Below are positions 1-64,000 of a stretch of 64,000 nt of DNA, in pieces; positions within the stretch are counted from its first letter, which is position 1, and each line of letters starts with the position of its first letter. The notes beneath the pieces were generated by a model. It did not search any database, was not told where the DNA came from, and saw only the letters and a program-made list of their open reading frames with translations. Position numbers and translations under genes: made by a program. Source of the stretch: an uncultured Litoreibacter sp. (lineage in GTDB: Bacteria; Pseudomonadota; Alphaproteobacteria; Rhodobacterales; Rhodobacteraceae); NCBI GenBank assembly GCA_947501685.1, contig CANMWQ010000001.1:682001-746000 (forward strand), written 5' to 3'.

Positions 1-123
1 CAGAATGCGGCCATTAACCGCGTCGGGGGCCAGATCCACGGCAGCGACTTTCGCGCCGTTGGCCGTAACTCCTGAACCTCTGTCCCCACCGGTGACCAAG
101 GCAACTGATCCATTCAACTCCAT
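1..123 (-). CDS. SDR family oxidoreductase, N-terminal fragment with an internal deletion
   Basis: The 41 visible codons run off the left edge of the window. They open with a beta strand and the nucleotide-binding turn of short-chain dehydrogenases (VALVTGG, then GAKVAAVDL about 13 residues later). In normal SDRs the TGGxxGxG turn is followed by a helix of roughly 12-15 residues before the second strand GAKV. Here DRGSG is followed almost at once by VTANGAKV, so about ten residues of that helix are absent, without loss of frame. The coenzyme site is probably damaged and the gene may be an early pseudogene. It lies 31 bases downstream of dctM on the same strand, so it would be the last gene of the TRAP operon. 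The enzyme's substrate cannot be told. Confidence 0.7.
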   Translation of the reverse strand, partial: MELNGSVALVTGGDRGSGVTANGAKVAAVDLAPDAVNGRIL

Positions 124-154
124 TCTGCGTTGCCTTTCATGAGGGTCTTTCGCG

Positions 155-1654
155 CTAAAGCGTCAGCACAAAAAGTGTGATGGAGGGGAACAGCACCAGC
201 AGGATCACGCGGAAGATGTCTGAGGCGACAAAGAACAGGACCGCCTTGTAGGTTTCGACCATCGGTGTCTCTCGATCCATTGCGTTGATGATGAACAGAT
301 TCATGCCCACGGGCGGGGTGATCAAACCAACCTCGACCACGATCAGCACCAAGATGCCGAACCAGATCGCGAGATATTCGGCCTCAATCCGGTTCGCCAT
401 GCCTTGGGTCATGCGGATATCAAGGGCGGCCATCTGCTCGCGGGTCAACTCGGCTCCGCTGGCAATCGCTGTCTGGATGCTCTCGAGCATCTCCGCGCCC
501 ATGCCCGGAGGCACGCCAGAGGCCAAAGCCTCGATCGCCATTATGCCTTGCAGTTCGGCCAGATTGACCAGACCGAAATCCATGGCGGAGATGACAGGAA
601 AGAAGATCGGAATTGTCAGCAAGATCATCGACAGCGAATCCATCACGCAGCCGAAGATCAGGTAGAAAACGAGGATCAGCGTCAGCACCATCCAAGGGGT
701 CAGGCCCAGCGACAACACGTAATTCGCCAGCTCCTGCGGGACCTGCGTGAGTGCCAGAAACGAGTTGTAGAAGGCCGCGCCGAGGATGATGAAGAAGATC
801 ATCCCCGTGGTTGTGGCCGTGGCGAGGATTGCGTTGCGGAACAGGGCCCATGACAGGTTGCCGGATGCGAAGGCGAGTAGGCCCGTGCCAAACGCGCCTA
901 CGGCGGCCCCTTCGGTCGGGGTAAACCAGCCAAGGTATATCCCGCCGACAACCAGCCCAAAGACCAGCAGTACCGGCCAGACGTTCAGCAGGGCCAGCAT
1001 ACGTTCGCTATATGGCACCGCTGGCCGTGTCCCCGCAGAAGCGGGAAAGAGACGCACGTAGATCGAGATCGTGATCATGTAGCCAATCGCGGCCAACAGT
1101 CCCGGAATGAACGCCGCCAAGAACAGCTTGGCGATATTCTGTTCGGTCAGGATCGCGTAGATCACAAGGATCACAGATGGCGGGATCAAGATGCCCAAAG
1201 TGCCGCCCGCCGCGAGCGTCGCTGTCGAAAATCCGCCTGAATAGCCGTATCGCTTAAGTTCTGGCAGGGCGACTTTGCTCATGGTGGCGGCGGTGGCCAG
1301 CGACGACCCGCAGATCGCGCCGAAGCCCGCGCACGCCCCTACCGAGGCCATTGCCACGCCGCCCTTGCGATGCCCGAGCCAGCTTTCGGCGGCTTTGAAC
1401 AAGGCCTGAGACATGCCTGACAGGGTCGCGAACTGCCCCATGAGCAGGAACATCGGAATGATCGTCAGCGAATAGCTGGAAAACGTCGTGAGGGTCTCGG
1501 TCTTGAGCTTTGCAAGAAACACAGTGGGCTCGCCAAGAGCCAGCCATATGCCACCGATGCCGACGCCAAGCATCGCCAACCCAATCGGCGCGCGTGCGAA
1601 AATCAGCAGCAGGAGAACAGGAAACGACCAAAAGCCGAGCTCGAGCATCGACAT
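155..1654 (-). CDS. dctM: TRAP transporter large permease subunit (DctM)
   Basis: This is the large inner-membrane subunit of a tripartite ATP-independent periplasmic transporter, which carries organic acids driven by a sodium or proton gradient. The 499 residues form about a dozen hydrophobic segments, with DctM-type stretches such as GVGIGGIWLALG and GGTLGILIPPSVILVIYAI. The protein is longer than the usual 425-440 residues. The extra length is mostly a hydrophilic loop at about residues 370-420 between late helices (QGIMAIEALASG to MANRIEAEYLAIW), seen in some roseobacter DctM proteins. Its start abuts the stop of dctQ with no gap, so the two are translationally coupled. The substrate is unknown. 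Confidence 0.93.
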   Translation of the reverse strand: MSMLELGFWSFPVLLLLIFARAPIGLAMLGVGIGGIWLALGEPTVFLAKLKTETLTTFSSYSLTIIPMFLLMGQFATLSGMSQALFKAAESWLGHRKGGVAMASVGACAGFGAICGSSLATAATMSKVALPELKRYGYSGGFSTATLAAGGTLGILIPPSVILVIYAILTEQNIAKLFLAAFIPGLLAAIGYMITISIYVRLFPASAGTRPAVPYSERMLALLNVWPVLLVFGLVVGGIYLGWFTPTEGAAVGAFGTGLLAFASGNLSWALFRNAILATATTTGMIFFIILGAAFYNSFLALTQVPQELANYVLSLGLTPWMVLTLILVFYLIFGCVMDSLSMILLTIPIFFPVISAMDFGLVNLAELQGIMAIEALASGVPPGMGAEMLESIQTAIASGAELTREQMAALDIRMTQGMANRIEAEYLAIWFGILVLIVVEVGLITPPVGMNLFIINAMDRETPMVETYKAVLFFVASDIFRVILLVLFPSITLFVLTL

Positions 1655-2236
1655 CTACGCAGCCCCGTCTTCGTCAAACACCACGTCAACACCCCTGACC
1701 GCCGCCAAACCGCGGACCGTGGCGCAGTAGATCGCAACGATAGACGCAACAACCGCGGCGAGGAGACTGGCCGCAAAGGCCCACCATTTTGGGAAACCCA
1801 ACAACAAAGTGGTCTCGCCATTGCTCATCTTGTCGATGAGCCCCACGCCAAGCCGCCATGTGATCAGAACGATGGCGGCGCACAGGACAATCTCCCAGAA
1901 CGCTTTGAGCCTCATGCTCATTCGATGGGGCAAAAACGAGGTGAACACGTCGACCGTCGCATGTGCGTTCTTCAGCTGGCACAGCGGCAGAAACGCGAAA
2001 ATGGAAAACGCGATGGCCGCTTCCACAATCTCGAAGTCGCCGGGGACGGGGGCGACGCCTGCGGCCAGCAAAAACGCTGATACGCCCGGCGCAGAGGCCT
2101 CAATCCTGTCCCAGTGCGCGAAGGTGTTCGCACCGCGTCCAAGGACGCTGACGCATATCAAAAGGATTAGAGCGGTCAGAACCAAGCCGCCCAGAACAGC
2201 CATTATCCGCGCCAACGTGATGATCGAGTTTTGCAT
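1655..2236 (-). CDS. dctQ: TRAP transporter small permease subunit (DctQ)
   Basis: The 193-residue protein has four hydrophobic segments, as expected for the small membrane subunit of TRAP transporters, which pairs with DctM. The first helix begins near residue 10 (LARIMAVLGGLVLTALILLI) and a second group follows at residues 68-90. Between helices 1 and 2 lies a longer than usual periplasmic loop of about 40 residues (residues 32-70). The stop codon is adjacent to the dctM start. Upstream it is separated from dctP by 57 bases that hold a strong hairpin. Confidence 0.9.
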   Translation of the reverse strand: MQNSIITLARIMAVLGGLVLTALILLICVSVLGRGANTFAHWDRIEASAPGVSAFLLAAGVAPVPGDFEIVEAAIAFSIFAFLPLCQLKNAHATVDVFTSFLPHRMSMRLKAFWEIVLCAAIVLITWRLGVGLIDKMSNGETTLLLGFPKWWAFAASLLAAVVASIVAIYCATVRGLAAVRGVDVVFDEDGAA

Positions 2237-2258
2237 GAATGACCAGTCTTGCCGATAT

Positions 2259-2286
2259 GCGGCCCCGCCCCGAAGGGCGCGGCCGC
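2259..2286 (-). promoter_or_regulatory. Intercistronic hairpin with TTCG tetraloop between dctP and dctQ
   Basis: On the minus strand two 12-base arms, GCGGCCGCGCCC and GGGCGGGGCCGC, enclose the tetraloop TTCG closed by a C-G pair; only one position mismatches. There is no T-run, so it is more likely a 3' stabilising or attenuating structure for dctP mRNA than a full terminator. Such an element would let the binding protein be made in excess over the permease. The role is inference; the structure is read directly. Confidence 0.65.
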
Positions 2287-2293
2287 GTTTGGT

Positions 2294-3334
2294 TTACTTG
2301 GCGTATTTTGCCATCAAGCCAGTCGCCTCTTCGATCAGCGCAGCGCCATCCATGCCTTGCTCTTTCACTTCGGCAATCCATTGCTCAACTGTCGGAGCGG
2401 CCGCCGCGCGCCATGCCTCCACCTGCTCAGGTGTCAGCGTCGTCACGGTGTTGCCCAGATCAAGCGCATTTTCACGTGCAGGGGCGTCGTCGGCTTGCAT
2501 CTGCTTGCCTGCAAAGGCCGAGAACTCTGCGCCGGAATTTGCATCCAGAATGGCCTTCAGATCGTCCGGCATCGCGTTATACGCATCCTTGTTCATCGCG
2601 AAGAGGAACGTGGTTGTGTAAAGCGACGCGTCGCCAAACTCCAGGTGGTTGGTGACCAACTCAGGGACTTTCAGCGCGCCGGTCACTTCCCATGGGATCA
2701 CCGTCGCGTCGATGACGCCCTTTGACAATGCTTCGGGCACCGCTGGAACTGGCATGCCAACTGGTGTGGCGCCCATGCCGGAAAACATCATGTTGGTCAC
2801 GCGTGTGGGCGCGCGTAGCTTCACGCCGTTGAGATCGTCCGGGGTCATGATTGGATCGCTGGAATGGATGAGACCGGGGCCATGCACCCAAGCCCCCAGC
2901 AGGTGAAAGTCGGAGAACTCACCATCCACCATATATTTCTGCGCCATGTCCCAATAGGCGCGGCTTGCGGCCTCGGCGTCATTCATCATGAATGGCAGCT
3001 CAAACACTTCTGTGTGCGGGAAACGGCCCGGCGTGTAGCCAGAGACGGTCCAGACAATGTCGGCCACGCCGTCAATGGCCTGGCTGATCAGCTCAGGGGG
3101 CTTGCCGCCGAGTTGCATCGACGGGAAGTGGTCAATCTTGATGCGGCCATCCGAAGCTTCCGCAATCTGCTCAATCCAAGGAATGATGACATTCTTGGGC
3201 ACATTCGCCTGTGGCGGCAGGAATTGATGAAGGCGCAGCGTCACATCTTGTGCGTAGGACGTTGTTGCGGACGCGCTGAGAGAAAGTGCGGCAGCCGCCG
3301 TCAGTTTCAGCAGATTTCTGCGAAGTAGGGTCAT
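2294..3334 (-). CDS. dctP: TRAP transporter substrate-binding protein (DctP family)
   Basis: This is the periplasmic solute-binding protein that delivers substrate to DctQM. The 346 residues start with a Tat-like signal (RRNLLKLTAAAALSLSAS, cleavage probably after SYAQ near residue 29). The mature protein has the DctP fold signature, including LRLHQFLPPQANVPK at the first strand and KLRAPTRVTNMMFSGMGATP, where the arginine near residue 175 normally binds the substrate carboxylate. It is the first gene of the minus-strand operon dctP-dctQ-dctM-SDR. The close relatives I can recall import C4-dicarboxylates or other organic acids; the sequence does not decide which. Confidence 0.92.
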   Translation of the reverse strand: MTLLRRNLLKLTAAAALSLSASATTSYAQDVTLRLHQFLPPQANVPKNVIIPWIEQIAEASDGRIKIDHFPSMQLGGKPPELISQAIDGVADIVWTVSGYTPGRFPHTEVFELPFMMNDAEAASRAYWDMAQKYMVDGEFSDFHLLGAWVHGPGLIHSSDPIMTPDDLNGVKLRAPTRVTNMMFSGMGATPVGMPVPAVPEALSKGVIDATVIPWEVTGALKVPELVTNHLEFGDASLYTTTFLFAMNKDAYNAMPDDLKAILDANSGAEFSAFAGKQMQADDAPARENALDLGNTVTTLTPEQVEAWRAAAAPTVEQWIAEVKEQGMDGAALIEEATGLMAKYAK

Positions 3335-3372
3335 GGTGTCCTCCCGTTGATGACCGGTTTTTCTAAGGTTTC

Positions 3373-3388
3373 GAACATTGTTATGTTC
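3373..3388. promoter_or_regulatory. Candidate operator (GAACAT-N4-ATGTTC) upstream of the TRAP operon
   Basis: A perfect 6-bp inverted repeat with a 4-base spacer lies 39 bases upstream of the dctP start and about 58 bases before the divergent monooxygenase remnant. GAAC/GTTC arms of this kind are typical of IclR-type regulators, which often control TRAP and aromatic catabolic genes. No regulator gene is visible nearby, so the identity of the binder is a guess. Confidence 0.4.
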
Positions 3389-3445
3389 TATATCTATTTG
3401 AGTCTAGCAAGACTTGGACAATGAGTACGGTGGGAGGCCGCCCTT

Positions 3446-3661
3446 ATGCAATATCACCTGAACAGCTTTCACGCGGGCGATCCGTCTCTTGCTGCTGCAA
3501 GCAACCGTATTGCTGGCACCGAACGCGATGTTCTTATTGTCGGCTGCGGCCCGGCAGGTCTGACGCTGGCTGCCCAATAAAGCGCTCTTGGCGAGTTCTT
3601 TGTTCGTGTTCTTGACCGTAAGCCCAGACCAGTATGGGTCTCTGGTCGTACCTTGTGCTGA
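3446..3661 (+). pseudogene. Remnant of a FAD-dependent aromatic monooxygenase (phenol 2-monooxygenase type)
   Basis: An ATG at the start encodes 44 residues opening MQYHLNSFHAGDPS and containing VDxLIVGCGPAGLTLAAQ-like sequence (DVLIVGCGPAGLTLAAQ), the Rossmann FAD-binding motif GxGxxG of class A flavoprotein monooxygenases. It then stops at TAA (3578-3580). Reading through, the same frame still gives ALGEFFVRVLDRKPRPVW, resembling the second strand of the FAD domain (xVLDRKPxP), before a second stop. Intact family members have 550-640 residues, so over 90% of the gene is missing. It diverges from the TRAP operon, which suggests a former catabolic unit that has decayed. Confidence 0.6.
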
Positions 3662-3715
3662 AGCAAGAACGATCAGTGCGCTCTTTGCTGAGCTGCTTTC
3701 AACCTGCGGCAGGGG

Positions 3716-6283
3716 CTACCCCCCCAAGATCCGCGTCACCATTTCCGTGGTGTCTCCGCTCAGGCCCTCGGTTGCTTTGATACGCTCCAGCGCCTCGCGC
3801 ATCATGGCTTGGCGGTCGGCGTCGAAGCGTTTCCAGGTGTCGAAGACGGTGCTCATGCGGGCCGTGGTTTGGGGGTTGAGCTTGTCGAGGCCGATCAGGG
3901 CGTCGGCCATCACCCGGTAGCCCGCGCCGGAGGGGGTGTGGAAGCCTGCGGCGTTGCCTCCCAAAGCGCCGAAGACGGCGCGGAAGCGGTTGGGGTTGGT
4001 CATGGTGAAATCAGGGTGCTGCGTCATCTCCACCGCCTTGGGGGCTGCGCGGTCCAGCTTGGCATTCATCACCTGCATGGAGAACCATTTGTCCATCACC
4101 AGCCGGTCATGCTTCCATTGCTCGTAGAAGGCCTGGTTCTGGGCCTCGCCCACCTCAGCGCGCAGCAGGCAATTGAGGGCGGCGAGCTGTTGGGTCATGT
4201 TGTCGGCGGTCTCGAACTGCTTGGCGGCCTGCGCGCCGCCGTCGAGGCGCGACAGCATGGCCAGCGCGGCGTTGCCCAAGAACCGGCGGTCGGCATCCTG
4301 CGACCGGGGGGAGTAGGGGCCGTCCACCTGCATTTCCGCATAAAGCCGCGGCAGGAGGTCCTGCATGGCTTGGCTGATCGCCAGATTAAAGGCCTGCCCG
4401 GCGAGGTAGATTTTGGTGGGATCGGGCGTCATGCCGCCGTCCACTAAGGCCTGCTGGATGTCATCATTGGACGGCCCGGAGAAGCAGATCGCCTTGAACC
4501 CCGGCTCCAGCGTGTCGTCGCGGGCCACAGCGACAAGCGCGTCGAGATAGGCCTGATCGGGGGCGGCGTCCTGGCTGACCATGCGGACCAGCACGTCGCG
4601 GGCCAAGGCGCGCCCGGCCTCCCATTTGTTGAACGGGTCGGTGTCATGGGCCAAGAGGAATGCGCGTTCCTTGTTGGTCTGGTCGCGCTCCAAGATGATG
4701 GGCGCGGAGAAGCCGCGGTTGATCGACGGGATGGGTTTCGCGTCCAGCGAGGTGAAGCGGAACTTGTGGAGCTCGTCGGTGACCTCGCAAATTTTGGTGG
4801 GCTGGATTTCCTCGCCCGCGTCATTGAGCAGCCCCACAGCGATAGGGATCACGCGCGGGTCCTTGGTGTCTTGGCCGGGCGTGGGCGGCGTCGATTGCGT
4901 GAAGGTCAGCGTGTAGGTGCCGTCCTGGAAACTTTCATCGACCTTCACGCGCGGCGTGCCGGCCTGAGAGTACCACAGTTTGAACTGGGTGAGGTCGCGG
5001 CCTGTCACGTCCTCGAAACAGGTCAGCCAGTCCTCGATGGTGCAGGCCTCGCCGTCATGGCGGGTGAAATAGAGGTCGCAGCCCTTGTAGTAAGCTTCAT
5101 CTCCGATGAGGGTTTTCAGCATGCCGATGACCTCGGCGCCTTTCTCGTAGACGGTGGCGGTGTAGAAATTGTTGATCTCCACAAAGCTTTCGGGGCGGAC
5201 CGGGTGGGCCAGCGGGCCATTGTCTTCGCGGAACTGCCGGGCGCGGAGCTGCATGACATCGGCGATGCGCTCCACCGCATGGCCGCGCGTGTCGCCGGAG
5301 AATTGCTGGTCGCGGAAGACGGTCAGGCCTTCTTTGAGGCACAGCTGGAACCAGTCGCGGCAGGTGATGCGGTTGCCGGTCCAGTTGTGGAAATACTCAT
5401 GCGCGATGATCGTCTCGATCCGGTGGAAGTTGTTGTCGGTGGAGGTGTCGGGGGAGGCCAGCACCGCCGACGAGTTGAAGATATTGAGCCCCTTGTTCTC
5501 CATCGCGCCCATGTTGAAATCGTCCACGGCCACGATGTTGAAGAGATCCAGATCGTATTCACGGCCATAAACCTCCTCGTCCCATGTCATGGAGCGTTTC
5601 AGCGCGTCCATGCCGAAGGCGGTTTTATGCAGATCGCCGTCGCGCACGTAGATGTTGAGGTCCACATGGCGGCCTGAGCGGGTGGTGAATGTGTCATGCA
5701 GGTTGACGAGATCTCCGGCGACGAGCGCGAAGAGATAGGCGGGTTTGGGGTGCGGATCGTGCCATTTGGCGACCCCGTTTGCATCCGTGCCCAGATCATT
5801 GCCATTGGACAGCTTGACCGGCTCATCGCCTTTGATGGTGACGGTGAAAACGGCCATAACGTCGGGGCGGTCGGGGTAATAGGTGATCTTGCGGAACCCC
5901 TCCGCCTCGCATTGGGTGCAATACATCCCGTTCGACATGTAAAGCCCTTCGAGCGCGGTGTTGGTCGAGGGCGAGATCTCGACCTCGCATTCGAAAATAA
6001 ACGGCGCGTCGGGGGTTTGGGCGGTGAGGCCCAGATCGGTGATCTTGGCGTCTGCGTCCCGCCCGTCGATGGTCGCAGAGATCAGCTTGAGCTGCTCGCC
6101 ATGCAGATAGAATGTGCGGTCGGCGGTGTCGGGGTTGGGCCGAAACGCGATTTTGGATTGAACCCGCGTCGCGGTGGGGTGCAGCTTGAAGGTCAGCTCG
6201 ACCGTGTCGACCAGATAGGCAGGCGGCGTGTAGTCGCTGAGAAAGATCTCCAACGGGGCGGTGGCGGGGGCTGCGTCTTTCAT
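3716..6283 (-). CDS. pepN: Aminopeptidase N (M1 family)
   Basis: This cytoplasmic zinc aminopeptidase removes N-terminal residues from peptides. The 855-residue length fits the E. coli-type PepN family (about 870). The substrate-anchoring exopeptidase motif GAMEN is present near residue 257-260, followed by the zinc site HEYFH (His295, Glu296, His299) and the third ligand glutamate in LKEGLTVFRDQ about 19 residues later. The C-terminal helical domain is complete. It faces the small gene at 6399 divergently with a 115-base gap that must hold both promoters. Nothing suggests damage. Its 3' end adjoins the monooxygenase remnant region. Confidence 0.96.
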   Translation of the reverse strand: MKDAAPATAPLEIFLSDYTPPAYLVDTVELTFKLHPTATRVQSKIAFRPNPDTADRTFYLHGEQLKLISATIDGRDADAKITDLGLTAQTPDAPFIFECEVEISPSTNTALEGLYMSNGMYCTQCEAEGFRKITYYPDRPDVMAVFTVTIKGDEPVKLSNGNDLGTDANGVAKWHDPHPKPAYLFALVAGDLVNLHDTFTTRSGRHVDLNIYVRDGDLHKTAFGMDALKRSMTWDEEVYGREYDLDLFNIVAVDDFNMGAMENKGLNIFNSSAVLASPDTSTDNNFHRIETIIAHEYFHNWTGNRITCRDWFQLCLKEGLTVFRDQQFSGDTRGHAVERIADVMQLRARQFREDNGPLAHPVRPESFVEINNFYTATVYEKGAEVIGMLKTLIGDEAYYKGCDLYFTRHDGEACTIEDWLTCFEDVTGRDLTQFKLWYSQAGTPRVKVDESFQDGTYTLTFTQSTPPTPGQDTKDPRVIPIAVGLLNDAGEEIQPTKICEVTDELHKFRFTSLDAKPIPSINRGFSAPIILERDQTNKERAFLLAHDTDPFNKWEAGRALARDVLVRMVSQDAAPDQAYLDALVAVARDDTLEPGFKAICFSGPSNDDIQQALVDGGMTPDPTKIYLAGQAFNLAISQAMQDLLPRLYAEMQVDGPYSPRSQDADRRFLGNAALAMLSRLDGGAQAAKQFETADNMTQQLAALNCLLRAEVGEAQNQAFYEQWKHDRLVMDKWFSMQVMNAKLDRAAPKAVEMTQHPDFTMTNPNRFRAVFGALGGNAAGFHTPSGAGYRVMADALIGLDKLNPQTTARMSTVFDTWKRFDADRQAMMREALERIKATEGLSGDTTEMVTRILGG

Positions 6284-6398
6284 GGCGTCTCAACTTTTCT
6301 GGGAACCGAATGCAAGTCCGGAGGTTATGTCCGCGAAGCAAAGCACACAATCACATTGTGCGGGGGAATACCTTGAAACCGACCGAAGGAGGCGATCC

Positions 6399-6617
6399 AT
6401 GTCTGCGCCAGACACCAATATCGAGACGCAAGAACGCCGCCACGCAGCGCCCCTGACGGGCATGGCACTGGGCGTGACCTTTGCCGGGGTGTTGCTCGTG
6501 GGGCTGATCGGCTGGACCGTCTACAAGGCAGGCGCGCCAGAGGGCAGCGAGACCCAGATCGACGGGCGCACCGGCGCGGTCACGGAGCCTGTTGAAGGGG
6601 CCACCCTGACGGACTAA
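6399..6617 (+). CDS. Small single-pass membrane protein, unknown function
   Basis: The 72-residue product has one hydrophobic helix at residues 21-40 (TGMALGVTFAGVLLVGLIGW), a short basic N-terminal side and an acidic C-terminal tail. The chosen ATG follows the purine-rich GAAGGAGG at a good distance; a longer frame upstream lacks such a site. The gene is the first of two tiny plus-strand genes between pepN and glcB; the next starts nine bases after its stop. I do not recognise the family and give no function. Confidence 0.6.
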   Translation: MSAPDTNIETQERRHAAPLTGMALGVTFAGVLLVGLIGWTVYKAGAPEGSETQIDGRTGAVTEPVEGATLTD

Positions 6618-6626
6618 ATCTTGGCC

Positions 6627-6770
6627 ATGGCCAAAATGCGAAAGAAATCAGACCTGCCCGAAAAGACATGCGGCAGCTGCGGGAAACCGTTCAGCTGGCG
6701 CAAAAAATGGGCGCAGGTCTGGGATGACGTAAAATACTGCTCGGAACGGTGCCGCAGAGCGCGGCCCTGA
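6627..6770 (+). CDS. DUF2256 zinc-ribbon protein
   Basis: A 47-residue basic protein with two cysteine pairs: CGSC near residues 16-19 and YCSERC near residues 37-41. Together with KPFSWRKKWAQVWDDVKYC this matches the DUF2256 family, small proteins often found next to photolyase-related genes or alone. The four cysteines probably bind one zinc ion. It is too short for many gene finders. The start ATG lies nine bases after the preceding stop, so both small genes may be cotranscribed. The biological role is unknown. Confidence 0.8.
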   Translation: MAKMRKKSDLPEKTCGSCGKPFSWRKKWAQVWDDVKYCSERCRRARP

Positions 6771-6809
6771 CCAAAGCGACTTCCACAGAAAAAAGCCGTT
6801 CATGCCTGG

Positions 6810-6832
6810 ATTGGTCAATCTCTTTGACCAAT
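6810..6832. promoter_or_regulatory. Perfect palindrome upstream of malate synthase
   Basis: ATTGGTCAA and TTGACCAAT form perfect 9-bp arms around the 5-base spacer TCTCT, ending 64 bases before the glcB start. TGGT/ACCA half sites are used by FadR-subfamily GntR regulators (PdhR, GlcC, LldR), although those usually have a shorter spacer. It may therefore be a metabolite-responsive operator for glyoxylate metabolism. No regulator gene is adjacent. Confidence 0.55.
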
Positions 6833-6896
6833 TTCTTGCATCGGGTCGCGTTGTTTTGTATCGGCTTAGGCAACACACTCTGCAAGGAAACCGCCC

Positions 6897-9035
6897 ATGA
6901 CCGACCGCGTCCAACGCCAAGACTTGGCAATCGACAAAATCCTGTGTGACTTTATCGAAGGAGGCGCGCTGGACGGCACCGGGGTCGCGCTTGAGACCTT
7001 CTGGGCCACCATGTCCAAACTGGCCCATGAGCTGGGTCCGAAAAACGCCGAGCTGCTGAAAGAGCGCACCGAGCTGCAAGGCAAAATCGACGCGTGGCAT
7101 ATCAAGCATCGTGGGCAAACCCACGACCACCGCGCCTATAAAGCTTTCCTGACGGAGATCGGCTATCTGGTCCCCGAAGGCGCCGATTTTCAAATTGATA
7201 CCGCAAATGTGGACCCGGAGATCGCGGAGATCGCCGGACCCCAGCTGGTCGTCCCGATCACCAATGCACGCTATGCGCTGAACGCGGCCAATGCCCGCTG
7301 GGGCTCGCTCTATGATGGGTTCTACGGCACGGATGCGATGGGAACGCCTGCGCCGAAAGGCGGCTATGACAAGGGCCGCGGCGCCCGCGTGGTTGCTCGC
7401 GCGCGCGTCTTTCTGGACGAGGCCTTCCCGGTGGAGGGCACAAGCCACGCCGACGCAAAGCGCTATTCGGTGCTGGACGGCGCGCTGCTTGTCGATGATA
7501 TGCCGCTCGCCAACCCTGAGAAATTCGTGGGCTATCGTGGCCAGCCCAAAGCGCCCGACGCGGTGCTGCTGCGCAACAATGGCATGCATGTCGAACTGGT
7601 CTTTGACCGCGCCCATATGATCGGCGCGCGCGACCAAGCTGGCCTCGCGGATGTGGTGATGGAGAGCGCGCTCTCGGCCATTATGGATTGCGAAGACAGC
7701 GTGGCCTGCGTCGATGGCGAGGACAAGGCGCTGGCCTATCGCAACTGGCTGGGCCTGATGAAAGGCGATCTCGAAGAGCAGATGGAGAAGGGCGGCAAGC
7801 GCTTCACCCGCGCGCTGAACCCCGACCGCGTCTATACGGCGCCCGGAGGCGGCGAGCTGGTCGTGAAAGGCCGCGCGCTGATGCTGGTGCGCAATGTCGG
7901 CCACCTGATGACCAACCCGGCGATTCTGGACCGCGACGGCCACGAGATTTACGAAGGGCTGATGGACGCGCTGGTGACCACCGCGCTGGCGATGCATGAC
8001 CTGAAACGCGACGGCGGCAACTCCGTGCGCGGCTCGGTCTATGTCGTGAAACCCAAGATGCACGGGCCCAAGGAAGTGGCCTTTACGGACGAGATCTTCA
8101 CCTTGGTCGAGGACGCGTTGGGCCTACCAAAGAACACCGTCAAAATCGGCATCATGGATGAAGAGCGCCGCACCACGGTGAACCTGAAAGAATGCATCCG
8201 CGCCGCCAAATCCCGCGTTGCTTTCATCAATACCGGCTTTCTGGATCGCACGGGCGACGAGATCCATACCTCGATGGAGGCGGGGCCGTTCTCGCGCAAG
8301 GATTTCATCAAGCGCAAGCCGTGGATTTCGGGCTACGAAAACCAGAACGTCGATATCGGGCTGGAATGCGGCCTGTCGGGCCGCGCGCAAATCGGCAAGG
8401 GCATGTGGGCCATGCCGGACATGATGGCCGCGATGCTGGAGCAAAAGATCGAGCACCCAAAATCGGGCGCGAATTGCGCCTGGGTGCCGTCTCCGACCGC
8501 CGCCACGCTGCATGCGCTGCACTACCACAAGGTTGATGTGTTTGCGGTGCAGGCCAAGCTGCTGAAAGGCGGACGCCGCGGCTATGTGGAGACGATCCTC
8601 GACATCCCGCTGGCCAGCTACCAGATGTGGACCGAGGACCAGATCATGCGCGAAGTGGAAAACAACGCGCAGGGCATTCTGGGCTACGTCGTGCGCTGGG
8701 TCGGCCAAGGCGTGGGCTGCTCCAAAGTGCCCGATATCAACGATATAGGCCTGATGGAGGACCGCGCGACCTGCCGGATTTCCTCACAGGCGCTGGCCAA
8801 CTGGCTGCACCATGACGTGGTCAACGCCCAGCAAGTGATGGGCGCGATGCACAAGATGGCCGCCGTGGTGGACGGGCAGAATGCGGGCGATCCTTTGTAT
8901 GAGCCAATGGCGCCCGAGTTTAACGGCATCCCGTTTCAGGCGGCCTGCGATCTGGTCTTCAAGGGCCGGGTTCAGCCGTCTGGATATACCGAGCCGGTCC
9001 TGCATGCACGGCGGTTGGAGTTGAAAGCGAAGTGA
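6897..9035 (+). CDS. glcB: Malate synthase G
   Basis: The enzyme condenses glyoxylate with acetyl-CoA to malate, feeding C2 carbon into the TCA cycle. The 712-residue monomer is the typical length of the G isoform (about 720), clearly longer than isoform A. Recognisable blocks include the metal-site region [16 protein letters not shown] near residues 262-277, the strand [15 protein letters not shown] with the catalytic arginine, and [19 protein letters not shown] near the C-terminus. The gene stands alone with its own palindromic upstream site and is followed by a GlcG/HbpS-like gene, as in the glc loci of other bacteria. A GC-rich repeat separates the two. Confidence 0.97.
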
Positions 9036-9062
9036 TTTCGCCGCGCTTTTGCGCGTCGACAC

Positions 9063-9110
9063 TTGGGGGCGCTGCCCCCAAACCCCCGGGATATTTTTGA
9101 ACGAAGAAAG
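9063..9110 (+). repeat. Dispersed intergenic repeat, copy 1 (GC hairpin plus ATATTTTTG tail)
   Basis: An 8-bp hairpin (TTGGGGGC / GCCCCCAA) is followed by CCCCCGGGATATTTTTG and a purine-rich AACGAAGAAAG end. The same arrangement recurs at about ten places in this window. This copy lies directly between glcB and the next start codon, so it forms the leader of that gene. Confidence 0.7.
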
Positions 9111-9120
9111 AGGACGTGAG

Positions 9121-9549
9121 ATGGCGGAGATTTCGTTGAACAAGGCGCGTACGATTGTGCGCAAGGCGATCATTAAGGGGCGTGAGCTGGAGCTGAAGCC
9201 TTTATCCGTGGTGGTGTTGGACGCAGGCGGCAACGTGAAGGCGTTCGAGCGCGAAGACGGCGCGGCTCCGGGCCGGTTTGCGGTGGCGCATGGCAAGGCC
9301 TATGGTTCGGTGATGCTGGGGATGGCAGGCGCCGCCCAGATGGCGCGCGCCGAGCAGCAGGATTACTTCATGAACGCGGTGAACGGCTTGTTTGGCGGGC
9401 AGGTTGTGCCGGTGCCGGGCGGCGTTTTGGTGCGTGACAAGCGCGGCGCGGTGATCGGAGCCGTTGGCGTGACCGGCGACACGTCGGACAATGACGCCAT
9501 TGCCGCCATGGCCGGGATCGAGGCGGCGGGGCTGGCAGGGGAGGTCTGA
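9121..9549 (+). CDS. GlcG/HbpS-type heme-binding-like protein (DUF336)
   Basis: The 142-residue product matches the GlcG/HbpS family (Haem_degrading, formerly DUF336). Signs are the N-terminal helix ISLNKARTIVRKAI, the central PLSVVVLDAGGNVKAFERED and the glycine-rich C-terminus VPGGVLVRDKRGAVIGAVGVTG. Family members bind heme or small molecules; some are secreted redox sensors, but this one has no signal peptide. The ATG chosen follows GAAAGAGGACGTGAG; an in-frame GTG further upstream would translate the repeat and is unlikely. Placement after glcB resembles glcB-glcG linkage in E. coli and hints at glyoxylate or 2-hydroxyacid metabolism. Confidence 0.85.
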   Translation: MAEISLNKARTIVRKAIIKGRELELKPLSVVVLDAGGNVKAFEREDGAAPGRFAVAHGKAYGSVMLGMAGAAQMARAEQQDYFMNAVNGLFGGQVVPVPGGVLVRDKRGAVIGAVGVTGDTSDNDAIAAMAGIEAAGLAGEV

Positions 9550-9563
9550 GGCTTTCTTAAACC

Positions 9564-9578
9564 GCACATGATATGTGC
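9564..9578. promoter_or_regulatory. Palindrome GCACAT-GAT-ATGTGC upstream of the amidotransferase-like hydrolase
   Basis: A perfect 6-bp inverted repeat with a 3-base centre sits 66 bases before the start of the following gene and just after the stop of the preceding one. It has the size of a dimeric repressor site. No T-run follows, so a terminator is unlikely. The binder is unknown. Confidence 0.4.
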
Positions 9579-9644
9579 AACTGTCCGCCTCGACACGGAT
9601 GCACGGTTTTGCGTATGTTGGGTTGAATAGTGGAAAAGAGTGCA

Positions 9645-10421
9645 ATGTCCCGGCCCATCATCGGCATTATCGGTAATTCTTACCTGATCAACGACCAATA
9701 CCCCGCCTATGCCTGCGGCAAGATGAATTGCGACGCGGTGGCGCAGGCCACGGGCGGGCTTCCTGTGATCATCCCGACCAACCCGGGCTACGCCTCCACG
9801 CAAGACCTTATGGAGCTCTGCGACGGCTTTCTTTTCACCGGCGGGCGTCCCAACGTGCATCCGGAAGAATACGGGGAGCCCGCCACGGAGGCGCATGGCG
9901 AGTTTGACCGTGAACGCGATGGCGTGGCCTTGCCGCTGATCCGCGCCTGCGTCGACGCAGGGCAGCCTTTCTTTGGCGTCTGCCGCGGTTTTCAGGAGGT
10001 CAATGTGGCGATGGGCGGCACGCTATATCCCGAAATCCGTGACCTGCCTGGCCGCATGAACCACCGGATGCCGCCCGATGGCACGTTGGAGGAAAAGTTC
10101 GAGCTCCGCCATAGCGTGACCTTCACCGAAGACGGGCCCTTCCACCGTATCCTGGGCGGCGTGGAGGTGATGACCAACACGCTGCATGGCCAAGGCATCA
10201 AGGATGCAGGCGAGCGGGTGATCATCGACGGCTACGCGCCTGACGGCACGCCGGAGGCAATCTATATCAAGGATGCGCCGGGGTTCTGCCTGTCCGTGCA
10301 ATGGCATCCGGAATATGACGCAAACGAAGACCCGGTCTCCAAACCGCTCTTCCGCGCCTTCGGCGAGGCGGCCGCCGCGTGGAAATCCGGCGCGCGTCCA
10401 AACGTGCTCAAAAGCGCCTGA
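9645..10421 (+). CDS. Gamma-glutamyl-gamma-aminobutyrate hydrolase family protein (peptidase C26)
   Basis: The 258-residue protein belongs to the class-I glutamine amidotransferase-like hydrolases of the PuuD type, which cleave gamma-glutamyl amides in polyamine breakdown. The nucleophile elbow FFGVCRGFQEVN carries the catalytic cysteine near residue 113, and the His-Glu of the triad are in VQWHPEYDAN near residue 220. The start ATG was preferred over a GTG five codons upstream because GGAAAAGAG lies at the right distance. There is no ammonia-using partner domain, so it acts alone. An operator-like palindrome precedes it. The exact substrate is not decided by the sequence. Confidence 0.88.
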   Translation: MSRPIIGIIGNSYLINDQYPAYACGKMNCDAVAQATGGLPVIIPTNPGYASTQDLMELCDGFLFTGGRPNVHPEEYGEPATEAHGEFDRERDGVALPLIRACVDAGQPFFGVCRGFQEVNVAMGGTLYPEIRDLPGRMNHRMPPDGTLEEKFELRHSVTFTEDGPFHRILGGVEVMTNTLHGQGIKDAGERVIIDGYAPDGTPEAIYIKDAPGFCLSVQWHPEYDANEDPVSKPLFRAFGEAAAAWKSGARPNVLKSA

Positions 10422-10447
10422 CGTAATTCCGGTAGCGCAGCCCTATC

Positions 10448-10472
10448 GCTTCTTTTTGCCAAAAATATGCTG
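10448..10472 (-). repeat. Dispersed intergenic repeat, copy 2 (minus orientation)
   Basis: Read on the minus strand this gives CATATTTTTGGC followed by AAAAAGAAGC, the AT-rich tail of the repeat family. The bases that follow on the plus strand up to 10560 are a non-coding stretch with short palindromic words (GTGCGACAGCAC, GGGCGAAGCCC) and no credible gene. Confidence 0.5.
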
Positions 10473-10560
10473 GGTGAGGTGCGACAGCACCGAGGGCGAA
10501 GCCCTTACCACCCCGAGCGTCAGCGAGGGACATGTCGCGCGGCGCAGCCGCTCAATTGGA

Positions 10561-10851
10561 TCAGGATGTCAGGATCTCGCTGACCTTCAGCGCGCGCATC
10601 TGGTTGCCGTCCACTTTCAGCTTGCCGGACATCACCGCTGTGATCGGGTTCTGGGACCCGTCGAGGATGGCGCGGAACACGGACTCTGAGGCTTTGAGCG
10701 TGACATCGGCCTCACCATCCCCGGCGCTGGCGCCATCGGGGGTCAGCATCACACTGCCATGATCGGTGATGACCAGCTTGGCGGTGCCTTTGATCTGTCC
10801 CAGCGCTTTGGGATGCAGGGCGGTGACGAACTCTTCGAGGACGGTTGGCAT
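10561..10851 (-). CDS. SCP2 sterol-binding domain protein
   Basis: The 96-residue protein is a single SCP2 domain, a small alpha/beta fold with a hydrophobic cavity that binds lipids or acyl chains. Typical features are the strand GTAKLVITDHGSVMLTPDG, the acidic DGEADVTLKASESVFRAILDG and the end KLKVDGNQMRALKVSEIL. The start used lies five bases after AGGAG; a GTG five codons earlier lies before that ribosome site. It is a stand-alone minus-strand gene between unrelated neighbours. Its lipid ligand is unknown; bacterial members are often linked to fatty-acid or thioester metabolism. Confidence 0.88.
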   Translation of the reverse strand: MPTVLEEFVTALHPKALGQIKGTAKLVITDHGSVMLTPDGASAGDGEADVTLKASESVFRAILDGSQNPITAVMSGKLKVDGNQMRALKVSEILTS

Positions 10852-10914
10852 GGGATCTCCTGACACTCACGCCAGTTTGCCCCACGCACCGGGTTTGGCA
10901 ACTTCGACGTGGCG

Positions 10915-11790
10915 TCAGTCGTCAAAACCGTAAAGGGCAACGGGCGCGTCAACCAAAATGCTCTGCCGCTCCGCGTCGCGCGTGACCACGCGAAAAAGCG
11001 CGTCCAGCGCTTGGCCTGCATCGGGCATTTGGGCATCTGCGAGCATGATATAGGGGAAATCCGAGCCCCAAAGGCAGCGCTCAGGGTTCGCGGCGACGAG
11101 TGCTGCCACCAAAGAATCGGCCGCGTCCCAAGGGGCGGCGGAGGTACGGTAGAGCCCAGAGAGTTTGGCGTAGGCGTGGCCCTCGCTCAGCAGGGCGCAG
11201 AGGCTTGCAAAGCCGGGCTCTGACGGGCCTGCGGCGACATTGGGCCAGCCGATATGGTCAAAGACAACCGGGCAGGGAAGCGCGCGGATATCCTGCGCAA
11301 TTTCGGCCATGTGTTTGTCCGCGTTCACCAGCATCTGCAGATGCATGCCGCGCGCCGCAAGGGCGGGGGCAAGGTCTTTGGCACCCTCCCAGCTGAGCAC
11401 CCCTCCATGCACGTAATTGAGGCGCAGGCCCTTGATATTGGCCTCAGCGAGCGCGTCGAGCGCGGCCTCGGACGCGCCGTCTCTCAGCAACCCGATTCCG
11501 CGCGCATCGGGGCCAAGGCGGCGCACGGCTTCGATCGTGACGGCGTTGTCCGAGCCGTAGAGAATGGAATGCACCACCACGCTACGGCGGATGCCGAGCG
11601 TGGCGCATTGGGTTCTATATGCGGCGAGAAACCCGTCCATATCGAGGGGGGCGGGGTCCTCGATCCGGTTTGGCGAGAGCGCAAATTCCTCGGGCGCGGC
11701 CAGCACATGGATATGGGCATCCACCGCACCTTCGGGGGCTTTCTGCAGCGGGGGTGAGGCGGGCAGGGGCGCGGCGCTGGTTGGGATCAT
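10915..11790 (-). CDS. Amidohydrolase family protein (LigI / PDC-hydrolase-like TIM barrel)
   Basis: The 291-residue protein has the marks of the amidohydrolase_2 group. DAHIHV near residues 24-29 is the metal-binding HxH on strand 1, FDHIGWPN near residue 193 supplies a histidine, and WGSDFPY near residue 249 the catalytic aspartate at strand 8. Relatives hydrolyse lactones such as 2-pyrone-4,6-dicarboxylate or decarboxylate aromatic acids. The gene follows an ATP-dependent ligase on the same strand but is separated by a dispersed repeat, so cotranscription is doubtful. The substrate is unknown. Confidence 0.85.
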   Translation of the reverse strand: MIPTSAAPLPASPPLQKAPEGAVDAHIHVLAAPEEFALSPNRIEDPAPLDMDGFLAAYRTQCATLGIRRSVVVHSILYGSDNAVTIEAVRRLGPDARGIGLLRDGASEAALDALAEANIKGLRLNYVHGGVLSWEGAKDLAPALAARGMHLQMLVNADKHMAEIAQDIRALPCPVVFDHIGWPNVAAGPSEPGFASLCALLSEGHAYAKLSGLYRTSAAPWDAADSLVAALVAANPERCLWGSDFPYIMLADAQMPDAGQALDALFRVVTRDAERQSILVDAPVALYGFDD

Positions 11791-11799
11791 GGGAGCCTC

Positions 11800-11830
11800 C
11801 GGCGGGGATATTTTGAAACATGGAAAGGGC
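11800..11830 (+). repeat. Dispersed intergenic repeat, copy 3
   Basis: CCGGCGGGGATATTTTG followed by AAACATGGAAAGGG is the tail form of the repeat without a long hairpin. It fills nearly all of the gap between the ligase stop and the amidohydrolase start. Confidence 0.55.
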
Positions 11831-13425
11831 TAGCCATAGTGTTCGAGCATTTCCTTGAGGTCGTCCAGCGTATTTGCCTCTTGCAGCGGTTTGTCATGGC
11901 GCCAGCGGGACATGCGCGGAAAGCGCAGCGCGACGCCGGATTTGTGACGGGGGGATTTCTGTATGCCCTCAAAAGCGATTTCGAACACATGCTCGGGAGT
12001 GACTTGGCGCACGGGGCCAAATTTTTGCACCGTGTTGCGTTTGACCCAAGCGGTGATCTGGCGGAACTCGGCATCGGTCAGGCCGGAATAGGCTTTGGTG
12101 AAGGGCACCAGATCATTGCCGTTCCACACCGCGAAGGTAAAGTCGGTGAAAAGATTGGCGCGTCTGCCAGAGCCCGCTTGGGCGTAGATCATCACCGCGT
12201 CGATCATCAACGGATCGACCTTCCATTTCCACCAATCACCTTTCTTGCGGCCCGAGAGGTAAGGGCTGTCTGCGCGCTTGAGCATGAAGCCCTCGGCGAG
12301 CCTGTCTCTCGAGGTTTCGCGCAAGGCGGCCAGCCCGTCCCAATCTTGGAAAGGCTGATTGGCCGACAGGCGGATCGGGGCCTCGGGGGGCAAAGTGGCG
12401 ATCAGCTCGGACAGGTGTTTGCGCCGGATATCGTAAGGCTGGTTGCGTATATCCTGGCCCTGATGCTCAAGAAGGTCATATGCGTAGAGCATCGCGGGGG
12501 CCTCTTTGAGCAGCTTTTTGGGGACCGTCTTGCGGCCGATGCGGGGTTGCAGCGCGTTGAAGGATTGGGGCCTGTCCGCGGCGTGATCCCAAGCGAGAAT
12601 CTCGCCGTCAAACACGGTGCCGTCGGGGACAAAATCGGGCAGCACGGCAAATTCGGGGAAGCGGTCGGTGATCAGCTCTTCGCCGCGCGACCACAGGTGA
12701 TGGGTGCCACGGCGGATGACAAGCTGGCCACGGATGCCGTCCCATTTCCACTCGGCGCGCCAGTCTTCAGGCGGGCCAAGCATGCTTAAGTCTTCCAGCT
12801 GATAGGCGAGGTAGAACGGGTAGGGTTTGGAGGCGTCGGCCTCCGGGTTCTCCGACAGGATCAACGCGTCGAATGTGGTCGTGTCGGGCGTCCAGTCGCC
12901 CATCAGGCGGTGGGCGAGGGTGGCTTCTTCAATCCCGGTGGCTTGGGCCAGCGCGCGGGTCATCAGCTTTTGGGAGACGCCGATGCGCAGGCCCCCGGTG
13001 ATCAGCTTGTTAAAGAGAAATCGCTCTATGGGGGGCAGGCTGTCCCATGCCTCGAGGATGATCCGCTTCTTGTCGGGCGGCGCGTATTGGCCGAGATCGC
13101 GGACGGTTTCAATCCATGCGGTCAGCGGTCTGTCAGAGCTGCGCGTGGCGGGGGGGAGCACCAAGGCGATGGTCTCTGACAGGTCGCCAACGATGGGGTA
13201 GGATTCCTCGAAGAGCCAGAGCGGGATGTTGGCGGTCTCCGCCGCCCATTCACGCAGCAGCGTGGTGGTCACCCCGCGCTTGGGGCGACGTCCCGACAAT
13301 AGCGCGATGGTCCACAACTTATCCGTGTCGGGCGCGTCTTTGAGATAGGCGGCGAGGGCCGCGACCTTGGCGTTGGTCTTGGTGGTTTGATCCAAGGCCG
13401 TGAAGAGCTGGGCGAAGCGTTTCAT
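11830..13425 (-). CDS. ATP-dependent DNA ligase (ligase-associated system)
   Basis: The 531-residue enzyme seals DNA nicks using ATP. The adenylated lysine lies in motif I EWKWDGIRGQ near residue 228, motif III is DGEILAWD, and motif V contains EGFMLKR near residue 377. An N-terminal DNA-binding domain of about 200 residues precedes the catalytic core. The gene overlaps the upstream exonuclease by four bases (ATGA), so the pair is coupled. In many proteobacteria this type of ligase sits with an MBL-fold exonuclease, an Lhr-type helicase and a metallophosphoesterase as a repair module; here only two of the four are present. It is distinct from the essential NAD-dependent ligase LigA. Confidence 0.94.
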   Translation of the reverse strand: MKRFAQLFTALDQTTKTNAKVAALAAYLKDAPDTDKLWTIALLSGRRPKRGVTTTLLREWAAETANIPLWLFEESYPIVGDLSETIALVLPPATRSSDRPLTAWIETVRDLGQYAPPDKKRIILEAWDSLPPIERFLFNKLITGGLRIGVSQKLMTRALAQATGIEEATLAHRLMGDWTPDTTTFDALILSENPEADASKPYPFYLAYQLEDLSMLGPPEDWRAEWKWDGIRGQLVIRRGTHHLWSRGEELITDRFPEFAVLPDFVPDGTVFDGEILAWDHAADRPQSFNALQPRIGRKTVPKKLLKEAPAMLYAYDLLEHQGQDIRNQPYDIRRKHLSELIATLPPEAPIRLSANQPFQDWDGLAALRETSRDRLAEGFMLKRADSPYLSGRKKGDWWKWKVDPLMIDAVMIYAQAGSGRRANLFTDFTFAVWNGNDLVPFTKAYSGLTDAEFRQITAWVKRNTVQKFGPVRQVTPEHVFEIAFEGIQKSPRHKSGVALRFPRMSRWRHDKPLQEANTLDDLKEMLEHYG

Positions 13426-14432
13426 TCGACCACATCCGGCTCTGGTTGATCGAGACTTTCGCCTTCAAACTCTGTTTCGACCACGGCGGCGTCATAGCCC
13501 TGCTCCGACAGCCAGCGGGAGAATTGCGCGGTATAGCCATGCGTGACGAAGACCCGCTCGGCCCCGGTGGCTTTGATGGCGCTGTTGAGCCCCTCCCAAT
13601 CGGCATGGTCCGACATCACAAAGCCTCGGTCGGCGGCGCGGCGGCGGCGGACCCCGCGCATCGCCATCCAGCCCGAGGCAAAGGCCGTGGAGGCCGCCCC
13701 GAATTTGCGTGCCCATGGGCCGTTCATGGCCGACGGCGTGGCGATGACCAGCGCGCCCGCGTGGTCTTTGATGTTGGTGTCCGCCGTGACGCGGATGGTG
13801 GGGGGCAGGGGCAGGCCTTGCGCACGCAGCACCGCGTTGGTGTTTTCAATCGCACCATGGGTCAGGATCGGGCCGATGGAGGTATCGACATTTGCCAGAA
13901 TGCGCTGCGCCTTGCCCAGCGCATAGGCGCCGATGATGGAGAACTTGCCTGCGTCGCGGTTGGCCTGCCACCATGTGTTCAGCGCCGCGATGACGTCCTC
14001 TTGGCGGTCCCATTTGAAGACCGGCAGCCCGAAGGTGCTTTCGGTGATGAAGGCATGGCATTGGACGGGCTCGAACGGCTCGGACAGGCCGTAATCGACG
14101 GTTTTGTAATCCCCTGAGGCGACCCAGACCTCGCCTGCGACCTCAACGCGAATTTGCGCAGAGCCGGGGACATGGCCTGCGGGGAGGAAGGAGACTTTGG
14201 CGCTGCCGATCTGGCGCGGCTCGCCGTAGCGGATGGTCTCAATATTGATGTCGCCAAGGCGGTGCTTGATGACGGGCGTGGCGGCCTCGGTGGCCAGATA
14301 GCGTTTCATGCCCCAGCGCGAATGGTCGGCATGGCCATGGGTGATCAGCGCGCGGTCAACGGGTTTCCACGGGTCGATGAAGAAATCTCCGGCGGGGCAG
14401 TAGATGCCTTGGGGTTTGAACTCGAGAACCAT
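13422..14432 (-). CDS. Ligase-associated DNA exonuclease (MBL fold)
   Basis: This 336-residue protein is a metallo-beta-lactamase-fold nuclease of the kind genetically tied to ATP-dependent ligases. The metal motif THGHADHSRWG near residues 30-40 (HxHxDH) is clear, as are GHVPGSAQIRVE (second histidine near residue 89) and ASGDYKTVDYG (aspartate near residue 112). A C-terminal segment SDHADWEGLNSAIKATGAERVFVTHGY carries the last histidines of the CPSF-like core. It is translated first, overlapping the ligase start. It probably trims DNA ends before ligation. Confidence 0.93.
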   Translation of the reverse strand: MVLEFKPQGIYCPAGDFFIDPWKPVDRALITHGHADHSRWGMKRYLATEAATPVIKHRLGDINIETIRYGEPRQIGSAKVSFLPAGHVPGSAQIRVEVAGEVWVASGDYKTVDYGLSEPFEPVQCHAFITESTFGLPVFKWDRQEDVIAALNTWWQANRDAGKFSIIGAYALGKAQRILANVDTSIGPILTHGAIENTNAVLRAQGLPLPPTIRVTADTNIKDHAGALVIATPSAMNGPWARKFGAASTAFASGWMAMRGVRRRRAADRGFVMSDHADWEGLNSAIKATGAERVFVTHGYTAQFSRWLSEQGYDAAVVETEFEGESLDQPEPDVVE

Positions 14433-14477
14433 TGGAACAAACCTAGCAGCGTTGGGCCGGGTTGCGAGGTCCGGGTT

Positions 14478-14500
14478 TGGATATTTTTGAACATGGAAAG
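14478..14500 (+). repeat. Dispersed intergenic repeat, copy 4
   Basis: TTGGATATTTTTGAACATGG followed by AAAG matches copies 3 and 9. It lies between the divergent exonuclease and aldolase genes, within the region that must hold both promoters. Confidence 0.5.
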
Positions 14501-14566
14501 CTGTAGGGGGTTTCGCCGGGGCGTTCTGCGCGTAGGGTGGGGCGCAATCTAAGAGGGAGAGACAGG

Positions 14567-15331
14567 ATGGGCATTGCAGATTTAAAGGCGCGGATGGTTG
14601 CGGGCGACCGGCTGGTGGGGACGTTCCTCAAAACGCCGTCGGTGGATTTGATCGAGATCCTGTCGGGCTCCGGTCTGGATTTTATCGTGCTGGATGCCGA
14701 GCATGCGCCATGGGACCGCAACCGGATGGATGCCTGCCTTGCCATCGGGCGCGCGCTGGACTTCCCGCTTTTGGTGCGGGTGCCTGCGGGAACACCTGAC
14801 GAGTTGCTCAAAGCGCTGGATGCCGGAGCCGTGGGGGTCGTGGTGCCGCATGTGGACAGCGCCGAGAAGGCGCAGGCCATTGCGCGGGGCGCGCGGTTTG
14901 GCAAGGGCGGGCGGGGCTTTGCGGGCTCGACCCGCTGGGCCGGGTTCGCGACGCGACCCATGGCGGACATTCTGGAGCAATCCAAAAACGAGACCATTGT
15001 CATTGCCCAGATCGAGGAACCTGAAGGGGTCGCGCAAATCGACGCCATCGCGGGCTGTGACGGGATCGACGGCGTGTTTATCGGGCCCGCTGATCTGAGC
15101 GTTGCCTTGGGCAAGACCGACACCAGCGCGCCGGAGCTTGGGGCCGCGATGAAACGCGTGGGCGAGGCGGCCAAAGAATATGGCGTGGCCTATATCACCT
15201 GGGTGCCCAATGCCGACACGGCGCAGAGCTGGCACCAATACGGCTTTACCACCTATGTGGCGGCCTCCGAGCATGCGTGGATGCTGCAAGGTGCAAAGGC
15301 GGTCAGTGCGGCGATAAAGGCCATTAGATAA
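14567..15331 (+). CDS. HpcH/HpaI aldolase family protein
   Basis: The 254-residue protein is a class II, metal-dependent pyruvate aldolase of the HpcH/HpaI group, which cleaves 4-hydroxy-2-oxoacids or catalyses the reverse aldol addition. Key blocks are TFLKTPSVDLIEIL, FIVLDAEHAPWD with the base histidine near residue 45, the metal ligand in AQIEEPEGV near residue 150, and FIGPADLSVALG near residue 175. The start follows AAGAGGGAGAGACAGG. It stands alone, divergent from the exonuclease. Members are often annotated as 4-hydroxy-2-oxoheptanedioate or 2-dehydro-3-deoxyglucarate aldolase; the sequence alone does not choose. Confidence 0.88.
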   Translation: MGIADLKARMVAGDRLVGTFLKTPSVDLIEILSGSGLDFIVLDAEHAPWDRNRMDACLAIGRALDFPLLVRVPAGTPDELLKALDAGAVGVVVPHVDSAEKAQAIARGARFGKGGRGFAGSTRWAGFATRPMADILEQSKNETIVIAQIEEPEGVAQIDAIAGCDGIDGVFIGPADLSVALGKTDTSAPELGAAMKRVGEAAKEYGVAYITWVPNADTAQSWHQYGFTTYVAASEHAWMLQGAKAVSAAIKAIR

Positions 15332-15346
15332 CAGGGGTTTGATCTG

Positions 15347-15371
15347 CCGCTATGCGCCTGATGCATAGCGG
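15347..15371. promoter_or_regulatory. Perfect 9-bp inverted repeat CCGCTATGC-N7-GCATAGCGG
   Basis: The arms are exact and the loop is seven bases. It lies 16 bases after the aldolase stop and about 86 bases before the RSP_7527-type gene. No clear U-run follows, so it may be either an operator for the small gene or a weak terminator for the aldolase. Confidence 0.5.
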
Positions 15372-15456
15372 TGTTTCGGGTTTGTGGGATGTATTGCTGG
15401 AGGTGCGGCTCTAAATTCACGGCAACGCTAACAGACAACTTCCGAAGGACGACCCC

Positions 15457-15612
15457 ATGGATTATGACACCTCCCCCGCCCGTATCGCCGAAATCGAAGC
15501 CCGTGCCCGCGTTCTGCGTGCGCAAGCTGCGCGTGATGGCATGATCGCCTTTAAAGAGGCGCTGGCCGCTCTGGTGGCCTCGGTTTTTGGCCACCGCACG
15601 AACGCGGCCTAA
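15457..15612 (+). CDS. RSP_7527-type small protein
   Basis: The 51-residue product opens MDYDTSPARIAEIEARARVLRAQ and continues as a basic amphipathic helix ending VFGHRTNAA. It resembles the RSP_7527 family of Rhodobacterales, tiny proteins related in style to DUF1127 proteins. The ribosome site is GAAGGACG. It is too short for many gene callers. The gene is monocistronic with an inverted repeat upstream. In relatives such genes are stress-responsive; I infer the same here with low certainty. The function is unknown. Confidence 0.7.
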   Translation: MDYDTSPARIAEIEARARVLRAQAARDGMIAFKEALAALVASVFGHRTNAA

Positions 15613-15719
15613 GCCAGCATTACTTTTGCGCGCGGGCGTGACCTGCGCGCCCCGGCCCCTGCGAGTTTGCCTGCGAAAGCCGCTTTCGTCGCGCAGCGTT
15701 TGGGACTAGAGGAGGGGCC

Positions 15720-16940
15720 ATGACTGGCTCTTCCTCATCCCCCGCCTCTTCGCCCTCCCTTCCAATTGTCAGGTTGAAACCCAAAGCTGATGCGTCGCGC
15801 ATTCGGCGTGGCCAGCCGTGGGTCTATGCCGACGACGTGGTCACCGACCGCCGCACCAAGGCCATTGCGCCCGGCAGCCTCGCGATTTTGCAGGACGCGG
15901 GACGCACCGACATTGGGCTGGTGGCGGTCAACGGAGCCTCCAAGCTGATGCTGCGGGTGCTGGACAAAGACCTTGAGGCCCAAATTGATCAATCCTGGTT
16001 CGAGGCCAAGCTGACCCGCGCGCTGGACTTGCGCAGCCGGCTTTACGACGCGCCCTATTACCGGCTTGTCCATGCCGAGGGGGACGGGCTGCCGGGCGTG
16101 GTCATTGACCGTTTCGGCGACATATGTGTGATCCAGCCGAACGCGGCTTGGGTTGAGGCGCGGTTTGACATGCTTGTCGCGGCGCTTGTTGCGGTGACGG
16201 GTGTGAGCACTGTTTACAAGAACGCCTCTGGACGAACGCGGGAGCTGGAAGGCTTGGACGGAGAAAGCGGCATTGTCACAGGCGCGATCGACGGTCTGGT
16301 TGAGGTGTCGATGAACGGGGCGACATATCTTGCAGACATCGCAGGCGGCCAGAAGACCGGGTTGTTTTATGACCAACGGCCCAATCATGCTTTTGCGGCA
16401 GGTTTGGCCAAGGACGCGCGCGTGCTGGACGTGTTTTCGCATGTCGGCGGGTTCGGACTGGCCGCCTTGGCCGGAGGGGCCGCGTCGGTCGTGGCCGTGG
16501 ATGGCTCGGAACCTGCACTGGCCTTGGCTGAGCAAGGTGCGGCGGCGCGCGGTTGGGGAGATCAGTTCGAGACCCAAAAAGGCGATGCGTTCAAAGTGAT
16601 GGAGGCGCTCAGCCAAGAGGGGCGGGTGTTTGATCTGGTGATTGCCGATCCGCCTGCCTTCGCGCCGTCGAAGACCGCATTGCAAAACGGGCTGACAGCC
16701 TATGCGCGCGTGGCCTCCATGGCGGCGCGGCTGGTGGCACCCGGCGGGTATCTGGTTTTATGCTCCTGCTCGCATGCCGCTGAGCTGGGGAAATTCCGGC
16801 AGGCCTCGCTGCGCGGGATCGGCAAGCGGGGGCGCAGTGCGCAGCTACTCTATTCCGGCCAAGCGGGCCCGGATCACCCGGTGCATGAGGCGCTGGCCGA
16901 GAACAGCTATCTCAAGGCGCTGTTTTTCAGGCTGGATTGA
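15720..16940 (+). CDS. RlmI-like class I SAM-dependent rRNA methyltransferase (RSP_2647 family)
   Basis: The 406-residue protein combines an N-terminal PUA-like RNA-binding domain (RLKPKADASRIRRGQPWVYAD) with a Rossmann methyltransferase domain. The order matches RlmI-type 23S rRNA m5C methyltransferases: GQKTGLFYDQRPN near residue 215, the SAM loop VLDVFSHVGGFGLAAL near residues 235-250, ADPPAFAPSK near residue 315 and LCSCSH near residue 345, where the second cysteine is the likely catalytic residue. The last codon overlaps the next gene (TGATG), so the two are coupled. The target nucleotide is inferred only from the family. Confidence 0.9.
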   Translation: MTGSSSSPASSPSLPIVRLKPKADASRIRRGQPWVYADDVVTDRRTKAIAPGSLAILQDAGRTDIGLVAVNGASKLMLRVLDKDLEAQIDQSWFEAKLTRALDLRSRLYDAPYYRLVHAEGDGLPGVVIDRFGDICVIQPNAAWVEARFDMLVAALVAVTGVSTVYKNASGRTRELEGLDGESGIVTGAIDGLVEVSMNGATYLADIAGGQKTGLFYDQRPNHAFAAGLAKDARVLDVFSHVGGFGLAALAGGAASVVAVDGSEPALALAEQGAAARGWGDQFETQKGDAFKVMEALSQEGRVFDLVIADPPAFAPSKTALQNGLTAYARVASMAARLVAPGGYLVLCSCSHAAELGKFRQASLRGIGKRGRSAQLLYSGQAGPDHPVHEALAENSYLKALFFRLD

Positions 16941-17482
16941 TGCGGGCCTGTCTTGATGCCTGTGTGCTGTTCCCGACGGTGCTGCGCGAGGTTCTGACCG
17001 GAGTGGCGGGGCTGGGGCTCTATGACCCGGTCTGGTCGGAGCGTATCCTGGAGGAATGGGCGCGGGCGACGGTCAAGCTGGGCTCTGAGGCCGAGATGCA
17101 GGCGCGGGGCGAGGTGGCGGTGTTGAAGGCGCAGTTTCCAAACGCGTCGGTGCGGCCAAGGGATGGCGACATGGCGCGGCTGCATTTGCCTGACGAGAAT
17201 GACGTGCATGTTCTGGCGGCGGCGATTAGGGGCTCGGCGGATGTGATCGTGACGCTGAACGCCAAGGATTTTCCGCGCCAGCAATTGGCCCATGAGGGCC
17301 TGCGGCGGATGAGCCCGGATGAGTTTTTGATGGATCTCTGGATCGAGACGCCTGCGGCGGTGGAGCAGGTCGTGCGCGAGGTCCATGCCACGGCGCAGCG
17401 GATGATGGGCTCGGACATTGCGCTGCGGGCGCTGATGAAAAAGGCGCGGCTGCCGCGACTGGGCAAAGCGCTTAGCGTGTGA
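16940..17482 (+). CDS. PIN domain protein (RSP_2648 family)
   Basis: The 180-residue protein begins MRACLDACVLFPTVLREVL, with the first acidic metal ligand of a PIN nuclease at Asp6. A second acidic cluster is RLHLPDENDVHVLAAAIRG near residues 78-96, and VIVTLNAKDFP near residue 105 gives the last aspartate. PIN domains are Mg-dependent RNases, often toxins, but no antitoxin gene is adjacent; the partner is an rRNA methyltransferase with which it shares a stop/start overlap. This linkage is conserved in Rhodobacterales and hints at an RNA-processing job rather than a toxin. Its 3' end overlaps the convergent protease gene by 11 bases. Confidence 0.85.
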   Translation: MRACLDACVLFPTVLREVLTGVAGLGLYDPVWSERILEEWARATVKLGSEAEMQARGEVAVLKAQFPNASVRPRDGDMARLHLPDENDVHVLAAAIRGSADVIVTLNAKDFPRQQLAHEGLRRMSPDEFLMDLWIETPAAVEQVVREVHATAQRMMGSDIALRALMKKARLPRLGKALSV

Positions 17483-18161
17483 CGCCCCATTTGGCCTCGT
17501 TGGCCTCAATCGCGGCGATACGGTCTACGGTCTTGGGGTGGCTCATCATCCAGGCCGGCGGCGTGGCCCCTCTGGCACCTGACAGTTTTTCGAGCTTGGC
17601 AAAGAGCGTCTTTTGCGGCCCCGTGCCGATCCCTGCCTTTGTCAAAAGCGCGGAGGCATAGGCGTCGGCCTCATATTCATCCTGGCGCGAGAGCCGTGCG
17701 GCCAGCATCGAGGTGAGTATATTGGCCAGCCACATGCCCGCGAACGGGATCAGGCGACCGAGAATGGTGCCCAGCACCAGACGGATGGCGTTCTGGCCGG
17801 AGAAATCAATCATCCGACGACGCGAATGGCCCAAGGCCACATGACCGAGCTCATGGGCGATGACGGAGGCCAGCTCCTCGGCGGTGACCTCGCCGGCTTT
17901 ATACTTCTTATAGAAGCCCCGCGTGATGAAGATGCGGCCGTCGGGGGCGGCCAGCCCGTTGACCGGAGCGACCTCATAGATATGCACCTTGATCTGGTCG
18001 ATCTCCAGCGCGCGCGCCATGTCGCGGTTCATCTGCTCCAGCGTCGGATCGGCCAGCCGGGAGGAGTTCTGATCCAGCGCCCGCTTCGTATTCCAAGCAG
18101 AGAAGCGGTACATGGCCAGCCCGTAAAGGACCATCAGCAAGAGAGGCGCGAGTTTGAACAT
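17472..18161 (-). CDS. M48 family metalloprotease (HtpX-like)
   Basis: The 229-residue protein starts with a membrane anchor (residues 1-19) and carries the zinc motif VIAHELGHVALGH near residues 100-112, with the third ligand in RQDEYEADAYA near residue 160. A hydrophobic segment AIRLVLGTILGRLIPFAGMWL lies between them. It is shorter than HtpX (about 290) and lacks its N-terminal four-helix layout, so it is a minimal M48 peptidase, probably acting on membrane or periplasmic-face proteins. It is convergent with the PIN gene. Confidence 0.88.
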   Translation of the reverse strand: MFKLAPLLLMVLYGLAMYRFSAWNTKRALDQNSSRLADPTLEQMNRDMARALEIDQIKVHIYEVAPVNGLAAPDGRIFITRGFYKKYKAGEVTAEELASVIAHELGHVALGHSRRRMIDFSGQNAIRLVLGTILGRLIPFAGMWLANILTSMLAARLSRQDEYEADAYASALLTKAGIGTGPQKTLFAKLEKLSGARGATPPAWMMSHPKTVDRIAAIEANEAKWGVTR

Positions 18162-18314
18162 GGGATAGATATGGGGCGGCCGGGCGCGTTAATCAAACGC
18201 AATCAAACGGAAAGCCTTCGGCTTGCGGTTTTGTTTTGCGCCCTGCGGGCGGGCTGGCGGAGAGGGTATGGGCTTGCCTGCGGGGTTAGCGCGGGTTGTG
18301 GGACCTGAGTCGGG

Positions 18315-18338
18315 CATATTTTTGCCAAGATGAAGCGG
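18315..18338 (+). repeat. Dispersed intergenic repeat, copy 5
   Basis: CATATTTTTGCCAAGATG followed by AAGCGG is another tail-type copy. It lies about 23 bases before the first CTCAC operator-like motif of the duplicated locus. The rest of 18162-18360 is GC-rich non-coding DNA with no recognisable gene. Confidence 0.5.
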
Positions 18339-18360
18339 GTTTTGCGGTCTGTTTCAGCGA

Positions 18361-18582
18361 TCTCACGCGCTGTGAGGGCTTTCTCACGGCGGCGTGTGGG
18401 TGTCGGCTGCTGCGCGCAAGAATATGTGCGTGAGCGCACTTATCTCACACGAAAGACAGTCGATGTGCGTTGAGAGGGGGCGTTGGAGGGTGCATATTGG
18501 TTTCATCAAACGGCAACACCCCGCCGGACACACACAAGCCCAGCCAATACGGCAAACGGGCAAACACAAACTGGAGACTAAC
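18361..18582 (+). promoter_or_regulatory. Long conserved leader A with CTCAC-N5-GTGAG palindrome
   Basis: This leader is matched closely by a second copy at 23711-23931. It opens with CTCAC-GCGCT-GTGAG (18362-18376), followed by further CTCAC words at 18383 and 18443 and by the inverted repeat GTGCG-TGAG-CGCAC at 18426-18439. The longest exact blocks are TATCTCACACGAAAGACAG and the stretch from about 18461 to 18530. Such conservation across non-coding DNA suggests a promoter with several operator sites, possibly plus a structured 5' UTR. The regulator is unknown. Confidence 0.6.
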
Positions 18583-18876
18583 ATGAAAAAGATCATCGCA
18601 ACTGCACTCGTATCCCTGTCCCTCGTAGCCCCTGCTGCTGCTGACACGGCCATCCAGCAATTCTTCGCCCTGACAAATGACAGCGCCGCTGAGCGCATCG
18701 TTGGCGAAACTTCGGTAGGTGACCCGGTTGGCACTGCCCAAGAACTGGCGCTCGTCAATGACAGCCCTGCCGAGAACACTGTGAACTTTGAACGCGCTCG
18801 GAACGTTGACGTCAAAGCGATCCAGAGAACCTTCGCACTGACCAACGACTCGCCTGCCGAGAACATCGTTCGCTAA
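18583..18876 (+). CDS. Small secreted protein with three NDSxAE repeats, copy A
   Basis: The 97-residue product has a Sec signal peptide (residues 1-20, cleavage after PAAA). The mature part consists of three repeats of the pattern [FL]-A-L-[TV]-N-D-S-x-A-E-x-x-V at residues 28-40, 55-67 and 84-96. There are no cysteines and no membrane segment after cleavage, so it is probably periplasmic or exported. GGAG seven bases before the ATG serves as ribosome site. A copy 92/97 identical lies 5.35 kb downstream at 23932. I do not recognise the family and assign no function. A rho-independent terminator follows. Confidence 0.75.
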   Translation: MKKIIATALVSLSLVAPAAADTAIQQFFALTNDSAAERIVGETSVGDPVGTAQELALVNDSPAENTVNFERARNVDVKAIQRTFALTNDSPAENIVR

Positions 18877-18914
18877 GACCCCTCTCGCTGACCGCGAGAC
18901 CCGGATACAAACTG

Positions 18915-18950
18915 AAACGGCCTTCCTTTTAGCGAGGAGGGCCGTTTTTC
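18915..18950 (+). terminator. Rho-independent terminator after copy A
   Basis: AAACGGCC and GGCCGTTTTT pair around the segment TTCCTTTTAGCGAGGA, with an extra partial stem inside and a run of five T after it. It begins about 38 bases after the stop codon. Confidence 0.8.
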
Positions 18951-19003
18951 ATTGTCTTGCCACTGGGCATCGGGAAGACTGTGGGGTGAGAGGGGACCGC
19001 AAC

Positions 19004-19246
19004 ATGGCCATCACCATCACTGCCATTATTCTGGTGCTTTATGCGGTCTGGGCATGGCGGAGGAAAGGGGGTCCCTCCGACGCGCGTGCGAAGAAACCTG
19101 CCAAGAAAGCCTGCAAATGGGAGACAACCGGCCACAGCAAAGGGCGGTTTGTCGAGTTTCGTTGCGCGACCTGCGGGGTCAGCGCGATGCCGCATACCGG
19201 CAAGGCACCGGTGGATTGCAAGAGCACTCTGTCGCGGCCTAACTGA
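19004..19246 (+). CDS. Small membrane-anchored protein with a cysteine-rich C-terminal part
   Basis: The 80-residue product begins with a hydrophobic helix (MAITITAIILVLYAVWAW, residues 1-18) followed by a strongly basic linker. Its C-terminal half has four cysteines: CKW near residue 38, FRCATCG near residues 55-58 and VDCK near residue 72. The spacing suggests a small zinc ribbon on the cytoplasmic side. The start ATG follows GAGAGGGGACC. Its last eight bases overlap the stop of convergent pyrF. I do not recognise the family. Confidence 0.6.
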   Translation: MAITITAIILVLYAVWAWRRKGGPSDARAKKPAKKACKWETTGHSKGRFVEFRCATCGVSAMPHTGKAPVDCKSTLSRPN

Positions 19247-19940
19247 GCTCGGACAGGATGGCCTGTGCGGCCTCGACCGGTGAGGGGGCTTTCACGATGG
19301 GGCGTCCGACCACGATATGATCGGCCCCGTTTGCGATGGCTTGAGAGGGCGTTGCGATCCGTTTCTGATCGCCCACATCTGAGCCTGTCGGGCGCACGCC
19401 GGGGGTGACGATCAGACGGCCTTTGCTTTCAGACAAGGCCCGTATGCCGCGTGCTTCCTGAGGGGAGGCGATGACACCATCTGCGCCTGCGTCAAAGGCT
19501 TTTGCGGCGCGTTCCAGCACCAGCTCTTCCATATCGCCGTTGCGGATCAGCCCTGCGTCGAGATCGGCCCGGTTCAGGGAGGTCAGGATGGTGACGGCAA
19601 GAATTTTCAAATCTGTCCCCGCCGCGCCTTCTTTGGCGGCGCGCACCACATGCGTATCGCCATGGACCGTTAGAAAATCGAGATCGAACTGGCTCAGGCC
19701 GCGCACCGCGTTTTCGACCGTGTTGCCGATATCAAACAGCTTCATATCCAGAAAAATGCGCTTGCCATGTTCCTGTTTCAGCTCATTGGCCAGCGCCAGC
19801 CCGCCGCCGGTCAGCATGCCGAGGCCGATCTTGTAAAATGACACCGCGCTGCCGAGGCTCTCGGCGATCTCTAGGCCCTTCAGCGCGTTTGGAACGTCGA
19901 GGGCAACGATGAGGCGGTCATCGGTTTGGGCATTTGGCAT
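19239..19940 (-). CDS. pyrF: Orotidine 5'-phosphate decarboxylase
   Basis: The enzyme makes UMP from OMP, the last step of de novo pyrimidine synthesis. The 233 residues form the usual TIM barrel, with IVALDVP near residue 12 (first aspartate), the catalytic array DMKLFDIGNTV near residue 65 (DxKxxD), and VTPGVRPTGSDVGDQKR near residue 180 forming the phosphate loop with VVGRPIV. Length is normal. It is transcribed away from a small hypothetical gene 57 bases upstream on the same strand, which may be its operon partner. Confidence 0.97.
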   Translation of the reverse strand: MPNAQTDDRLIVALDVPNALKGLEIAESLGSAVSFYKIGLGMLTGGGLALANELKQEHGKRIFLDMKLFDIGNTVENAVRGLSQFDLDFLTVHGDTHVVRAAKEGAAGTDLKILAVTILTSLNRADLDAGLIRNGDMEELVLERAAKAFDAGADGVIASPQEARGIRALSESKGRLIVTPGVRPTGSDVGDQKRIATPSQAIANGADHIVVGRPIVKAPSPVEAAQAILSELS

Positions 19941-19997
19941 GGCGCAACTCTCCGGGCAGATAGGGTCTGCCCTGATTGCGCGGCCAAGGGGGTAAGG

Positions 19998-20309
19998 TCA
20001 AGCGGCGCGCTGGGTCGAGCTAAAGGTGAAGCTGCGCGACAACTGCCGTGCGAGATCGCCAAGATGTGCAAGCTTTGCTTGGCCTGTTGGGGTCCGAGCG
20101 ACCAGATGCGAGGCGTTGCGGGCGCGTTGCTTTTTCGCCTGCGCCACCAGCTTTTTCGAGACAAAGCTGAAATCGCTGTCAATTGGAAGGCGCAGGGAGG
20201 TTGGGAATTTCAGGTGGTCCGGCCCCTCATGCATCACCACCAGCGCGTCAAAGCTCTGGGTGGCGGCGTTGTAATGCAGGTTCTGGACTTCGATACTGTA
20301 GCTGCTCAT
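19998..20309 (-). CDS. Conserved hypothetical protein upstream of pyrF
   Basis: The 103-residue product has beta-rich sequence at the N-terminus (SYSIEVQNLHYNAATQSFDALVVMHEG) and a basic helix (VSKKLVAQAKKQRARN) further on. There is no signal peptide or membrane segment. AAGGG lies seven bases before the ATG and a promoter-like word TATAAAAA immediately upstream, sharing 14 bases with the tRNA-Pro promoter region. I do not recognise a named domain. The bases from 20310 to 20490 hold no gene. Confidence 0.6.
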   Translation of the reverse strand: MSSYSIEVQNLHYNAATQSFDALVVMHEGPDHLKFPTSLRLPIDSDFSFVSKKLVAQAKKQRARNASHLVARTPTGQAKLAHLGDLARQLSRSFTFSSTQRAA

Positions 20310-20493
20310 GTGACTACCCTTTTTATACGAGTTTTGTGGTCTATTGATCTAACTCTACGCGCGTCGATTTGGTTTCATAGGGGGGCTCGCGCAGCTGTGA
20401 GAGGCAGCGATCATTCGTGATCCGGCCTGCATTTGCGCAGATCAGCCGCTTTGCCCGCCGATAAGGAGCTCGATAATTTACGCAGGCTGCACC

Positions 20494-20522
20494 CTTGCGC
20501 AGGCACGGTGCGGTTTCCATAT
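20494..20522 (+). promoter_or_regulatory. Candidate RpoH (heat-shock) promoter of clpB
   Basis: CCCTTG at the -35 side and CCATAT at the -10 side, with 19 bases between CTTG and CCATAT, resemble the heat-shock sigma-32 consensus (CTTGAA and CCCATnT). It ends 79 bases before the clpB start. clpB is under RpoH control in nearly all proteobacteria, which supports the reading, but the spacing is one base long. Confidence 0.45.
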
Positions 20523-20601
20523 CAGGGTCAAGGTTTGCCGACCGAGGGTGCCGCGTGACGGGCCCAGTTTCACAGGCAGATGCTTATAGAAAGGAAATCT
20601 G

Positions 20602-23217
20602 ATGAATTTGGAAAAGTTCACTGAACGGTCCCGCGGCTTTATCCAAGCGGCCCAGACCATTGCGATGCGCGAAGACCATCAGCGTCTTTCGCCCGAACAT
20701 GTGCTCAAAGCGCTGATGGATGACGAGCAAGGCTTGGCGTCCAACCTGATCAGCTCCGCAGGCGGTGCGCCTGCGCGGGTGCTGGAAGCCGTTGATCTGT
20801 CGATTGCCAAGACTGCGAAAGTCTCTGGCGACACGGGCCAGGTCTATCTGGACACACAGACCGGCAAAGTGCTGGCTGAGGCCGAAAAACTGGCCAAGAA
20901 GGCGGGCGACAGCTTCGTGCCAGTAGAGCGCTTGCTGACCGCGCTCTGCATGGTCAAATCGAAAGCGCGTGACGCGCTGGAGGCGGGCGGGGTCTCGGCC
21001 CAAGCGCTCAACGGCGCGATTGAAGACGTGCGCAAGGGGCGCACGGCGGACAGCGCCTCGGCGGAAGACAGCTATGACGCGTTGAAGAAATACGCGATGG
21101 ATCTGACGGAGCGGGCGCGTGAGGGCAAGATTGACCCGATCATCGGCCGTGACGAGGAAATTCGCCGCACGATGCAGGTGCTGTCGCGGCGCACCAAGAA
21201 CAACCCTGTGCTCATAGGTGAGCCGGGCGTTGGTAAAACTGCGATTGCGGAAGGCCTCGCCTTGCGGATCGTGGATGGCGACGTGCCCGAGAGCCTGCGC
21301 AACAAAAAGCTGATGGCGTTGGACATGGGCGCGTTGATTGCAGGGGCCAAGTATCGTGGTGAGTTCGAGGAGCGTCTGAAAGCGATCCTGAATGAGGTCA
21401 CGGATGCGGCGGGCGAGATCATTCTCTTTATTGACGAGATGCACACGCTTGTGGGCGCTGGTAAGGGCGAGGGCGCGATGGATGCGTCGAACCTGCTGAA
21501 ACCTGCGCTGGCGCGCGGTGAGCTGCATTGTGTCGGTGCCACCACGCTGGATGAATACCGCAAACACGTGGAAAAAGACGCGGCGCTCGCGCGGCGGTTC
21601 CAGCCTGTTCTGGCGGAAGAGCCGACGGTGGAGGACACGATCTCGATCTTGAGGGGCATCAAGGAAAAGTACGAGCTGCATCACGGGGTGCGGATCAGTG
21701 ACAGCGCCTTGGTGGCGGCGGCTACCTTGTCGCACCGCTATATTACGGACCGCTTCCTGCCAGATAAGGCAATTGACCTGATGGACGAGGCCGCCAGCCG
21801 CTTGCGGATGGAAGTGGACAGCAAACCTGAAGAGCTGGACGCGCTGGATCGCCAGATCATGCAGTTGCAGATCGAGGAAGTGGCGCTGTCGAAGGAAGAC
21901 GACGCGGCCTCGAAAGATCGGTTGGAGGCTTTGCAGAAGGAGCTGGCCGATTTGCAGGAGAAGTCGTCTGAGATGACGGCACGCTGGCAGTCGGAGCGCG
22001 ACAAGCTGGAAGGCGCGCGTGAGCTGAAGGAGCAACTCGACCGTTCGCGGGCCGAGCTGGATATTGCCAAACGCGAAGGCAACCTCGCCAAGGCGGGGGA
22101 GCTGTCCTACGGCGTGATCCCGGAGCTGGAGAAGAAACTGGCGGAGGCCGAAGCCTCGGAAGGCGACGTTGTGGTCGAGGAGGCCGTGCGCCCAGAGCAG
22201 ATCGCGCAAGTGGTCGAGCGCTGGACCGGCATCCCAACCTCGAAAATGCTGGAAGGCGAACGCGACAAGCTGCTGCGGATGGAAGACGCCATCGGCAAAC
22301 GTGTGATCGGGCAGCGTCAGGCCGTGACCTCCGTGGCCAACGCGGTGCGCCGCGCGCGGGCAGGGCTCAACGACGAGAACCGGCCTTTGGGCAGCTTCTT
22401 GTTTCTGGGGCCAACTGGCGTGGGCAAAACCGAGCTGACCAAGGCCGTGGCGGAGTTCCTCTTTGACGATGACAGCGCCATGGTGCGTATTGATATGTCG
22501 GAGTTCATGGAGAAACACGCGGTGTCACGCCTAATCGGCGCGCCTCCGGGCTATGTGGGCTATGACGAGGGTGGCGTGCTGACCGAGGCTGTGCGGCGCA
22601 GGCCCTATCAGGTGGTGCTGTTCGACGAGGTCGAGAAGGCGCACCCGGATGTGTTCAACGTGTTGTTGCAGGTGCTTGATGACGGTATGCTGACCGACGG
22701 TCAGGGCCGCACCGTGGATTTCAAGCAGACGCTGATCATCCTGACGTCCAACCTGGGCGCGCAGGCGCTGAGCCAGCTGCCTGAGAACGCCGACAGCTCG
22801 GACGCGAAGCGCGATGTGATGGACGCGGTCCGCGCCCATTTCCGGCCGGAATTCCTCAACCGTCTGGACGAGACGATCATCTTTGATCGGCTTGCCCGTG
22901 ACGACATGGCGGGCATCGTGGATATCCAGCTGGCGCAGCTGGACAGGCGGCTGGCATCGCGCAAGATCACGCTTGATCTTGATGACGGCGCGCGCAAATG
23001 GCTGGCCGATGAGGGCTATGACCCGGTCTTTGGGGCCCGGCCCCTGAAACGCGTGATCCAACGGGCTTTGCAGGATCAACTGGCTGAGATGATCTTAGCG
23101 GGTGACGTGCTGGACGGCTCAACCATCGAGGTTAGCGCTGGCGCGGACGGACTGATCGTGGGCGACCGCGTCGCGGCCTCCAACAGGCCCAAACCGGATG
23201 ACGCAGTGGTTCACTAA
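20602..23217 (+). CDS. clpB: ATP-dependent chaperone ClpB
   Basis: ClpB is a hexameric AAA+ disaggregase that works with DnaK to recover aggregated proteins. The 871 residues include the N-terminal repeat domain, Walker A of the first ATPase (GEPGVGKTA near residue 206), Walker [17 protein letters not shown], a middle coiled-coil domain of about 120 residues (roughly 405-525), and the second Walker A (GPTGVGKTE near residue 604) with [15 protein letters not shown]. The middle domain distinguishes it from ClpA and ClpC. AAAGGAAATCTG gives the ribosome site. A terminator follows at once. Confidence 0.98.
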
Positions 23218-23236
23218 GTCGCATGTATAGAGTGAA

Positions 23237-23261
23237 GGCCGGGTCTTGCGCCCGGCCTTTT
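23237..23261 (+). terminator. Rho-independent terminator after clpB
   Basis: GGCCGGG and CCCGGCC form a perfect 7-bp stem with loop TCTTGCG and a TTTT tail, 20 bases after the clpB stop. Confidence 0.85.
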
Positions 23262-23279
23262 CGCATTGAATGGTCGGGT

Positions 23280-23645
23280 ATGACCAAACTCACGGCCCTT
23301 ATGGCGTTGGCGCAGTCTGTCTCTATTGCTGGGGTATCCCTCCTCTGGCCGTTTCTTCTGGTGATGCTCGTCTACTTCGGCAGCCTATCTATGAGAGTCG
23401 CTGCGTCTTTCATTCCGGTAATTGCGGCCTTCATTTTTGTAGTCGGTCTGATGAATAGCTGGATAGAGGGTGCGACATGGCGTTGGGCTGTGCCGCTCTT
23501 TGTGGTGAGCTGGCTTGCCCTGCTGGGCGGGCACAAGATCGAAGGACGGGTTCCGTCGGTTTTTCAGAACCCCAACCTCGTTTTTGTTGGGCCCGTCTGG
23601 TTGATGCGCCGAATTTTCCGGCGGTTGGGTCTTTCCGACCCCTAA
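23280..23645 (+). CDS. Small polytopic membrane protein, unknown function
   Basis: The 121-residue product has three or four hydrophobic segments (about residues 12-35, 38-62 and 72-90) and a basic C-terminus MRRIFRRLGLSDP. The start ATG lies just after the clpB terminator; a longer frame begins before the hairpin and is not credible. No named family is recognised. Codon use is slightly less GC-rich than the neighbours. It lies within the segment flanked by the two copies of the NDSxAE protein. Confidence 0.6.
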   Translation: MTKLTALMALAQSVSIAGVSLLWPFLLVMLVYFGSLSMRVAASFIPVIAAFIFVVGLMNSWIEGATWRWAVPLFVVSWLALLGGHKIEGRVPSVFQNPNLVFVGPVWLMRRIFRRLGLSDP

Positions 23646-23710
23646 AGACTACGGGACTTACGACTCGATTCTGGGACCTTTGGGGGCGGTTGAGAGAATT
23701 GTGACAGCCT

Positions 23711-23931
23711 TCTCACGCGATGTGAGTGCGATCTCACGGTGGCGTGTGGGTGTCGTCCATCCCGCACCAAGATATGTGCATCGACGCACCTATCTCACAC
23801 GAAAGACAGTCGATGTGCGTTGAGAGGGCGCGTTGGAGGGTGCATATTAGTCTCATCAAACGGCAACACACCGCCGCACACACAACGCCCCGCCAAGACG
23901 GCAAACGGGCAAACACAAACTGGAGACTAAC
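23711..23931 (+). promoter_or_regulatory. Long conserved leader B with CTCAC-N5-GTGAG palindrome
   Basis: This is the counterpart of the leader at 18361-18582. CTCAC-GCGAT-GTGAG lies at 23712-23726, another ATCTCACGG at 23731, and TATCTCACACGAAAGACAG at about 23791. Most of the roughly 130 bases before the start codon match copy A. Substitutions cluster in one block around 23755-23785, so the two flanking parts appear to be under constraint. Confidence 0.6.
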
Positions 23932-24225
23932 ATGAAAAAGATCATCGCAACCGCACTCGTATCCCTGTCCTTCGCCGCTCCTGCTGCTGCTGACACTGCC
24001 ATCCAGCAATTCTTCGCCCTGACAAATGACAGCGCCGCTGAGCGCATCGTCGGCGAAACTTCTGTAGGTGACCCCGTTGGCACAGCCCAAGAGCTGGCGC
24101 TGGTAAATGACAGCCCTGCCGAAAACACTGTGAACTTTGACCGCGCTCGTAACGTGGACGTTAAAGCGATCCAGAAAATCTTCGCATTGACCAACGACTC
24201 GCCTGCCGAGAACATCGTTCGCTAA
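23932..24225 (+). CDS. Small secreted protein with three NDSxAE repeats, copy B
   Basis: This 97-residue paralogue differs from copy A at five positions only: Leu14Phe, Val15Ala, Glu70Asp, Arg82Lys and Thr83Ile. All three NDSxAE repeats are unchanged. The signal peptide is kept (cleavage after PAAA). Ribosome site and leader are also conserved. Since the protein and its leader are both duplicated and both free of frameshifts, both genes are probably expressed. Function is unknown. A stem-loop terminator follows that can also serve the convergent VWA gene. Confidence 0.75.
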   Translation: MKKIIATALVSLSFAAPAAADTAIQQFFALTNDSAAERIVGETSVGDPVGTAQELALVNDSPAENTVNFDRARNVDVKAIQKIFALTNDSPAENIVR

Positions 24226-24263
24226 GGCAACCTAACCCCGTCTGCTTCCCCCCAGACGCAAAA

Positions 24264-24298
24264 CGGCCCCTCTGATAATGAGATCAGGGGGGTTGTTT
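24264..24298. terminator. Bidirectional terminator between copy B and the VWA gene
   Basis: GGCCCCTCTGAT and ATCAGGGGGG pair around the loop AATGAG. Plus-strand transcripts meet TTGTTT after the stem and minus-strand transcripts meet GTTTTG. It lies between two convergent genes. Confidence 0.7.
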
Positions 24299-24302
24299 GC
24301 GT

Positions 24303-25490
24303 TTAGCGGCTCAAAAGGCGCATGCCACGGTCAATGCCGTTCAAGGTCATGGGCACCATGCGGTCCGCACCGAAAATGCTTTGGATCATCTGGGTGGATT
24401 GGGTGTGCCGCCAATAGCGTTCATCGAGCGGGTTGATCCACAGGTTTGACGGCCATTGGTCGCGCGCGCGCCGCAGCCAGACCTCGCCAGCTTCGGCGTT
24501 CCAATGCTCATTCGCACCGCCCGGATAGGCGACCTCGTAAGGGCTCATGGAGGCGTCGCCCACAAAGATAGATTTATAATCCGGCCCGAAGGTGCGCAGC
24601 AATTCCCAGGTTTCGATCTGCTCGGACCAGCGGCGTTTGTTGTCGGTCCAGACGCCCTCGTAGAGGCAGTTGTGAAAATAGTAGTGCTTGAGGTGTTTGA
24701 ACTCCGTTTTGGCAGCAGAGAACAGCTCTTCGACGAGCTTGATATGCGGGTCCATTGAGCCGCCGACGTCCAGAAACAGCACTACTTTGACCGCGTTGCG
24801 CCGCTCGGGCCGAGTTTTGACGTCGAGATAGCCGTTCTCCGCGGTGGCGCGGATGGTGCCGCTGAGGTCAAGCTCGTCGGCGGCGCCATCCCGCGCCCAA
24901 CGGCGCAGGCGTTTCAGGGCCACTTTGATGTTGCGGGTGCCTAGCTCCGTATTGCCGTCGAGGTCGCGAAACTCGCGCTTGTCCCAGACTTTGACGGCGC
25001 GCTGATGGCGGCTTTCATGCTGCCCGATGCGCACGCCCTCGGGGTTGTAGCCGTAAGCCCCAAACGGTGACGTGCCCGCCGTGCCGATCCACTTGCTGCC
25101 GCCCTGATGGCGCTTTTCCTGCTCTTTGAGGCGCTGTTTGAGCGTCTCCATCAGCTTGTCAAACCCGCCCAAAGCCTCGATCTCGGCCCGTTCTTCCGCG
25201 CTGAGATGCTTTTCGGCGAGCTTTTCGATCCAGTCCTGAGGGATGTCCACGGCCTCCAGCATCTCGCCCGCGTCGATATGCTCTAACCCTTCAAAAGTGG
25301 CGGCGAAGGCGCGGTCGAACCGGTCGAGATGGCGCTCGTCTTTGACCATTGTGGTGCGGGCAAAATAGTAAAACCCGTCCAGATCATAGGTCACCAGCCC
25401 GGCGCGCAGCCCCTCAAGGAAAGACAGATATTCACGCAAGGAGACCGGAAGTTTCGCGCCGCGCAGGTTCTCAAAGAAGCGCAGAAACAT
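24303..25490 (-). CDS. VWA domain protein (CoxE-like)
   Basis: The 395-residue protein has a helical N-terminal region and a C-terminal von Willebrand A domain of the CoxE type. The MIDAS metal motif is VVLFLDVGGSMDPH near residue 245 (DxGxS), and the later acidic site is in TFGPDYKSIFVGDASMSPYEV near residue 318. Such proteins work with MoxR AAA+ ATPases to insert metal ions or assemble complexes. A MoxR gene lies 2 kb upstream at the head of the same minus-strand run, so the two are likely partners. In Rhodobacterales this pair is common and without a proven target. Confidence 0.9.
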   Translation of the reverse strand: MFLRFFENLRGAKLPVSLREYLSFLEGLRAGLVTYDLDGFYYFARTTMVKDERHLDRFDRAFAATFEGLEHIDAGEMLEAVDIPQDWIEKLAEKHLSAEERAEIEALGGFDKLMETLKQRLKEQEKRHQGGSKWIGTAGTSPFGAYGYNPEGVRIGQHESRHQRAVKVWDKREFRDLDGNTELGTRNIKVALKRLRRWARDGAADELDLSGTIRATAENGYLDVKTRPERRNAVKVVLFLDVGGSMDPHIKLVEELFSAAKTEFKHLKHYYFHNCLYEGVWTDNKRRWSEQIETWELLRTFGPDYKSIFVGDASMSPYEVAYPGGANEHWNAEAGEVWLRRARDQWPSNLWINPLDERYWRHTQSTQMIQSIFGADRMVPMTLNGIDRGMRLLSR

Positions 25491-25496
25491 CTGAGG

Positions 25497-25667
25497 TCAG
25501 ACCGCTTGGCGGGCCACAAAGATGGCCACGAAAAGAGCGACGAACCCAAAAGCCACGCCATAGCCAACCGCATATTGCGCGATGTCCTTCTTGTTGCCGC
25601 CGCGGCGGGCCATGACGGTGCCGCCGACAATAGCGCCCAGCAAAGCCCCGATCAGAAAGCCAGTCAT
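25497..25667 (-). CDS. Small two-helix membrane protein in the MoxR-VWA run
   Basis: The 56-residue product has two hydrophobic helices (MTGFLIGALLGAIVGGTVM and YGVAFGFVALFVAIFVA) linked by a basic turn RRGGNKKDI. It sits six bases from the VWA start and nine bases from the upstream gene's stop, all on the same strand. It is too short for standard calling. I recognise no family; a membrane adaptor role with the MoxR-VWA pair is possible but only inferred from position. Confidence 0.65.
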   Translation of the reverse strand: MTGFLIGALLGAIVGGTVMARRGGNKKDIAQYAVGYGVAFGFVALFVAIFVARQAV

Positions 25668-25676
25668 TTCAGTGTC

Positions 25677-27056
25677 TTATCCTTGCCTTGGGGTCAGCGC
25701 GCTGATCTCGCTCAGCCGCGCACGCACATTTGCATCCGAACCAAATCCATAGCGGCCCCAGCCCAGCGCGTCCAGCCGAACCGCCCGTGCCTCATCGCCG
25801 CGCCCCATCGCGTCAAGGGCCTGTGCCTTGATCATAAGCAGGGTCGCCAAAAGGGCCGCGTTTTCCCCGTTGCGCGCGGCTGGGATGGCCTCATCGGTCA
25901 TTTTGACGGCCGTCTCATACTGCCCCGATGACAGCGCAAAGGCGGCCATTTGCGTGGCCACATGCGCGGCCTGCACCGAACTGCCGTAGAGCTCGCGGTA
26001 GAGCCTGCCCGATTCCACGAAGGAAGAGATCGCAAGCTGTGGTTTCTGGCCCAACGTCACCCGGCCTTGCACGAAAAGCGAGAAGGCGAGGCGGTTGTCG
26101 GTCCATCCCTCTACCTGCGCGATGCGCACGGCCTCCGCCGCCAATTCCGCGCGTTTGGCGGGCGGGACACGCGGGCCCAAGGCCTGCGTGATTGTCTGGT
26201 TCCACGCCTGCGGCGTTGCGGACACGACCCCTTGGGCGCCTTTCTGCCCGGCAGGGTTGATCCGCGCAAACAAGGCCGGAAGCGCTGCGCGGGCCTCCGC
26301 GCGGGACATGCCGTTGCGCAGCTCGGGCGCGTAATAGGCCCGCAGGATCAGCATGTCGAACCCGGTCAGGACGGTGTGGAAATTGTCGTCGTTGAAGATC
26401 GAATTTGGCAGCCGATACAGATCATTGAGCGGCCCCAAAGCCTGCGCCACCTCTTCATGCAGGCAATCGCGCACCTCTTGCGGAGAGACGTCGGACGGAA
26501 TGATGATCGTGGCGCGTTTGCGTTGAGCCAGTTTGGACCAATCCGTGCTGCCCCGGTTGCGGTTCTTGCGAAACTCTTTCCATCCGGAGACATTTGGCAC
26601 CACGAAACACGCGGCCTGCGGCACGGCGCGTTGCAGCGCTTTGCGCGGCACCGGATCGATGATGATCTCGGCATCTTCACCCGGCTTAGCACGGGCGATG
26701 TCGATCCCGGCCTCCCGACGCAGCCGGATAATCAGTTGCGACAGATCGAACTCAAGGCTGGCTGGCGCACGGCCAATCACGCCGACCCGCACGGGGCCGC
26801 TAAACCGTGTCATGAAGGGCAGGGCGCGCCCGCTTTCCATCTGAAAGGACAGCTCCAGAAAATCCTCGACCAGCTCCGCGTTGGAGCGCGCGCTGGGGGC
26901 CGCTTCACGTGCGGAAAAGCTTTTCATCGGCGGCAGGTCCGGGCTTTGCGCCGCGCGCGAGGCCACTTCGCTCAACGAGGAGGGAGCACAGGCTGCCAGC
27001 CCCATGACGGATGCCAGAAGCACAGAACGCAGAATCAGAGACCTTGGACGACGCAT
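25677..27056 (-). CDS. DUF2927 domain lipoprotein
   Basis: The 459-residue protein begins with a lipoprotein signal (SVLLASVMGLAAC, lipid on Cys23). The central region contains the DUF2927 hallmark DCLHEEVAQALGPLNDLYRLPNS near residues 197-219, where HEE plus the following aspartate looks like a degenerate zinc-protease site. The C-terminal 170 residues are helical and TPR-like. It is probably anchored to a membrane on the periplasmic side. It lies between the GNAT and small membrane genes with gaps of under ten bases, so it shares their operon. The function is unknown. Confidence 0.85.
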   Translation of the reverse strand: MRRPRSLILRSVLLASVMGLAACAPSSLSEVASRAAQSPDLPPMKSFSAREAAPSARSNAELVEDFLELSFQMESGRALPFMTRFSGPVRVGVIGRAPASLEFDLSQLIIRLRREAGIDIARAKPGEDAEIIIDPVPRKALQRAVPQAACFVVPNVSGWKEFRKNRNRGSTDWSKLAQRKRATIIIPSDVSPQEVRDCLHEEVAQALGPLNDLYRLPNSIFNDDNFHTVLTGFDMLILRAYYAPELRNGMSRAEARAALPALFARINPAGQKGAQGVVSATPQAWNQTITQALGPRVPPAKRAELAAEAVRIAQVEGWTDNRLAFSLFVQGRVTLGQKPQLAISSFVESGRLYRELYGSSVQAAHVATQMAAFALSSGQYETAVKMTDEAIPAARNGENAALLATLLMIKAQALDAMGRGDEARAVRLDALGWGRYGFGSDANVRARLSEISALTPRQG

Positions 27057-27063
27057 TCGGCGC

Positions 27064-27516
27064 TTATACCCGCTTATATTTTATAAAGGGGGTTTTTTCG
27101 CCAACGCGATCATAGAGCTGCCGGGCTGTTGCATTGAAATCCTGCGTCAGCCAGTAAACGCTTGGCGCACCCGCCACGTCCGCCGCCGCATAGACCCCTT
27201 CAATCAGCGCCCGTCCGGCCCCGGTACCCCGAATATTGGGGTCAACATAGAGGTCTTGCAGGTAGCAGGTGTTTTCAACCGTCCAGCCATGACGGTGAAA
27301 CAGATAATGCGTCAGGCCGACCAGCTTGCCGTCCAATTCGGCCACCAAACCACTGAAATCCTGCGGGTCGTCGCCCATCAGCCGGGCAAAGTAGATGTCA
27401 TAAATCTCGGGCTGCAATTCGGTTTCATAATAGGCCAGATAGCCCGTCCAAAGCCTGCCCCATTCCGGGCGGTCAGAGGCGGCAAGAGGCCGTATGAGTG
27501 GCTTAGACGCGGTCAC
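27064..27516 (-). CDS. GNAT family N-acetyltransferase
   Basis: The 150-residue protein shows the GNAT core: the N-terminal IRPLAASDRPEWGRLWTGY, strand 4 YLQDLYVDPNIRGTGAGRALIEG with the acetyl-CoA loop RGTGAGR near residues 97-103, and the C-terminal YWLTQDFNATARQLYDRVGEKTPFIKYKR. This C-terminus is like that of diamine and small-molecule acetyltransferases. I chose the GTG start eight bases after the MoxR stop; an ATG 15 codons further upstream would overlap moxR by 38 bases. The acetyl acceptor is unknown. Confidence 0.85.
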   Translation of the reverse strand: MTASKPLIRPLAASDRPEWGRLWTGYLAYYETELQPEIYDIYFARLMGDDPQDFSGLVAELDGKLVGLTHYLFHRHGWTVENTCYLQDLYVDPNIRGTGAGRALIEGVYAAADVAGAPSVYWLTQDFNATARQLYDRVGEKTPFIKYKRV

Positions 27517-27523
27517 AATGACC

Positions 27524-28363
27524 CTACCTTTGCGACCGGGCCATAAAGGCCAGCCGCTCAAACAAATGCACGTCCTGCTCGTTTTTCAGCAAAGCACCAT
27601 GCAGCTTGGGCAGCGCATTGGCTCCGTCACGTTTCAGATCGCTTGGCTCCAAATCCTCCGCTAAAAGCAGTTTGAGCCAGTCCAGCACTTCTGAGGTGGA
27701 TGGTTTTTTCTTCAGCCCCGGCGTGTCGCGGATCTCGAAAAACTCTGTCAGGGCGGTAGTCAGAAGTGCGGGTTTGATGCCCGGATGATGCACCTCCACG
27801 ATCTGGCGGAGCGTGTCGATATCAGGAAATTTGATATAGTGGAAAAAGCAGCGGCGCAGAAAGGCGTCGGGCAGCTCTTTTTCATTGTTCGAGGTGATGA
27901 TCACGATGGGCCGGTTCCGGGCCTTGATGGTCTCCCCGGTTTCGTAGACATGGAACTCCATCCGGTCGAGCTCTTGCAGCAGGTCATTCGGAAACTCGAT
28001 ATCCGCCTTGTCCACCTCGTCGATCAACAAAACCTTGCGCTCATCTGCCTCGAAGGCCTGCCACAGCTTGCCCTTGCGAATGTAATTCTTGACGTCATGC
28101 ACGCGGCTGTCGCCCAGCTGGCTGTCCCGCAGCCGTGATACGGCGTCATATTCGTAAAGCCCTTGCTGCGCCTTGGTGGTGGATTTGACATGCCACTCGA
28201 TCATCTCAAGCCCAAGGGCGGCCGAGACCTGCCGCGCGAGCTCTGTTTTGCCGGTGCCGGGCTCGCCCTTGACCAGTAAAGGACGCTCCAGCGCCACGGA
28301 GGCATTTACGGCCACGGTCAGGTCCTCGGTGGCGACGTAAGATTTGGTGCCAGTGAATTTCAT
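27524..28363 (-). CDS. MoxR family AAA+ ATPase
   Basis: The 279-residue ATPase has Walker A GEPGTGKTELARQ near residues 33-45, Walker B VLLIDEVDKADIEFPNDLLQELD near residues 92-115, and sensor 1 PIVIITSNNEKELPDAFLRRC with the arginine finger. MoxR proteins act as chaperones with VWA partners. The start chosen (MKFTGTKSYVATED) is the usual N-terminus; an ATG 20 codons earlier adds unconserved residues. The gene is divergent from dksA and opens the run MoxR-GNAT-DUF2927-small membrane protein-VWA. Confidence 0.93.
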   Translation of the reverse strand: MKFTGTKSYVATEDLTVAVNASVALERPLLVKGEPGTGKTELARQVSAALGLEMIEWHVKSTTKAQQGLYEYDAVSRLRDSQLGDSRVHDVKNYIRKGKLWQAFEADERKVLLIDEVDKADIEFPNDLLQELDRMEFHVYETGETIKARNRPIVIITSNNEKELPDAFLRRCFFHYIKFPDIDTLRQIVEVHHPGIKPALLTTALTEFFEIRDTPGLKKKPSTSEVLDWLKLLLAEDLEPSDLKRDGANALPKLHGALLKNEQDVHLFERLAFMARSQR

Positions 28364-28548
28364 AAGTCTTTCAAACCTCTGTGGGGCGGAGCTCTGCGGG
28401 GCCCGGCTCTGTTCAATTTCCATTCATAGCGGCCCTTATCTGCGTGACAAGAGCGGGACGTTTCGTTAGATGGACGGCATTGACGGTGAAGAGCGGCGGT
28501 CCGAGTCGGGGGCCAAACGTCGCTTAAACAGTTTAGGGAGTTTAGGGG

Positions 28549-28971
28549 ATGAAAGCTGAAACATTCTTGCCAGATGACTATCGTCCGGCAGAAGACGAGC
28601 CATTCATGAATGAGCGCCAGACGGAGTATTTCCGTCGGAAGTTGCAAGATTGGCGTCAGTCTATTCTGGACGAAACCAACCTGACCATCGAAGGCATGCA
28701 GGAAGGCACACGCAACATTCCCGACGTGGCCGACCGCGCCTCGGAAGAAACCGACCGCGCGCTTGAGCTGCGCACCCGGGACCGCCAGCGCAAGCTGATC
28801 TCCAAGATCGACGCCGCCATCCGCCGCATCGACGAGGGCGAATACGGCTATTGCAACGACACGGGCGAGCCGATTTCGCTCAAACGTCTGGACGCGCGCC
28901 CGATCGCAATGCTGAGCCTTGAGGCGCAGGAGCGTCACGAGCGCCGCGAAAAAGTCCATCGCGACGACTGA
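28549..28971 (+). CDS. dksA: RNA polymerase-binding protein DksA (one-cysteine type)
   Basis: DksA binds in the RNA polymerase secondary channel and with ppGpp adjusts transcription of rRNA and biosynthetic genes. The 140-residue protein has the coiled coil (ADRASEETDRALELRTRDRQRKL, with the acidic tip residues) and the C-terminal RLDARP block. Of the four zinc-binding cysteines of E. coli DksA only Cys102 remains (YCNDTGEPISLKRLDARPIAMLS), as in the Rhodobacter sphaeroides protein, so zinc binding and thiol sensing are probably lost. Two AGTTTAGGG words in tandem just before the ATG both contain ribosome-site sequence. A terminator follows. Confidence 0.95.
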   Translation: MKAETFLPDDYRPAEDEPFMNERQTEYFRRKLQDWRQSILDETNLTIEGMQEGTRNIPDVADRASEETDRALELRTRDRQRKLISKIDAAIRRIDEGEYGYCNDTGEPISLKRLDARPIAMLSLEAQERHERREKVHRDD

Positions 28972-28995
28972 CGCAATGCCAAGAATTCTGAAAGT

Positions 28996-29020
28996 GCCGG
29001 GCCCATCGCCCGGCCTTTTC
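28996..29020 (+). terminator. Rho-independent terminator after dksA
   Basis: GCCGGGC and GCCCGGC form a perfect 7-bp stem with loop CCATC, followed by CTTTTC, 24 bases after the stop codon. Confidence 0.8.
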
Positions 29021-29037
29021 ATTTAAAAGCTCATGGA

Positions 29038-29634
29038 ATGCTAAGTTTCGCCGCCGCAGTCTTTTTGCTGATCATCACCCCGGGGCCGGGTGTGTTGTCG
29101 CTGGCAGGTGTCGGCGCGGCTTACGGGTTCCGTGCGGGTCTGCGCTATTTCACGGGGCTCTTTATCGGCACCAACCTGGTCGCCTTGGCCGTGGTCACCG
29201 GATTGGCCGCACTTATCTTGGCCAGCACCACAATCCGCACCGGGCTGATGATCGCCTCCACCGCCTATCTGCTCTATCTGGCCTATAAGATCGCGACCGC
29301 GGGCAGCCGCATCGGCTTTACCGCCGCAAGCAGACAGCCGGGCATTCGCGACGGGGTGGCGTTGCAACTGATCAACCCCAAAGCCTATGTCGTGAACACC
29401 ACACTGTTCTCAGGGTTTGCCTTCCTGCCGGGCTCTTACGCCGCCGAGGTGACGCTCAAAGTGCTGATCTCAAACGTAATTTGGGTCAGCCTGCATTTCC
29501 TGTGGCTCTGGGTCGGCGCGCGCATCAAGGCGATGAACCTCGCGCCCGGCACACAGCGGATCATCAACATTTTCATGGCCTGCGCCATGCTGGCAGTCGT
29601 GGCATTGGCGCTCTGGAGCTCAGCCAAAGCCTGA
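29038..29634 (+). CDS. LysE family translocator
   Basis: The 198-residue protein has the six-helix LysE/RhtB layout of amino-acid exporters: N-terminal VFLLIITPGPGVLSLAGVGAAYGFRAG with the family's TPGP motif, and NPKAYVVNTTLFSGFAFLP at the fourth helix. Members export lysine, homoserine, threonine or other small amino acids. It starts 17 bases after the dksA terminator and has no operon partner. The substrate is not deducible. Confidence 0.9.
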   Translation: MLSFAAAVFLLIITPGPGVLSLAGVGAAYGFRAGLRYFTGLFIGTNLVALAVVTGLAALILASTTIRTGLMIASTAYLLYLAYKIATAGSRIGFTAASRQPGIRDGVALQLINPKAYVVNTTLFSGFAFLPGSYAAEVTLKVLISNVIWVSLHFLWLWVGARIKAMNLAPGTQRIINIFMACAMLAVVALALWSSAKA

Positions 29635-29641
29635 TCCCCAT

Positions 29642-29690
29642 CATTGCTTCAAAAATACTCCGGGGAGCGCGAGGGGCAGAGCCCCTCGTT
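29642..29690 (-). repeat. Dispersed intergenic repeat, copy 6 (minus orientation)
   Basis: On the minus strand the hairpin GAGGGGC-TCT-GCCCCTC is followed by CCCCGGAGTATTTTTGAAGC. It matches copy 7 almost base for base in the tail, including GAAGCAATGATGGGG. The 90 bases up to the xth stop contain a further imperfect hairpin and no gene. Confidence 0.75.
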
Positions 29691-29788
29691 AAACTCTTCA
29701 GCGCGAGGGGATCGTCTTTGTCCGCCATTGGTCCGAGGACAATGGGCGATGCCCCTCGCCATCGCGGCGACGCAGTCGGCGCAAACCC

Positions 29789-30571
29789 TTAAAGCTGCAA
29801 CTCGACCCAGACGGGCACGTGGTCTGACGGCTTCTCGCGGCCCCGGATTTCATAGTCAATCTTGCAGTCCCGCAGGCAATCCGCCGCTTGCGGTGACAAG
29901 AGCAGGTGGTCGATCCGAATGCCGTCATTCTTGTTCCACGCGCCGGCCTGATAATCCCAGAATGAGAACTGTTCAGGCTGCTGGTTGCAGGCGCGGAACG
30001 CATCGGTGAAGCCTAGGTTTAGGATGCGCCGGAAGGCGGCACGGCTCTCCGGGCGGAACAGGGCGTCATCCATCCAGGCAGAGGGGCGTTTGGCGTCTTC
30101 AGCTTGCGGAATGATGTTGTAATCCCCTGCCATCATCGTGGGGATCTCTTCGGCCAGTAGGTCCTGGGCACGGGCGCGCAGCCGCTCCATCCAGGCCAGT
30201 TTGTAGTCATATTTCGGCCCCGGCGCAGGGTTGCCGTTGGGCAAGTAGAGCCCGCAAATACGGATCGGTTTTTCGTCTCCCATCACCAGAGCCTCGATCC
30301 AGCGCGCCTGTTCATCACTGTCATCTCCGGGCAGGCCGCGGCGGACGTCTTCCAACGGCAGTTTCGACAGGATCGCCACACCGTTGAAGCTTTTTTGTCC
30401 ATGCGTTTCAACGATATAGCCCATGTCTTCAAAGAGCTCGCGGGGGAAAGCCTCGTCGACGGATTTGATCTCTTGCAAAACCACCACATCGGGCTCCGCC
30501 TCTTTCAGCCAATCGGGCAGCGCGTTGATGCGGGCCTTGATGCCGTTGATGTTGAAGGTTGCGATTTTCAT
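29789..30571 (-). CDS. xth: Exodeoxyribonuclease III
   Basis: The 260-residue enzyme is an AP endonuclease/3'-exonuclease of the ExoIII family used in base-excision repair. Motifs include KIATFNINGIKAR at the N-terminus (asparagine near residue 7), LQEIKS with the metal-binding glutamate near residue 34, GLYLPNGNP, AGDYNIIP near residue 150 and SDHVPVWVEL at the C-terminus with the catalytic histidine. The inner ATG was preferred to a GTG four codons upstream because GAGGTG precedes it well. It is monocistronic or follows the next gene upstream by 39 bases. Confidence 0.95.
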   Translation of the reverse strand: MKIATFNINGIKARINALPDWLKEAEPDVVVLQEIKSVDEAFPRELFEDMGYIVETHGQKSFNGVAILSKLPLEDVRRGLPGDDSDEQARWIEALVMGDEKPIRICGLYLPNGNPAPGPKYDYKLAWMERLRARAQDLLAEEIPTMMAGDYNIIPQAEDAKRPSAWMDDALFRPESRAAFRRILNLGFTDAFRACNQQPEQFSFWDYQAGAWNKNDGIRIDHLLLSPQAADCLRDCKIDYEIRGREKPSDHVPVWVELQL

Positions 30572-30610
30572 GCCGGTTTTCACCTCTGGGGCCCGTTGCG
30601 CAGATACCGC

Positions 30611-31336
30611 TCAAGTATCGCGCGAAGCGCCACCCGGGGCAAGGGCCGCCTCCAGCCAGAGCGCGTCGATCTCGCGCAGCTTGGCGGCGTCAAACCGCTC
30701 TTGCTCCAGCCAGTAGCGCCCCGACGGCACGACATAGCCCAGCGACACTTCCCTTTGCCGCGCGCGTTCAGACAGCTTTGCGTCATAGGGCAGGGGCTTT
30801 GCCGATGTGGCGCGCTTGAGCGTGGCCCTTGGGAAAATCAGTCTGCTTTCTTCCTGCGACAGGTTCACCACCGCGCAGCCTTGCATGGCCGCAGAGATCA
30901 TCAGCCGGGCGGATTTGGCCTCCAGCGACTGTAAGCTCACATCGGGCCGCAATGGATCGGCGGTGCCCGTCCCGTAAAAATGCGTTTGCGCCGTGTCATA
31001 TGTCAGATCGCAGCCCATAAAGGCCAAGACGCGGGGCCGGTGGGTGTGGAGCGCCCAATAGCCTGCCGTAAATGCCATGGTCCCGCCGGCGTAGACAAAA
31101 CCGCCATATTCATTCTGAGCGTGCACATACTCATCGGCAGTGACAAGGCGTTGGCCTTTTGCCAGAGCGGTTGGGCGGCGGACCTCGGGGAAGTCCTCGG
31201 GAAAGATCAGGCTGTCCCAATCGGGGCGGACAGCAAAGGCGTTGTTGATCGCAAGGATATGGTCAATATGGTCGCGCGACCAGTCGCGGGCCTGCACGAC
31301 ATTCGGGCCGCTGCCAAGGATCAGGGTGGTCGACAT
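30611..31336 (-). CDS. Hypothetical protein, possible MptE/DUF115-like Rossmann fold
   Basis: The 241-residue protein begins MSTTLILGSGPNVVQAR, a glycine-rich turn after a first strand, and contains HILAINNAFAVRPDWDSLIF, YAGGTMAFTAGYWALHTHRP and VLAFMGCDLTYDTAQTHFYG. This layout resembles DUF115/MptE-like and motility-accessory proteins that handle nucleotide-sugar or sialic-acid-like substrates, but the likeness is only to the fold. No signal peptide. It shares strand with xth. The function is open; a glycan-linked role is one possibility. Confidence 0.55.
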   Translation of the reverse strand: MSTTLILGSGPNVVQARDWSRDHIDHILAINNAFAVRPDWDSLIFPEDFPEVRRPTALAKGQRLVTADEYVHAQNEYGGFVYAGGTMAFTAGYWALHTHRPRVLAFMGCDLTYDTAQTHFYGTGTADPLRPDVSLQSLEAKSARLMISAAMQGCAVVNLSQEESRLIFPRATLKRATSAKPLPYDAKLSERARQREVSLGYVVPSGRYWLEQERFDAAKLREIDALWLEAALAPGGASRDT

Positions 31337-31458
31337 TGAAGGGCTCTCCTGACCGCCAAACTGGCCGACGGCCAGCAGATTGTTGCCAAATCTGTGTTAA
31401 ATCAGGATGATAGGGCTGATTGTGTCAAAAACGAGGATTTTGCCACATTTCTGCCTCA

Positions 31459-31481
31459 ATCCTATGTTTTGCGCGTAGGAT
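31459..31481. promoter_or_regulatory. Inverted repeat ATCCTA-N11-TAGGAT before a small lipoprotein gene
   Basis: Perfect 6-bp arms followed by the AT-rich AATAATAAAAAATTG lie 28 bases before the lipoprotein start. It could be an operator overlapping the promoter or a small 5' UTR hairpin. The rest of 31337-31458 shows nothing recognisable. Confidence 0.3.
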
Positions 31482-31508
31482 AATAATAAAAAATTGTATG
31501 AGGCAGTC

Positions 31509-31700
31509 ATGCACAAAGCAGCAATCCTCGCCAGTCTGGTGGGTCTTATCGTGATCACGGCTTGCGGTGTTCCACCGGAAGAAGATGTCGCAACCCAGTC
31601 CGAATTCAAACCTTTGGGGCAGGCCTATTTTGTACCTGTCGCTCCAGAAGATCTGGCGCAATCAGAGGCCTGGGCCGAGGTTGTCAAAGAATACAACTAA
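31509..31700 (+). CDS. Small lipoprotein, unknown function
   Basis: The 63-residue product has a lipoprotein signal peptide (AAILASLVGLIVITAC, lipid on Cys19) and a short acidic mature part ending EVVKEYN. GAGG six bases before the ATG is the ribosome site. Its stop lies six bases from the stop of the convergent IscA-like gene. No family is recognised; such short lipoproteins are usually annotated as hypothetical. Confidence 0.6.
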   Translation: MHKAAILASLVGLIVITACGVPPEEDVATQSEFKPLGQAYFVPVAPEDLAQSEAWAEVVKEYN

Positions 31701-31706
31701 GCCGAA

Positions 31707-32036
31707 CTACATCGAGAATGATGTGCCACACCCGCAAGAGGAGGTGGCATTCGGGTTGTCGATCACAAACCGCGCGCCGATCAGCTCTTCGGTGAAATCG
31801 ATCACGGCATTCTCAAGAAACGGCAGGGACACGCTGTCGACCACGACCTTCTGGCCGTCTTTTTCCAGCACCAGATCATCGTCAGACGGCGCGTCGAGCT
31901 TGATCTCATACTGAAACCCCGAACACCCGCCGCCTTCCACAGCCACGCGCAGCGCGTGGCCTTCGGCATCGGCGCCAATCTCTGCAAGCCGCGCAAAGGC
32001 GCGGTCGGTGACTTTTGGGGGCAGGGCGAGTTGCAT
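31707..32036 (-). CDS. HesB/IscA family iron-sulfur cluster carrier (ErpA-like)
   Basis: The 109-residue A-type carrier passes Fe-S clusters to apoproteins. The three conserved cysteines are present: GGGCSGFQY near residue 38 and SSCGCGTSF near residues 101-103, about 62 residues apart as is usual. Length is that of ErpA/IscA. No isc or suf genes are near; it is divergent from dgt, with a 70-base shared promoter region. Confidence 0.92.
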   Translation of the reverse strand: MQLALPPKVTDRAFARLAEIGADAEGHALRVAVEGGGCSGFQYEIKLDAPSDDDLVLEKDGQKVVVDSVSLPFLENAVIDFTEELIGARFVIDNPNATSSCGCGTSFSM

Positions 32037-32106
32037 GTCATCTCTCGTAACTGGTGTGCCTTCAATGTAGGGTGGTCGCGGGACAAGAACAAGAAGAGGC
32101 AGCCTG

Positions 32107-33282
32107 ATGACGCGGGCCAGTTACGCATGCCACCCGGAAGACAGCCGCGGACGGCTGTACGCGGAAGAAGAAAGCGCCTTTCGCAGCTGCTTTCAGCGCG
32201 ACCGCGACCGGATCATCCACGCCTCCGCCTTTCGCAGGCTCAAGCACAAAACGCAGGTCTTCATCGAGCATGAGGGCGATTATTTTCGCACAAGGCTGAC
32301 CCATTCCATCGAGGTCGCCCAAGTGGCGCGCACCATTGCGGGCGTGTTGGAGTTGAACACTGAGCTCTGCGAGGCCGTCGCACTTGCCCATGATCTGGGC
32401 CACCCCCCGTTTGGCCATACCGGCGAGGAGGCTTTGGACGCCCTGATGGCCCCCTATGGCGGGTTTGACCACAACGCGCAGGCCCTGAAAATCGTGACCT
32501 CCCTTGAGCGCCACTATGCAGAGTGGGACGGGTTGAACCTCACCTGGGAAACCCTTGAAGGCATTGCAAAACATAACGGTCCGGTCATAGGCGATCTGCC
32601 CTTTGCGTTAAGTGAGTATTCCGCACGTCATGATCTTGAACTGGGCAGCTATGCCAGCGCCGAGGCGCAGGTGGCAGCCCTCGCGGATGATATTGCCTAT
32701 AACAACCACGACCTGCATGACGGGCTGCGCGCGGAGCTGTTTTCGACCGATGAATTGGCAGAGCTGCCCCTCGTGGGCGCGTGCTTTGCGCGGGTCGATG
32801 CGCTTTATCCCGGTCTGAACTATTATCGGCGACGGCATGAGGCGCTGCGGCGGTTCTTCGGGCTCCTGGTTGAGGATGTTATTGTGGTGGCTCGTGCGCG
32901 GCTGAAGGAACTGGATGCGTCAAGCGTGGCCGATATCCGGATGGCAGGCCGCCCCATGGTGCAATTCTCACCAGAGGTCTGGGAGCAGCTGAAAGTCATT
33001 CGCCGTTTCCTGTTTGAGCGCATGTACCGCGCGCCGGCCGTGGTCGAGATGCGCGTGCAGGTGACGCAAGTGGTCCAAGAGCTGTTTCCGCTCTTCATGT
33101 CTCAGCCAGACCTGTTGCCCAAGCAATGGCGCAAAGATGTGGACGCAGCAGAGGACGAGACCGGGTTGGCGAGGATTGTGGCCGATTATATTGCGGGCAT
33201 GACCGACCGTTTTGCGTTGTTGACCCACCAAAACCTGATCGGCGGCATTGCGGCCGACAGCTATGTGATTGCCCAAACCTGA
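32107..33282 (+). CDS. dgt: Deoxyguanosinetriphosphate triphosphohydrolase-like protein
   Basis: This HD-domain enzyme hydrolyses dNTPs to nucleoside and triphosphate. The 391 residues contain the metal site RLTHSIEVAQVART near residue 66, AHDLGHPPFGHTGEEAL near residues 94-110 (HD) and ALADDIAYNNHDLHDG near residue 195 (distal aspartate). The length fits the short dGTPase group of alphaproteobacteria. In this order the gene opens the conserved run dgt-argS-SPOR-nagZ-scpA-scpB. A dispersed repeat separates it from argS. Confidence 0.94.
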   Translation: MTRASYACHPEDSRGRLYAEEESAFRSCFQRDRDRIIHASAFRRLKHKTQVFIEHEGDYFRTRLTHSIEVAQVARTIAGVLELNTELCEAVALAHDLGHPPFGHTGEEALDALMAPYGGFDHNAQALKIVTSLERHYAEWDGLNLTWETLEGIAKHNGPVIGDLPFALSEYSARHDLELGSYASAEAQVAALADDIAYNNHDLHDGLRAELFSTDELAELPLVGACFARVDALYPGLNYYRRRHEALRRFFGLLVEDVIVVARARLKELDASSVADIRMAGRPMVQFSPEVWEQLKVIRRFLFERMYRAPAVVEMRVQVTQVVQELFPLFMSQPDLLPKQWRKDVDAAEDETGLARIVADYIAGMTDRFALLTHQNLIGGIAADSYVIAQT

Positions 33283-33305
33283 CCGAAATGTGCCTGCGGC
33301 GCATG

Positions 33306-33370
33306 ATATTTTGTGGGGGCTCTGCCCCCGGCTGCGCCTCCCCCGGAGTATTTTTGAAGCAATGATGGGG
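33306..33370 (+). repeat. Dispersed intergenic repeat, copy 7 (full-length form)
   Basis: GGGGGC-TCT-GCCCCC hairpin, then GGCTGCGCCTCC, then CCCCGGAGTATTTTTGAAGC and AATGATGGGG. This is the most complete copy and nearly identical in its tail to copy 6. It lies between dgt and argS. Confidence 0.75.
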
Positions 33371-33425
33371 TGGACGACGTGCCGGGGCGTGGTAAACCGC
33401 GCGCAACCCTGAAGGATTTGACGAT

Positions 33426-35168
33426 ATGAACCTGTTTGCTGACATCCGCGCGCTTGTGATCACGGCTTTGGATGAACTGGTGTCCGGAGGCGTTTTGCCC
33501 GAGGGCCTCGATTTTGCCAATGTGGCGGTCGAGCCTCCACGCGACGCGGCCCATGGGGATATGGCGACCAATGCGGCGATGGTTCTGGCCAAGCCTGCCG
33601 GTATGAAGCCACGCGACATTGCCGATAAGCTGGCCGCTGAACTGGCAAAGGATGCGCGTATTGAAAGCGCTGAAGTGGCTGGGCCGGGGTTTTTGAACCT
33701 GCGGCTGGATGGCTCCATCTGGGCAGGCGTGGTGCAGGCGGCATTGAGCGCGGGCGAAGATTTTGGCAAATCTTCCATAGGCTTGGGGCAAAAAGTGAAT
33801 GTGGAATATGTCTCCGCCAATCCGACCGGACCCTTGCATGTCGGCCATACGCGCGGCGCTGTTTTTGGGGACGCGCTGGCCTCCCTTTTGGCCTATGCGG
33901 GCCATGAAGTGACGCGGGAATATTACATCAATGATGGCGGCGCACAGGTCGATGTTTTGGCGCGTTCCGTCTATTTGCGGTATCTGGAGGCGCATGGACA
34001 GGATGTGGCCTTCCCGGATGGGACCTATCCCGGCGACTACCTTATTGAGACCGGCAAGGCGCTGAGGGCCAAGGTCGGTGACGCATATTTGGACCAAGAT
34101 GAAGCGGTTTGGTTGGAGGAGGTGCGGGCCTTCTCGACGGATGCGATGATGGATTTGATCCGGGAGGACCTCAAAGGCTTGGGCGTGGCCATGGATGTGT
34201 TCTATTCCGAAAAGTCGCTCTATGGCACCGGGCGGATTGAGGCCGCGATTTCTGCTTTGGAGAGCAAGGGTTTGATCTATGAGGGCGTGCTTGAGCCGCC
34301 CAAAGGCAAGAAGCCGGAAGACTGGGAGCCGCGGGAGCAGACGCTGTTCAAATCCACCGCGCATGGCGATGACGTGGACCGGCCCGTGAAGAAATCTGAC
34401 GGGGCTTGGACCTATTTTGCGCCGGATATTGCCTATCATTTTGATAAGGTTTCCAGAGGGTTCGATGCTCTTATTGATGTATTTGGCGCGGATCACGGCG
34501 GCTATGTGAAGCGGATGAAGGCGGCGGTTTCGGCCCTGTCTGACGGCGAAGTGCCGCTCGATATCAAGCTGACGCAGCTGGTGAAGCTGACCAAGAACGG
34601 CGCGCCGTTCAAGATGTCCAAGCGAGCAGGAACCTTCGTGACGCTGCGCGATGTGGTGGACGAGGTGGGGGCCGATGTGACGCGGTTCATCATGCTGACC
34701 CGCAAGCAGGACGCGCCGCTGGATTTTGATCTCGACAAGGTGACGGAGCAGTCAAAGGACAACCCCGTTTTCTACGTGCAATACGCGCATGCGCGGGTCT
34801 GCTCGGTCCTGCGCAAGGCGCAGGATGCAGGGATTGATGCCAGCGACGCGGCACTTGCTGGCGCTGATCTGACAGCCAACACCCATGAGGCGGAACTGGG
34901 GCTGGCGGCAAAGCTGGCCGAATGGCCTCGGCTGGTGGAAATCGCTGCGCGCACCAATGAGCCGCACCGGATCGCCTTCTACCTCTATGAGCTGGCGGGC
35001 AGCTTCCACGCGCTGTGGAACCGGGGCAATGACGTGCCCGAGCTGCGCTTCTTGCAAGAGGGTGCAGAGGCCTCTTTGCCAAAAATTGCCCTCGCACGTG
35101 CCACGGCGATTGTTATTTCCTCCGGTCTTGGTATTCTAGGGGTGGTTCCGGCAACAGAGATGCGCTGA
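33426..35168 (+). CDS. argS: Arginine--tRNA ligase
   Basis: The class I synthetase charges tRNA-Arg. The 580 residues include an N-terminal additional domain for the tRNA D-loop, the HIGH-type signature [18 protein letters not shown] near residues 131-148, [10 protein letters not shown] near residue 396 as the KMSKS loop, and a C-terminal anticodon-binding helical domain. Length is standard. GAAGGATTTGACG gives the ribosome site. Confidence 0.97.
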
Positions 35169-35255
35169 CGCTCAATGATCAGCGCGCCACGCCGAGCGCC
35201 ACGAGCAGAATAAGACAGACCACCCGAACTGGAATTCGGGGGCGGAGAGGCGAGT

Positions 35256-36260
35256 ATGGCAGACATGGAATATGGCGCGTATCAGGCGCAGGGCGGAGCG
35301 TATGACGCGGAGCGTGACGCGCAGATGGCCTATCATCCTGGCATTCTATCAAAGGCGATGAGTTATTTCGGTGCGGCCAGCTCGGTGGCGCTTGTCATCG
35401 GCTTGGGCATTTGGGGCTACCAGCTGACCATGCGCGACGTCAGCGACGTGCCTGTTATCCGTGCGCTCGAGGGCCCGGCCCGCGTGCAACCCGCTGATCC
35501 CGGCGGGCAACTGGCCCAGCATCAGGGCTTGGCCGTCAATGACGTGCAGGCCGAAGGCGAGGCCGCAGGGCCCGTGCCGCAAGTGATCTTGGCCCCGGCG
35601 CCGATTGAGCTGACGCAGGACGATGTCGAGGTCGCAGCACCTCTTGAAGTTGAAAACCAGGAAGACGAGCTGGCAGAGGCCATCGGAACGGTGGTTGCCT
35701 TGTCCTTGGAAGAGCAAGACCTGAGCGTGGAAGAGCGGGCCGAATTGCTGGCCTCGCGATTGGCGGAAGGCGTGGAGCCGATTGAGCCGGTCGAAGGGGC
35801 TGTGGGCGAAGTTGTCACGACCCTTGAAACCCCAGAATTGGCCGTGTTGGACGCCTCGGTTCCCGGCGTCAAAGCCTCGCAACGACCATTGGTTCGGCCG
35901 AAATTCGATCTGACCAATTTGCAGCAAACATCCTCCGCCGCGACAACCTCGCAGGCTACATCAGCGGCGGTCGCAGCCGTTTTGGACATTGATCCCGCCA
36001 CGGTGGCCTCTGGCACAAGGCTGGTGCAGCTAGGCGCATTTGATGACCGTGAGCAGGCGGTTGCGGAATGGGACAAAATCGCTGGCAACTTCACCGATTA
36101 CATCGACGGAAAGCAGCGTTTGATCCAAGAAGCCAAGAGCGGCGGGCGGGTGTTTTACCGGCTGCGGGCGGTCGGTTTTGAGGACCTAAACGCCTCGCGG
36201 CGCTTTTGTGCGGTGCTTGTGGCCGCCAATGCCGCCTGCATTCCCGTTTTGGCGCGTTAA
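35256..36260 (+). CDS. SPOR domain-containing membrane protein
   Basis: The 334-residue protein has one membrane helix at about residues 38-56 (ASSVALVIGLGIWGYQL), a long acidic and proline/alanine-rich periplasmic linker, and a C-terminal SPOR domain (LVQLGAFDDREQAVAEWDKIAG to FYRLRAVGFEDLNASRRFCAVL, residues 248-330). SPOR domains bind denuded septal peptidoglycan, so the protein probably acts at division. It is followed by nagZ in the same direction 41 bases on, a conserved arrangement. Confidence 0.92.
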   Translation: MADMEYGAYQAQGGAYDAERDAQMAYHPGILSKAMSYFGAASSVALVIGLGIWGYQLTMRDVSDVPVIRALEGPARVQPADPGGQLAQHQGLAVNDVQAEGEAAGPVPQVILAPAPIELTQDDVEVAAPLEVENQEDELAEAIGTVVALSLEEQDLSVEERAELLASRLAEGVEPIEPVEGAVGEVVTTLETPELAVLDASVPGVKASQRPLVRPKFDLTNLQQTSSAATTSQATSAAVAAVLDIDPATVASGTRLVQLGAFDDREQAVAEWDKIAGNFTDYIDGKQRLIQEAKSGGRVFYRLRAVGFEDLNASRRFCAVLVAANAACIPVLAR

Positions 36261-36301
36261 GTTGTGAAAAGACAAGCGACCTGCTCGAAGACTCCGGCGT
36301 A

Positions 36302-37294
36302 ATGACCTGCAAACAGGTCATATTCGGGTGCGAAGGGCTGCGCCTGACACGCGAGGAATGTCGGTTTTTTGCAAGTGCTGCGCCTTGGGGGTTCATCCTT
36401 TTTGCCCGAAATGTCGACACGCCTGAGCAATTGCGCAGCCTGACGGCCCAATTGCGGGACGCGGTCGGTTGGAACTGCCCGGTGCTCATAGATCAAGAGG
36501 GCGGGCGCGTGCAGCGGATGCGGTCGCCGCAATGGCGAGAATACCCGCCGGCCTTGGATCAGATGCGCGCGGCGGGCAAAGATGCTGCGCGGGCCATGTA
36601 TCTGCGCAACCGGCTGATCGCCGAGGAATTGCTCCATGTTGGCATTGATGTGAACTGCGCCCCGGTGGCGGATGTTTTGCAGCTTGAGACCCATCCGATC
36701 ATGCACAATCGCTGCTACGGCTCGGATGTGGAGACGGTGACCGCCATGTGCCGGGAGGCTGCGCGGGGGTTCCTCGATGGCGGCGTGCTGCCGGTGCTCA
36801 AACATATCCCCGGATATGGTCGGGCCGTGGTGGATGGGCATAAGGATTTGCCCAAAGTAGACGTGCCATTGGCGGAGCTGGAGGCCCTCGATTTCGCGCC
36901 CTTTAAGGCGCTGAGCGATATGCGGATTGGCATGACCGCGCATATCGTGTTCCCGGAGGTGGATGACGCTCCGGCCACGACCTCGTCCAAGGCGATGGCG
37001 ATGATCCGGGAAGATATCGGCTTTGACGGGCTGATCATGACAGACGACATCTCGATGGAGGCGCTCTCGGGCACGGTGGCCCAGCGCTCGGCGGCAGCGA
37101 TTGCGGCGGGCTGTGATCTGGTGCTTCATTGCAATGGCGAGATGGACGATATGCTGGCCATAGCCGACGCCTGCGGCCCGATGACGGAGCAGGCACAAAC
37201 CCGCGCGGAGCGGGCTTTGGCGCAACGCGCAGCCCCTCAAGAGATTGACATTCCGGCGGCGCTCCAAGAGTTTGAGGCTCTTCTTTCCGGGTAG
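36302..37294 (+). CDS. nagZ: Beta-N-acetylhexosaminidase (NagZ)
   Basis: NagZ removes N-acetylglucosamine from muropeptides during cell-wall recycling. The 330-residue family 3 glycosidase shows GFILFARNVD, LIDQEGGRVQRM near residue 63, LKHIPGYGRAVVDGHKDLP near residues 165-183 (family KHFPGHG with a Tyr at the second His) and the nucleophile aspartate in LIMTDDISMEAL near residue 247. The ATG used gives the expected length; no strong ribosome site is seen, and a longer in-frame ORF upstream would overlap the SPOR gene. Confidence 0.93.
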   Translation: MTCKQVIFGCEGLRLTREECRFFASAAPWGFILFARNVDTPEQLRSLTAQLRDAVGWNCPVLIDQEGGRVQRMRSPQWREYPPALDQMRAAGKDAARAMYLRNRLIAEELLHVGIDVNCAPVADVLQLETHPIMHNRCYGSDVETVTAMCREAARGFLDGGVLPVLKHIPGYGRAVVDGHKDLPKVDVPLAELEALDFAPFKALSDMRIGMTAHIVFPEVDDAPATTSSKAMAMIREDIGFDGLIMTDDISMEALSGTVAQRSAAAIAAGCDLVLHCNGEMDDMLAIADACGPMTEQAQTRAERALAQRAAPQEIDIPAALQEFEALLSG

Positions 37295-37309
37295 GGCCGC
37301 AGCCGCATC

Positions 37310-38128
37310 ATGTCGGACGACACGCAGACCGAAACTGTTGATATTTCGTGGGAAACGGAAGGTGTCGAGGCACGTCTGGCGGCGGAGGCGCTGATTGTTG
37401 ACGTAGACGGGTTCGAGGGGCCTTTGGACCTGCTCTTGACCCTATCGCGCACCCAGAAGGTGGATCTGCGCAAAATCTCCGTGCTGCAACTGGCGGAGCA
37501 ATATCTGGGCTTCATCGAGAAAGCCAAGGAATTGCGGCTGGAACTGGCGGCGGATTATCTGGTGATGGCCGCCTGGCTGGCCTTCCTGAAGTCGCGGCTG
37601 TTATTGCCTCCTGACCCTACCGAAGAGGGCCCGTCCGGCGAGGAATTGGCCGCACATCTGGCCTTCCAACTGGAGCGGCTGGCGGCAATGCGTGACGCTG
37701 CGGCCAAACTGATGGCGCGGGACCAGTTAGGCCGCGACTTCTTTGCGCGCGGCATTCCCGAGGACGTGACCCGCATCCGCAAAGTGACCTATACGGCGAC
37801 GCTTCTGGACCTGATGCAGGCCTATGCGCGGATCAAGACCAAGGACGAATTCCGCCCCTTCGTGATGGATCGCGAAAAGGTCTTCACCATGGAGCAGGCG
37901 TTGGACCGCATGCGCGGTCTAATTGGCTTTGCGGGGGAGTGGTCAGATCTGAACAGCTGGCTGCCCGAGGGGTGGGAGAGCGACCCGGTCAAACGACGCT
38001 CCGCCACGGCGGCGACGTTTGCGGCCTCGCTGGAATTGGCCAAAGCGGGCCAGATTGAACTGAAACAGGGCGACGTTTTCGCCCCCATCCAAATTCGCAA
38101 GAGGCCCGACGGTGACCAACGAAGCTGA
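37310..38128 (+). CDS. scpA: Segregation and condensation protein A
   Basis: ScpA is the kleisin of the SMC-ScpAB complex that organises chromosomes. The 272 residues begin with an acidic lead, then DGFEGPLDLLLTLSRTQKVDLRKISVLQLAEQY (family N-terminal block, near residues 33-65) and WLAFLKSRLLLPP, and end with the winged-helix region FAASLELAKAGQIELKQ. It starts 16 bases after nagZ and overlaps scpB by 17 bases. Confidence 0.95.
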   Translation: MSDDTQTETVDISWETEGVEARLAAEALIVDVDGFEGPLDLLLTLSRTQKVDLRKISVLQLAEQYLGFIEKAKELRLELAADYLVMAAWLAFLKSRLLLPPDPTEEGPSGEELAAHLAFQLERLAAMRDAAAKLMARDQLGRDFFARGIPEDVTRIRKVTYTATLLDLMQAYARIKTKDEFRPFVMDREKVFTMEQALDRMRGLIGFAGEWSDLNSWLPEGWESDPVKRRSATAATFAASLELAKAGQIELKQGDVFAPIQIRKRPDGDQRS

Positions 38129-38771
38129 CACCCCCGCCGAGAATGACAGCCTGTTCGAGGCCCCGCCCTTGGGCGAGCAGGAGCGCATGGTCGAGGCGAT
38201 CCTCTTTGCCTCAGCAGAGCCGATTTCCACACGCGAACTGGCCTCCCGGATGCCGCATGGCTCCGACCCGGCGGAGGCGCTGGTTTATCTGCGCAAACGC
38301 TACGAGGGGCGCGGGGTGCAGGTGGTCAAGGTAGATGACGCATGGGCGTTTCGCACGGCGGGAGATCTAGGGTTTCTCATGCAAAAAGAAACGGTCGAGA
38401 CCCGCAAACTGAGCCGCGCCGCGATCGAGACCTTGGCGATTGTCTCCTACCACCAGCCTGTGACCCGCGCCGAGATCGAGGAAATTCGTGGCGTCTCCGT
38501 GTCGCGCGGCACGGTGGACCAGTTGATTGAGCTGGAATGGATCCGCTTTGGCCGCCGCCGGATGACGCCGGGTCGTCCGGTGACTTTTGTCGTGACCCAG
38601 CATTTTTTGGACCATTTCGGGCTGGAAAATGCCCGCGACCTGCCTGGCCTCAAAGAACTGCGCGCCGCAGGGCTGCTGGACAACCGCCCCTTGCCGGGGG
38701 GCGATGCGTTGCCCGATGAAGATGACGAAGAGGAAAGCCCAGAGGGCCAGAACGAATTATTTGAAGATTAG
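38112..38771 (+). CDS. scpB: Segregation and condensation protein B
   Basis: ScpB dimers bind ScpA and form two winged helices each. The 219 residues include VEAILFASAEPISTRELASRM near residue 28, AIETLAIVSYHQPVTRAEIEEIRGVS near residue 108 and GRPVTFVVTQHFLDHFGL. It begins with GTG inside the end of scpA. In many alphaproteobacteria tatABC follow here; in this genome two small unrelated genes follow instead. Confidence 0.94.
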   Translation: MTNEADTPAENDSLFEAPPLGEQERMVEAILFASAEPISTRELASRMPHGSDPAEALVYLRKRYEGRGVQVVKVDDAWAFRTAGDLGFLMQKETVETRKLSRAAIETLAIVSYHQPVTRAEIEEIRGVSVSRGTVDQLIELEWIRFGRRRMTPGRPVTFVVTQHFLDHFGLENARDLPGLKELRAAGLLDNRPLPGGDALPDEDDEEESPEGQNELFED

Positions 38772-38830
38772 CGCGCCCATGCTAGGGCTGACAGTGTCGG
38801 GCCGTTTCAAGCTCCGGCAAGGAGGCTGCG

Positions 38831-39055
38831 GTGAACCAAATCATAAACATGGTACTGCGTCAGTTGACGCGCCGGCTGATCAATCTCGGGATAGACAAGG
38901 GGCTAGATGCCTTCTCCCGGCGCAAGGTGGGCAAGGCGCCGGAGGCAGACGCCGCCGAGCCGTCCAAGCTGACCCCGGAACAACAAAAGATCGCGGCCCA
39001 GAACAAGAAACGCGTCAAACAGGCCATGCGCATCATGCGACGGGCCGGGCGGTGA
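38831..39055 (+). CDS. Small basic hypothetical protein
   Basis: The 74-residue product starts with GTG after a strong AAGGAGG. It begins with an amphipathic helix (NMVLRQLTRRLINLGIDKGLDAFSRR) and ends with a highly basic helix (KKRVKQAMRIMRRAGR), with an acidic linker between. This looks like a peripheral membrane or nucleic-acid-binding peptide. The next gene's GTG overlaps its stop, so they are coupled. No family recognised. Confidence 0.65.
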   Translation: MNQIINMVLRQLTRRLINLGIDKGLDAFSRRKVGKAPEADAAEPSKLTPEQQKIAAQNKKRVKQAMRIMRRAGR

Positions 39056-39456
39056 GCTTTGAGCAGGCCGTTGCCTTGCAACCCGCTTGGGTCGGTATCT
39101 GGCTCAATATCTTGTTGCTTGGCGCCTTCGTCTTGCCCGTAGCACTGCTGTTCTGGCGCGCAAGCCGCATGGCGGGCATCTGGTCGCTGGCCGCCGCGGT
39201 CCTGTCGGGTGTGAGCGTCACATGGATGTTCAACCAACTGGGCTATGTCAAACTGCTGGGCCTGCCGCATCTGATCTTCTGGGGGCCGTTGTTGGTTTAC
39301 CTCTGGGACCAGATCAGGCGCGCGGACATGCCGCTCTGGCCGCGCCGTATCATGTCTGTGGTGATGGTTGTGATCGCAATCTCGCTGGCCTTCGATGTGG
39401 TTGATGTGCTGCGCTATATCCTCGGGGAGCGCGGCTCCTTTGCGAGCGCTGGCTAG
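39052..39456 (+). CDS. Four-helix membrane protein, unknown function
   Basis: The 134-residue product begins at a GTG that overlaps the preceding stop (GTGA). It has four hydrophobic segments at about residues 15-37, 43-60, 70-87 and 101-120. The N-terminal FEQAVALQPAWVGIWLNILL and the pattern of helices are like those of small uncharacterised inner-membrane proteins of Rhodobacterales. It forms a two-gene unit with the basic protein before it. Confidence 0.7.
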   Translation: MSFEQAVALQPAWVGIWLNILLLGAFVLPVALLFWRASRMAGIWSLAAAVLSGVSVTWMFNQLGYVKLLGLPHLIFWGPLLVYLWDQIRRADMPLWPRRIMSVVMVVIAISLAFDVVDVLRYILGERGSFASAG

Positions 39457-39547
39457 GTAGGGCAGGGCGATCGCACTTCCTCCTGCCTCCCCGGTCTATG
39501 CCGCGCCGCCGCCGCTCCGCTCCGAAAGCGTCAAGGGCATTATCTGC

Positions 39548-40378
39548 ATGGCGCTGGGGATGTTTCTGTTTTCGGCAGGCGACATGGTCGCAAAATTGCT
39601 GACCGAGACCGTGCACCCCGTTCAGGTCGTCTGGTCGCGGCAGTTGGGCCTGCTTCTCGGCGTGGTCGTGCTGCTGCTGATGCGCGGCACCGGCATTTTG
39701 AAATCCGCCAATCCCCGGTTGCAGATCGGCCGCGGGGTGCTGGCGGTTTGCTCGGCCACCTTGTTTATCGTCGCCATCGGCTATGTGCCGCTGGCCGACG
39801 CCGTCGCCGTGACCTTTGTGGCCCCGTTTCTAGTGACGGTCATGGGGGCCTTGATCCTGCGAGAACGGGTGGGCCCCCGCAGATGGGCCGCCGTCGGCGT
39901 GGGCTTTATCGGCATGTTGATCGTGATCCGGCCGGGGCTGGGCGTGGTGCATCCCGCGATGCTGCTGATCATGGCCGCCGCCTTCTTCTTTGCGATGCGC
40001 CAAATCCTGAGCCGGATGCTCAGCGGCGGTGACCGGATCGAGACGACGGTGGCCTATACGGCCATCACCTCCAGCGCGATCCTGACCCTGCCGCTGCCTT
40101 TCTTCTGGCAAACCCCCGATATGGCACGCGACCTGCCTTTGCTGGTCGCCTGCGCCCTTTTGGCGGCGGGGGGAGAGGTTCTGGTGATCAAGTCGCTGGA
40201 GCTGGCGCAAGCGGTGGTCCTGGCCCCGGTGCATTACACGCTGCTGATCTGGGGCACGGCCTATGGCTGGCTGATCTTCGGAGAGTTCCCGGACATTTGG
40301 ACTTGGGTCGGGGCAGGGATCATTATGGCGACAGGGCTTTACGTCGTGCACAGAGAACGGCTTGTGTCGTCGCGCTGA
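39548..40378 (+). CDS. DMT superfamily transporter (EamA family)
   Basis: The 276-residue protein has the ten-helix duplicated EamA layout: MFLFSAGDMVAKLL at helix 1, PLADAVAVTFVAPFLVTVMGALILRERVGPRRW at the end of the first half, and a second repeat ending PDIWTWVGAGIIMATGLYVVHRERL. No ATG lies further upstream before a stop, so the N-terminus begins at helix 1 unless a rare start codon is used. EamA transporters export metabolites; the substrate is unknown. Confidence 0.85.
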   Translation: MALGMFLFSAGDMVAKLLTETVHPVQVVWSRQLGLLLGVVVLLLMRGTGILKSANPRLQIGRGVLAVCSATLFIVAIGYVPLADAVAVTFVAPFLVTVMGALILRERVGPRRWAAVGVGFIGMLIVIRPGLGVVHPAMLLIMAAAFFFAMRQILSRMLSGGDRIETTVAYTAITSSAILTLPLPFFWQTPDMARDLPLLVACALLAAGGEVLVIKSLELAQAVVLAPVHYTLLIWGTAYGWLIFGEFPDIWTWVGAGIIMATGLYVVHRERLVSSR

Positions 40379-40390
40379 CGCGCGCCGATA

Positions 40391-40439
40391 CGCGGGGCTC
40401 TGCCCCGCACCCCGGAGTATTTTGGACCAAATGGAAACT
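40391..40439 (+). repeat. Dispersed intergenic repeat, copy 8
   Basis: GCGGGGC-TCT-GCCCCGC hairpin, then ACCCCGGAGTATTTTGG and ACCAAATGGAAACT. It lies between two convergent genes and could serve as a terminator for both, though T-runs are short. Confidence 0.7.
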
Positions 40440-41523
40440 AGGGCGTCTTGAAATGCTTCGACAGTTTAAGCCCCTGGCCCTGGTAGTTGGACTTGATGTC
40501 GATGCCGTAAAGCTGCGCCGGGGTCTCGGACATATGCTCATAGACCAGACGGCCAACGACTTGCCCATGTTCTAAGACAAAGGGGGCCTCGTGGCAGCGG
40601 ACTTCGAGAACGCCTTTTGAGCCGGACCCTTCCTTTGAATAGCCAAATCCGGGATCAAAAAAGCCCGCGTAATGCACGCGGAACTCCCCGACCATGGCAA
40701 TATAGGGCGCCATCTCGGCGGCGCAGTTTGGCGGAATGGTAATCGCCTCGCGGCTGACAAGGATATAGAACGCGCCGGGGTCGAGGATGATGCGCGCGTC
40801 GGTGGTTCGGATCTCTTCCCAATACTCAGACGGGTCGTAATGGGCCAGCTTGTCGAGATCAATCACCCCCGTATGCGGCTTGGCGCGGTAGCCGACGAGA
40901 TCGCCGGACTGTGGTTTGAGATCGACGGAGAAGCCGAGCCCGTCAGAGATCACCGCATCGCCGGACACAATCGGCGTCTCGGCGTGGAGCGCCTTGAGCG
41001 CGGCGTCGCTGATGATGGTTTTGCCGTTGCGAAAGATGATTTGGTTCAGCATCTGCCCTGTGCGCGCCACCACGGAGAAAGAGCGCGGGCAGATCTCCAC
41101 ATAGAGCGGGCCGCTATAACCTGCTGGCACGCGGTCAAACTCCACGCCATCATCGGTGATCACGCGGGTCAGCAGGTCCAGCCGCCCGATAGAGGATTTG
41201 GCCGAGGCCGCGCCGGAAAGACCGGGCGGCAGGGCGAGCGCCTCTTGCAAAGGCACGACATAAACGCAGCCCTTTTCGAGCACAGCGCCTTGGGCGAGGT
41301 CGATTTTGTGCATCTCGAACAGCGTCAGCCGGTCCGCGACCCTGTTGCCCTTGCCGGCCAGAAAGGAGGCGCGGACCCGGTAAGCGGTCTGGCCCAGACG
41401 CAAGTCCAGCGAGGCGGGTTGGATTTGACCCTCCGAAATGGGCGCGGCGGCGGTGATTTGCCCCGCCGCGATCATGGCGGTCATCTGGCGGTCCGACAGG
41501 ACGCCGTCTTTCATGTCAGCCAT
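40438..41523 (-). CDS. dcd: 2'-deoxycytidine 5'-triphosphate deaminase, double-domain form
   Basis: The enzyme deaminates dCTP to dUTP, supplying dTMP synthesis. The 361 residues are about twice the length of E. coli Dcd (193) and contain two dUTPase-like beta-barrel repeats. The first holds IQPASLDLRLGQ and ASAKSSIGRLDLLTRV near residues 105-120, the second PAQLYGIDIKS and VLEVRCHEAPFVLEHGQVVGRL. This fused architecture is usual in alphaproteobacteria. The gene lies between a repeat and the tRNA-Pro terminator. Confidence 0.9.
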   Translation of the reverse strand: MADMKDGVLSDRQMTAMIAAGQITAAAPISEGQIQPASLDLRLGQTAYRVRASFLAGKGNRVADRLTLFEMHKIDLAQGAVLEKGCVYVVPLQEALALPPGLSGAASAKSSIGRLDLLTRVITDDGVEFDRVPAGYSGPLYVEICPRSFSVVARTGQMLNQIIFRNGKTIISDAALKALHAETPIVSGDAVISDGLGFSVDLKPQSGDLVGYRAKPHTGVIDLDKLAHYDPSEYWEEIRTTDARIILDPGAFYILVSREAITIPPNCAAEMAPYIAMVGEFRVHYAGFFDPGFGYSKEGSGSKGVLEVRCHEAPFVLEHGQVVGRLVYEHMSETPAQLYGIDIKSNYQGQGLKLSKHFKTP

Positions 41524-41546
41524 CGCTCATCCATCCCCTGATACAC

Positions 41547-41578
41547 AAAACGCCCGCGCCCTGAGGCTGCGAGCGTTT
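41547..41578 (-). terminator. Terminator of the tRNA-Pro gene
   Basis: On the minus strand AACGCTCGCAGCC and GGCGCGGGCGTT pair around TCAG with two mismatches, followed by TTGTG. It begins seven bases after the tRNA 3' end. Confidence 0.6.
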
Positions 41579-41584
41579 GATGAT

Positions 41585-41661
41585 TGGTCGGGCTAGCAGG
41601 ACTCGAACCTGCGACCTTCCGTCCCCCAGACGGACGCGCTACCAGGCTGCGCCATAGCCCG
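41585..41661 (-). tRNA. tRNA-Pro (anticodon GGG)
   Basis: The 77 bases fold as a cloverleaf: acceptor CGGGCTA pairing with TAGCCCG, the T-loop GGTTCGAGTCC, the D-arm with GCAGCCTGGTAGC, and anticodon stem TCCGT/ACGGA around the loop CTGGGGG, giving anticodon GGG (codon CCC, and CCT by wobble). CCA is encoded. TTGCCC and TATGAA spaced by 16 bases upstream make a plausible promoter. Confidence 0.95.
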
Positions 41662-41771
41662 ACGAATGCCCCTTCATACGAGTTTTGTGCGCAAGGGCAA
41701 GGGGCGCGTGGCGGGCAGGGGCTGGTTTTTGAATTTGGACAGGTCTGCTGGGGCATTGGCCGGGTTTTGGC

Positions 41772-42641
41772 TTACGGCGCGGGGGGCTCGGTGCTCATCC
41801 GATCGCGGAGAATGACAAGCCGCCTGTGAGCCGCGCCCAGTATATTTTCGGAGCCATCGGCCAGATGGGTAGCGACTTCGAGCCTGCGCAGGTTTTTCAA
41901 CACCGCGATGGAGCGATTTTGCGTCGTACTTGCCACGCCACTTCCGGGCTGCGGGTCGTTCGGAACGAAAGGCGCCTCCGGTGAGGCGGTCTCTTGCTGG
42001 GGCGTCTCACCTACCGGGGCGTCCGTTATGTCTTCTGACCCATCCTCCAAGCCCTCTTCGGGCGTTTCAAAGGGGTCAGCAGTCAGGGCTTCGTCGTCTG
42101 ACCGTGTGCTCACATCAGACGGCACATCACTATGAAAAGAGACAACGTTGTCAGCGGGTTGTGCGTCGACGTTGTCTTCTTCCACATGCACAAAAGGCGC
42201 TTCGGGGGCGTCCGTCTCGGCCGTTGTGGGATCATCCTCGGCGCTGGCCGACGTATCTGAAGGGATCGCGTCATTCGCGGTCGTCTTGCGCTCGTCCAAC
42301 CGGGCCTTGCGGCGGGCACGGCGGGCGGTGCGACGGGCAGCACCCTCCTCCTCAGAGGGCATGTCGAGCGGCGGGGACAGCTCGGAGATTTTCTTGACCC
42401 CGTCCTCTTTGAGCATCTTCTGCACGCCGCGAATGGTCAGTCCGTCATCATGCAGCAGCATCTTGATACCGCCAATCAGCCGCATGTCGGCGGGGCGATA
42501 ATAGCGACGGCCACCGGCGCGTTTGACGGGTTTGATTTGAGCGAACTTGCTTTCCCAAAAGCGCAGCACATGGGCCGGGACATCCAGCCAATTTGCCACC
42601 TCGGAGATGGTGCGAAAAGCCTCGCGCGCCTTTTTTGCCAT
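41772..42641 (-). CDS. MerR family transcriptional regulator next to ihfA
   Basis: The 289-residue protein has an N-terminal MerR winged helix ([45 protein letters not shown], residues 9-53). The DNA-binding part is followed by a long low-complexity acidic region (residues 95-230, many D, E, P) and a short C-terminal helix. There is no effector-binding cysteine set, so it is not a metal-sensing MerR. The location directly after ihfA is conserved in alphaproteobacteria; its targets are unknown. Confidence 0.85.
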
Positions 42642-42668
42642 CTGGGAGCCCTCCAGCCTTGCCGGCGC

Positions 42669-42971
42669 TTAGGACTTATTGCCAGCGGCGACGCGGTCTT
42701 TCATCAGATGAGAGGGGCGGAAGGTCAAAACCCTGCGGGGCAGGATCGGAACTTCTTCTCCGGTCTTTGGGTTGCGGCCAACGCGTGCGGATTTCTCGCG
42801 GACCGAGAAGGTTCCGAAAGACGAAATCTTCACCTGCTGGCCTTTGACCAGCGCGTCAGACATGTGTTGCAGCACGCTTTCGACCAGATCTGACGATTCA
42901 TTGCGCGACAGGCCCACCTCGCGGAAGACAGCCTCGCTTAAATCCATACGTGTCAATGTTTTAGCACTCAT
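42669..42971 (-). CDS. ihfA: Integration host factor subunit alpha
   Basis: IHF bends DNA by intercalating proline residues and aids recombination, replication and sigma-54 transcription. The 100-residue subunit shows [21 protein letters not shown] at the N-terminus, [33 protein letters not shown] with the arm proline, and [15 protein letters not shown] at the end. The start used follows GGGGGACACA; six extra codons upstream are unlikely. The beta subunit is not in this window. Confidence 0.95.
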
Positions 42972-43082
42972 TGTGTCCCCCGACAGCAAAAACTATTAAT
43001 TTTTAAGCCACGATAGGGCGCAGGCAATTTAAGAGTCAATATCAAGGGCTTGCCGTACAGCCTTTAAGCGGAAAAACTGCCC

Positions 43083-44045
43083 TTAAAGCCGCAAAACGAC
43101 GGCGCCCCAAGCCAATCCGCCGCCAATGGCCTCCATAACAAGCACCTGACCCGGCTTGAATTTTCCGTTCTGCTTGGCCACGGACAAGGCCAGCGGAATC
43201 GATGCAGCCGACGTATTGCCATGGTCTTGCACGGTCATCACGACGCGCTCCATAGGGACGTTCATCTTTTGCGCGGTGCGTGTGATGATCCTCGAATTGG
43301 CCTGGTGCGGCACGATCCAGTCGACATCGTCAGGGGTCAGCCCGGCGCGGTCCAGCGCCGTCTCTGCCGTTTGGGCCAGCTTTTCGACGGCGTGGCGGAA
43401 CACTTCCTTGCCCTGCATGACCAGCACGCCGGTGGTTTGGGTCGAGGAAACGCCGCCATCCACGTAAAGCAGGTCACGGAACCGCCCGTCGCTGTTGAGA
43501 TCCGTCGCCAGAATGCCGGTCTCGCCTGAACCTTCTTCGGCCTCCAGAACAACCGCGCCCGCGCCATCGCCAAACAGCACGCATGTCGTGCGGTCTTCCC
43601 AGTTCATGATCCGCGAAAACGTCTCCGCCCCGATCACCAGAACGCGTTGCGACTGGCCTGACTGGATGAAGGAATTCGCGGTGGCCATCGCGTAAACAAA
43701 GCCCGCACAAACCGCCTGCACGTCAAAGGCGAACCCGGAGGTGCGCAGCTTGCCCTGCACGATGGTCGCGACAGACGGGAAGGTCGTGTCGGGCGTCGAA
43801 GTGGCGACAACCACCGCGTCAATCTCTGCAGGCTCCATCCCGGCATCGGCCAATGCGGCCTGTGCGGCGCGCAGGGCCAGATCGGAGGTCAGCTGGCCTT
43901 CTGCTGCAAAATGGCGGCGCTCAATCCCGGAGCGCGACTTGATCCATGCGTCAGTCGTGTCGACCATGGTCTCCATTTCGGCGTTTTCGACAACGCGTTC
44001 AGGCAGATAATGCCCGACCCCGCGCAAGATGGCTCTGCGTGTCAT
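43083..44045 (-). CDS. fabH: 3-oxoacyl-ACP synthase III
   Basis: FabH starts fatty-acid synthesis by condensing acetyl-CoA with malonyl-ACP. The 320 residues have the Cys-His-Asn triad: VQAVCAGFVYAM near residue 113, PHQANSRI near residue 248 and DHGNTSAAS near residue 278. Length is standard. The start overlaps the plsX stop (ATGA), so both are coupled in the plsX-fabH unit. Confidence 0.96.
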   Translation of the reverse strand: MTRRAILRGVGHYLPERVVENAEMETMVDTTDAWIKSRSGIERRHFAAEGQLTSDLALRAAQAALADAGMEPAEIDAVVVATSTPDTTFPSVATIVQGKLRTSGFAFDVQAVCAGFVYAMATANSFIQSGQSQRVLVIGAETFSRIMNWEDRTTCVLFGDGAGAVVLEAEEGSGETGILATDLNSDGRFRDLLYVDGGVSSTQTTGVLVMQGKEVFRHAVEKLAQTAETALDRAGLTPDDVDWIVPHQANSRIITRTAQKMNVPMERVVMTVQDHGNTSAASIPLALSVAKQNGKFKPGQVLVMEAIGGGLAWGAVVLRL

Positions 44046-45145
44046 GTGCTTCTCGCGTTGTCGTTACTGTCAGGTTGATCGGCGCTTCTTGGCGCTTGCT
44101 GAGCATCACCTTGGCCCGCTGTGACATTTGATGCAACCCGTGCCGCCAGCTTCTCGTTGAAGCCAGTTTGGGCCAGTGTGAAGCTGAGTTTGATGGCGGC
44201 AGAAACGCCGGTGGCGTCCGCCGAGCCGTGGGATTTGACCACCGTGCCGTTGAGCCCCAAAAACACGCCGCCATTGACCTGACGGGGGTCGATGCGCTTG
44301 GATAAGCGCTTCAGAGACGGGTAGGCCAGCAGCGAGGCAATGCGCGACAGCGGCGTGTATTTGAACGCAGCGCGCAGCAATTCGGAGATCAGCGACGCCG
44401 TGCCTTCAGCGGTTTTCAGCGCCACATTGCCGGTGAACCCGTCGGTGACGATCACATCTACTCTGTCGGACGGAATGTCTCCGCCCTCCACAAAGCCGAC
44501 ATAGTCAAAATCATTGGCTTTGGCAGAGCTGGCAATCAGGTCATGAGCCACCTTCAACTCCGCGCGGCCTTTATGCTCTTCAGTGCCAACATTCAAAAGC
44601 CCGACCCGAGGCCGTTCCAGCCCAAAACCGTTGCGCGCATAAGACATGCCCATCAGCGCATATTGCAGCAGGTCGTCCTGATCCGCGCGAATATCCGCGC
44701 CGACATCCAGCATGATGTTGAACCCGGACGGGTTGCGCGAGGGCCAGAGGCAGGCAATGGCGGGGCGGTTGACGCCTTCGGCCTTGCGCAGCCGGATCAT
44801 CGACACCGCCATCAGCGCGCCGGTATTGCCGCAGCTGACGCAGACATCGGCCTCCTTGTTGCGCACGCTCTCGATGGCGGACCACATGGAGGTGTCTTTG
44901 CCGTGCCGCATCACATGGCTGGGCTTGGCGTCCATCGACACCACTTCGCTGACGTCGCGCAGGTCGCAGAGCGCTTCTAGCTTGCGCTTGGCCACCAGCG
45001 GTTGAAGCACGTCCTTGGGGCCGTGGAGAATAAAGCGGATATGGGGATTTTTGGCGGCAGATTTGGAAATACCGGCCACCACCGTGGCCGGCCCACGATC
45101 ACCGCCCATGGCGTCGATCGAAATCACTGTCTTCTGTGTGCCCAA
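44042..45145 (-). CDS. plsX: Phosphate acyltransferase PlsX
   Basis: PlsX makes acyl-phosphate from acyl-ACP, the first step of phospholipid synthesis in the PlsX-PlsY pathway. The 367-residue protein begins with ISIDAMGGDRGP, the conserved N-terminal signature, and contains VSCGNTGALMAVSMI near residue 105 and VDVIVTDGFTGNVALKTAEG near residue 228. The C-terminal 25 residues (GQGDAQQAPRSADQPDSND) are a low-complexity extension compared with the usual 340-350 residues. rpmF lies 57 bases upstream. Confidence 0.95.
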   Translation of the reverse strand: MGTQKTVISIDAMGGDRGPATVVAGISKSAAKNPHIRFILHGPKDVLQPLVAKRKLEALCDLRDVSEVVSMDAKPSHVMRHGKDTSMWSAIESVRNKEADVCVSCGNTGALMAVSMIRLRKAEGVNRPAIACLWPSRNPSGFNIMLDVGADIRADQDDLLQYALMGMSYARNGFGLERPRVGLLNVGTEEHKGRAELKVAHDLIASSAKANDFDYVGFVEGGDIPSDRVDVIVTDGFTGNVALKTAEGTASLISELLRAAFKYTPLSRIASLLAYPSLKRLSKRIDPRQVNGGVFLGLNGTVVKSHGSADATGVSAAIKLSFTLAQTGFNEKLAARVASNVTAGQGDAQQAPRSADQPDSNDNARST

Positions 45146-45202
45146 CGGACTGCCTGCCTGAACTGCGTTAACACACCTTACGGCGTTTGGGGCAGAGTAG
45201 GC

Positions 45203-45409
45203 TTATGCTGCGTCGTCGTCCAGTTCAACGTCATCAACCATGGCCACAACTTCTTTATCGTCATAATGGCCACAGGATGCGCAGACGTGGTGTGGGCGTT
45301 TCAGCTCACCGCAGTTGGAGCATTCGTTGCGGCTATCAGCCGACAGGGCGTCATGCGCGCGGCGGTTGTTGCGGCGTGACTTGGATACTTTATTCTGCTG
45401 GACAGCCAT
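45203..45409 (-). CDS. rpmF: 50S ribosomal protein L32
   Basis: The 68-residue protein has the alphaproteobacterial L32 start [20 protein letters not shown] and a zinc ribbon [18 protein letters not shown]. It is followed by an acidic tail. The operon order rpmF-plsX-fabH-ihfA is conserved widely and ties ribosome supply to lipid synthesis. The 193 bases upstream hold no gene; they contain the promoter region and an imperfect hairpin (CCGTCC...GGACGG). Confidence 0.97.
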
Positions 45410-45602
45410 CGTGTCGTCCTCGGGTTAGGGGACAGGGCGCGGAGCCCAGTCGCATGTTCAAATCTGTGCAGCCTCAAAGGGCCGGATTGGGCCGCTCTAA
45501 CGACTCATCAAGCGCCCGTCCAGACCGTTTTCGGACGGAAGGCCGGGATATACGGGGATTTGGCCCATTTGCAAGGGTGAACGCCGCTCAAAGGGCCGCG
45601 AT

Positions 45603-46154
45603 CTAGGTCTCGCCATCCATTTTTTTCTTAAGATCAGCAAGCCCCGCAAAAGGCCGCACTGTGTCCTCATTCAGGGGCTCGACGCCGGGTTCGGCATGCA
45701 GCAACACCCCCAGCTCGGCCCCGTCGGCGCGCGGATAGGCCGGGATTGCCAGAGACAGTGCCTCCCCAATGGCGGCCATCACGTCAATTTCAGCGCCAAG
45801 CGGCTCCGAGCTGTCATCATCGGGCATCTCGACCTCCGTGTCCTCAGGGTCCTGCCAGTCCGAGATATATTGCCGCGCGACCTCCTCCTCGATCCGCGTG
45901 ACCACAGGGTCCAGCGTGATCACACAAGGTTGCACCACGGTGGCTCCCAAATGCCCCGTCAGCGTCCAGTCGGTCTTACCCACGGCACGCAGCGTGCCCT
46001 GAAAGCTGAGCTTGCGGATCTGCGCCACGCCGTAGGTTTCGGCCAGCGCCTTTCGCAGCGCGGCATCCGCCGTCAGCGTGATCACGGTGTTGCGCTTGGC
46101 AGCCAGGTCGGCCACGCGGAAGATCAGGGGGGTATTCTGGGACATATCTGGCAT
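45603..46154 (-). CDS. YceD family protein (DUF177)
   Basis: The 183-residue acidic protein belongs to the YceD family, usually encoded upstream of rpmF and thought to help 23S rRNA maturation. Marks are LTGHLGATVVQPCVITLDPVVTRIEEEVARQYI near residues 64-95 and the late acidic VLLHAEPGVEPLNEDTVRPF. GAGG six bases before the ATG supports the outer start; an ATG three codons inward lacks one. It is separated from rpmF by 193 bases rather than the usual short gap. Confidence 0.88.
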   Translation of the reverse strand: MPDMSQNTPLIFRVADLAAKRNTVITLTADAALRKALAETYGVAQIRKLSFQGTLRAVGKTDWTLTGHLGATVVQPCVITLDPVVTRIEEEVARQYISDWQDPEDTEVEMPDDDSSEPLGAEIDVMAAIGEALSLAIPAYPRADGAELGVLLHAEPGVEPLNEDTVRPFAGLADLKKKMDGET

Positions 46155-46242
46155 CTTGGGCCTCTGAGCATCTTTCTTGAACAGGGTCGCGTCCTTCTGT
46201 AAGCGTTGTGCCAGCTAAAGAGCAAGGCGTGAGGCAGTGGGC

Positions 46243-46713
46243 ATGATTGGGGCAAAGAACCTAAGACGGGGCGGAGTTGTTCCTGCCTTGCTATGCGCAG
46301 CACTGCTGGCGCTGGCGGCCTGCTCGGCAACGATCCGCAACCACGGCTATATTCCGCCTGACGACGCCCTGAACGCGGTGATTGTGGGCGTCGATACCCG
46401 CGACAGCCTCGAGGCCAGCATCGGCAAACCTTCCACATCCGGGGTGCTGCGCGACAGAAGCTGGTTCTATATCGGCTCGCAAGTGCGCCATTTCGGTGCG
46501 CGCAAGCCAGAGGAAATTAACCGTGAGGTGGTCGCGGTTCGGTTTGACGAAAGCGGCACCGTCAGCAATGTCGAGCGCTTCGGGCTGGAACGCGGCCAAG
46601 TCGTCGTCCTGTCACGCCGCGTCACGGAGACGACCATCCGCGACGTGACATTCATCCGCCAGCTTATTCGCAACTTCGGCAATTTCGACTTCGGCGAGGC
46701 ACTGGCCGGGTAG
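46243..46713 (+). CDS. Outer membrane assembly lipoprotein, BamE/SmpA-like
   Basis: The 156-residue protein has a lipoprotein signal (ALLCAALLALAAC, lipid on Cys27) and the SmpA/OmlA fold: HGYIPPDDALNAVIVGVDTRDSLEASIGKPSTSG, then WFYIGSQVRHFGARKPEEINREVVAVRFDESGTVSNVERFGLERG. BamE helps the Bam complex insert outer-membrane proteins. GAGG eight bases before the inner ATG favours it over a GTG two codons earlier. It is divergent from the yceD gene. Confidence 0.9.
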   Translation: MIGAKNLRRGGVVPALLCAALLALAACSATIRNHGYIPPDDALNAVIVGVDTRDSLEASIGKPSTSGVLRDRSWFYIGSQVRHFGARKPEEINREVVAVRFDESGTVSNVERFGLERGQVVVLSRRVTETTIRDVTFIRQLIRNFGNFDFGEALAG

Positions 46714-46739
46714 GGCGCGCCGCCCCACCTACCAATCTG

Positions 46740-47138
46740 CTAACCCTCTGCCGGCTCAAAATCGAGCGCCACCCCGTTGATGCAATAGCGCAGACCCGTG
46801 GGCTGTGGCCCGTCGGGGAAGACATGCCCCAAATGGCCGTCACAGGCGCTGCAATGCACCTCGGTGCGTTTCATGAACCAGCTGTTATCGGTGCTCTCGC
46901 CCACGTTTTCCGGGTCAATTGGGGCATAAAACGAGGGCCAGCCGGTGCCGGAATCGAACTTGGTTTCCCCCTCAAACACCGGAGTGCCGCAGCCTTTGCA
47001 AAAATAGGTGCCGGGGCCTTTGGGGAAGTTGTCATGCGTGAAGGCGCGCTCCGTGCCATGTTTGCGCAGCACCTTGAAGGCCATGTCGTCCAACTGCGCG
47101 CGCCACTCTTCCTCGGTTTTGTTCACTTTGTTGACCAT
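46740..47138 (-). CDS. msrB: Peptide-methionine (R)-S-oxide reductase
   Basis: MsrB repairs oxidised methionine. The 132 residues contain the zinc pairs CKGCGTPVF near residue 47 and [13 protein letters not shown] near residue 93, with the catalytic cysteine in [12 protein letters not shown] near residue 119. GTGWPSFY near residue 62 is also typical. AAGGGGAACGC precedes the chosen ATG; a GTG/ATG 11 codons upstream is less likely. No MsrA domain is fused. Confidence 0.94.
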
Positions 47139-47276
47139 TGCGTTCCCCTTTTGATGATCCACCCCTGTCAAAGCCGACAGGCGTTGCCAATTGCATCCGT
47201 TGCGCCATAGTTAGGTCTGCAAGACGCGCAGTCCAAGCCCAACTCACGGGCAGGTGACGCGGTGAAGGGGCGGAAC

Positions 47277-48026
47277 ATGGGATTTCCGGTTTGGAATTTC
47301 ACCAAAGGCAGATACCGGGTCCGGTTCTCGGACGCCCCGCAAGATGTGGCGCGCTGCCTGTCTCTACGGGCTTCCGTGTTTCGCAAGGACCCGCAGGCCG
47401 ATGACCGCGACGCGTTCGACGCGCGCTGCTGCCATGTGCTGATCGAGGACGCCACGTCAGGCCAGCTGGTCTGCTGTTTTCGTATCTTGCCCTTGGCCAG
47501 TGGTGCGGCCTTGCCGGGCAGCTACGCTGCGCGCTCCTACGATCTGACGCCGCTGCACGGCTACACAGGCAAGCTGCTCGAGCTGGGTCGGTTTTGCATC
47601 GCGGCGGAGGTCGCGGACCCCGACGTTGTGCGCGTCGCCTGGGGCGCGCTCACGGCCTATGTGGATGGCGAGGGCATCGCCATGCTCATAGGCTGCTCCT
47701 CCTTTCCGGGGATTAACATCACGTCGCATATGCCTGTTTTTGAATATCTTTTCAGAAAACACCTTGGCCCGGATCACTGGCGACCGCGCCGCAAAGCGCG
47801 CGAAACGGTTCCGCTCACCTTAGGGGCGCAGGACGAGCGCAACGGCAGCAAGCACACCTTTGCCGCCATGCCCCCCTTGCTGCGCAGCTACCTGTTGATG
47901 GGGGGGTGGGTCAGCGATCACGCTGTGGTGGACCGCGACCTTGACACGCTGCATGTCTTTACCGCCCTCGAGGTGTCTGCGATCCCCGAGACCCGCAAAC
48001 GGCTGCTGCGCGCGGTCGCGGGCTAG
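47277..48026 (+). CDS. olsB: L-ornithine N-alpha-acyltransferase (OlsB-type GNAT)
   Basis: The 249-residue protein is a hemolysin/OlsB-type acyltransferase that makes lyso-ornithine lipid from ornithine and 3-hydroxyacyl-ACP. Typical blocks are RCLSLRASVFRKD, DAFDARCCHVLIEDATSGQLVCCFRIL, YDLTPLHGYTGKLLELGRFCI near residue 98 and FPGINITSHMPVFEYLF. The inner ATG was chosen because GAAGGGGCGG precedes it. The partner OlsA is not adjacent, since an ABC-F gene follows. In marine roseobacters ornithine lipids replace phospholipids under phosphate stress. Confidence 0.82.
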   Translation: MGFPVWNFTKGRYRVRFSDAPQDVARCLSLRASVFRKDPQADDRDAFDARCCHVLIEDATSGQLVCCFRILPLASGAALPGSYAARSYDLTPLHGYTGKLLELGRFCIAAEVADPDVVRVAWGALTAYVDGEGIAMLIGCSSFPGINITSHMPVFEYLFRKHLGPDHWRPRRKARETVPLTLGAQDERNGSKHTFAAMPPLLRSYLLMGGWVSDHAVVDRDLDTLHVFTALEVSAIPETRKRLLRAVAG

Positions 48027-48085
48027 AGGGCGCATGCTCACTGATGGGTGTTGACGCTTGGGGTGCTTGGGCTTAGCTGCGGCGC

Positions 48086-49903
48086 ATGGCACGTACTCCT
48101 CTTTTGCAACTGACCGATATTTCGCTGACCTTTGGCGGCGATCCGATTTTTTCCGACCTGTCCATGGTGGTTCAACCCGGTGACCGGGTGGCCTTGGTGG
48201 GGCGCAATGGCTCTGGCAAGTCCACCTTGATGAAGGTCATGGGCGGGTTGATTGAGCCCGATAGCGGTGGCCGGGTTTTGGCGCCGGGCACCTCGACGGG
48301 TTACATGCAGCAAGAGCCCGATCTCAGCGGCTTTGCCACCTTGGGGGACTTCGCGCTCAGCGAATTGGACCCAAGTGAAGAATATAAAATATTGAGCGCT
48401 GCCGAAGGCTTAAAGCTCAATCTTGAAGCAGATGTGAACGCGGCCTCTGGCGGGGAACGCCGCCGTGCGGCGCTGGCCAAGCTGTTGGGCGAAGCGCCAG
48501 AATTGATGCTGCTGGACGAGCCGACCAACCACTTGGACATTGAAGCCATTGCATGGCTCGAAGATCACCTGTCCTCCACCCGTGCCGCCTATATCCTGAT
48601 CTCCCATGACCGCGCGTTCCTGCGCGCCCTGACTCGCGCGACCCTTTGGGTCGACCGTGGTCAGGTGCGCCGCCAGGAGCAAGGCTTTGACCGGTTTGAG
48701 GAATGGCGCGACAAGCTGTGGGAAGAGGAAGACCAGCAACGCCACAAGCTTAACCGCAAAATCAAGGCAGAGGCCCGCTGGGCCGTCGAAGGCATCTCCG
48801 CCCGGCGCAAGCGCAACCAAGGCCGGGTGCGCGCCCTGCAAGACCTGCGGGCCGAACGCGCCAGCCAGATCAAACGCCAAGGCACCGCCGCGATGGAGCT
48901 GGCCGCTGGCCCAAAATCAGGGCGACAGGTTTTTGTGCTTGATGGGGTCTCCAAGGCCTTTGGCGACACAACTATCGTAGAAAATTTCTCCCTCAAGGTG
49001 AACCGGGGCGACAGGATCGCGCTGGTGGGCCCCAACGGGGCGGGCAAAACGACGCTCCTGAAGCTGATGACCGGCGAGGTGGCCCCAGACACAGGCACGC
49101 TGAAAACCGGCACCAATCTGGAAATGGCCGTGTTCGACCAGAACCGCGCGGCGCTGAACCCTGAGGACACGCTTTGGGCCGCGCTGACCGAGGACCCGGC
49201 CACCCGCGTGCGCGGCATGGGTGACCATATCTCGGTGCGCGGAACCCCGAAACATGTTGTGGGCTATCTCAAGGACTTTCTGTTCGACGAGGCCCAAGCC
49301 CGCGCGCAGATCAAGTCGCTGTCGGGCGGCGAAAAGGCCCGGCTTCTGCTGGCGCGCATCATGGCCCGCGAAAGCAATTTGCTGATCCTCGACGAGCCGA
49401 CCAATGATCTGGACATCGAGACGCTGGATTTGCTGCAGGAGCTGATCTCCGACTATGACGGCACGGTGCTTCTGGTCAGCCATGACAGGGATTTTCTGGA
49501 CCGTGTGGCCTCGACCACGGTGGCGCTGAAAGGCGGCAAGGCGACTGTTTATGCCGGTGGCTGGTCGGATTATCAGGCGCAGGCCCGTGAGGGCGGCGGC
49601 GAACAGGTGCTGTCGGACAAGCCCGTGCAGTCACGCCGGGCAAAGGGGCGTGAGGCGGCGGAAGCCAAGGCGCAGCAGGGGCTGACCTTCACCGAAAAAC
49701 ACCGTCTAGAGGCCTTGCCCGCCGAGATTGAGCGCCTTGAGGCCGAGATCGCCAAGCTGACCGAGGTGATGGCGGACCCCGACCTGTTCACATCGCAGCC
49801 CGCGAAATTTGCCAAAATTTCCGACGCTTTGGTAGAACGCAACACGGCATTGCAAGATGCCGAAGAAGAATGGCTGATGCTGGAGGAGAAAACCAATGCC
49901 TGA
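48086..49903 (+). CDS. ABC-F family ATPase (Uup-like)
   Basis: The 605-residue soluble protein has two ABC domains, with Walker A GRNGSGKSTLMK near residue 38 and GPNGAGKTTLLK near residue 318. The ABC signatures are ASGGERRRAALAKL and LSGGEKARLLLARI. There are no membrane segments. A C-terminal coiled coil of about 65 residues (EKHRLEALPAEIERLEAEIAKL) points to the Uup branch, which acts on ribosomes or branched DNA. Its last eight bases overlap the next gene. Confidence 0.92.
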   Translation: MARTPLLQLTDISLTFGGDPIFSDLSMVVQPGDRVALVGRNGSGKSTLMKVMGGLIEPDSGGRVLAPGTSTGYMQQEPDLSGFATLGDFALSELDPSEEYKILSAAEGLKLNLEADVNAASGGERRRAALAKLLGEAPELMLLDEPTNHLDIEAIAWLEDHLSSTRAAYILISHDRAFLRALTRATLWVDRGQVRRQEQGFDRFEEWRDKLWEEEDQQRHKLNRKIKAEARWAVEGISARRKRNQGRVRALQDLRAERASQIKRQGTAAMELAAGPKSGRQVFVLDGVSKAFGDTTIVENFSLKVNRGDRIALVGPNGAGKTTLLKLMTGEVAPDTGTLKTGTNLEMAVFDQNRAALNPEDTLWAALTEDPATRVRGMGDHISVRGTPKHVVGYLKDFLFDEAQARAQIKSLSGGEKARLLLARIMARESNLLILDEPTNDLDIETLDLLQELISDYDGTVLLVSHDRDFLDRVASTTVALKGGKATVYAGGWSDYQAQAREGGGEQVLSDKPVQSRRAKGREAAEAKAQQGLTFTEKHRLEALPAEIERLEAEIAKLTEVMADPDLFTSQPAKFAKISDALVERNTALQDAEEEWLMLEEKTNA

Positions 49904-50873
49904 CGTCACACTGGACCAGATCGAGGCCGCCTCCTTTGACGCTTTGCGCGCCCATGGCGCGGCAGACTGGATCGCTCGCGAGGTCGCCCGCGCGGTCAGG
50001 CGGGCAGAGCAGACCGGCAATGTGATCTGCGGGCTCTATTATCTGGAGAGCTATTGCACGCAGCTGGCCTCCGGCCGGGTGTCGGGCGTGGTGGAGCCAC
50101 AGGTGACGCGGCCCCGTCCGGGTGCCGTGAAGGCGGATGCGAAGTTCGGCTTTGCCCAGCCCGCCTTTGCCCGCGGCTTTGCCGAGGCCTGTCGCGCCGC
50201 GCGCGAGAACGGTGTGGCGACATTGGCCGTGGCCCATGCCCATACCTGCACCTCACTGGGGTTCTTTACGGAGCAATTTGCCCATGACGGCCTGATCGCC
50301 ATCGGGATGACCAACGCCTCTCCCGTGGTGGCCCCACCGGGCGGCAACGCCAAGACCATCGGCACCAACCCAATCGCGATGTCCGTGCCGGGCCAAGACG
50401 GCGGCGTGGCCATGCATTTCGATTTCTCAACCTCCGCCGTGGCACTGGGCAAGATCACCATGGCCAAGGCCGCAGGGGAGAGCATTCCCTTGGGCTGGGC
50501 GGTGGACGCCTCAGGCGCGCCGACAACCGATCCAGAGGCGGCTTTAGGCGGGGCTTTGGTCTCCGCCGGGGGGTATAAGGGCTGGGGTTTTGGGCTGATG
50601 GTCGAACTGTTGGCGGCAGGCATGACGGGATCGGTCAACTCGCTTGATGTGGCCGGGTTGAAGCTCCCAGACGGCGCGCCGCACGGGCTGGGGCAGTTCT
50701 ACATTGTGATGAATCCCAGCACTTACAGCCCTGATTTCTATGACCGTTTCGCCCGCGTGGCTGAGGCTGTGGCCGCACAGGAGGGCGCGCGGATGCCGGG
50801 GGCGCAACGCCGCGAGATGGAGGTTGTCGCCGTGCCAGACGCGCTCTGGGACAGCGTCACCGCGCTGGCCTAA
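49896..50873 (+). CDS. Malate/L-lactate dehydrogenase family oxidoreductase (Ldh family)
   Basis: The 325-residue protein belongs to the YlbC/YiaK-type NAD(P)-dependent 2-hydroxyacid and imine reductases. Features are VATLAVAHAHTCTSLGFFTEQFA with the catalytic histidine region near residue 115, MTNASPVVAPPGGNAKTIGTNPIA near residues 139-162 and GALVSAGGYKGWGFGLMVELLA near residue 222. It overlaps uup-like by eight bases and shares its stop (CTAA) with the convergent DMT gene. The substrate could be malate, sulfolactate, ureidoglycolate or a cyclic imino acid; I cannot choose. Confidence 0.87.
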   Translation: MPDVTLDQIEAASFDALRAHGAADWIAREVARAVRRAEQTGNVICGLYYLESYCTQLASGRVSGVVEPQVTRPRPGAVKADAKFGFAQPAFARGFAEACRAARENGVATLAVAHAHTCTSLGFFTEQFAHDGLIAIGMTNASPVVAPPGGNAKTIGTNPIAMSVPGQDGGVAMHFDFSTSAVALGKITMAKAAGESIPLGWAVDASGAPTTDPEAALGGALVSAGGYKGWGFGLMVELLAAGMTGSVNSLDVAGLKLPDGAPHGLGQFYIVMNPSTYSPDFYDRFARVAEAVAAQEGARMPGAQRREMEVVAVPDALWDSVTALA

Positions 50874-51316
50874 CGCGCCGCGATCTGCGTCAGAAACACG
50901 CCGCACGCCATCACCGCAATGCCGCTGACCCGGATCAGGGTCAGTGGGGTCTGTGTGGCTCCAAACAGCCCGAAATGGTCAATGGCCGCAGCCGAGATCA
51001 GCTGGCCCAGTAGGACGAAGAATACCGCGTTCCCGACCCCAAAATGCGGCGCGATATAGGTGATCGACAGCACATAGAAGGCAATCAGGGAGCCTGCGAG
51101 CAGCAGATGTTTCGGCGCGCCTGCGACCTTGGCGATGGCCTGCGGCCCGGTGATCAAGGCGACGGCCAAGGCGGTCAGCAGCGCCACGACAAAGAGCACA
51201 ACAGAGGCCGCAGCCGGGGCGGAGATTATGCGTCCCAGACTGGCATTCAACGCGGCAAGCACCGGGATGCCGATACCCGCAACCAGCATGATCAGAGCGT
51301 AGGACGAATTGGACAT
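50870..51316 (-). CDS. DMT family transporter (DUF606/YdcZ-like)
   Basis: The 148-residue protein has five hydrophobic helices, one half of a normal DMT exporter, as in the DUF606 family. The start MSNSSYALIMLVAGIGIPVLAALNASLGRII is typical. GGAGGGCCC precedes the ATG. A longer frame upstream would translate the repeat. The family usually forms paired or self-dimerised exporters. Substrate unknown. Confidence 0.85.
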   Translation of the reverse strand: MSNSSYALIMLVAGIGIPVLAALNASLGRIISAPAAASVVLFVVALLTALAVALITGPQAIAKVAGAPKHLLLAGSLIAFYVLSITYIAPHFGVGNAVFFVLLGQLISAAAIDHFGLFGATQTPLTLIRVSGIAVMACGVFLTQIAAR

Positions 51317-51321
51317 GGGCC

Positions 51322-51352
51322 CTCCGGGGGGGATATTTTCGAACATGGAAAG
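51322..51352 (+). repeat. Dispersed intergenic repeat, copy 9
   Basis: CCGGGGGGGATATTTTCG followed by AACATGGAAAGACT is a tail-type copy. It lies immediately upstream of the DMT gene on the opposite strand, between divergent genes. Confidence 0.55.
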
Positions 51353-51463
51353 ACTGCGACGAGGCGCGTCAAAAGGAAAGGGCGCGCGCAACGCCTGTGC
51401 GCGGGGCTGAGCTGTTCTTGGACAAGGCATTGGTTTACATTTGGCCGGAGAAGGAGCCTTTTG

Positions 51464-52066
51464 ATGCCGAACACCTACCACGAAATCGCCTTCACCCCAG
51501 CCGTCAAAGCCGTGCAAGAGGCTGAGGGCAGCCGCGCGGTCTACGCCAAATATGAAACATCAGAAAAACCCATGAAAACAGAGCTTTCCGAGCCGGAGAT
51601 GATGTTTTTGCGGGAGCGGGACTCCTTTTACATGGCTTCAGTTTCGGAGACGGGCTGGCCCTATATGCAGCATCGCGGCGGGCCTGCGGGCTTTGTCAAA
51701 ACGCTCTCCTCGCAGGAATTTGGCTGGGCGGAATATGTTGGGAACCGGCAATATATCACCACCGGAAATCTGGCCGGTGATGACCGGGTGTCGCTGTTTT
51801 TTATGGATTACGCGTCGAAAAATCGGCTGAAGCTGTTTGGCCATGCGCGGGTGATTGCGCCGGGAGATCCGCTGATGGCGCAGCTGTCCGACGGGGCCGG
51901 GGCGGTGCAGGTGGAGCGCGGCATGGTTGTGCGGGTGGCCAGCTATGAGTGGAATTGCCCCAAATACATCTCGGAGCGCTATGGCCGCGATGAGGTGCAG
52001 GGCGCTTTGGCGCAGATGGGCGCGCGCATCAAGGAGCTGGAAAACGCTTTGGCGGCAAAGAGTTAG
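51464..52066 (+). CDS. Pyridoxamine 5'-phosphate oxidase family protein
   Basis: The 200-residue protein has the split-barrel flavin-binding fold of PNPOx-like proteins: FLRERDSFYMASVSETGWPYMQHRGGPAGFVKTL near residues 48-82 and RVSLFFMDYASKNRLKLFGHARVI near residue 108. It ends with a coiled-coil stretch. Members bind FMN or F420 and reduce various substrates; true pyridoxamine oxidase activity is unlikely because the C-terminal substrate region differs. Its stop overlaps the convergent SDR stop (TTAG). Confidence 0.85.
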   Translation: MPNTYHEIAFTPAVKAVQEAEGSRAVYAKYETSEKPMKTELSEPEMMFLRERDSFYMASVSETGWPYMQHRGGPAGFVKTLSSQEFGWAEYVGNRQYITTGNLAGDDRVSLFFMDYASKNRLKLFGHARVIAPGDPLMAQLSDGAGAVQVERGMVVRVASYEWNCPKYISERYGRDEVQGALAQMGARIKELENALAAKS

Positions 52067-52782
52067 TAAGTCGCGCGGCCTCCTGATAGGTCGAACACGG
52101 CCCCTGTGGTGAAAGAGTTTTCGGCGCTCACCAGCCAGACGATCATGTTGGCGGCCTCCTCGACTTCCAGGAAGCGCTGGCGCGGGATTTTGGAGAGCAT
52201 ATAACCGATATGCTCCTCGCTCATCTGGTCAAAGATTGGCGTCCGCGCAGCCGCCGGAGTCACGCAGTTGATACTTAAGTCCTTGTCAGCATTCTCTTTT
52301 CCAGCAGATTTGGTGAAGCCGATCACCCCCGCTTTGGACGCGGAATAGGCGCAGGCATTCGGATTGCCTTCCTTGCCTGCGATGGAGGCGATGTTGAGAA
52401 TCCGGCCATAATTGCGCGCCCGCATGCCGGGAATGACGGCCTTATTGGTGTTGAACGTGCCGGTCAGGTTCACGGCCATGATCTGCGCCCATGCGTCATC
52501 CGGGTAATCAGGAACAGGCATATTGGGCCCGGCCACCCCGGCAGAATTGACCAAAATATCAACATTACCAAGAGCTTGCTCGGTGTTCTTCAATGCGTTT
52601 TGCACGGAGGTGGCATCGGCAATATCGCATGTTGTGGCGAAGTCAGCGCCCTCAGCGGGTTGCATATCCCACACCGCGACCCGCGCGCCGGACGCTTGCA
52701 GGCGTTTGGTCACCGCAAGCCCGATGCCCTGTGCGCCCCCCGTGACAACAGCGATTTTACCTTTAAGATCAATGGCATTCAT
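52063..52782 (-). CDS. SDR family oxidoreductase
   Basis: The 239-residue protein is an intact classical short-chain dehydrogenase: VVTGGAQGIGLAVTKRL near residue 12 (coenzyme), NSAGVAG near residue 78, the catalytic Ser/Tyr/Lys in IASIAGKEGNPNACAYSASKAGV near residues 130-152. It resembles 3-oxoacyl-ACP reductase and sugar dehydrogenases. In contrast to the SDR fragment at the left edge, the coenzyme helix is complete. AGGA precedes the chosen start. Substrate unknown. Confidence 0.9.
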   Translation of the reverse strand: MNAIDLKGKIAVVTGGAQGIGLAVTKRLQASGARVAVWDMQPAEGADFATTCDIADATSVQNALKNTEQALGNVDILVNSAGVAGPNMPVPDYPDDAWAQIMAVNLTGTFNTNKAVIPGMRARNYGRILNIASIAGKEGNPNACAYSASKAGVIGFTKSAGKENADKDLSINCVTPAAARTPIFDQMSEEHIGYMLSKIPRQRFLEVEEAANMIVWLVSAENSFTTGAVFDLSGGRATY

Positions 52783-52790
52783 GATGTGTC

Positions 52791-53468
52791 CTAGCTGCAA
52801 ATTCCAGAAAGCTCGGCGTCTTTCCAAGGGATGACAACCGGTGTGTTGGGTAAGGTGGCGCTGAGGCCTTGGATCGGAAATTCCTGTTCTAACAAGGACT
52901 TAAGGCGCTGAGTGCGCGCGCCTTTCGGGTCCAGCTTGGCGCAGCAGACATATTCGGCGGCGATGGCACCTTGCTGCTCAAAGCCATAGTCCAGAAAGCG
53001 AGATTCGGTATTGAGATCAAAGAGATAGGGGTCTTCCGAGACTTGGTGCTCGCGCGCGGCCTTGAACGGATGATAGCCGGTGCGGGCGCGGTGCTGCCAT
53101 TGCCATGTGTGCACCAGCTCATGGGCAAGGAACATGGCGGCGCGCAAATTGGCGGCGCGGGGCCATGCGGCCATGTAGTCTTTGGCGCTAACATCCGGAT
53201 TTATAGTGATTTTATTGAACAACACGGTGGCTGCGGGGGAGCCGGTGAAATGGGTTGTGGTGGCCGGCGGCAGGATGTTTTCGGCGCAGGTCAGGCGGGG
53301 CGGGATGGGCGATGTGGTGACGTAAAGCTTGATCAGCGGGTTGCGGACAATGCGCACTTTCGATGTGTCTAACCCATTGCCATGAAAGGCTTTTGCGAAG
53401 GCCTCCTCCCCGTCGGACAAGGGCCTGCCGCAGGCGGCGAGGCAGAGGATCAGGAATAACCAGCGCAT
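52791..53468 (-). CDS. Lipoprotein with a HExxH zinc-protease motif
   Basis: The 225-residue protein has a lipoprotein signal (RWLFLILCLAAC, lipid near Cys13). The central helix AAMFLAHELVHTWQWQHRA near residues 106-124 carries HELVH, a zinc-binding motif. A possible third ligand is in the acidic stretch SEDPYLFDLNTESRFLDYGFEQQGAIAAEYVCC. The arrangement is like small zincin-like proteins of unknown substrate. The start at ATG directly before the signal was chosen over a longer frame. It ends eight bases from the start of the SDR gene on the same strand. Confidence 0.75.
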   Translation of the reverse strand: MRWLFLILCLAACGRPLSDGEEAFAKAFHGNGLDTSKVRIVRNPLIKLYVTTSPIPPRLTCAENILPPATTTHFTGSPAATVLFNKITINPDVSAKDYMAAWPRAANLRAAMFLAHELVHTWQWQHRARTGYHPFKAAREHQVSEDPYLFDLNTESRFLDYGFEQQGAIAAEYVCCAKLDPKGARTQRLKSLLEQEFPIQGLSATLPNTPVVIPWKDAELSGICS

Positions 53469-53606
53469 GGGCGGAGCGTAGCGGCTCTGAGGGGGGTGTC
53501 CAGAGGGCGCGCGGGCCGTTTTGTACAAAATGGGGCAAAACTTTTCGGGCCATACCCCAAAATGTCCCAAAACTTTTGCGGTGATTTGGTAAGGTTTCGT
53601 TCAGAT

Positions 53607-53620
53607 TTGACTCAAGTCAA
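53607..53620. promoter_or_regulatory. FNR/FnrL box TTGAC-TCAA-GTCAA upstream of cytochrome c
   Basis: The 14-base palindrome TTGACTCAAGTCAA matches the FNR-family consensus TTGAY-N4-RTCAA at every conserved base. It lies 55 bases before the cytochrome c start, a good place for activation or repression under low oxygen. It is the only such perfect box seen in the window. Confidence 0.75.
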
Positions 53621-53675
53621 AGCGGCACGCCCTGCGTGGCGGCATTCTGCTGGCAAAACCAAACGGGAGGTCGAG

Positions 53676-54062
53676 ATGCGATACGCAGTGATGGGGCTCA
53701 TATTGGCGACAGCAGGCTGCGCGGTGGAGCCGGAGATGCCCTCGGGCGCGCGGCTCTTTGCCGAAAATTGCGCAGGGTGCCATGGGGTGGATGCGATGGG
53801 GACGGGGGGCGCTCCAGAGGTAGGGAGCGCGCCGGATCTGACGCAGATCGCGGCGCGCAATGGCGGCGTGTTTCCACGGGCGCAGGTGCTGAGCACCATT
53901 GACGGGTTTCACCGCACGCCTGCTTTGGGCAGCGAGATGCCGCAATGGGGGCTGATCTTTGGCGACGCCACGGCGCGGGTCGATGTGGGGGACGGGATAG
54001 AGACGCCGGTCTCGCCGGAATTGCTGGCCGTGATGGAGCATCTGGAGCGGGTGCAGCGCTAG
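53676..54062 (+). CDS. Small c-type cytochrome (class I) lipoprotein
   Basis: The 128-residue protein has a short hydrophobic signal with lipobox-like ending (GLILATAGC, Cys15) and one heme motif CAGCHG near residues 33-38, with a likely distal methionine in GSEMPQWG near residue 90. It is probably an electron carrier on the periplasmic side. The FNR box upstream suggests control by oxygen, perhaps in microaerobic respiration or denitrification-linked electron transfer. GGGAGG is the ribosome site. Its stop overlaps the convergent gene's stop (CTAG). Confidence 0.88.
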   Translation: MRYAVMGLILATAGCAVEPEMPSGARLFAENCAGCHGVDAMGTGGAPEVGSAPDLTQIAARNGGVFPRAQVLSTIDGFHRTPALGSEMPQWGLIFGDATARVDVGDGIETPVSPELLAVMEHLERVQR

Positions 54063-54337
54063 CCTGAGGGGGTCTCGAGGGTTTGAATGTCGGGGATGTC
54101 GCCGCCGCGCTCGAACATCAGGGAGGCCACATAGGGCAGTGACACGCCGAGCCCTGCGAGCACGCCCAGCAGCACCACCCAGCGCAGGCCCGCGACCATG
54201 CGGCGGAAGACGAGCTCCACCCCGAACCAGGTGAACAGCCCTAGCGCGAAAGCGACGGTGCCGGGCAGGTCGTTGACGGTGGAGCCCAGGCTGACGACCC
54301 AGCCGATCAGCATGTCGGTGATGGTTGAAAAATCCAT
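54059..54337 (-). CDS. Small membrane protein, unknown function
   Basis: The 92-residue product has two hydrophobic segments (about residues 24-42 and 52-75) and an acidic C-terminus GGDIPDIQTLETPSG. It lies between the cytochrome c gene and the transposase gene. No named family recognised. Confidence 0.6.
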   Translation of the reverse strand: MDFSTITDMLIGWVVSLGSTVNDLPGTVAFALGLFTWFGVELVFRRMVAGLRWVVLLGVLAGLGVSLPYVASLMFERGGDIPDIQTLETPSG

Positions 54338-54435
54338 AGCGCCCCCTTTGTGTCGCTCTTGGGGTAGCGGATCAGGAGGGCAGGGGTCGAGGGGAAATTT
54401 ACGCGCGCTTAACGCGTATCGGCGAATTTGCGCGA

Positions 54436-55041
54436 ATGTCGAACTATCGCCGTATGCGCCAAAAGGGGGGCTCCTATTTCTTTACCGTTAATTTGGCGGA
54501 CCGGGGCTCGCAGCTCTTAATTGACCGGATCGACGCATTGCGAGAGGCCGTGCGGCAGACGCAGCGCGAACGGCCGTTTGGCATAGATGCGTTGGTGGTC
54601 ATGCCCAATCATCTTCATGCGGTGTGGAGTTTGCCCGCGGCGGACGCAGATTTCTCGACACGCTGGGGTGCGATAAAGGCGCGATTCACACGTAGGGTGG
54701 GTTTGCACCCCACCGTTGGTCCGGGGCAGGTAGGTTGGAAGCCCACCCCACGCAGCGCGTCGAAAGTGGCGAAGAAAGAGGGGAAGGTCTGGCAGCGCCG
54801 CTTTTGGGAGCATTGCATCCGCGATGAGGCGGAGTACCGTGCCTGTGTTGCATATTGTTGGACCAACCCGGTCAAACACGGGTTTGTGGCGGGGGCCACG
54901 GAGTGGCCGTATTCGTCCATTCACCGTGATATCCGACGTGGTTTGGTCGGGTCCGAATACAGTGGAGTTATCCGGGACCCCGTAGGGTGGGGTTCCACCC
55001 CACCACCCCCGGACATGCGCAAGATGTTCGGGGAAGAGTGA
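54436..55041 (+). CDS. REP-associated tyrosine transposase (RAYT), with REP sequences inside the gene
   Basis: The 201-residue protein has the HUH nuclease motif of the IS200/IS605-like Y1 transposase family: VVMPNHLHAVWSLP near residues 54-67 (H58, H60), with the N-terminal RMRQKGGSYFFTVNLADRG and the conserved block VWQRRFWEHCIRDEAEYRACVAYCWTNPVKHGFV near residues 119-152, where Tyr136 or nearby is the candidate nucleophile. RAYTs mobilise REP palindromes. Two segments, about residues 88-112 (VGLHPTVGPGQVGWKPTP) and residues 182-193 (VGWGSTPPPP), are translated REP palindromes and interrupt the normal sequence. The frame is kept throughout, so the protein may still be made. Confidence 0.85.
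   Translation: MSNYRRMRQKGGSYFFTVNLADRGSQLLIDRIDALREAVRQTQRERPFGIDALVVMPNHLHAVWSLPAADADFSTRWGAIKARFTRRVGLHPTVGPGQVGWKPTPRSASKVAKKEGKVWQRRFWEHCIRDEAEYRACVAYCWTNPVKHGFVAGATEWPYSSIHRDIRRGLVGSEYSGVIRDPVGWGSTPPPPDMRKMFGEE
54692..54714 (+). repeat. REP-type palindrome 1, inside the RAYT gene
   Basis: GTAGGGTGGGTTTGCACCCC and three further bases form a GGTGGG/CCCACC hairpin. The element begins with the 5' tag GTAG typical of REP units. It is translated as part of the RAYT protein. Confidence 0.7.
54730..54755 (-). repeat. REP-type palindrome 2, inverted, inside the RAYT gene
   Basis: On the minus strand CGTGGGGTGGGCTTCCAACC ending in TAC resembles the consensus CGTAGGGTGGGTTTCCAACC. With palindrome 1 it makes an inverted pair 16 bases apart, as in BIME-type arrangements. 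Confidence 0.65.
54981..55006 (+). repeat. REP-type palindrome 3, near the 3' end of the RAYT gene
   Basis: CGTAGGGTGGGGTTCCACCC followed by CACCAC is a perfect GGTGGGG/CCCCACC hairpin. It lies 35 bases before the RAYT stop codon and is translated as part of its C-terminus. Confidence 0.7.
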
Positions 55042-55149
55042 AGAGAAATGAGTGAGCAGAAGGTGTGTTGGCGCGCGCGGAAGGTGCGGAGAAGGTTGGG
55101 AAGAAGAATGCGTGTGGATAGGGGGCAAATTGGGGTGGGGACAAATTGA

Positions 55150-55175
55150 GGTGGGTTGGAAACCCACCCTACGGC
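55150..55175 (-). repeat. REP-type palindrome 4, downstream of the RAYT gene
   Basis: Minus strand GCCGTAGGGTGGGTTTCCAA followed by CCCACC is the best match to the consensus and pairs perfectly (GGTGGGTT/AACCCACC, loop GG). It lies in the non-coding 163 bases after the RAYT gene, which hold nothing else. Confidence 0.75.
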
Positions 55176-55204
55176 TTGCTAGGCGTCTAGTCTCGCTGCA
55201 TTAT

Positions 55205-55735
55205 TCAAGCAAAAAGGAATACTATGGATGGTTTGAATACGGCTAGGTTAGCTAATAGTAAGGGCCAAATGTAGTAGGCAATAGATCTAGTGAGTATCAC
55301 GACAGGTCGTGTGTAGTTTGCGATCGCCTGACGTTTTCGTCTGCGTTCATTCCTTTCCGACCAAGCAATATCGTCCCAATCTGGATCATAGTATGCGTGA
55401 TCCTCTCCCTGGATATCTCGATGAAATTGTTCAATTTCTTCTGCTATCGGAGGCCACCATTTCTCTTCATCCCAATACCGCTTCAGCCGAGCGATCCGAC
55501 GAGGCAGGCGTTCCAAATAAGCCATCAAAAGCGCTACAACCGCGATAAGCAAAGCTAGCTTAAGCACCGCAATAATCTTTTCTTGAGACACATCGACCTT
55601 AAGACCAAATAAATCCATCGTGCTTGAAAGTAACGTAACGTTTGAGAACACAAGCAGTAGCGCGGAGGCAGTGACTACAGCTTGTTTGGCTCTTCGTTCG
55701 TTCGTCGGATCAATTGCTGATAACTGGCCAATCAT
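55205..55735 (-). CDS. Membrane protein of unknown function, A/T-richer
   Basis: The 176-residue product has three hydrophobic segments: near residues 18-36, 53-70 (VLKLALLIAVVALLMAYL) and 148-172. A long hydrophilic central part (RRIARLKRYWDEEKWWPPIAEEI) is probably cytoplasmic. Base composition is visibly less GC-rich than in the neighbours. It ends between the REP region and parE, so it probably arrived by transfer. No family recognised. Confidence 0.65.
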   Translation of the reverse strand: MIGQLSAIDPTNERRAKQAVVTASALLLVFSNVTLLSSTMDLFGLKVDVSQEKIIAVLKLALLIAVVALLMAYLERLPRRIARLKRYWDEEKWWPPIAEEIEQFHRDIQGEDHAYYDPDWDDIAWSERNERRRKRQAIANYTRPVVILTRSIAYYIWPLLLANLAVFKPSIVFLFA

Positions 55736-55737
55736 AT

Positions 55738-57693
55738 CTAAACATCCACATCCTCAACAAACCGGGCGTTCTCCTGAATATACTCAAACCGCAGCTCCGG
55801 TTTCTTGCCCATCAGCCGCTCGACCAGATCACCGGTTTCTCCCGGCACGTCCTCATCCACTGTCACCCGGATCAGCTGCCGGGTTTTGGGGTTCATGGTG
55901 GTTTCTTTGAGGTCCTTGGCGTCCATCTCGCCCAGCCCCTTGAAGCGTTGCACATCGATTTTACCCTTCCCGCCTAAACCTTTTTCCAGCAGCGCGTCTT
56001 TTTCTGCGTCGTTGGCGACGTAGACGCGGGTGGGCCCCTGCGTGAGGCGGTAGAGGGGCGGGCAGGCCATGTAGAGGTGGCCTTTGTCGATCAGCGGGCG
56101 CATCTGGACGAAAAAGAAGGTCATCAAGAGGGCCGCGATATGGGCGCCGTCCACATCGGCATCGGTCATGATGATGATCTTCTCGTAGCGCAGATCGTCG
56201 ATGTTGAAGCGCGTGCCCATGCCACAGCCCAGCGCCTCGCAGAGATCGGAGATCTCGGCATTGGTGGTGAGTTTGCCCGAGGCAGCACCCAGCACGTTGA
56301 GGATTTTGCCCTTGAGCGGCAGAAGCGCCTGGGTCTCGCGGTTGCGCGCGCCTTTGGCGGAGCCGCCGGCTGAGTCGCCCTCCACGATGAACAGCTCCGT
56401 GCCTTCGCGGGTTTTCGAGGTGCAATCGGTCAGCTTGCCGGGCAGTCGCAGCTTCTTGGTGGCGGATTTGCGGGCGGTTTCCTTTTCCTGACGGCGCTTG
56501 AGGCGTTCCTCCGCGCGGAGCACCAGAAAGTCGAGGATTGCGCCTGCGGATTTGGTGTCGGCGGCGAGCCAGTTGTCGAAATGGTCGCGCACGGCGGCCT
56601 CGCAGTATTTTTGCGCGACCTCGGTGGAGAGCCGGTCCTTGGTCTGGCCGACGAAAGCGGGGTCGGCGATGAAGCACGACACCAGCGCGCAGCCGCCCGA
56701 CATCAGGTCGTCGCGGGTGATGGCGGCGGCCTTCTTGTTGTTGGTCAGCTCGCCGTAAGCTTTGATGCCCTTGAGGATCGCCGCCCAGAAGCCGGTGACA
56801 TGGGTGCCGCCCTCTGGCGTGGGCACGGTGTTACAGTAGCTCTGGATGAACCCGTCGCGGGACGGCGTCCAGTTGATCGCCCATTCGACCTTGCCGGGCG
56901 CGCCGAATTTTTCCTTGAAGTCCACCGTGCCTGCGAAGGCCACGTCGGCATAGGTGGTGGCGCTGCCCAGGGTTTCCTTGAGATAGTCGGAGAGCCCGCC
57001 GGGGAAGTGGAAGGTGGCTTGCGTGGGCGTCTCGCCATCGTCGATGGCGGTTTTCCAGCGGATCTCCACGCCGGAGAACAGATAGGCCTTGGACCGGATG
57101 GAGTTGAACAGCCGCGCGGGTTTGAAACGGTGCTTGCCGAAAATCTCCTCGTCGGCATGGAAGGTCACGGTGGTGCCACGGCGGTTGGGGGCCTGGCCGA
57201 CCTTTTCGACGGGCCCCAGCGGCACCCCGCGGGAGAAGCGCTGCTCGTAGACGGTTTTGTCGCGGGCGACTTGCACGACCATGGAGTCGGAGAGCGCGTT
57301 GACCACAGAGGCGCCCACGCCGTGCAGGCCCCCGGAGGTCTGATAGGCCTTGCCGGAAAACTTGCCGCCCGCGTGGAGCGTGCACAGGATCACCTCCAGC
57401 GCGGATTTGTCGGGGAATTTCGGATGCGGGTCGATGGGGATGCCACGGCCATTGTCGCGGATGGTGACGGAATAGTCGTCGTTCAGCTCCACCTCGATCC
57501 GGTTGGCATGGCCCGCCACGGCCTCATCCATGGAGTTGTCGAGCACCTCGGCCACCAGATGGTGCAGCGCGCGCTCATCCGTGCCGCCGATATACATGCC
57601 GGGACGCTTGCGCACGGGCTCCAGCCCCTCCAGCACCTCGATGGAGGAGGCGTCATAGGTCTCGGGACCCGTTTCAAGTAGATCGTCTGCCAT
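55738..57693 (-). CDS. parE: DNA topoisomerase IV subunit B
   Basis: ParE is the ATPase subunit of topoisomerase IV, which decatenates chromosomes. The 651 residues contain the GHKL site (VAEVLDNSMDEAVAGHA near residue 48, RDNGRGIPID near residue 77, GLHGVGASVVNALS near residue 122) and the Toprim domain (LFIVEGDSAGGSAKGARN near residue 435, MTDADVDGAHI near residue 512). Length and motif spacing fit ParE rather than GyrB (about 800 residues). The partner parC is not in the window. Confidence 0.96.
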   Translation of the reverse strand: MADDLLETGPETYDASSIEVLEGLEPVRKRPGMYIGGTDERALHHLVAEVLDNSMDEAVAGHANRIEVELNDDYSVTIRDNGRGIPIDPHPKFPDKSALEVILCTLHAGGKFSGKAYQTSGGLHGVGASVVNALSDSMVVQVARDKTVYEQRFSRGVPLGPVEKVGQAPNRRGTTVTFHADEEIFGKHRFKPARLFNSIRSKAYLFSGVEIRWKTAIDDGETPTQATFHFPGGLSDYLKETLGSATTYADVAFAGTVDFKEKFGAPGKVEWAINWTPSRDGFIQSYCNTVPTPEGGTHVTGFWAAILKGIKAYGELTNNKKAAAITRDDLMSGGCALVSCFIADPAFVGQTKDRLSTEVAQKYCEAAVRDHFDNWLAADTKSAGAILDFLVLRAEERLKRRQEKETARKSATKKLRLPGKLTDCTSKTREGTELFIVEGDSAGGSAKGARNRETQALLPLKGKILNVLGAASGKLTTNAEISDLCEALGCGMGTRFNIDDLRYEKIIIMTDADVDGAHIAALLMTFFFVQMRPLIDKGHLYMACPPLYRLTQGPTRVYVANDAEKDALLEKGLGGKGKIDVQRFKGLGEMDAKDLKETTMNPKTRQLIRVTVDEDVPGETGDLVERLMGKKPELRFEYIQENARFVEDVDV

Positions 57694-57873
57694 GACCGCC
57701 CTCTTTTTATGTTTTGCCGCAGTATAGGTGGGGCGGCAGGGGCGTGCAATTGGCGGTTGGAGGGGTGAGGAGGGGCTGGGTGTGTTGCGGCGAATGGCAG
57801 GAGGGAGGCCAAAGAAGGCTTCCGTCGGGTTTGGTGGATGGTAACATCGTCCCTATGACCAAACGTCTGTTGC

Positions 57874-58506
57874 CTAGGAAGCTTGAGTGCCTTGGCATTG
57901 AGGAAGAGCGCTAACGCGATCTTTAATGAATCGACGCACCTCTTTCGCGATTGACACCCATCCACTGGGAGGGTTCTCGAGTGTGGATATATTCACACCA
58001 ACACGTATTGCACCCACTACCTCAACAAGAGCCATTTCGCAGAACGTATCCCTATGGGTCGTACACCGCACCGTGACGTTCTCGATAGTGCCAGGCTGAG
58101 AGTGGTATACGATACTACTTGAGCCAGTGCTGCAAAACCCATTGCCGTCGATCTGCTTCTGAAAAGATGCGAAGCCATCAGTAAATCCGCATTCACCAAA
58201 GTTGCTAGGGACATTGCCGGGATGATGACTACGAGCCGATCTGAACCGCAGTGAGATGTCACTGGTTGTAGAGGGTGGTGCTAGGTGAAAGGAAGTTGAT
58301 TCGAGAAAAATACCACGTCTAGCATGTAGACTTAGCCTCCGCGCCGTTTGCATATCAATAATCTCAGGTGCGGTAAGATTGACCTTTAGGCAAATCTCGT
58401 CGTCGAAGTAGAGCGTCTTCGTTCTGCGCTCTTGAAACGGGACATTTGTCGAAAGTCCGTACAGCAGAACTCCACTGATGAGTATAGCCTTCACTTTTGA
58501 AATCAT
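57874..58506 (-). CDS. Exported hypothetical protein, A/T-richer
   Basis: The 210-residue product starts with a signal-like segment (KVKAILISGVLLYGLSTNVP). Cysteines are scattered (GECGF, NGFCSTGSS, VRCTTHRDTFCEM), consistent with a disulfide-bonded exported protein. Composition is less GC-rich than parE and it has no operon partners, so it looks acquired. I recognise no family. Between it and parE (57694-57873) I see nothing. Confidence 0.6.
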   Translation of the reverse strand: MISKVKAILISGVLLYGLSTNVPFQERRTKTLYFDDEICLKVNLTAPEIIDMQTARRLSLHARRGIFLESTSFHLAPPSTTSDISLRFRSARSHHPGNVPSNFGECGFTDGFASFQKQIDGNGFCSTGSSSIVYHSQPGTIENVTVRCTTHRDTFCEMALVEVVGAIRVGVNISTLENPPSGWVSIAKEVRRFIKDRVSALPQCQGTQAS

Positions 58507-58831
58507 GGAAAAAAACCTGCTGGCATACCAAAAGCTCTAAGATGAAAAACACTGTTTTTCTGCCACTCTGGCGTTTCTAAGACTTAATTCAAATTCGTGG
58601 GGAAAGAGCATAGAGAGCTTTGTCTGGGTTGGAAACCAAGGAGATCGGTCAGGTTTTCGGTTCAATGTCTGATCCGTCCGCAAACCAGCCCTCCCTAGCC
58701 GGGCGGGTGCAAGACCGTGGGGTGGCGCAGCAACTGATTTTCGACAGCACTTTATCGCAGCCAAGCACATCTTCCGAATATGCGGAGCGCATCTGCTTCA
58801 AAAGCGCCAGCCCGCCGGGACGGCCCCTCTC
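58507..58831. other. Gene-free stretch before the hairpin cluster
   Basis: No reading frame here has a ribosome site, a family signature or sensible codon use on either strand. A short shadow frame on each strand crosses it. It may be the remains of an inserted element, given the orphan gene next to it. Confidence 0.4.
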
Positions 58832-59045
58832 GGCGATTGCGAAGGGCAATCGCCTGTCGGTCGAGGCTTGCGCCGGGTCGGCGCCTTCGGCTTGAGTCCG
58901 GGTGGGTCAGCGCGAGGAACGACGGGCCAGTTCGTCGGCACACTAGCCAAGCCCCGAGAACGTGTCCTCTAACCGAGCGGAAGGACGCGACGTGATGCGC
59001 GTCCTTCCTGACCGGATCTCGATAGCGGTGGGTGTAAGATCCGGT
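58832..59045. other. Cluster of three perfect hairpins, possible structured RNA
   Basis: Three exact inverted repeats lie in 214 bases: GGCGATTGC-GAAGG-GCAATCGCC (58832-58854), GGAAGGACGCG with an 8-base loop and CGCGTCCTTCC (58979-59008), and ACCGGATCT with a 17-base loop and AGATCCGGT (59011-59045). None has a T-run on either strand, so they are not simple terminators. There is no match that I recognise to 6S RNA, tmRNA, RNase P RNA or SRP RNA. Either strand could be transcribed; yceI ends just to the right. Confidence 0.4.
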
Positions 59046-59088
59046 TTGCCGATCTGTCCGAAAACAGGCGGTGTTCTGTAAATCTGGT

Positions 59089-59697
59089 CTAGCTGCCCGC
59101 GTTGAACACCAGCCGCAGGGAGACGGGGCTGACGCGGGTGATGCTGTCGAGGCCTGCCAGCTCTTGCAGTGTGTCGATGCCCGCATCAATTTCCGCGTCC
59201 TCGGTGGAGAGCATCACCATGCCGTTGCTGTCGACCAGCACCTGGGTTTCGGACAGGCGCATCACGAAAAAGCTGGCCTCCAGCTCGTTTTCGACGCCCA
59301 GCAGGGTGAGGGTACCCTCGGTCTCGATATTGGTGCTGCCGCCCACAGGCAGAGCGTTCAGCGCGGCCATGTCGATGGCGGCTGTGATGGTGGCGTTGGG
59401 GGCGTTGTTGAAGACAAATTCGCGCATCCGCTCGTTGCGAATGTCGATATTGGTCTGCACAGAGCCCAGGCCCAGCGCGATGGTGACCATGCCATCGCCG
59501 GTGACGGTGCCGCTGGTTTTGCCGAATGTGTGGCTTTCGCCGACATAGTCATTTTTGATCGACCCGAAAGAGATGTTGGACAGCTCAGGGTCCAGAACCC
59601 AGCCCTTGGCATGGCCGTCCGCGAGTGTGGGCGAGGCCAAAACCCCCAAAGCCGCGACGAGTGCGGCGGCGGCGACGGTGGCGATGAATTTGCGCAT
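59089..59697 (-). CDS. YceI family periplasmic protein
   Basis: The 202-residue protein has a Sec signal peptide (RKFIATVAAAALVAALGVLA, cleavage near LADG) and the YceI lipocalin-like barrel: WVLDPELSNISFGSIKNDYVGESHTFGKTSG and later NATITAAIDMAAL. Such barrels bind polyisoprenoid or amphiphilic ligands. GGAGGAACCC before the inner ATG sets the start. The gene diverges from an ECF sigma/anti-sigma pair with a short shared region, so it is a likely target of that sigma factor. Confidence 0.9.
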   Translation of the reverse strand: MRKFIATVAAAALVAALGVLASPTLADGHAKGWVLDPELSNISFGSIKNDYVGESHTFGKTSGTVTGDGMVTIALGLGSVQTNIDIRNERMREFVFNNAPNATITAAIDMAALNALPVGGSTNIETEGTLTLLGVENELEASFFVMRLSETQVLVDSNGMVMLSTEDAEIDAGIDTLQELAGLDSITRVSPVSLRLVFNAGS

Positions 59698-59810
59698 GGT
59701 GGGTTCCTCCCATAGTTTCAAAAAATGCCCCGATCTGTCGCGGCTGATCAGGTAACACGTTGGGAGCAGGAATTATTCAAAGCGCTGACCAGATTTCGTC
59801 GAAGACCCTT

Positions 59811-60299
59811 GTGAGCAAGGGGTTGCCGGACCTGTTTCCGCGGCTTTGGCGGTTCTGCATGGTGCTGACCAAGACCCGCGACGGCGCTGACGATCTGGCG
59901 CAAGCGGCCTGCGAACGCGCGCTGGTGAATGCCGAGAAATTCCAGACTGGCACCGATTTGGACCGCTGGGTGTTCACAATCGCGCGACGGATTTGGCTCA
60001 ATGACCTGCGCTCCGCCAAGGTCCGGCGCGGCGCGGGATTGGTGCCGGTGGAGGAGGTTGATATTTCGGACAACGCCCCTCACACGGATGTGAATATTTT
60101 GGCGCGTGAAGTGTTAGACATGGTGCAGGCCTTGCCAGAAGGCCAGCGCGTGACCACCTTTTTGGTATATGTTGAAGGGTATTCTTACCGGGAAGCAGCC
60201 GATATGCTGGAGATCCCGATCGGGACCGTTATGAGCCGACTGGCCGGCGCAAGAAAGACCGTTGCCGCAAAAACGGCGGCAAAGGATGTTGTGAGATGA
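59811..60299 (+). CDS. ECF-type RNA polymerase sigma factor
   Basis: The 162-residue protein has sigma region 2 (LFPRLWRFCMVLTKTRDGADDLAQAACERAL) and region 4 (LPEGQRVTTFLVYVEGYSYREAADMLEIPIGTVMSRLAGAR), as in ECF sigma factors. The GTG used follows GAAGA and gives the normal N-terminus; an in-frame TTG at 59760 would add 17 residues and is the alternative. The start of the anti-sigma gene overlaps its stop (ATGA), so the two are coupled. Divergent yceI is the nearest candidate target. Confidence 0.85.
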   Translation: MSKGLPDLFPRLWRFCMVLTKTRDGADDLAQAACERALVNAEKFQTGTDLDRWVFTIARRIWLNDLRSAKVRRGAGLVPVEEVDISDNAPHTDVNILAREVLDMVQALPEGQRVTTFLVYVEGYSYREAADMLEIPIGTVMSRLAGARKTVAAKTAAKDVVR

Positions 60300-61099
60300 G
60301 CGACGACAACAGATGCGTGACAGATGAAGAGCTGACCGCTTTTCTGGATGAGACGCTGTCGCAGACAGATCATGCCCGGATCGAAGCGGCCTTGTCCGAG
60401 GATCCCGGCTTGCAGCGCCGTCTGGAAGGGTTGCACCTGCCGCAGGGCCTGCTGAGCCGCGCCTATGATCTGGCCGCGATGGATGCCCCGCAGATGCCCG
60501 CTGCATTGCGCGCACAGGTCGCCGCCGCTGCCAGTGAGACAGAGCCGCCCGCAGCGGGTGCCGCCAACACCAACAAAGCACCGGGGCTCCTGTGGCCATT
60601 GACCCTGGCCGCGTCTTTTGCGCTGGGCATGGTGGCAATGTCTATCATGCAGCCGAGCGCCCCGACAGATTTGGCCGCTGCCAAGCCGGGCTGGGTGGAC
60701 ACGGTGGCCTCGTATCAGGCGCTTTATACCACCGAAACACTGGCAGGTGCCGCGCAGGACCCCGCCGCCTCGCGGGCCATTCTGGCGCGGGCGGAGACGC
60801 TATTGGGCGTGGACCTGACCGCCGCGCTCGACATTGACGGGCTGAGCTTCAAACGGGTGCAGATGCTGGCGATTGACGGCGCGCCGCTGATCCAGATGGC
60901 CTATCTGGACGATGAGGGCCAGCCGTTCGCCTTCTGCCTGACCATGCGCGACGCGCAGGATCGCGACACGCTGACCAAGATGTCCTGGGACCTTGCCACG
61001 TCCAGCTGGATTGAGGATGGGGTGGGCTTTGTGCTTGTCGGCGGCGCGGACGAGACCCGCGTGGGCGAGATGGCCCAGCGGTTTCGCGGCGTGATCTAG
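60296..61099 (+). CDS. Membrane-bound anti-sigma factor
   Basis: The 267-residue protein has an N-terminal cytoplasmic domain (VTDEELTAFLDETLSQTDHARIEAALSEDPGLQRRLE) typical of anti-sigma factors, one membrane helix near residues 97-117 (GLLWPLTLAASFALGMVAM) and a periplasmic C-terminal domain of about 150 residues. There is no HxxxCxxC zinc motif, so it is not a ZAS-type. It is translationally coupled to the ECF sigma gene and probably holds that sigma factor inactive until an envelope signal. Confidence 0.82.
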   Translation: MSDDNRCVTDEELTAFLDETLSQTDHARIEAALSEDPGLQRRLEGLHLPQGLLSRAYDLAAMDAPQMPAALRAQVAAAASETEPPAAGAANTNKAPGLLWPLTLAASFALGMVAMSIMQPSAPTDLAAAKPGWVDTVASYQALYTTETLAGAAQDPAASRAILARAETLLGVDLTAALDIDGLSFKRVQMLAIDGAPLIQMAYLDDEGQPFAFCLTMRDAQDRDTLTKMSWDLATSSWIEDGVGFVLVGGADETRVGEMAQRFRGVI

Positions 61100-61158
61100 G
61101 GCCCGTTTTGGGCCCCGGTTTAGGCCTCGTTTCAGACCCCGTTTTAGGCCTCGTGTAG
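61099..61158. repeat. Five-unit 12-bp tandem repeat between convergent genes
   Basis: Units GGGCCCGTTTTG, GGCCCCGGTTTA, GGCCTCGTTTCA, GACCCCGTTTTA and GGCCTCGTGTAG follow without gaps, consensus GGCCYCGTTTTA. The array starts at the last base of the anti-sigma stop codon and runs over the 3' end of the convergent mscS gene, whose stop codon lies in unit four. Confidence 0.75.
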
Positions 61159-62475
61159 CGCTGAGGGCATCTGGCCTTTGATCTCGATGACCCGGCGCGG
61201 GTAGGGCATTCCGATGCCTTCGGCCTTCAGCGCGTTCCAGATCAGAAACAGCACGTCGGAGGTGAATTTGTTGTCGCCGTCATCCAGCCCGTTCACCCAG
61301 AACTCGCAGGCAAAATCCACGCCGCTTTCGCCAAAGCCGCGCAGCTCGCAATCGGGCGGGTAGGGCAGCGCCAGCACGCCGGGATGTTTGGCCACGGCGG
61401 CCTCGACAATGTCGGGCACGCGGTTGATATCGGTCTCATAGGTGACAGAAAACGGCGCCTCATAGCGGTTGGCGGAGCCTGAGTCCGAGTAATTGACGAC
61501 CCGCGTGGTGATGAAATCCTCGTTGGGGACCACGATCCAGCGGCCGTCAAAGGTCTCCAAAATGGCCGCGCGGGCCATCATCTTGACGATCTTGCCTTGC
61601 TCTCCGCCGTCCAGCTCCACGTAGTCGCCGACCGTGGCCTGACCCTCAAGGAGCAGGATGACCCCGGAGATGAAGTTCGACGCGATTTTTTGCAGGCCAA
61701 AGCCCAAGCCCACACCGATGGCCCCGCCAAGCACCGCGAGGGCCGACAGGTTGATCCCCATGATGTTCATGAGCAACAAGAACGCCACCCCGAAGATCAG
61801 AAATTCCACCGCCTTGATCGCGAGGGTCTTCAAGGAGGGGCGCATTTCCTGCTGCGAGAGGTACTCGGTCGATTGCTGGTTTGACCACCCACCCAGCCAG
61901 AACAGGATGGAGCCCGCGATGACCCCGCGCACGATGGCCATGAGCGAGAAGCCGATATTGCCGATCTGGACGCGGGTTTCCTCCAAGAGCAGCGTGACAT
62001 CATCAAGAAGCCCCACCGCATAAAGCGCGGCGATGGGGATCAGGATGTATTTGCCCAGAAGCTTCAGGAAAGGCACTTGCAGAATGTCGCGCACGAAGAT
62101 GCGGGCGGCGATGAAGATGAAGACCCGTTTGCCAAAGGCGATGACCTCGCCGGAGCCAAAGATCGACCGCGTGGCCTGCTCGCCTACGCCTGTCAGCGCA
62201 AAAGCAATGAGCGGCAACAGCAGCGGCAGGAATTGCAGCACGAAGCGGCGCGCGGTGGAGAAGATGGAAAAGCTGTCCGCAGGCGGCGTCAGCAGCGCAG
62301 AGAGACGCGGTACCGCAATCCGGCTGATCAGCACCGCCAGCATATAGGCCACAATGAGCACCGCGAATTGCGACCACGCGGCGGGCGACAAAAGCCAGCC
62401 TTGGGCAAGCTCGAGCCCTTGCATCAGATAATCCAGCGCTTGACCCACAAAGGGAGGGAGGTTTCCAGTGTTCAT
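61144..62475 (-). CDS. Mechanosensitive ion channel family protein (MscS superfamily)
   Basis: The 443-residue protein has several membrane segments (residues 25-45, 75-100, 125-160, 180-200, 220-245) and the MscS pore helix and barrel: AVLGGAIGVGLGFGLQKIASNFISGVILLLEGQATVGDYVELDGGEQGKIVKMMARAAILET near residues 255-320. The C-terminal mixed alpha/beta domain follows. Such channels release solutes under osmotic downshock. The extra N-terminal helices put it in the larger MscS-like subgroup. Confidence 0.92.
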   Translation of the reverse strand: MNTGNLPPFVGQALDYLMQGLELAQGWLLSPAAWSQFAVLIVAYMLAVLISRIAVPRLSALLTPPADSFSIFSTARRFVLQFLPLLLPLIAFALTGVGEQATRSIFGSGEVIAFGKRVFIFIAARIFVRDILQVPFLKLLGKYILIPIAALYAVGLLDDVTLLLEETRVQIGNIGFSLMAIVRGVIAGSILFWLGGWSNQQSTEYLSQQEMRPSLKTLAIKAVEFLIFGVAFLLLMNIMGINLSALAVLGGAIGVGLGFGLQKIASNFISGVILLLEGQATVGDYVELDGGEQGKIVKMMARAAILETFDGRWIVVPNEDFITTRVVNYSDSGSANRYEAPFSVTYETDINRVPDIVEAAVAKHPGVLALPYPPDCELRGFGESGVDFACEFWVNGLDDGDNKFTSDVLFLIWNALKAEGIGMPYPRRVIEIKGQMPSALHEA

Positions 62476-62600
62476 CGCGGTGCATCCTGTCGCTGGCTCG
62501 GTGCATTCCTTTACCCTGAGGAGCGGTGCGGGCCAAGCAGAAGTGCTTTTTTGGGAAGGTGCCGCATTGCTGTCAAACTTGGTTCCTAAGTTTGGGCATT

Positions 62601-63665
62601 ATGAATCGCTTAATTTCCCTGTCTCTGATCGCTGTCATTTGTTGCGGTGTTTACTGGATCCGCGCGCAGCCGGCAGTGTCCGCCGAAGACCGGCTTGCCG
62701 TGCGGCAGTTGGTGGAAACCTGCAAGAACATAGATCTGGGGCATGAAGCCGTTCAAGCGTGCGATCGGGTGCTGGAGCAATCGTCGCTAAAGCCCGGCAC
62801 GCGTGGTGATCTGTTGTTTTACAAAGCCTATGCTTTGGACACCATAAGAAATGACGACGCTGCGGTGGCGGCCTATACTGAGGCTGAGCCACTGACGGTC
62901 AACAAACGCCGCTGGGTCTGGAACAATCGGGGCTGGATACATGTAACCGCCAAACGCTGGGAGGATGTCGCGCGGGACGCCAATCTGTTGCTTAATGACC
63001 AACCGGAGCTGCGCGACGGTGCATATTATGGGGCATTGAAACTGCTCAGAGCGCGTGCGCATGCTATGGGCGATAAGGCTCAAGAGCATGCGATTGGATT
63101 AAGGTATCTGCAAGATACGCCTGTGAACCATTATGCGCTGAACCGCAGGATTGCCCATCTTAAGGATCCTGCTAGGCCTTTCCCCGAGCCGGACCGAAGC
63201 TTGACCTTGTTGGGAGACCTGACACGCGCAATTGCGCACCGGCCGGATAAATCTGAACTCTACGCGATGCGCCTTGATGCATTGTCGCAATTGGGTCTCT
63301 TGGCGCTTGCGGCCAAGGAAATGAACCGGCTCGGCGCGATTGACGCGGAAAACCCCGAACAAGAACCGGTCATTTCAACTGATCAGGTTAAAGAAGTGCT
63401 TGATGAGCTGAAGGTGCATTGGATGAGCCACAGGCTCGGATATGAGGAAGTTCAAAAGAGGATCAGCCAGCCTGCCAGAGACGCGGATGCCCTTTGGCTA
63501 CGGGCAAAATTGAAATACTCGATGGGTGATGTCAGCGGAGCGCTGGCTGATGGTCGCGCGGCATTGGCTCGCGGGCCGAATGATGCAGAGCAGCGGTCTC
63601 TTGTGGATTTCTACGCGCGTGTTGAAGCCACCTTGCAGGGCACAGATTTGGACCTTCAGGACTAG
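62601..63665 (+). CDS. Exported TPR-like repeat protein, unknown function
   Basis: The 354-residue protein begins with a signal or anchor segment (LISLSLIAVICCGVYWI) and then consists of helical repeats of TPR character (LVETCKNIDLGHEAVQACDRVLEQSSLKPG, DLLFYKAYALDTIRNDDAAVAAYTEAEPL, ALWLRAKLKYSMGDVSGALADGRAALARGPN). The ATG next to the signal was chosen over a frame starting 25 codons earlier. TPR proteins scaffold complexes; nothing identifies the partner. It stands alone after the divergent mscS-like gene. Confidence 0.75.
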   Translation: MNRLISLSLIAVICCGVYWIRAQPAVSAEDRLAVRQLVETCKNIDLGHEAVQACDRVLEQSSLKPGTRGDLLFYKAYALDTIRNDDAAVAAYTEAEPLTVNKRRWVWNNRGWIHVTAKRWEDVARDANLLLNDQPELRDGAYYGALKLLRARAHAMGDKAQEHAIGLRYLQDTPVNHYALNRRIAHLKDPARPFPEPDRSLTLLGDLTRAIAHRPDKSELYAMRLDALSQLGLLALAAKEMNRLGAIDAENPEQEPVISTDQVKEVLDELKVHWMSHRLGYEEVQKRISQPARDADALWLRAKLKYSMGDVSGALADGRAALARGPNDAEQRSLVDFYARVEATLQGTDLDLQD

Positions 63666-63765
63666 CCCAGGCGTGAGATGATTGTGCGCCTTGCGGCGCG
63701 CGCGATACTGGCCCGCCTGACGGCGTGCGCCGCCTCTTTTGTGAGACCTGCGCGGGGTGGGCGAG

Positions 63766-63800
63766 GGTGCTCGTGAGTATTTTAAACCAAATGGAAACTT
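63766..63800 (+). repeat. Dispersed intergenic repeat, copy 10
   Basis: GTGAGTATTTTAAACCAAAT followed by GGAAACT matches copy 8 in the tail. The upstream part (63666-63765) is non-coding, with only degenerate GC-rich hairpin remains. It forms the leader of the MATE gene. Confidence 0.55.
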
Positions 63801-63832
63801 GTGAGGCGCGCTTTGCGTGATAGGGCTGGGGC

Positions 63833-64000
63833 ATGACCTACCCGCAGCATATGCGCGCCATTTTGGTGTTGGGGCTGCCGTTGATTGGCAGCCATCTGGC
63901 GCAGTTTGCCGTGCATGTGGTCGATACGATCATGCTGGGCTGGTACGATCTGACCGCGCTGGCGGCGAGCGTTTTGGCGACCTCGTTTTTCTTTGTGATT
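63833..64000 (+). CDS. MATE family efflux transporter, N-terminal fragment
   Basis: The 56 visible residues (MTYPQHMRAILVLGLPLIGS onward, with LAQFAVHVVDTIMLGWYDL near residues 22-40) match the first helices of NorM/DinF-type MATE exporters, which expel cationic drugs in exchange for sodium or protons. The gene runs off the right edge. The start has a weak ribosome site (GGGCTGGGGC). Confidence 0.85.
   Translation, partial: MTYPQHMRAILVLGLPLIGSHLAQFAVHVVDTIMLGWYDLTALAASVLATSFFFVI

Follow-up and report, generated by a model that had tools for sequence, protein, structure and literature searches.

Twin genes for a repeat-bearing, putatively exported protein belong to a multicopy cassette family in Litoreibacter

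Two genes for nearly identical 97-residue proteins stand on either side of pyrF and clpB in a 64,000-nucleotide stretch of an uncultured Litoreibacter sp. contig (the window), which raises the question of what the proteins are and how two copies came to flank these genes. We propose, at a rough probability of 45%, that the twins are members of a Sec-exported family, for the most part restricted to the genus and carried as whole cassettes, whose copies would provide a coordinated dose of protein, protect the envelope and allow gene modules to be relocated. Each cassette would comprise an operator, a sigma70-type promoter, a leader with a 5′ hairpin, the coding sequence and a 3′ hairpin or terminator.

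The twin genes and their family

The two ORFs (18583–18876 and 23932–24225, plus strand) start 5349 bp apart, and their products differ at 5 of 97 residues. Each mature chain holds three NDSxAE units, FALTNDSAAERIV, LALVNDSPAENTV and FALTNDSPAENIV, and export is predicted from the Sec-type N-terminus (MKKIIATALVSLS..APAAA/D). The repeated DNA falls into two blocks, 18350–18534 with 23700–23884 (84% identical) and 18538–18837 with 23887–24186 (93%). No further direct repeat of at least 30 nt was found within 17000–26000, so the DNA between the twins is single copy there. The first-pass annotation had described two 97-residue genes about 5.35 kb apart with five differences, three repeat units per mature protein and some 200 conserved bases of leader, and had argued against a simple large tandem duplication. 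Comparison of the ORFs and repeats confirmed the gene pair and the units in both chains, placed the leaders inside the repeated blocks of both copies and, given the single-copy DNA between them, agreed with the last point. Selection between the copies, as read from 16 synonymous and 5 nonsynonymous substitutions, is purifying (dN/dS 0.09), and the neutral pattern that the annotation had named, together with the absence of any homologue or transcript, as refuting its proposal is not the case.

The annotation had also recognized no known family and suggested a count of copies. Sequence searches of Pfam, NCBIfam, PHROG, PADLOC and PDB likewise returned no family, and a search of the source genome found nine members, the twins being two of these (weakest match E = 0.002 by sequence search and 5.6e-12 with a profile). 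Since further copies lie elsewhere in its own genome, the twin similarity is not due to chance. The named relatives come from Litoreibacter (Rhodobacteraceae), to which the family seems largely restricted; one genome of the genus, G011, gave no match. For the repeat alignment and neighbor survey we used 96 members from 16 of 21 genus genomes, with G003, G010 and G019 left out and some others partly included; the neighbor survey also took in the two window copies. In Pfam searches at E ≤ 10, neither two subfamily A proteins (the twins) nor two subfamily B proteins had a match, and one subfamily C protein had a single sub-threshold, unrelated match. The CpxP/Spy (LTXXQ) chaperones were considered through their curated profile and set aside on the same result for the A and B proteins. 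A fold search with low-confidence structure models (pLDDT 57.6 and pTM 0.19 for A; 69.8 and 0.55 for B) gave no usable match. The secreted chain may consist of short helices, each capped by an N-x-S-x-A-E motif. The family looks new, with no described relative found, and an undescribed secreted family with its own operator, wholly or nearly confined to one marine genus, would make both its regulator and its function accessible to simple genetics.

The methionine-bearing sister subfamily

Clues to function came from subfamily B. A same-strand ORF for MsrB lies 0–284 nt downstream of 14 of the 16 B-type members, and at the one locus checked Pfam assigned it to SelR; A copies are not adjacent to MsrB, and in the genus MsrB genes also occur without a family member beside them. 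Methionine makes up 6.0% of residues in 15 B members (4.9 per protein) and 4.7% in 12 other non-A members, and in the mature chains of 62 A members its share is 0.6%; it recurs beside the repeats. Because the methionine-bearing sister sits upstream of a secreted MsrB, we propose a periplasmic role in which the protein would protect envelope proteins, and not that of a ligand. Of the two roles suggested in the first-pass annotation, a stress peptide thus gains indirect support from the MsrB beside the sister subfamily, while nothing pointed to a surface ligand.

A neighboring explanation, in our judgment unlikely, is that the proteins are a sacrificial oxidant sink like MrpX/BcrX, in which B would be a periplasmic protein whose methionines MsrB recycles and A a form derived from it. 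The likeness to MrpX/BcrX with MsrP/YedY, namely a small exported protein encoded beside a periplasmic methionine sulfoxide reductase, holds for the B subfamily only; the position of B-type genes before MsrB, the raised methionine content and the MrpX precedent all suit such a sink. However, MrpX/BcrX have MXKDX repeats and MsrPQ, whereas no MXKDX repeat is seen in the alignment and the reductase beside B is MsrB, and the multicopy A form found in the window has almost no methionine and no reductase link. For the methionine-rich MXKDX peptide class itself, A falls short in methionine and B, at a raised content, has no MXKDX.

Control region and untranslated elements

Our preferred reading, a family of coordinated cassettes, draws on the DNA around the genes. 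Upstream of each twin, a genome-wide pattern scan placed two adjacent TCAC..GTGA palindromes, a putative operator (18361–18403 and 23711–23753, plus strand). The pattern TCTCACGN3TGTGAN5TTCTCACG with at most three mismatches has six sites in the source genome, each before one of the six subfamily A copies, the twins' closest group, and the reversed pattern, used as a control, has none; the second palindrome occurs at three sites, all at A copies. At the level of sequence patterns, several cassettes per genome are shown to share an operator absent from the other genes of the source genome. With at most two mismatches, a scan of 394 family genomes matched the source genome and one other, the latter within a coding region, and congener G004, with two divergent members, had no site. 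The twins are two of the six operator-bearing copies. Many copies under one regulator would yield a coordinated dose of the protein.

A sigma70-type promoter, TTGAGA-17-CATATT, was called at 18470–18498 for copy 1 and at 23820–23848 for copy 2 (plus strand). These were the two promoter-like sites called in 18150–24400, one per copy, a count not above chance (1.5 ± 1.1 in shuffles), and it is their positions that carry weight. Each copy also has a TGTGC-N6-GCAC box (18425–18439, 45 bp upstream of the –35 element, and 23775–23789; plus strand). Among 94 members with sufficient upstream DNA, the loose cassette pattern was found upstream of 64, 62 of them A and the others one B (L055) and one C (L077). 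The box is present in 50 of these 64 regions, neither L055 nor L077 being among them, and lies 43–46 bp before the –35 element in 40 of the 50; across the 1.12 Mb of DNA that was fetched, part of it redundant, the box pattern has 109 further or overlapping occurrences in all.

The box presumably resembles the TraR/LuxR box ATGTGC-N6-GCACAT, and one could imagine a signal precursor, with the chain cut at its repeats into NDSxAE density-signal peptides and a LuxR-type regulator binding the box. We consider this quite improbable. The presence in the secreted chain of three repeats that are almost identical, the frequency and spacing of the box, LuxI in 21 of 21 genus genomes and peptidase genes (M48, M24) beside some copies would agree with it, but the box was absent from the eight luxI loci scanned, LuxI is also present in G011, which has no family match, the peptidase genes adjoin some copies and not others and have switched partners, and the middle repeat is divergent in part of the genus.

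The 5′ untranslated regions (18503–18582, from an inferred transcription start, and 23853–23931; plus strand) contain a hairpin at 18511–18526 (CGGC..GCCG) and 23861–23876, followed in copy 1 by an A/C-rich spacer and the Shine–Dalgarno (SD) sequence CTGGAGA; the family SD is GGAG. A stem of at least four pairs was present in 52 of 54 aligned leaders, compared with 2.3 ± 1.4 in mononucleotide shuffles, a figure that overstates independence because the leaders are related sequences and were preselected by a pattern including the left arm GGC (one mismatch); 55 leaders had been found, and one misplaced leader was left out. The stem variants CGGC/GCCG, CAGC/GCTG, AGGC/GCCT and GGGC/GCCC represent compensatory changes, and the hairpin would stabilize the mRNA.

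Downstream, an intrinsic terminator was called for copy 1 (18914–18948, plus strand), and copy 2 has a 3′ hairpin (24239–24258, plus strand), absent from copy 1, with an anti-SD-like pyrimidine loop, CUUCCCCC. In a stricter family-wide test requiring CUCC in the predicted loop, neither window copy was positive, and the motif was found in 34 of 71 A copies, where shuffling predicts 8.9, compared with 1 of 27 other members and 4 of 287 control ends of mechanical ORFs of at least 200 codons, not all of which are real genes. These sets (98 members in all, none dropped) had L077 removed from A, eight A members added by hand and L055 kept as A. At gathering score, Rfam matched none of the hairpin sites, either in the window or at the five loci covered. 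The anti-SD hairpin might tune the translation of paralogues or yield a small RNA. A bolder and decidedly unlikely extension is a dispersed, self-homogenizing locus with a dual function, each cassette making both an exported protein and, from its 3′ untranslated region, an anti-SD RNA. This RNA would act on the SD of all sister copies and hold total output steady even as cassettes come and go and serve as docking points for hopping housekeeping modules.

Hardly probable is the reverse emphasis, with the main product an anti-SD small RNA cut from the 3′ untranslated region, much as CcsR RNAs derive from ccaF1, and acting on the SD of paralogues and other mRNAs. The excess of CUCC loops in A copies, relative to shuffled sequence, to the other members and to the control ORFs, the GGAG of the family SD and the action of anti-SD motifs in AbcR1/2 are in line with this; yet the loop is missing in 37 of the 71 A copies, the protein sequence is under purifying selection, Rfam has no match at the sites covered, and the motif fits most Shine–Dalgarno sequences, so that specificity is not implied. 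The alphaproteobacterial ccaF1-CcsR or "cuckoo" loci, in which small RNAs and a terminator come after the small ORF ccaF1, and the anti-SD RNAs AbcR1/2 may be comparable. Anti-SD loops of the CUCC type (for AbcR1/2, CUCCUCCC) would be a further likeness; the CcsR/cuckoo hallmark is a CCUCC-type motif in hairpin loops after the ORF, beside which stands the CUCC of the 34 A copies. The family differs from both in its exported protein without a Pfam family, its usually single 3′ hairpin without an Rfam match and its many dispersed paralogues. Sought by its DUF1127 ORF, a CcsR/cuckoo locus was not recognized, both window proteins lacking a Pfam family at E ≤ 10.

Concerted evolution and the pyrF–clpB module

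Within genomes, dS in homogenized groups was 0.07–0.31, and across species (G000 vs. G018) it was 0.76, 0.59 and 0.86 at three shared loci and, for comparison, 1.21 in the flanking CoxE. Copies within a genome were closer than same-locus copies across species at three of the five loci common to G000 and G018; homogenization was not seen at the other two, U8-D76 (dS 0.48) and U56-D70 (0.49). Judged by these comparisons, the family evolves in concert, with most copies alike within a genome. Codon adaptation of six A copies (0.56–0.73 for the whole gene and 0.62–0.77 for the mature part), set against the references (median 0.59 for 52 window ORFs; 0.67–0.80 for seven translation genes), gives no clear sign of high abundance.

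Concerted evolution of multicopy genes and repeat-mediated rearrangement are already known kinds of process: rRNA operons and tuf evolve in concert, and their copies are used as recombination sites. The family shares with them dispersed copies homogenized within a genome and used in recombination, but it encodes a secreted protein that is limited to one lineage and has an operator of its own, and its copies exchange whole modules. Gene conversion and homologous recombination would be the processes behind the homogenization and relocation. A selfish cassette spreading by its own means is most improbable: a given site either carries the entire unit or lacks it (the M48–pyrF interval of G018 is without it) and several copies occur per genome, but no recombinase-like gene was seen in the unit, whose ORFs include antisense ones and show family support for the 97-aa gene alone, the flanks are few and recurrent across the genus, and no relative was found in plasmids, phages or viral contigs.

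Between the twins lie orf18986, pyrF (–), a 103-aa ORF (–), clpB (+) and an Mpo1-like ORF (+) (18986–23645; Pfam names), which comparison with congeners marks as a relocated module. The pyrF–clpB module also stands between two family copies, with different outer flanks, in G006 and in G017, where the Mpo1-like ORF was not detected. The outer flanks of the window, M48 and CoxE, are joined by a single family copy in the two congeners. Sequence comparison with related species shows that genes between two direct copies occur there at another copy pair; family copies are located at rearrangement breakpoints, the twins bound a segment with a changed address, and nearby genes were apparently moved by crossovers at these copies. 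The locus offers a natural example of protein-gene paralogues, instead of rRNA operons or insertion sequences, at the breakpoints of relocated modules, with both module arrangements preserved in living species.

Twin genes and the distribution of the family

The window contains two genes (copy 1, 18583–18876; copy 2, 23932–24225; both on the + strand) for predicted exported proteins of 97 residues with five differences between them, as the first-pass annotation had described, and that finding is real and larger than first described. The DNA repeat consists of a leader of ~185 bp at 84% and a further 300 bp at 93%. The copies are separated by 16 synonymous and 5 nonsynonymous differences (dS 0.26, dN 0.023), and the ratio of 0.09 indicates that the protein is under purifying selection.

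Nine family matches were found in the genome of the window; six are closely similar to the twin sequences and make up subfamily A, and the other three are more distantly related. Across 61 searched genomes, 30 matched at E ≤ 1, and the strong matches all came from the same genus, where a match was found in 20 of 21 genomes (weakly in G007, E 0.26) and none in G011, which is 79% complete; outside the genus, this search gave nothing better than E 0.024. The genus is identified as Litoreibacter by a search of named genomes, which may omit the window's own: 69 of 70 loci carry that label, the remaining one being uncultured Rhodobacteraceae. Profile searches of 295 and 394 Rhodobacteraceae genomes returned a single strong outsider, G143 (E 1.6e-21 and 3.2e-21), other matches outside the genus being short N-terminal ones in a few genomes (the best, in G299, 1.8e-7 over 31 positions). 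Pfam, NCBIfam, PHROGs, PADLOC and PDB sequences gave sub-threshold matches only and assigned no family, and the protein family looks new.

Alignment of 64 members shows invariant positions (M1, A20, A29, N32, A36, G46, S61, E64, A92 and E93) and almost invariant ones (K2, P17, S34, A35, E37, S44, A63 and S90). We divided the members by eye into subfamily A (the window type, three NDSxAE units), the methionine-bearing subfamily B (ELFAMSNxSAAE...) and the smaller C and D. The G004 members (L092, L093) retain the NDSAAE sequence in their first unit and resemble the others in promoter and leader, but their C-terminal half is quite different. In G016, two contigs (L085, L086) terminate within family copies with an identical 74-residue translation, and copy numbers in assemblies may therefore be too low.

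Regulatory region and predicted RNA hairpins

A common −35/−10/leader pattern precedes 64 of 94 members, 62 of these 64 belonging to A. The consensus reads TCTCACGn3TGTGA..TTCTCACG..CGTGA, then a TGTGC-N6-GCAC box and TTGA-N18–21-CATATT, with the leader starting TCATCAAACGGC. In the window's own genome, the operator pattern (≤3 mismatches) occurs at six sites, one at each A copy, and its reversed control at none; the promoter–leader pattern occurs at five, all at A copies. At ≤2 mismatches, a scan of 394 genomes of the bacterial family recovered five own-genome sites and one elsewhere, within a coding region (control pattern, one match); the congener G004, with its two divergent members, had no site at this threshold. 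Two sigma70-like promoters were called in 18150–24400, both belonging to the twins; as this number matches the shuffle expectation (1.5 ± 1.1), the weight rests on their position. A leader stem of at least 4 pairs was found in 52 of 54 leaders, chosen by a pattern that contains the left arm of the stem, versus 2.3 ± 1.4 by mononucleotide shuffling, and its changes between members are compensatory.

A CUCC motif within the loop of a hairpin predicted directly past the stop codon is present in 34 of 71 A copies, where dinucleotide shuffling predicts 8.9; the figure is 1 of 27 for non-A members and 4 of 287 for control ORF ends. In the window, a related 3' loop, CUUCCCCC, is present in copy 2 and absent from copy 1. 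The CUCC loop may base-pair with the family SD, GGAG, to which CUCC is complementary, as it is to most SDs. An anti-SD loop, CUCCUCCC, is described as in use in AbcR1/2 (PMC8844928), and the ccaF1 3' UTR as the source from which CcsR RNAs are cut (PMC10253847, PMC8625941). Copies at the tRNA/N-formylglutamate amidohydrolase site have another 3' element, CAACC-AGATGGA..GGTTG-A-TCCATCT-CCAG, possibly an H-type pseudoknot (L098:5530–5600, with counterparts in L038, L045, L051, L105, L112 and L056); scanning five of its seven loci gave no Rfam match.

Proposed recombination among copies

Within genome G000, four copies are separated by dS of 0.15–0.31, and within G018 two pairs have values of 0.07 and 0.13, whereas copies at a shared locus, compared between the two species, give 0.76, 0.59 and 0.86 at three such loci, and the adjoining CoxE-like gene 1.21. 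From these distances, the copies look older than the species split and homogenized since. Two of five shared loci are exceptions: U56–D70 has dS 0.49 between species and at least 0.93 to paralogues within either genome, and U8–D76 0.48 to its G018 counterpart and 0.78–0.91 to the four similar G000 copies. Concerted evolution has been reported in prokaryotes (PMC6053082), and the genomic behavior of this family is a well-marked variant of one already known from multicopy genes that evolve in concert and are prone to recombination.

The gene order of the window is M48-copy-[pyrF..clpB]-copy-CoxE, the bracketed module occupying 18986–23645. In the REARRANGEMENT gene-order comparison, G006 and G017 have SPFH-copy-[pyrF..clpB]-copy-GltS-like and, at a separate site, M48-copy-CoxE; contig C2 reads SPFH-copy-[M24 peptidase]-copy-GltS-like. 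In G017, the M24 gene is found at a third site with a copy on either side; G000 has one copy alone at that site. An assembly error is an unlikely source of the window order, since the independent G018 assembly has the same arrangement, although without copy 1, its M48–pyrF interval of 415 bp containing orf18986 alone. With the sole exception of this interval, a copy sits at each compared breakpoint, and we infer that homologous recombination was the process behind the rearrangements. Further apparent flank exchanges were seen in family loci on the RibD side. In L081 (G016), two copies are enclosed by the c45 and c61 flanks, an arrangement that might be expected from a reintegrated excised circle; in other loci these flanks face apart across a module.

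MsrB linkage and possible function

Downstream of 14 of 16 B-type members (exceptions L083 and L107) lies an MsrB ORF on the same strand, starting at 0–284 nt as measured on stop-to-stop ORFs. At L154, the single locus tested against Pfam, the MsrB gene is SelR and the divergent neighbor an AraC-type regulator; the MsrB N terminus is twin-arginine-like by eye. Methionine makes up 6.0% of B proteins and 0.6% of the A form. The G143 homologue, the only strong one outside the genus (L209:1501–1812), follows a cupredoxin/CusF gene and precedes transposase-like ORFs; also upstream is the apparent end of a multicopper oxidase (by eye). The MsrB linkage, the methionine of B, the periplasmic address and the cupredoxin/CusF neighbor together suggest protection of the envelope against oxidants or metals, and we favor, with low to moderate confidence, the reading that the family is a protective periplasmic protein under a single shared regulator. 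Against the protective role stand MsrB genes in the genus without a family partner, the low methionine of A, poor structure models and codon adaptation without a clear abundance signal. The nearest precedent is MrpX/BcrX (PMC8315932, PMC4623255), whose MXKDX repeats are not seen in the family alignment.

The MsrB match of G007 (L243), a genome with a weak family match, was reported with four in-frame stops and looks like a pseudogene. Beside an MsrB locus in G003, an ORF on the − strand (L227:922–1302) has a long NKSGKS tandem repeat after a TAT-like N terminus.
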